Shown: positions 1 to 11,710 of the stretch, in pieces | How the letters are laid out: each line of letters starts with the position of its first letter | Numbering within the stretch: the stretch's first letter is position 1 | Assembly (NCBI GenBank): GCA_001789205.1 | Contig: MFYT01000035.1 | Coordinates: 2,865-14,574, forward strand | Source of the DNA: Candidatus Raymondbacteria bacterium RIFOXYA2_FULL_49_16 | GTDB lineage: Bacteria > Fibrobacterota > OXYB2-FULL-49-7 > XYB2-FULL-49-35 | Length of the DNA stretch: 11,710 nt | Direction of reading: 5' to 3' | Translations under genes and position numbers: made by a program | Notes under the pieces: model-generated | The model's database searches: none | Told to the model about the DNA's origin: nothing | What the model saw: the letters and a program-made list of their open reading frames with translations, nothing else

Positions 1-1196
1 ACAATGACGACAGCGCAAAAACCTCGACTGTGGCCACTGTAACGGTTAGGAACAAGATCCCAACCGTGTCACTCAAGACGCCGCTGGCCAATGCCACCTA
101 CGGCATTGACGATAGCATCATTATCTCAGCTGCGGCAAAAGACACGGACGGCACCATCCAAAAGGTCGAGTTCTACGTGAATGACTCGCTCCTGGGTACG
201 GATTCCTCGGCACAGACTCAATCCGCCGATACCGCTGTACTGGTCTGGCACAATGTAGTTGTAGGTTCCTATGTCTTCAAGGCCGTGGTGACCGACAATG
301 ACGATAGCGCAAAGACCTCGGCAACTGTCAGCGTCACAGTACGCAACAAACTGCCCTACGTGAAGATCGCCACGCCTACGAACAATCAGGTCTTTGTACT
401 TGGCGATAGTATTGAAGTCACGGTCACGGCCAATGATTCTGACGGTTCAATCACGTGTGTGCAGATCTACCGCGATACTGTACTGCTCAAGACCGATTCG
501 AGTTCGCCTTATAGTTACACCTTCAGCAATGCCCAGCCCGACACCTACAATCTGACCGCTGTTGCATGGGACAATGATGATTCGAGCAAAACGTCCGCGC
601 AGGTCAAGGCCACTCTCCGGAACAAACTGCCGGTTGTGACGCTGATCAGCCCAACAGTGGGCAGCTCGTACAAAACCTCGGACAGCATCCCGCTTTCCGC
701 GACAGCAACCGACAGCGATGGTGTCATTACATGTGTGCAGTTCTACTGGGATACAACGCTCATTGCGACCGATTCGAGTTCGCCCTATGAGTTTACCTGG
801 AAGGACAGCATCCCATACGGGACACACGCGATCAAGGCCATTGCCTGGGACACCAGCGATGGCAGCAAGACCGCGAGCATCAACCTGACCATTGCCAACG
901 ATCCGCCGCCCACAGCGGTCGCGGTCTCGGCGCCGTCGAACATTCAGGCTGACGGTATGACACTCGACTGGTCCCAGAACAGCGAGGCTGATTTTGAATC
1001 GTACCGGATCTACTATGGAACCTCCGCGGACATCGACACCAGCAATACGCTTGCCGCGACCATTACAAACAAGTATGTGACCAGCTACGTGCTGTCAGGG
1101 CTCACAGGGAGTACGACCTATTTCATCAAGATATTCGTCTTTGATGAGGCTACCCAGTTTACCGGTAGCAATGAGGTCAACGGCTCCACACCCTAA
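1..1196 (+). CDS. Bacterial Ig-like repeat / fibronectin type III protein, C-terminal part (5' end outside window)
   Basis: The reading frame is open to the left edge: bases 3-29 encode NDDSAKTST, matching the end of a preceding Ig repeat, so the GTG at 30 is not the true start. Counting from that GTG, about three Ig-like repeats lie at residues 10-105, 108-198 and 200-290. Each has an IP/LP-V-x-x-x-x-P opening, a D-S-I strand, a D-(S/T)-D-G turn, V-x-F/I-Y and a TDSS-type motif, as in the Big_7 (PF17957-like) family. A fibronectin type III domain follows at about 295-388 (LDWSQNSEADFESYRIYYG, then YVLSGLTGSTTYFIKI). Such arrays normally form rigid stalks in exported or surface proteins; adhesion or polysaccharide binding is inference only. 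No sorting motif, dockerin or membrane anchor follows the FN3 domain. The catalytic or binding head, if any, lies upstream. The gene ends at a strong terminator. Confidence 0.85.
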   Translation, partial: NDDSAKTSTVATVTVRNKIPTVSLKTPLANATYGIDDSIIISAAAKDTDGTIQKVEFYVNDSLLGTDSSAQTQSADTAVLVWHNVVVGSYVFKAVVTDNDDSAKTSATVSVTVRNKLPYVKIATPTNNQVFVLGDSIEVTVTANDSDGSITCVQIYRDTVLLKTDSSSPYSYTFSNAQPDTYNLTAVAWDNDDSSKTSAQVKATLRNKLPVVTLISPTVGSSYKTSDSIPLSATATDSDGVITCVQFYWDTTLIATDSSSPYEFTWKDSIPYGTHAIKAIAWDTSDGSKTASINLTIANDPPPTAVAVSAPSNIQADGMTLDWSQNSEADFESYRIYYGTSADIDTSNTLAATITNKYVTSYVLSGLTGSTTYFIKIFVFDEATQFTGSNEVNGSTP

Positions 1197-1227
1197 AACC
1201 ACGGGTCTCATTAGTCTCAAATACCAA

Positions 1228-1264
1228 GGCTTGCCGGGCGCACACCCGGCAGGCCCTTTTTTTT
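1228..1264 (+). terminator. Rho-independent terminator of the Ig/FN3 gene
   Basis: An 11-bp stem (GGCTTGCCGGG at 1228-1238 pairing with CCCGGCAGGCC at 1245-1255, one G-T pair) has a 6-nt loop and is followed after one C by eight T residues (1257-1264). It lies 31 bp after the stop codon, and is a textbook intrinsic terminator for the upstream gene. Confidence 0.9.
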
Positions 1265-1280
1265 ATTATATTATACACCC

Positions 1281-2045
1281 ATGAAATTCAGCGCAACAGA
1301 CTGGTCATTCCTGGCACGGGTAAATGATCCTGCTGCCTACTACGGCAGCCTTGGTGAGGCCGGATACCAGGGAGTGGAACTTGTCGATGCTGCGCGTTAT
1401 TCCCTGGTGCGCAGCGCAGGCCTTTCCATTGTCAACATAGCAGCGCCGGGCAGGGAGATAGGCATGAACCGCCTTGAACATCAATTGGAATTGCTCCCTC
1501 GCATCAGAGAAGTCATTGACAGCGCTGCGGCAAATAAGATTGAGCAGGTGGTTGTATTCAGTGGCAGCAGAGCCGGCCTCTCAGATGCCATGGGCGTTGA
1601 AAACTGTGCGCGTGGATTTGAAGAGTTGATACCCCATGCGGCAAAGAACAGGGTGACGCTCTGTCTGGAGATGATGAACAGCATAGACCACAAGGATTAT
1701 CAGGCAGACGGCGGCGAATTCGGGTTTGCCCTGGCAAAAAAAATCAATTCACCCTGGTTCAAAGTCCTTTACGACCTATATCATATGCACCGGATGAACG
1801 AACCCCTGCTCGACGATCTCACAGCCAACATGGCATTGGTCGGCCACCTCCATATTGCCGGTCTACCAGACCGCAGTCAGCCAACGGTGGAAGGTGAAAT
1901 CCCCTATGGGTGCCTGGTACCTGGCATTGTGGCTGCCGGATACAGTGGTTACTGGGGTATGGAATTTGTTCCCCGGGGCGACAGCATCGCGGAACTGGTT
2001 CAGGCCCGCGAAACAATAGAGCAGTGCGCGAAACACACGGCATGA
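1281..2045 (+). CDS. Hydroxypyruvate isomerase-like TIM-barrel protein
   Basis: A 254-residue protein of the xylose-isomerase-like / AP-endonuclease-2 TIM-barrel superfamily, closest in motifs to hydroxypyruvate isomerase (Hyi), which interconverts hydroxypyruvate and tartronate semialdehyde in the cytoplasm. Putative metal ligands are E130 (LCLEMMNS), D165 (LYDLYHMH), H189/H191 (GHLHIAG) and E228 (WGMEFV). The segment HIAGLPDRSQPTVEGEI (191-207) follows the Hyi pattern HIA-x-x-P-x-R-x-x-P-x-x-GEI. Length fits the family (about 250-260). The ATG begins the first barrel strand (MKFSATDWSF), so the start is probably right even though no Shine-Dalgarno is visible. Its stop overlaps the next gene's start (ATGA). 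No glyoxylate carboligase or tartronate reductase lies nearby, so the real substrate is uncertain; another sugar isomerase/epimerase activity is possible. Confidence 0.8.
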   Translation: MKFSATDWSFLARVNDPAAYYGSLGEAGYQGVELVDAARYSLVRSAGLSIVNIAAPGREIGMNRLEHQLELLPRIREVIDSAAANKIEQVVVFSGSRAGLSDAMGVENCARGFEELIPHAAKNRVTLCLEMMNSIDHKDYQADGGEFGFALAKKINSPWFKVLYDLYHMHRMNEPLLDDLTANMALVGHLHIAGLPDRSQPTVEGEIPYGCLVPGIVAAGYSGYWGMEFVPRGDSIAELVQARETIEQCAKHTA

Positions 2046-2710
2046 TCACTCTCCTCTACGAAGACTCTGACATTATCGCTGTTGAAAAACCCGAGGGCAT
2101 TGCCGCCATTCCAGAGCGCAAACAAGAGGCCGAAAATCTTCTGGCCCTTGTCTCAAAACAATGCAACACCCGCCTTTTTATTGTCCATAGAATCGACAAG
2201 GAGGTCAGCGGTGTCATGCTCTTTGCGAAAAATGCTGCCGCACACAAGATAGTGAACGACCAGTTTGCAGAAAGAAAAGTTAAAAAACTGTACCAGGCGC
2301 TGCTTTTAGGAAATGTGGTTCAGGAACAACAAACTATAAAACGGTCTATTCGCCAATTCGGATCGGGCCGGATGGGTGTGGATGATGCCAAGGGAAAGCC
2401 GTGTACTACCAATATGCGAGTGATAAAAAGGTGTGACTCCGCCACCCTTGTTGAGGCAAGCCCGGTGACCGGCAGACGCCATCAGATCAGGGTCCACTTT
2501 TACAGCATTGGCCACCCGGTTGCGGGCGATCTTCGATATGGCGACAGAAACATCCAGTCGCTCTGGCCCCGACTCATGCTGCACGCATGTAGCATTGGTT
2601 TCACCCTGCCTTCGGGAAAGCCCCTGGTTGTCGAATCTCCCCTGTCCTCTTCGTTCGAAGAGGCTCTTGCAGCTAAATGCTGTATTCAACAAGAGAAAAT
2701 TCCAAATTAA
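2042..2710 (+). CDS. RluA-family RNA pseudouridine synthase
   Basis: A 222-residue protein that isomerises uridine to pseudouridine in rRNA and/or tRNA. The catalytic motif HRIDKEVSGVMLFAK puts the nucleophilic aspartate at D52. The family signatures RRHQIRVH (about 143-150), HPVAGDLRYG and LMLHA are present. There is no N-terminal S4 domain, so it has the short RluA/TruC-like architecture (E. coli RluA is about 219 residues). The ATG at 2042 is chosen over a longer in-frame start at 1910: it begins just where homology begins (MITLLYEDSDIIAVEKPEG) and overlaps the upstream stop by ATGA, which implies translational coupling with the isomerase gene. The target position in RNA cannot be told from sequence. 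The C-terminal roughly 10 residues look unstructured. Confidence 0.9.
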   Translation: MITLLYEDSDIIAVEKPEGIAAIPERKQEAENLLALVSKQCNTRLFIVHRIDKEVSGVMLFAKNAAAHKIVNDQFAERKVKKLYQALLLGNVVQEQQTIKRSIRQFGSGRMGVDDAKGKPCTTNMRVIKRCDSATLVEASPVTGRRHQIRVHFYSIGHPVAGDLRYGDRNIQSLWPRLMLHACSIGFTLPSGKPLVVESPLSSSFEEALAAKCCIQQEKIPN

Positions 2711-2718
2711 ATAATCCC

Positions 2719-2747
2719 TTGCAATTTTAATCAATACTTTATATCTT
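2719..2747 (+). promoter_or_regulatory. Putative sigma70-type promoter of the toxin-antitoxin operon
   Basis: TTGCAA (2719-2724), 17 bp, then TATCTT (2742-2747) gives 4/6 matches in each box. A start near 2754 would fall inside the iterated TCTAGACAG element, as expected for an autorepressed toxin-antitoxin promoter. The boxes are weak, so the call rests mainly on position. Confidence 0.4.
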
Positions 2748-2750
2748 ATA

Positions 2751-2777
2751 TCTAGACAGTCTAGACAGTCTAGACAG
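2751..2777 (+). promoter_or_regulatory. Iterated palindromic operator of the toxin-antitoxin module
   Basis: Three perfect head-to-tail copies of the 9-mer TCTAGACAG (2751-2759, 2760-2768, 2769-2777). The iteration creates the 8-bp palindrome GTCTAGAC twice, and CTAGAC-A-GTCTAG is an odd 13-bp inverted repeat. It sits 15 bp before the antitoxin start, just upstream of the ribosome binding site. Phd/YefM antitoxins are known to bind short palindromes in their own promoters, so this is very likely the antitoxin's autoregulatory operator (inference). Confidence 0.65.
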
Positions 2778-2791
2778 ACAAAGGGGGTCAT

Positions 2792-3037
2792 ATGAATAGT
2801 GCCTGGCAGCTTCAGGAGGCGAAAAACAAATTCAGCGAAGTCGTCGAACAGGCGCTGAACAACGGCCCGCAGCAGATAACGCGCCATGGCCGAAAAACCG
2901 CGGTAGTGCTTTCCTTTGGAGAGTATCAGAAGATCCGGGGACAAAAGGGAACAATCACCGATTTTTTCAGGAACTGCCCGGTACACGATATTGCGTTTGA
3001 AAGGGCCCATGATTATCCCCGCCAGGTAGAACTGTGA
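2792..3037 (+). CDS. Phd/YefM-family antitoxin
   Basis: An 81-residue protein. The N-terminal part, WQLQEAKNKFSEVVEQAL (residues 5-22), then PQQITRHGRKTAVVLSFGEYQKI (about 26-48), is the typical Phd/YefM DNA-binding and dimerisation fold. The tail (about 55-81, including FFRNCPVHDIAFERAHDYPRQVEL) is the part expected to wrap round the toxin and mask its active site. A clear ribosome binding site (AAGGGGG, 2781-2787) lies 4 bp before the ATG. The gene overlaps the toxin start by 4 nt (GTGA). It probably represses its own operon, alone or with the toxin, through the TCTAGACAG repeats. Pairing of a Phd/YefM antitoxin with a PIN toxin is a common combination. Confidence 0.9.
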   Translation: MNSAWQLQEAKNKFSEVVEQALNNGPQQITRHGRKTAVVLSFGEYQKIRGQKGTITDFFRNCPVHDIAFERAHDYPRQVEL

Positions 3038-3453
3038 AGTACCTCCTCGATACATGTGTGGTCTCGGAATTGATAAAAAAAAATCCTGAAAAAAAAGTCG
3101 TTACCTGGATTGAAGAATGCCCGGAAGACGCATTGTATTTATGCGTCATAACGCTGGGTGAAATTCAGAAAGGTATTGCCAAACTAAAGGATCCGAATAA
3201 AAAACATTTACTCCAGGCATGGCTCGATGCAGATCTGCGGGAGCGTTTTAACGGAAGAATCCTTGTCGTTAATGAGGATACTGCACTTACCTGGGGTCAA
3301 ATCCTGGGGGAAAACGAATTACAAGGCCGTCCTCTTCAAACTATTGACAGTTTAATTGGCGCGGTTGCGCTGACAAACAATCTTACCGTTGTAACGCGGG
3401 ACATAAACGACATAGAAAAAACCGGCGCACGGGTCCTGAATCCTTGGTTATAG
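3034..3453 (+). CDS. vapC: PIN-domain ribonuclease toxin, VapC/FitB type
   Basis: A 139-residue single PIN domain. The expected acidic active-site residues are visible: D6 (YLLDTCVVSEL), E43 (ITLGEIQKGI), D105 (LQTIDSLIGA) and D123 (VVTRDINDIE), the set that binds Mg2+/Mn2+ in VapC nucleases. The motif around residue 6 and the C-terminal NPW ending resemble the FitB-like VapC branch. Known members cleave tRNA or rRNA when released from the antitoxin; the target here is unknown. It starts with GTG inside the antitoxin stop (GTGA overlap, 3034-3037), so translation is coupled and antitoxin is made first. All catalytic residues are intact, so the toxin is probably functional. No terminator is evident in the 33-bp gap before the converging regulator gene. 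Confidence 0.92.
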   Translation: MKYLLDTCVVSELIKKNPEKKVVTWIEECPEDALYLCVITLGEIQKGIAKLKDPNKKHLLQAWLDADLRERFNGRILVVNEDTALTWGQILGENELQGRPLQTIDSLIGAVALTNNLTVVTRDINDIEKTGARVLNPWL

Positions 3454-3486
3454 CCCAGCACTTTCCATCACCTGCTCGTTGGCCGG

Positions 3487-3924
3487 CTAAATACTGTAGT
3501 CAATCTCCCTGATACCCGCCACGTTGTACTGTAACAAGTCGTCGAGTGATATCCCCTTTAAAACATTGGTCTGCGCGTCGTGCATTTTTTTCCACACAAT
3601 ACGCGAAAGGCAGTCAGTTGACTTGCCACATTTTTTGCGATCTTCGACGCAGGTGACCGGACTGAGCGAACCTTCGAGCGCTGAGACGATCTCGAGAAGC
3701 GTGATGGTTTCAGTGCTTTTCTTGAGCACAAATCCGCCGTCCTTGCCGCGATGGGTCTCGATAAGGCCCTTGGCTTTAAGCGCTGAAAGGATGTTTTCGA
3801 GATAGCCGAGTGAAATATGCTGCGCCTGGGCAATTTCCCGCCGTTTCACCGGACCCGACCCCTGTCGTCCGGCTATCTCGATCATGGCGCGCATGCCATA
3901 TCTGCACCGCGTTGACAGTTTCAT
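3487..3924 (-). CDS. Rrf2-family transcriptional regulator with Fe-S-type cysteines
   Basis: A 145-residue Rrf2 protein. The winged helix lies at about residues 1-66 (MKLSTRCRYGMRAMIEIA, IAQAQHISLGYLENILSALKAKGLI, then the wing RGKDGGFVL). C92, C99 and C105 (spacing x6, x5) fall in the loop that binds a [2Fe-2S] or [4Fe-4S] cluster in IscR, NsrR and relatives; C7 is an additional cysteine. The CymR subgroup, which controls cysteine metabolism through CysK contact, typically lacks this triad, so this protein more likely reads an Fe-S cluster directly. Its ATG overlaps the metY stop by 4 nt (3921-3924), making it the second gene of the metY operon. Neighbouring metY, metX, cysK and ferredoxin genes suggest control of sulfur assimilation, perhaps at the shared intergenic repeats. 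The regulon is inference. Confidence 0.88.
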   Translation of the reverse strand: MKLSTRCRYGMRAMIEIAGRQGSGPVKRREIAQAQHISLGYLENILSALKAKGLIETHRGKDGGFVLKKSTETITLLEIVSALEGSLSPVTCVEDRKKCGKSTDCLSRIVWKKMHDAQTNVLKGISLDDLLQYNVAGIREIDYSI

Positions 3925-5213
3925 ACATTTGCCAGCGCTGCTTCGAGCGCCCCTGTGATATCGTCAATATGTTCAAGCCCTATGGAAAGACGGATCAGAT
4001 CTTCAGAAAGTCCGCTTGCTGCCCGCTGTTCCTCTGAAAGCTGGGAATGCGAGGTGCTGGCAGGATGGAGTATAAGGCTCTTAGCGTCCCCAACATTTGC
4101 CAGATGCGAGAAAAGCGTGATGTTGTCGATGACCTTCACTGCAGCCTGATACCCGCCTTTGAGGCCAAAGACCACCATGCCGCCAAAACCCTTGGAAAGA
4201 TATTTGGATGCAACCGCGTACGAAGGATCGTCGGTTAGTCCAGGGTATCTGACCCAGGCCACTTGTTTATGGGCTTTGAGAAAACAGGCCGCAGCCAGAG
4301 CATTGTCGCAGTGGCGCTGCATGCGCAACGGAAGGGTTTCGATGCCCTGGAGAAAAATCCACGCATTGTCCGGTGAAATACACGCGCCAAGATTGCGCAG
4401 AGGCACGGTCCTCAGACGCAGAGCAAAGGCTATTGGCGCCAGCGGAGCGGGAAGATCGTGCGCCCATTTGAGGCCATGGTAGTTCTGGTCCGGCTCGTTG
4501 AAAAGGGAAAACTTGGGATCTTTCCAGTCAAACTTGCCTGAATCGACCACTATGCCGCCAATGGCAACCCCATGACCTCCCATCCACTTGGTGAGAGAAT
4601 TTATGACAATGTCTGCTCCATGCTCGATTACGCGCAAAAGATAGGGTGTGGTAAAAGTTGCATCAACAACCAGAGGCAGATGGTGTTTTTTTGCCACCTG
4701 GGCAATGGCCCGGATATCAGTAAAATCGAGGACAGGATTGCCTATTGTTTCAATAAATATAAGCTTGGTTTTTTCTGTGATGGCTTTCTCGAACGAGGCA
4801 GGATCTTTATTATCGACAAAGCGGGTAGTAATACCAAACTGCGGCAAAATAGCATCGAACATGGTATAGGTGCCGCCATAGAGATTGCTCGCTGAAACTA
4901 TTTCGTCCCCTGCTTTGGCAATGGTAATGACTGTGTTGTGGATTGCCGCTGTTCCTGAAGCCAGGGCAACTGCCGCGGCGCCGCCTTCGAGCTGCGCCAC
5001 CCGCTGTTCAAGCACATCGTGGGTGGGATTCATAAGGCGGGTATAGATGTTTCCAAGCTCTTTTAAAGCAAAGAGGTTTGCCGCGTGCTCGGTATTTTTA
5101 AAAACATATGAACTGGTTCGATGGATTGGAACTCCTCGTGAAAGAGTTGCCGGGTCAGGAACCTGGCCAGCATGCAAAGCCAATGTCTCAAATTTGTACT
5201 TGTTAAAATCCAT
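3921..5213 (-). CDS. metY: O-acetylhomoserine sulfhydrylase (PLP-dependent, MetY type)
   Basis: A 430-residue cystathionine gamma-synthase-family enzyme. It exchanges the acetyl group of O-acetylhomoserine for sulfide, giving homocysteine in the cytoplasm. The PLP lysine is K209 in NSLTKWMGGHG; D184 (LVVDATF) should contact the PLP pyridine nitrogen; YTRLMNPT (57-64) holds the Tyr/Arg phosphate contacts; SGTAA (86-90) is the PLP phosphate loop. The length (about 430 against about 380-400 for MetB/MetZ) and the insertion around 225-265 (FDWKDPKFSLFNEPDQNYHGL) are typical of true MetY. The residue after D184 is alanine where Asn is common. A strong AGGAGG lies 4 nt upstream of the ATG. The gene is divergent from metX, which makes its substrate, and is followed by an overlapping Rrf2 gene. 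Confidence 0.94.
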   Translation of the reverse strand: MDFNKYKFETLALHAGQVPDPATLSRGVPIHRTSSYVFKNTEHAANLFALKELGNIYTRLMNPTHDVLEQRVAQLEGGAAAVALASGTAAIHNTVITIAKAGDEIVSASNLYGGTYTMFDAILPQFGITTRFVDNKDPASFEKAITEKTKLIFIETIGNPVLDFTDIRAIAQVAKKHHLPLVVDATFTTPYLLRVIEHGADIVINSLTKWMGGHGVAIGGIVVDSGKFDWKDPKFSLFNEPDQNYHGLKWAHDLPAPLAPIAFALRLRTVPLRNLGACISPDNAWIFLQGIETLPLRMQRHCDNALAAACFLKAHKQVAWVRYPGLTDDPSYAVASKYLSKGFGGMVVFGLKGGYQAAVKVIDNITLFSHLANVGDAKSLILHPASTSHSQLSEEQRAASGLSEDLIRLSIGLEHIDDITGALEAALANV

Positions 5214-5245
5214 CGATCCTCCTTATGTGTATTAACTTGGTAAAC

Positions 5246-5274
5246 AATATATATATATCTGAATTTAAAGTCAA
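5246..5274 (-). promoter_or_regulatory. Promoter of metY-rrf2
   Basis: Read on the minus strand, TTGACT (5274-5269), 17 bp, then TATATT (5251-5246): 5/6 matches in both boxes at ideal spacing. The predicted start is near 5239, giving a leader of about 26 nt with the AGGAGG site at 5223-5218. It uses the same hexamers as the metX promoter on the other strand. Confidence 0.75.
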
Positions 5275-5322
5275 TACATATTATTATTTTTCTTTTGTTT
5301 ATTATTTTGCTTGACTTTAAAT
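5263..5322. repeat. 12-bp inverted repeat overlapping both -35 boxes; possible shared operator
   Basis: ATTTAAAGTCAA (5263-5274) and TTGACTTTAAAT (5311-5322) are perfect inverted copies. Each contains a -35 hexamer plus six further matching bases (TTAAAT) that a promoter alone would not require, so the element could be a regulator site. The 36-bp spacer is almost pure A/T (33 of 36), which may act as UP elements for both promoters. A third, partial copy, ACTTTAAAA, lies at 5357-5365 in the metX leader. The Rrf2 protein encoded in the metY operon is the natural candidate ligand, but this is inference. Confidence 0.6.
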
Positions 5323-5339
5323 AGATTAAAACATATATT
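5311..5339 (+). promoter_or_regulatory. Promoter of metX-metW-cysK-ferredoxin
   Basis: TTGACT (5311-5316), 17 bp, then TATATT (5334-5339), 5/6 matches in both boxes. The predicted start is near 5346 and gives a leader of about 32 nt, too short for a SAM riboswitch. It mirrors the metY promoter; the facing -35 boxes are 36 bp apart. Confidence 0.75.
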
Positions 5340-5377
5340 GTTAATGAAATTAGTGTACTTTAAAATTCAGGGGTTTT

Positions 5378-6508
5378 GTGGAACAGCTGATTGTTGAAAA
5401 ACAAATCCTGGAACTTGGCCTGGATAAAAACCAGGTCATTGTACTCGATTCAGGAAAATCCTTTGGCCCCATTTCCATTGCATATGAAATAATCGGTACC
5501 CTGAACGAGAAAAAAGACAACGCGATCCTAATCTGCCACGCACTTTCCGGCGATTCCCATGTTGCGGGCAAATACGCACTCGAAGATAAAAAACCCGGCT
5601 GGTGGGATGTCATGGTTGGACCGGGAAAGCCCTTTGATACAGACACCTACTGTATCATCTGCTCAAATACCTTGGGAGGCTGCAGAGGGACCACGGGTCC
5701 GGCAAGCATTAATCCGGTCACTGAAAAACCCTATGCCCTCGACTTCCCGGTCATTACCATAAACGATATGGTCAAAGTCCAGAAGCTTCTGATCGACCAT
5801 CTTGGCATTCAGCAGCTCTATTGTGTTGCAGGTGGGTCAATGGGCGGCATGCAGGCCCTTGCCTGGATCATAAATTTTCCATCCATGGTACGCTCTGCTG
5901 CCATTATCGCGTCTGCGGCCTATACCTCCTCTCTGGGCATAGCATTCGATAAAGTGGGCCGTAATGCAATCATGTCTGACCCCAATTTCGGCAGCGGTGA
6001 TTACTACGGCCGTACCTTGCCCCGCCACGGCCTTGCCATTGCCCGGATGATCGGTCATATAACGTATCTGTCCGACGAATCAATGCGTAAAAAATTTTCG
6101 CGCAGCCTGCAGGACAAGGACGAACTTTCATTTGAATTGTCAGACGACTTTGCCGTGGAGAGTTATCTGGAATACCAGGGCGGCTCCTTTGTCCAGCGTT
6201 TTGATGCGAATTCCTATCTCTATGTTACCAAAGCAATGGACTATTTCGACCTTCCTGGCAAATACGGGTCGCTCGAAAAAGCGCTGAAGGATGTCACTGC
6301 CCGTATGCTCGTGGTCTCCTTCACCTCAGACTGGCTCTTTCCCACCTACCAGTCGGTCGAAATTGTCAAAGCGCTCATGAAAAACCGCAAGGATGTCTCT
6401 TTCTGCGAGATACAATCATCCGCGGGCCACGATGCCTTTCTTCTTGAATTCGAGAAACTGGGACGTATACTACAGAGTTTTCTGGGCAATGGAAGGACCG
6501 GCTCATGA
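5378..6508 (+). CDS. metX: Homoserine O-acetyltransferase (MetX family)
   Basis: A 376-residue alpha/beta-hydrolase-fold acyltransferase that activates homoserine with an acyl-CoA, the first committed step to methionine. The nucleophile elbow [12 protein letters not shown] puts Ser at S154. The remaining triad residues are D318 (SFTSDWLFP) and H351 ([11 protein letters not shown]). [12 protein letters not shown] (53-64) and [14 protein letters not shown] (97-110) are family hallmarks. Length is normal and there are no C-terminal CBS domains. Acetyl rather than succinyl specificity is favoured because an O-acetylhomoserine sulfhydrylase gene lies divergently next door, but sequence alone does not prove it. 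The start is GTG with GGGG at 5370-5373 and a 4-nt spacer; no nearby ATG exists. The stop overlaps metW (ATGA). Confidence 0.95.
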
Positions 6509-7101
6509 TACCCAACATTGCGCATGCAATTATTCTCGGTCTCGTCTCTGAGAAAAGCTCGGTCCTCGACCTTGGCTGCGGTTCGGGCGATCTGCTCAAA
6601 GCGCTCATCGACTCAAAACGCGCGACTGGCATGGGCGTGGAAATCGACGAAGACATGGTCACCGAATGCCTCAGAAAGGGATTGTCGGTGGTTCAGTTCA
6701 ATATAAACGACGGCTTGGCTGCATATCCGGACCAGTCGTACGATTACGTGATACTAAACCAGACCCTGCAAAGCATCTATCAGACCCAGCTCCTGCTTAA
6801 CGAGGCCGTACGGGTTGGTAAACGCGTGATTGTGGGAATCCCCAACTTCGCCTACTGGCGCATTCGGGCAAGTATTCTGGTGCGCGGAAAGCTGCCCATT
6901 ACGCGTGTGCTGAGCCACCAATGGTACAACACACCCAACATCAGGCTCGTTACTGTGCGCGATTTCACCGAGACCGTGCGCTGCCTTGGTCTTGCCATTA
7001 TTGAACACCATTATACGTGGCGGAACAGGTGCCTGCCTTTTCCCCTGAGGCTCTGTCCCAACCTGTTTGCGGACAATGCGATTTTTGTCCTTTCCCATTA
7101 A
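6505..7101 (+). CDS. metW: Methionine biosynthesis protein MetW (SAM-methyltransferase fold)
   Basis: A 198-residue Rossmann-fold protein. Motif [15 protein letters not shown] (21-34), is followed by the acidic strand GVEID (44-48). The MetW signature stretch is [10 protein letters not shown] (112-121), then [18 protein letters not shown] (128-145) and an RDF segment. MetW is almost always encoded directly after metX and is thought to assist or regulate MetX; a methyl-transfer activity has not been clearly established for the family. The gene overlaps metX by 4 nt, consistent with production in step with MetX. The next gene follows 12 bp later, within the same operon. Length and motifs look complete. 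Confidence 0.93.
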
Positions 7102-7113
7102 AGGAGGTGCTCC

Positions 7114-8040
7114 ATGACGCGCATATTCAACAATCTCACAGAGACCATTGGCCAGACTCCACTGGTAAAAATAAACCGGATGGCGCCCGAAGGTGTAACC
7201 GTATTAGCCAAGCTCGAATCATTCAATCCTCTCCACAGCATCAAAGACCGTATTGGCGCGGCAATGATTACCGAGGCTGAAAAGGCGGGCCGCATCAACA
7301 CGCATTCTGTCATTATTGAACCCACAAGCGGCAATACGGGAATCGCCCTTGCCTTTGTCTGCGCGGCCAAGGGATACAAGCTGGTTCTCACCATGCCCGA
7401 AACAATGAGCGTTGAACGCCGCATGCTCCTCAAAGCTCTGGGCGCGGAACTGGTGCTGACTCCGGGTGAAAAGGGCATGCGCGGCGCCGTGGAAAAAGCC
7501 GTGGAACTGGGCGCGTCAATCCCCAACAGCTTTGTACCCCAGCAATTCCAAAACGCGGCCAATCCCCAGGCGCATCGTGAGACCACGGCTATTGAAATAT
7601 GGGATGATACCGACGGCTCTGTTGATATATTTGTCGCGGGTATTGGAACCGGCGGCACCATCACGGGTGTTGGGGAAGTACTCAAGCAGAAAAAACCGGA
7701 TGTCAAAATCATTGGCGTGGAACCAGCGGATTCGCCGGTCCTGAGCGGCGGCACGCCAGGCCCGCACAAAATACAGGGCATTGGCGCCGGATTCATACCC
7801 GATGTACTCAATACCAAAGTATATGACGAACTCATTCAGGTCAAAAACGCCGATGCCATTGAGACCGCCCGGAACCTTGCGAAAAGCGAGGGCATACTGG
7901 CTGGGATCTCGTCGGGCGCCGCTCTCTGGGCCGCGTTACATGCGGCTTCGCGGGTTGAAAACAAGGGGAAGACGATTGTTGTTGTGCTCCCCGATACCGG
8001 AGAACGATATTTAAGTACGCCGCTTTTCAATGCGGGGTAA
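7114..8040 (+). CDS. cysK: Cysteine synthase A (O-acetylserine sulfhydrylase)
   Basis: A 308-residue fold-type II PLP enzyme that makes cysteine from O-acetylserine and sulfide. The PLP Schiff-base lysine is K44 in LHSIKDRIG. The substrate loop TSGNTG is at 71-76, the phosphate-binding glycine loop [10 protein letters not shown] at 176-185, and GISSGAA at 264-270. PDTGERYLS near the C-terminus is a family landmark. Length is normal. A near-ideal AAGGAGGTG (7101-7109) precedes the ATG, which suggests higher translation than the coupled genes. The gene is third in the metX operon and competes with MetY for sulfide. No serine acetyltransferase (cysE) is in the window. Cystathionine beta-synthase-type or O-phosphoserine use is less likely but not excluded. 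Confidence 0.93.
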
Positions 8041-8061
8041 AACCGGTAAAAGGAGAGCTTC

Positions 8062-8292
8062 ATGGCAGACCGTAATGCGAAAATTCACGGAAACGCGGCA
8101 GGGCGCTATTTTGTGGACACCTCCTGTTCAGCGTGCAACCTGTGCGCGGAAATAGCACCCGATAATTTCAAATTGACCAGTGACGGGACCGGCGCCATTG
8201 TCATCAAACAGCCCCAGTCGCCCGGCGAAGAAGAGATCTGCAAAGAAGCCAAAGAGAATTGTCCTTCAGAAGCCATTGGAGACAATGGGTAA
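8062..8292 (+). CDS. Single-cluster [4Fe-4S] ferredoxin
   Basis: A 76-residue small acidic electron carrier. C22, C25 and C28 (CSACNLC) plus C67 followed by Pro (NCPSEAI) supply the four ligands of one [4Fe-4S] cluster. A fifth cysteine, C60, sits where monocluster ferredoxins such as those of Pyrococcus or Desulfovibrio carry one half of a disulfide, but the partner position after the CxxCxxC motif is not cysteine here. The ribosome binding site AAAGGAGAG (8048-8056) and the 21-bp gap place it at the end of the metX-metW-cysK operon. The redox partner is unknown; sulfite reduction for sulfide supply is a tempting but unproven link. The stop codon runs into an inverted repeat. Confidence 0.9.
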   Translation: MADRNAKIHGNAAGRYFVDTSCSACNLCAEIAPDNFKLTSDGTGAIVIKQPQSPGEEEICKEAKENCPSEAIGDNG

Positions 8293-8396
8293 TTACGAAT
8301 TACGAAAAATTACTCAAATCCCTGAAAAATACTGTGGTGAATAAAATACTTTTTATGGTTCGCCTGCGTTCATTCGTAATCCTTCATTCGTAATTA
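8290..8396. repeat. Nested inverted repeat in the ferredoxin-amidotransferase gap
   Basis: TAATTACGAAT (8290-8300, overlapping the ferredoxin stop TAA) is the exact reverse complement of ATTCGTAATTA (8386-8396). ATTACGAA (8299-8306) is likewise the reverse complement of TTCGTAAT (8373-8380). The interior of about 66 nt is unremarkable and no T-run terminator follows. It looks like a small dispersed intergenic repeat or a long-loop hairpin. No coding gene is seen between 8293 and 8404. Confidence 0.65.
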
Positions 8397-8404
8397 TTCA
8401 CTAT

Positions 8405-9103
8405 ATGCGCATCCATTTTTTACAGCACGTCCCCTTCGAAGGGCCCGCACCCATCATTATTTGGGCCCGCGAGCACAGGTATCCGGTAACATATACACGG
8501 TTGTTTAAAAAAGAACCTCTTCCCCCGCTTGCTGCATTTGACGCCCTGGTCATCATGGGCGGCCCAATGAGCGTGCATGATGAAAACCAATATCCATGGT
8601 TGTTGAAAGAAAAGCACTTTATTGAAAAGGCGATCACAAGGGGCAAACGGCTTTTCGGCATATGTCTTGGCGCGCAGCTGATTGCGCACGTACTGGGCGC
8701 ACGGGTGAGAAAAAACAGCCACAGGGAAATCGGATGGTATCCTGTACGCCTGACGCAAAAAGCCCAGGAAGTCTCCCTTATCTTTCACGATATTCCCCAG
8801 ATCTTTCCCGCGCTCCATTGGCATGGGGAGACCTTCGACATACCGCAGGGTTCTCTATACATTGGCCGCACAACAGCCTGCCGTAACCAAGGCTTTATTT
8901 ACAACGACAGGGTGATAGCCTTCCAATTTCATATAGAAGCAACGCCCAAGGGCATAGCTGCATTAATTAAAAACTGCGGCGCTCAGCTTTCAGCCGGCCC
9001 GTTTGTCCAAACCCCGGAGCAATTGCTGAAGAACTGTGAATTACGAACACGCTGCTGCAACCATCTTCTGAACCGTATGCTGGAAACATGGACAATCATA
9101 TAG
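8405..9103 (+). CDS. Class I glutamine amidotransferase-like protein (GMP synthase-like)
   Basis: A 232-residue stand-alone GATase1 domain. The nucleophile C87 is in GICLGAQLIAHVLGA, and the His/Glu pair H176/E178 is in AFQFHIEAT, so the Cys-His-Glu triad is intact. MGGPMSVHDENQYPWL (51-66) and LHWHGETFDIP (137-147) are typical of the GMP-synthase-like / YfeJ group, whose substrates are mostly unknown; some relatives hydrolyse gamma-glutamyl compounds. There is no ATP-pyrophosphatase or other synthetase domain, and length is normal for stand-alone members. No Shine-Dalgarno is visible before the ATG. The end overlaps the next gene by 16 nt, which suggests that the two are expressed together. 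Confidence 0.85.
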   Translation: MRIHFLQHVPFEGPAPIIIWAREHRYPVTYTRLFKKEPLPPLAAFDALVIMGGPMSVHDENQYPWLLKEKHFIEKAITRGKRLFGICLGAQLIAHVLGARVRKNSHREIGWYPVRLTQKAQEVSLIFHDIPQIFPALHWHGETFDIPQGSLYIGRTTACRNQGFIYNDRVIAFQFHIEATPKGIAALIKNCGAQLSAGPFVQTPEQLLKNCELRTRCCNHLLNRMLETWTII

Positions 9104-9840
9104 ATTTCTACGAGGCGCTTGCACCCGGGTATGACGCCCTCTTCATGTTTGAGGAACGGCTGAAGACTGAAAGCGCACTGCTCAAGCCCTGGGTGGATCG
9201 TTTTACAGTAACATCAGCCGTGGACGCCGCTTGCGGCACAGGCCTTCATGCGTTTGTGCTTGCGCGCATGGGCATTGCGGTAACAGGCGTTGACCTCTCT
9301 CCGGCAATGGTTGCAAAGGCAAACGACCATGCAAAAAAACTTAATCTTTCCATACCCTTTGTCACCGGCACCATTCAGGAACTGCACAAACTTGTAAAAA
9401 CCCGGGTAAATGCCATTTTCTGCACGGGCAATACAATTCCTCATCTGACAAAAAAAAGCAGCCTTGTTGCCGCGTTCAGGTCTTTTAAAAAATGCCTGAC
9501 CCCAAAAGGCGGGGTTGTGCTTCAACTGCTCAACTACAGGAAAATCCTGAAGGACAGGGACAGAATCGTGGGTATTAACCGCAGGGGAAAAACGGAATTC
9601 ATCAGGTTCTACGATCTGGGAAAAAGGAATATCAGATTTAACATGCTGACGATAACAGAGGCAGACAAGGGCCTTTCACATACACTGGAAAGTACCACCC
9701 TCTACCCCTATCGGAGCGGCGAGGTGGCCTGCGCGCTCAAGGCAGCGGGGTTCTCGGACATCAAACTCTTCGGATCGCTTGCAATGGAACCCTATATGCC
9801 AAAATCTTCAGATACCCTTGTGGTTTCTGCACGGGTGTAA
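9088..9840 (+). CDS. Class I SAM-dependent methyltransferase
   Basis: A 250-residue Rossmann methyltransferase. Motif I is SAVDAACGTGLHA (43-55), the acidic ribose-binding residue is D69 (GVDLSPAM), and motif IV is FCTGNTIPHL (111-120). The last resembles the GNS-x-PHL segment of glycine/sarcosine N-methyltransferase-like and related small-molecule enzymes. Substrate cannot be assigned. The C-terminal part (from about 145) forms the strands LQLLNYRKIL and the EVACALKAAGFSDIKLFGS helix-strand typical of the fold. The start lies inside the preceding amidotransferase gene (16-nt overlap), so a functional link with that protein is plausible. The gene converges with the minus-strand gene ending 11 bp away; no terminator is seen in that gap. 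Confidence 0.85.
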   Translation: MDNHIDFYEALAPGYDALFMFEERLKTESALLKPWVDRFTVTSAVDAACGTGLHAFVLARMGIAVTGVDLSPAMVAKANDHAKKLNLSIPFVTGTIQELHKLVKTRVNAIFCTGNTIPHLTKKSSLVAAFRSFKKCLTPKGGVVLQLLNYRKILKDRDRIVGINRRGKTEFIRFYDLGKRNIRFNMLTITEADKGLSHTLESTTLYPYRSGEVACALKAAGFSDIKLFGSLAMEPYMPKSSDTLVVSARV

Positions 9841-9851
9841 GCCCAACTGCG

Positions 9852-10646
9852 TCAGACGCTGTTAACCGCTTCCTGGATACGTTCCTCGTACTGCCTTTTG
9901 CGCCGCTTCTCAAGATATTCACGGTCATTTTCAATGAGTTCTTCACGCAGGGTCTTTGTATCATCGGTCTTGAGATCATCAGTATGACCGCCCTTTCCAC
10001 GAGGTGATCCGTACTTCTTGTCCAGCTCTTCCACAAGCGTTCCAATGTCCCCTGGTTCAGCAGAAATGACCTTGCCCATTTTGACGTTGGTTAAAAAATT
10101 GGTCTGAAGCTCATCTAGCCGCCGGGTGAAGTCTTCCATCACTGCGTTTGGATTTTCAGCAAATGCCTTCTGGAATGAAGGGCTCGCATCAAGACACTGT
10201 ACCAGAGTGCATTGAACCCGCACCATATACATGCTCTGGACAAATTGAGGATTGTCTGAAAGCGCTGAAACCGAATCGTCTGTCTTCTGATCATTTTCTG
10301 GAAAAACAACCGCTTTCTGAAAAGACGAACATTCAGCGGTAAAGGAAGCGCCGTACATTCCCGGACCGCCAATGCCCAAGCTGCTGCACAGGCTTTCCAT
10401 TACATCAACGGCTTTTTGAGCCATGCTCTTAACCATTTCCATGAGCGAAAACGACGATGCCTGGACCGGATTCTGGACAGATTCAGATAGTGGATCGGTT
10501 TTCTGGTCTTCTGAATTCCATAAAGAATTCAATAAAGAATCAAATATACCTGTTGGCGAAGTGGTCGCGGAACCGCTGGCAGACACCTTGAAACAGAACT
10601 GTTCGACCTTTCCGGCAGACACTACGGGCGTTGAGATTGCGTGCAT
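9852..10646 (-). CDS. Hypothetical protein, 264 residues, no recognised family
   Basis: The family is not recognised. The gene is supported by a long frame, a very purine-rich ribosome binding site (GGAGAGGAGGAGGAG directly before the ATG at 10646) and compact placement. The N-terminal half is Ser/Thr-rich with low-complexity stretches and no signal peptide or membrane segment. Possible helices lie at about 66-90 (SLMEMVKSMAQKAVDVMESL) and 165-185. Short internal repeats are visible: DQKTD at 47-51 and 119-123, and SFQKA at 108-112 and 157-161. Residues 223-264 are highly charged (DDLKTDDTKTLREEL, then EKRRKRQYEERIQEA), probably a helix or coiled coil. Five cysteines (C18, C87, C106, C146, C151) show no known motif. 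It may be a scaffold, regulator or secretion-linked protein, but nothing shown here decides this. Confidence 0.7.
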   Translation of the reverse strand: MHAISTPVVSAGKVEQFCFKVSASGSATTSPTGIFDSLLNSLWNSEDQKTDPLSESVQNPVQASSFSLMEMVKSMAQKAVDVMESLCSSLGIGGPGMYGASFTAECSSFQKAVVFPENDQKTDDSVSALSDNPQFVQSMYMVRVQCTLVQCLDASPSFQKAFAENPNAVMEDFTRRLDELQTNFLTNVKMGKVISAEPGDIGTLVEELDKKYGSPRGKGGHTDDLKTDDTKTLREELIENDREYLEKRRKRQYEERIQEAVNSV

Positions 10647-10710
10647 CTCCTCCTCCTCTCCTGGTTTAGTACTTAAAAGAAGGCCCCTTTGAAACCTTCA
10701 TAGGGAAATG

Positions 10711-10729
10711 TAGCAAAAATCACGCCCTT
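10711..10729 (-). promoter_or_regulatory. Possible sigma54-type promoter of the 264-residue protein gene
   Basis: On the minus strand GGGCGTGATTTTTGCT (10727-10712) has the invariant GG and GC separated by 10 bp, with TTGC at the -12 position. A start near 10701 would give a leader of about 55 nt. The -24 half (GGGCGTG against consensus TGGCACG) is imperfect, so this is tentative. Apart from this and the terminator at 10837-10873, nothing clear was found between 10647 and 10845. Confidence 0.3.
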
Positions 10730-10836
10730 CCCTAATGTGTAATCTGATAACTTTTACTTAAAAAATCAGGTTAAATATCAGGCCTGTTTTGATAAAATCG
10801 TAAAATATTTGAAAAACAGATTCACGAAAGACCGGC

Positions 10837-10873
10837 AAAAAATTCTCAGGCTCGCGAGGCTCTGATCCTGAGA
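10837..10873 (-). terminator. Probable Rho-independent terminator of the Crp/Fnr-family gene
   Basis: On the minus strand TCTCAGG (10873-10867) pairs with CCTGAGA (10850-10844), followed by AA-type linker bases and six T residues (10842-10837). The 16-nt loop contains the palindrome CTCGCGAG. The hairpin overlaps the last codons and stop of the regulator gene. The stem is short for its loop, hence moderate confidence. Confidence 0.5.
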
Positions 10874-11505
10874 GCCTTACCCTTCCAGGCAATGACCCCG
10901 GCCTTTGACAGACTTAAAAGAGCGCGTGAAAAAGCCTCGGGCGTGGCGCCAATGGCAGCGGCAATGTCTTTTTTACTCATGGAAATAGCGTATTCGGGCT
11001 TAACTCCATATTGTTCAATAATAAACCGAAGAAACCGGTCCTCGACATTGTACGCCGACAGCGTATGTATCTGTTCGACAAGATACCGTTGTTTGCGCAT
11101 CAGGGCCCTGATAAAATCGTCACGGAATTGAGCGGTTTCCAGCAAACAGCTGAATTCATGTTTTGAAATGATGTAGACAAGACTGTCAGAAATTGCCACT
11201 GCACTGGCCGGATATACATCGTTTTCAAATAAAATCACTTCGGCAAAAATCTCACCCGGCTGTATTACCTTGAGTACTATCTCTTTGCCATTGGGGTCCA
11301 TTTTAAAAACCTGAATATTGCCTGCACCACACAAATAAAAGCATACGCCTTTGTCCCCTTCCATGAACAAGGTCTGCCTTTTTTTTAGTTTTTTGGGAAT
11401 ACAGATCTGCGACAGCGCTTTTTTACTGCGCTCTGATGCGCCTTTAAAAAATTCTGCCCTGGCTAACAGCCCGGCTATGTCATCCAATCTGCTCTGTATC
11501 GGCAT
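10846..11505 (-). CDS. Crp/Fnr-family transcriptional regulator
   Basis: A 219-residue regulator with an N-terminal cyclic-nucleotide-binding-type beta roll (about residues 14-125: QTLFMEGDKGVCFYLCGAGNIQVFKMDPNGKEIVLKVIQPGEIFAEV) and a C-terminal helix-turn-helix (about 150-215: MSKKDIAAAIGATPEAFSRALLSLSKAGVI). The Fnr-type N-terminal cysteine cluster is absent, although scattered cysteines (C35, C55, C59, C120) exist. The cAMP-contact Arg-Ser of Crp is replaced by the YPASA stretch at 98-102, so cAMP is unlikely to be the ligand. The effector (redox, NO, heme or another signal) cannot be told. There is no good Shine-Dalgarno before the ATG. It does not form an operon with the 264-residue gene downstream because a likely terminator separates them. 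Confidence 0.9.
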   Translation of the reverse strand: MPIQSRLDDIAGLLARAEFFKGASERSKKALSQICIPKKLKKRQTLFMEGDKGVCFYLCGAGNIQVFKMDPNGKEIVLKVIQPGEIFAEVILFENDVYPASAVAISDSLVYIISKHEFSCLLETAQFRDDFIRALMRKQRYLVEQIHTLSAYNVEDRFLRFIIEQYGVKPEYAISMSKKDIAAAIGATPEAFSRALLSLSKAGVIAWKGKALRIRASRA

Positions 11506-11564
11506 TGCAGCATATAAAATTGGCTATTTCATACGCCAAATCAAGGTTCTTATTTCAAGAAGAT

Positions 11565-11578
11565 CACCTTACAAGGTG
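11565..11578. promoter_or_regulatory. Inverted repeat upstream of the Crp/Fnr-family gene
   Basis: CACCTT-AC-AAGGTG is a perfect 6+2+6 inverted repeat centred about 66 bp before the regulator start codon. Its symmetry and position suit a dimeric regulator site, possibly autoregulatory, but it does not match the known Fnr (TTGAT-N4-ATCAA) or Crp (TGTGA-N6-TCACA) consensus. Confidence 0.4.
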
Positions 11579-11681
11579 GGCTGTACTTATAAAACTGATT
11601 TATGAGATCGATCCGCTGTAATGCCCTAAATAATGAACAAGACACCTTTTCAAGCTCCTATTCGTGGTCAAGCCACAGTCT

Positions 11682-11695
11682 ACTTTCCGGAAAGT
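11682..11695. promoter_or_regulatory. 14-bp perfect palindrome near the right edge
   Basis: ACTTTCCGGAAAGT is its own reverse complement over all 14 bases. It lies about 180 bp upstream of the Crp/Fnr-family gene and could serve a gene beyond the window. No T-run follows, so it is not a terminator. Function is unknown. Confidence 0.4.
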
Positions 11696-11710
11696 CGGAA
11701 ATAGTGTCAA

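Follow-up and report, generated by a model that had tools for sequence, protein, structure and literature searches.

The gap between metY and metX is, judged from its sequence, likely a divergent control region, with metY-rrf2 on its left and metX-metW-cysK on its right serving cysteine and methionine sulfhydrylation. It lies in an 11,710-nucleotide stretch of DNA from Candidatus Raymondbacteria bacterium RIFOXYA2_FULL_49_16, which is called the window throughout. The reading we favor, and consider fairly likely, is that both operons, and with them the regulator's own gene, are repressed by a CymR-type protein that probably uses CysK to sense O-acetylserine. For cysteine and methionine synthesis in a phylum that has received little study, this names a regulator, an operator, and a signal that can be tested, and it suggests that repression assisted by CysK, known in detail from Firmicutes, has a wider distribution. 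The window genome is 5.43 Mb in size, and the other genomes compared are related to it at the phylum level.

Gene families were assigned with NCBIfam and Pfam (Table 1). The start of rrf2 overlaps the stop of metY by 4 nt, and rrf2 is the second gene of the metY operon; cysK is the third gene on the metX side. A Phd/YefM antitoxin and PIN-domain (VapC-like) toxin pair adjoins rrf2 (window 2792-3453). The genome contains a second Rrf2 gene (L117:6731-7126 and 1642-2646), whose neighbors were judged by eye to be mnmA-, bioB-, nadA-, and LarE-like. The same cluster includes a serine acetyltransferase-like gene that ends in GKKG and is without a C-terminal Ile.

Table 1. Genes, predicted promoters, repeat arms, and predicted operators at the metY-metX gap (window coordinates).
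Feature	Position	Strand	Evidence or remark
metY, O-acetylhomoserine/O-acetylserine sulfhydrylase	3921..5213	-	TIGR01326, 611.8 bits (cut-off 495.1)
rrf2, CymR/IscR-like regulator, predicted repressor	3487..3924	-	TIGR00738 and PF02082 over cut-off
Codons of regulator C-terminal DYSI, proposed CysK-docking tail	3490..3501	-	final Ile invariant in alignment A2
metX, homoserine O-acyltransferase	5378..6508	+	NF001209 MetX, 512 bits (cut-off 331)
metW	6505..7101	+	TIGR02081, 220.7 bits (cut-off 189.5)
cysK, cysteine synthase A; proposed co-repressor/O-acetylserine sensor	7114..8040	+	TIGR01139, 471.8 bits (cut-off 350.95)
Predicted metY promoter, TTGACT-N17-TATATT	5246..5274	-	-35 at 5274-5269; -10 TATATT at 5251-5246
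Predicted metX promoter, TTGACT-N17-TATATT	5311..5339	+	-35 at 5311-5316; -10 at 5334-5339
Left arm, 42-nt imperfect inverted repeat	5233..5274		repeat finder
Right arm, 42-nt imperfect inverted repeat	5311..5352		repeat finder
Predicted operator O1, GTTTACCAAGTTAATACAC	5227..5245	-	directly after metY -10; 21.2 bits, best in window
Possible third site O2, GTTTATTATTTTGCTTGAC	5297..5315		overlaps metX -35; 14.2 bits
Predicted operator O3, GTTAATGAAATTAGTGTAC	5340..5358	+	directly after metX -10; 12.0 bits, third in window

The 164-bp gap is very A/T-rich and carries the same computed promoter on both strands, facing outward, with a 17-nt spacer in each. The initial annotation read these letters correctly: a perfect 12-bp inverted repeat, TTGACTTTAAAT, occupies 5263-5274 and 5311-5322, its arms are separated by 36 nt, and TATATTGTT is present at the -10 on both sides. 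The limits it gave, 5246-5339, are too narrow because the arms reach 42 nt, at 74% complementarity, in the repeat finder's output (Table 1), and the true element is therefore longer. Of 1000 versions of the gap shuffled by dinucleotide, 0.2% contain an equally good inverted repeat.

Two RNA-based readings of the gap were rejected. An RNA hairpin formed from the inverted repeat would not be transcribed, since most of each arm is upstream of the predicted transcription starts, which are expected near 5239 on the minus strand and near 5346 on the plus strand. A riboswitch or other known RNA would need longer leaders than the predicted ones of about 30 nt, and the window has no Rfam match. Window 5258-5370 holds a further imperfect inverted repeat, in which CTGAATTTAAAGT near the metY -35 pairs with ACTTTAAAATTCAG in the metX leader with one bulged base.

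Part of the symmetry belongs to the usual promoter style of the genome. TTGACT-N16..18-TATATT occurs 21 times in the genome and once in the reversed control, and TTGAC-N17..19-TATATT occurs 73 times compared with 6. Among the 16 TTGACT-N16..18-TATATT examples outside the window, 69% read TTGACTTT, and TTGACTTT...TATATT is a common promoter style of this genome. The metY and metX promoters are identical at 31 of 42 positions. In the rest of the genome, 78 such promoter pairs, all with 17-nt spacers, have on average 22.3 and at most 29 of 42 positions identical. The symmetry exceeds chance, as the initial annotation held, but house style accounts for part of it. The excess identity is located in the 13-base stretch downstream of the -10, where 9 positions agree, and in the TTAAAT that follows TTGACT. 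A striking mirror repeat can come from a common promoter sequence together with two copies of one operator, and TTAAAT after both -35 boxes is the sole unexplained remainder of the arm identity.

The operator is a motif shared by the upstream regions of relatives' operons that carry the same Rrf2 regulator. EM on the upstream regions of 18 relatives' operons scores 139.9, compared with a maximum of 88.6 in 20 shuffled sets. Hand alignment gives a loose dyad of 19 bp, GTTTAY-N7-RTRAAC, frequently accompanied by another half-site at a distance of 9 bp. A scoring matrix built from 14 of the relatives' sites, none from the window, computes only three places of at least 11.9 bits in the 11.7-kb window. 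All three are within the gap, and the best-scoring place outside it reaches 8.4 bits. Three such sites occur in 0 of 5000 shuffled gaps and two in 0.04%.

O1 and O3 have the same offset from their -10 boxes and start at the very next base, so the shared TATATTGTT consists of the -10 and the start of the operator. The O1 score is reached in 0 of 5000 shuffles, and sites of O2 and O3 grade occur in 0.7% and 2.7% of shuffled gaps, respectively. Taken alone, O3 is a moderate site, and chance-level places elsewhere in the genome score 12-15 bits. The independent program cmsearch, using model R1, ranks O1 first (E 0.013) and O3 second (E 0.69) and sees O2 weakly. O2 is without a mirror partner on the metY side. 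A genome-wide R1 scan, with 150 of 1608 candidates scored, placed no other sulfur gene under the motif and returned three weak matches, none evidently sulfur-related. The strict palindrome GTTYAY-N7-RTRAAC occurs 7 times in the whole genome compared with 3 in the control, and none of those inspected precedes an evident sulfur gene.

Computed conservation of the operator follows the same pathway genes. Across the phylum, it precedes operons built from HPr, cysK, metY, rrf2, and metA, and relatives also carry it on single, non-divergent promoters. In the relative L043, a site not used in training scores 17.5 bits, with its end 57 bp ahead of a gene that fuses metA and homoserine dehydrogenase (metA-hom); a separate operator copy, 3.9 kb from the metA-hom one, belongs to metY at the opposite side of the locus. 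In L039, two overlapping untrained sites of about 13 bits come after a TTGACA-N17-TATATT promoter at the start of an HPr-cysK-metY-rrf2-metA operon. In three more genomes, the top-scoring site of the locus, also untrained, is a short distance upstream of rrf2 and reaches 19.2, 14.9, and 9.1 bits. No clear site was found at the rrf2 genes of some relatives (L045, L046, L049, and L053), and no convincing operator precedes metX in relatives with fused metXW. A single regulator for both sides, as first suggested, is likely: the same 19-bp operator follows both -10 boxes, and it also stands before the cysK, metY, and metA operons of relatives with the same Rrf2 regulator.

Several genes at these loci vary in architecture. 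The L043 fusion (L043:4298-6304) encodes a single protein of 668 aa that combines MetA with homoserine dehydrogenase. In relatives, the cysK-metY-rrf2(-metA) operons include a small HPr-like gene (L037:6674-6934, L038:4741-5001, L039:9586-9849). In most Fibrobacter-type relatives (L057-L085), metX and metW form one frame of approximately 600 codons, an apparent MetX-MetW fusion, unlike the window, where they are separate overlapping genes.

The window also differs from its relatives in gene order. In relatives, cysK, metY, rrf2, and metA are all on one side, whereas here cysK is on the opposite side, metA is absent from the genome, and metX-metW stands in for it under an operator of its own. 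In no close relative examined are metX and metY neighbors, and a close search of genome contigs with the regulator yielded only four distant loci. The mirror symmetry could stem from inverted duplication of a single promoter-operator at the time when the ancestral operon was broken up and metA gave way to metX-metW, in which case the symmetry would be inherited and not selected as such. Such an origin is a tentative possibility, on the unlikely side, and it is compatible with a CymR-type repressor. It would account for arms that are more alike than any of the 78 promoter pairs elsewhere in the genome, but beyond the hexamers and the operator the arms share only TTAAAT, and the rest of the spacer agrees at 4 of 11 positions, about chance. 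Most of the likeness can be put down to convergence under a shared sigma factor and a shared repressor.

The protein most likely to bind the operator is the Rrf2 regulator whose gene stands second in the metY operon. Its computed membership in the Rrf2 superfamily is clear (PF02082, 124.1 vs 30 bits; TIGR00738, 130.3 vs 73.3 bits). It scores below the cut-off of the CymR equivalog (NCBIfam NF047409, 106 vs 195 bits) and is therefore called CymR-like and not CymR. The nearest solved structure is CymR 2Y75, both by sequence (E 4.5e-23) and by fold (E 5.1e-11). The predicted structure of the regulator has a pLDDT of 91.6 and is confident except for a floppy C-terminal tail, with residues 139-142 under 50. 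As expected of a CymR-type protein, the regulator is linked in the genome to cysteine and methionine biosynthesis, including cysK, in the window and in many relatives, and the predicted operator is situated at promoters of cysteine and methionine genes.

The tail is conserved at its very end. A [Y/F]-x-I ending is present in 20 of 22 homologs of at least 42% identity, with variable residues before it, and each of the two that lack it is an extra copy in its genome. All 22 sequences of alignment A2, which was chosen for folding, end in Ile, and three later homologs end in YCI, YCI, and YSI. Fibrobacter-type homologs, at approximately 36% identity, mostly have a CGL end. B. subtilis CymR itself ends in Ile. 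Partners of CysK usually end in an Ile that is inserted into the CysK active site (PMC4961446, PMC12895370). In the window CysK, TSGNT and QQF match, by eye, the listed docking residues T, S, T, and Q (PMC4961446, PMC12895370).

The same regulator and operators may instead respond to an iron-sulfur cluster or redox state at a CX6CX5C motif, as in IscR-, NsrR-, or RirA-like proteins, with the Ile tail serving something else. This signal is suggested by the conserved cysteines together with the score below the CymR cut-off. Across the 22 aligned homologs, conservation of C92, C99, and C105 is 90% or higher, and IscR (TIGR02010) is the second-best NCBIfam model at 108.9 bits, below its cut-off of 207.55. 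We find an iron-sulfur signal doubtful nonetheless, as the neighbors and targets are cysteine and methionine genes and include no iron-sulfur assembly genes, and another, separate Rrf2 protein of this genome is encoded beside bioB, mnmA, and nadA. IscR holds its cluster with three Cys and a His; here the three Cys are conserved with CX6CX5C spacing, and position 108, the His position of IscR, is mostly Arg in the aligned homologs. The terminal Ile is invariant in the alignment. A two-signal hybrid that combines an IscR-like three-cysteine cluster site with a CymR-like CysK-docking tail on one protein is also unlikely. If it were true, sulfur-gene control in this phylum would read both iron-sulfur/redox state and O-acetylserine.

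Coincidence is improbable. Two unrelated house-style promoters in A/T-rich DNA, with no common regulator, could look symmetric given how common TTGACTTT...TATATT is in this genome, but the three operator-like places in the gap have no counterpart elsewhere in the window or in 5000 shuffles, and the motif is kept before the same pathway in relatives, untrained sites included. Least credible is the initial proposal of one palindromic element coupling both promoters in a fixed ratio: a perfect 12-bp repeat and equal spacers suit such a joint device, but most of that repeat is the house -35 sequence, the two promoters have separate operators, relatives use the operator on single promoters or, as for metY and metA-hom in L043, in separate copies, and a fixed MetX/MetY proportion sits poorly with a metX operator much weaker than that of metY (12.0 vs 21.2 bits) and a possible extra, unmirrored metX site.

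The CymR-type repressor remains the favored explanation. Its promoters, operators, their conservation in relatives, the family of the regulator, and the tail are computed; DNA binding by the regulator, a repressing and not an activating role, partnership with CysK, and the nature of the signal are inferred. Each side would comprise a house-style sigma-70 promoter with an operator starting immediately after the -10, and a protein on such an operator would block open-complex formation or promoter escape. Because the regulator is encoded in the metY operon, it would also control itself. In characterized systems, the CymR-CysK complex represses at low O-acetylserine, and O-acetylserine relieves this repression (PMC3828012, PMC2940859). 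By analogy with B. subtilis CymR, the window regulator would bind DNA tightly while its Tyr-Ser-Ile tail sits in the CysK active site. When cysteine is plentiful and O-acetylserine is low, the repressor would occupy O1 and O3, and perhaps O2, and both operons would be off. Rising O-acetylserine would strip CysK from the tail and release the repressor, which would turn both operons on together.

Among known systems, the regulator most resembles CymR of Bacillus subtilis and Staphylococcus aureus (PMC3828012, PMC2940859, PMC2869319), with which it shares the Rrf2-family winged-helix fold and a link to cysteine and methionine genes and to cysK. It differs in coming from another phylum, with approximately 38% identity over the structural alignment, in its conserved CX6CX5C cysteines, which are absent from the aligned region of 2Y75, and in its predicted targets, metY-rrf2 and metX-metW-cysK. 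IscR of E. coli and other bacteria belongs to the same family, scores similarly, and has three cysteines in the same region, but the window regulator departs from it in cysteine spacing, in its Ile tail, and in having no iron-sulfur assembly genes nearby. Its C-terminal Ile tail is like those of other CysK partners, namely CysE and CdiA-CT, whose short C-termini end in Ile and are proposed to enter the active site of CysK (PMC4961446, PMC12895370); the partner here would be a DNA-binding protein.
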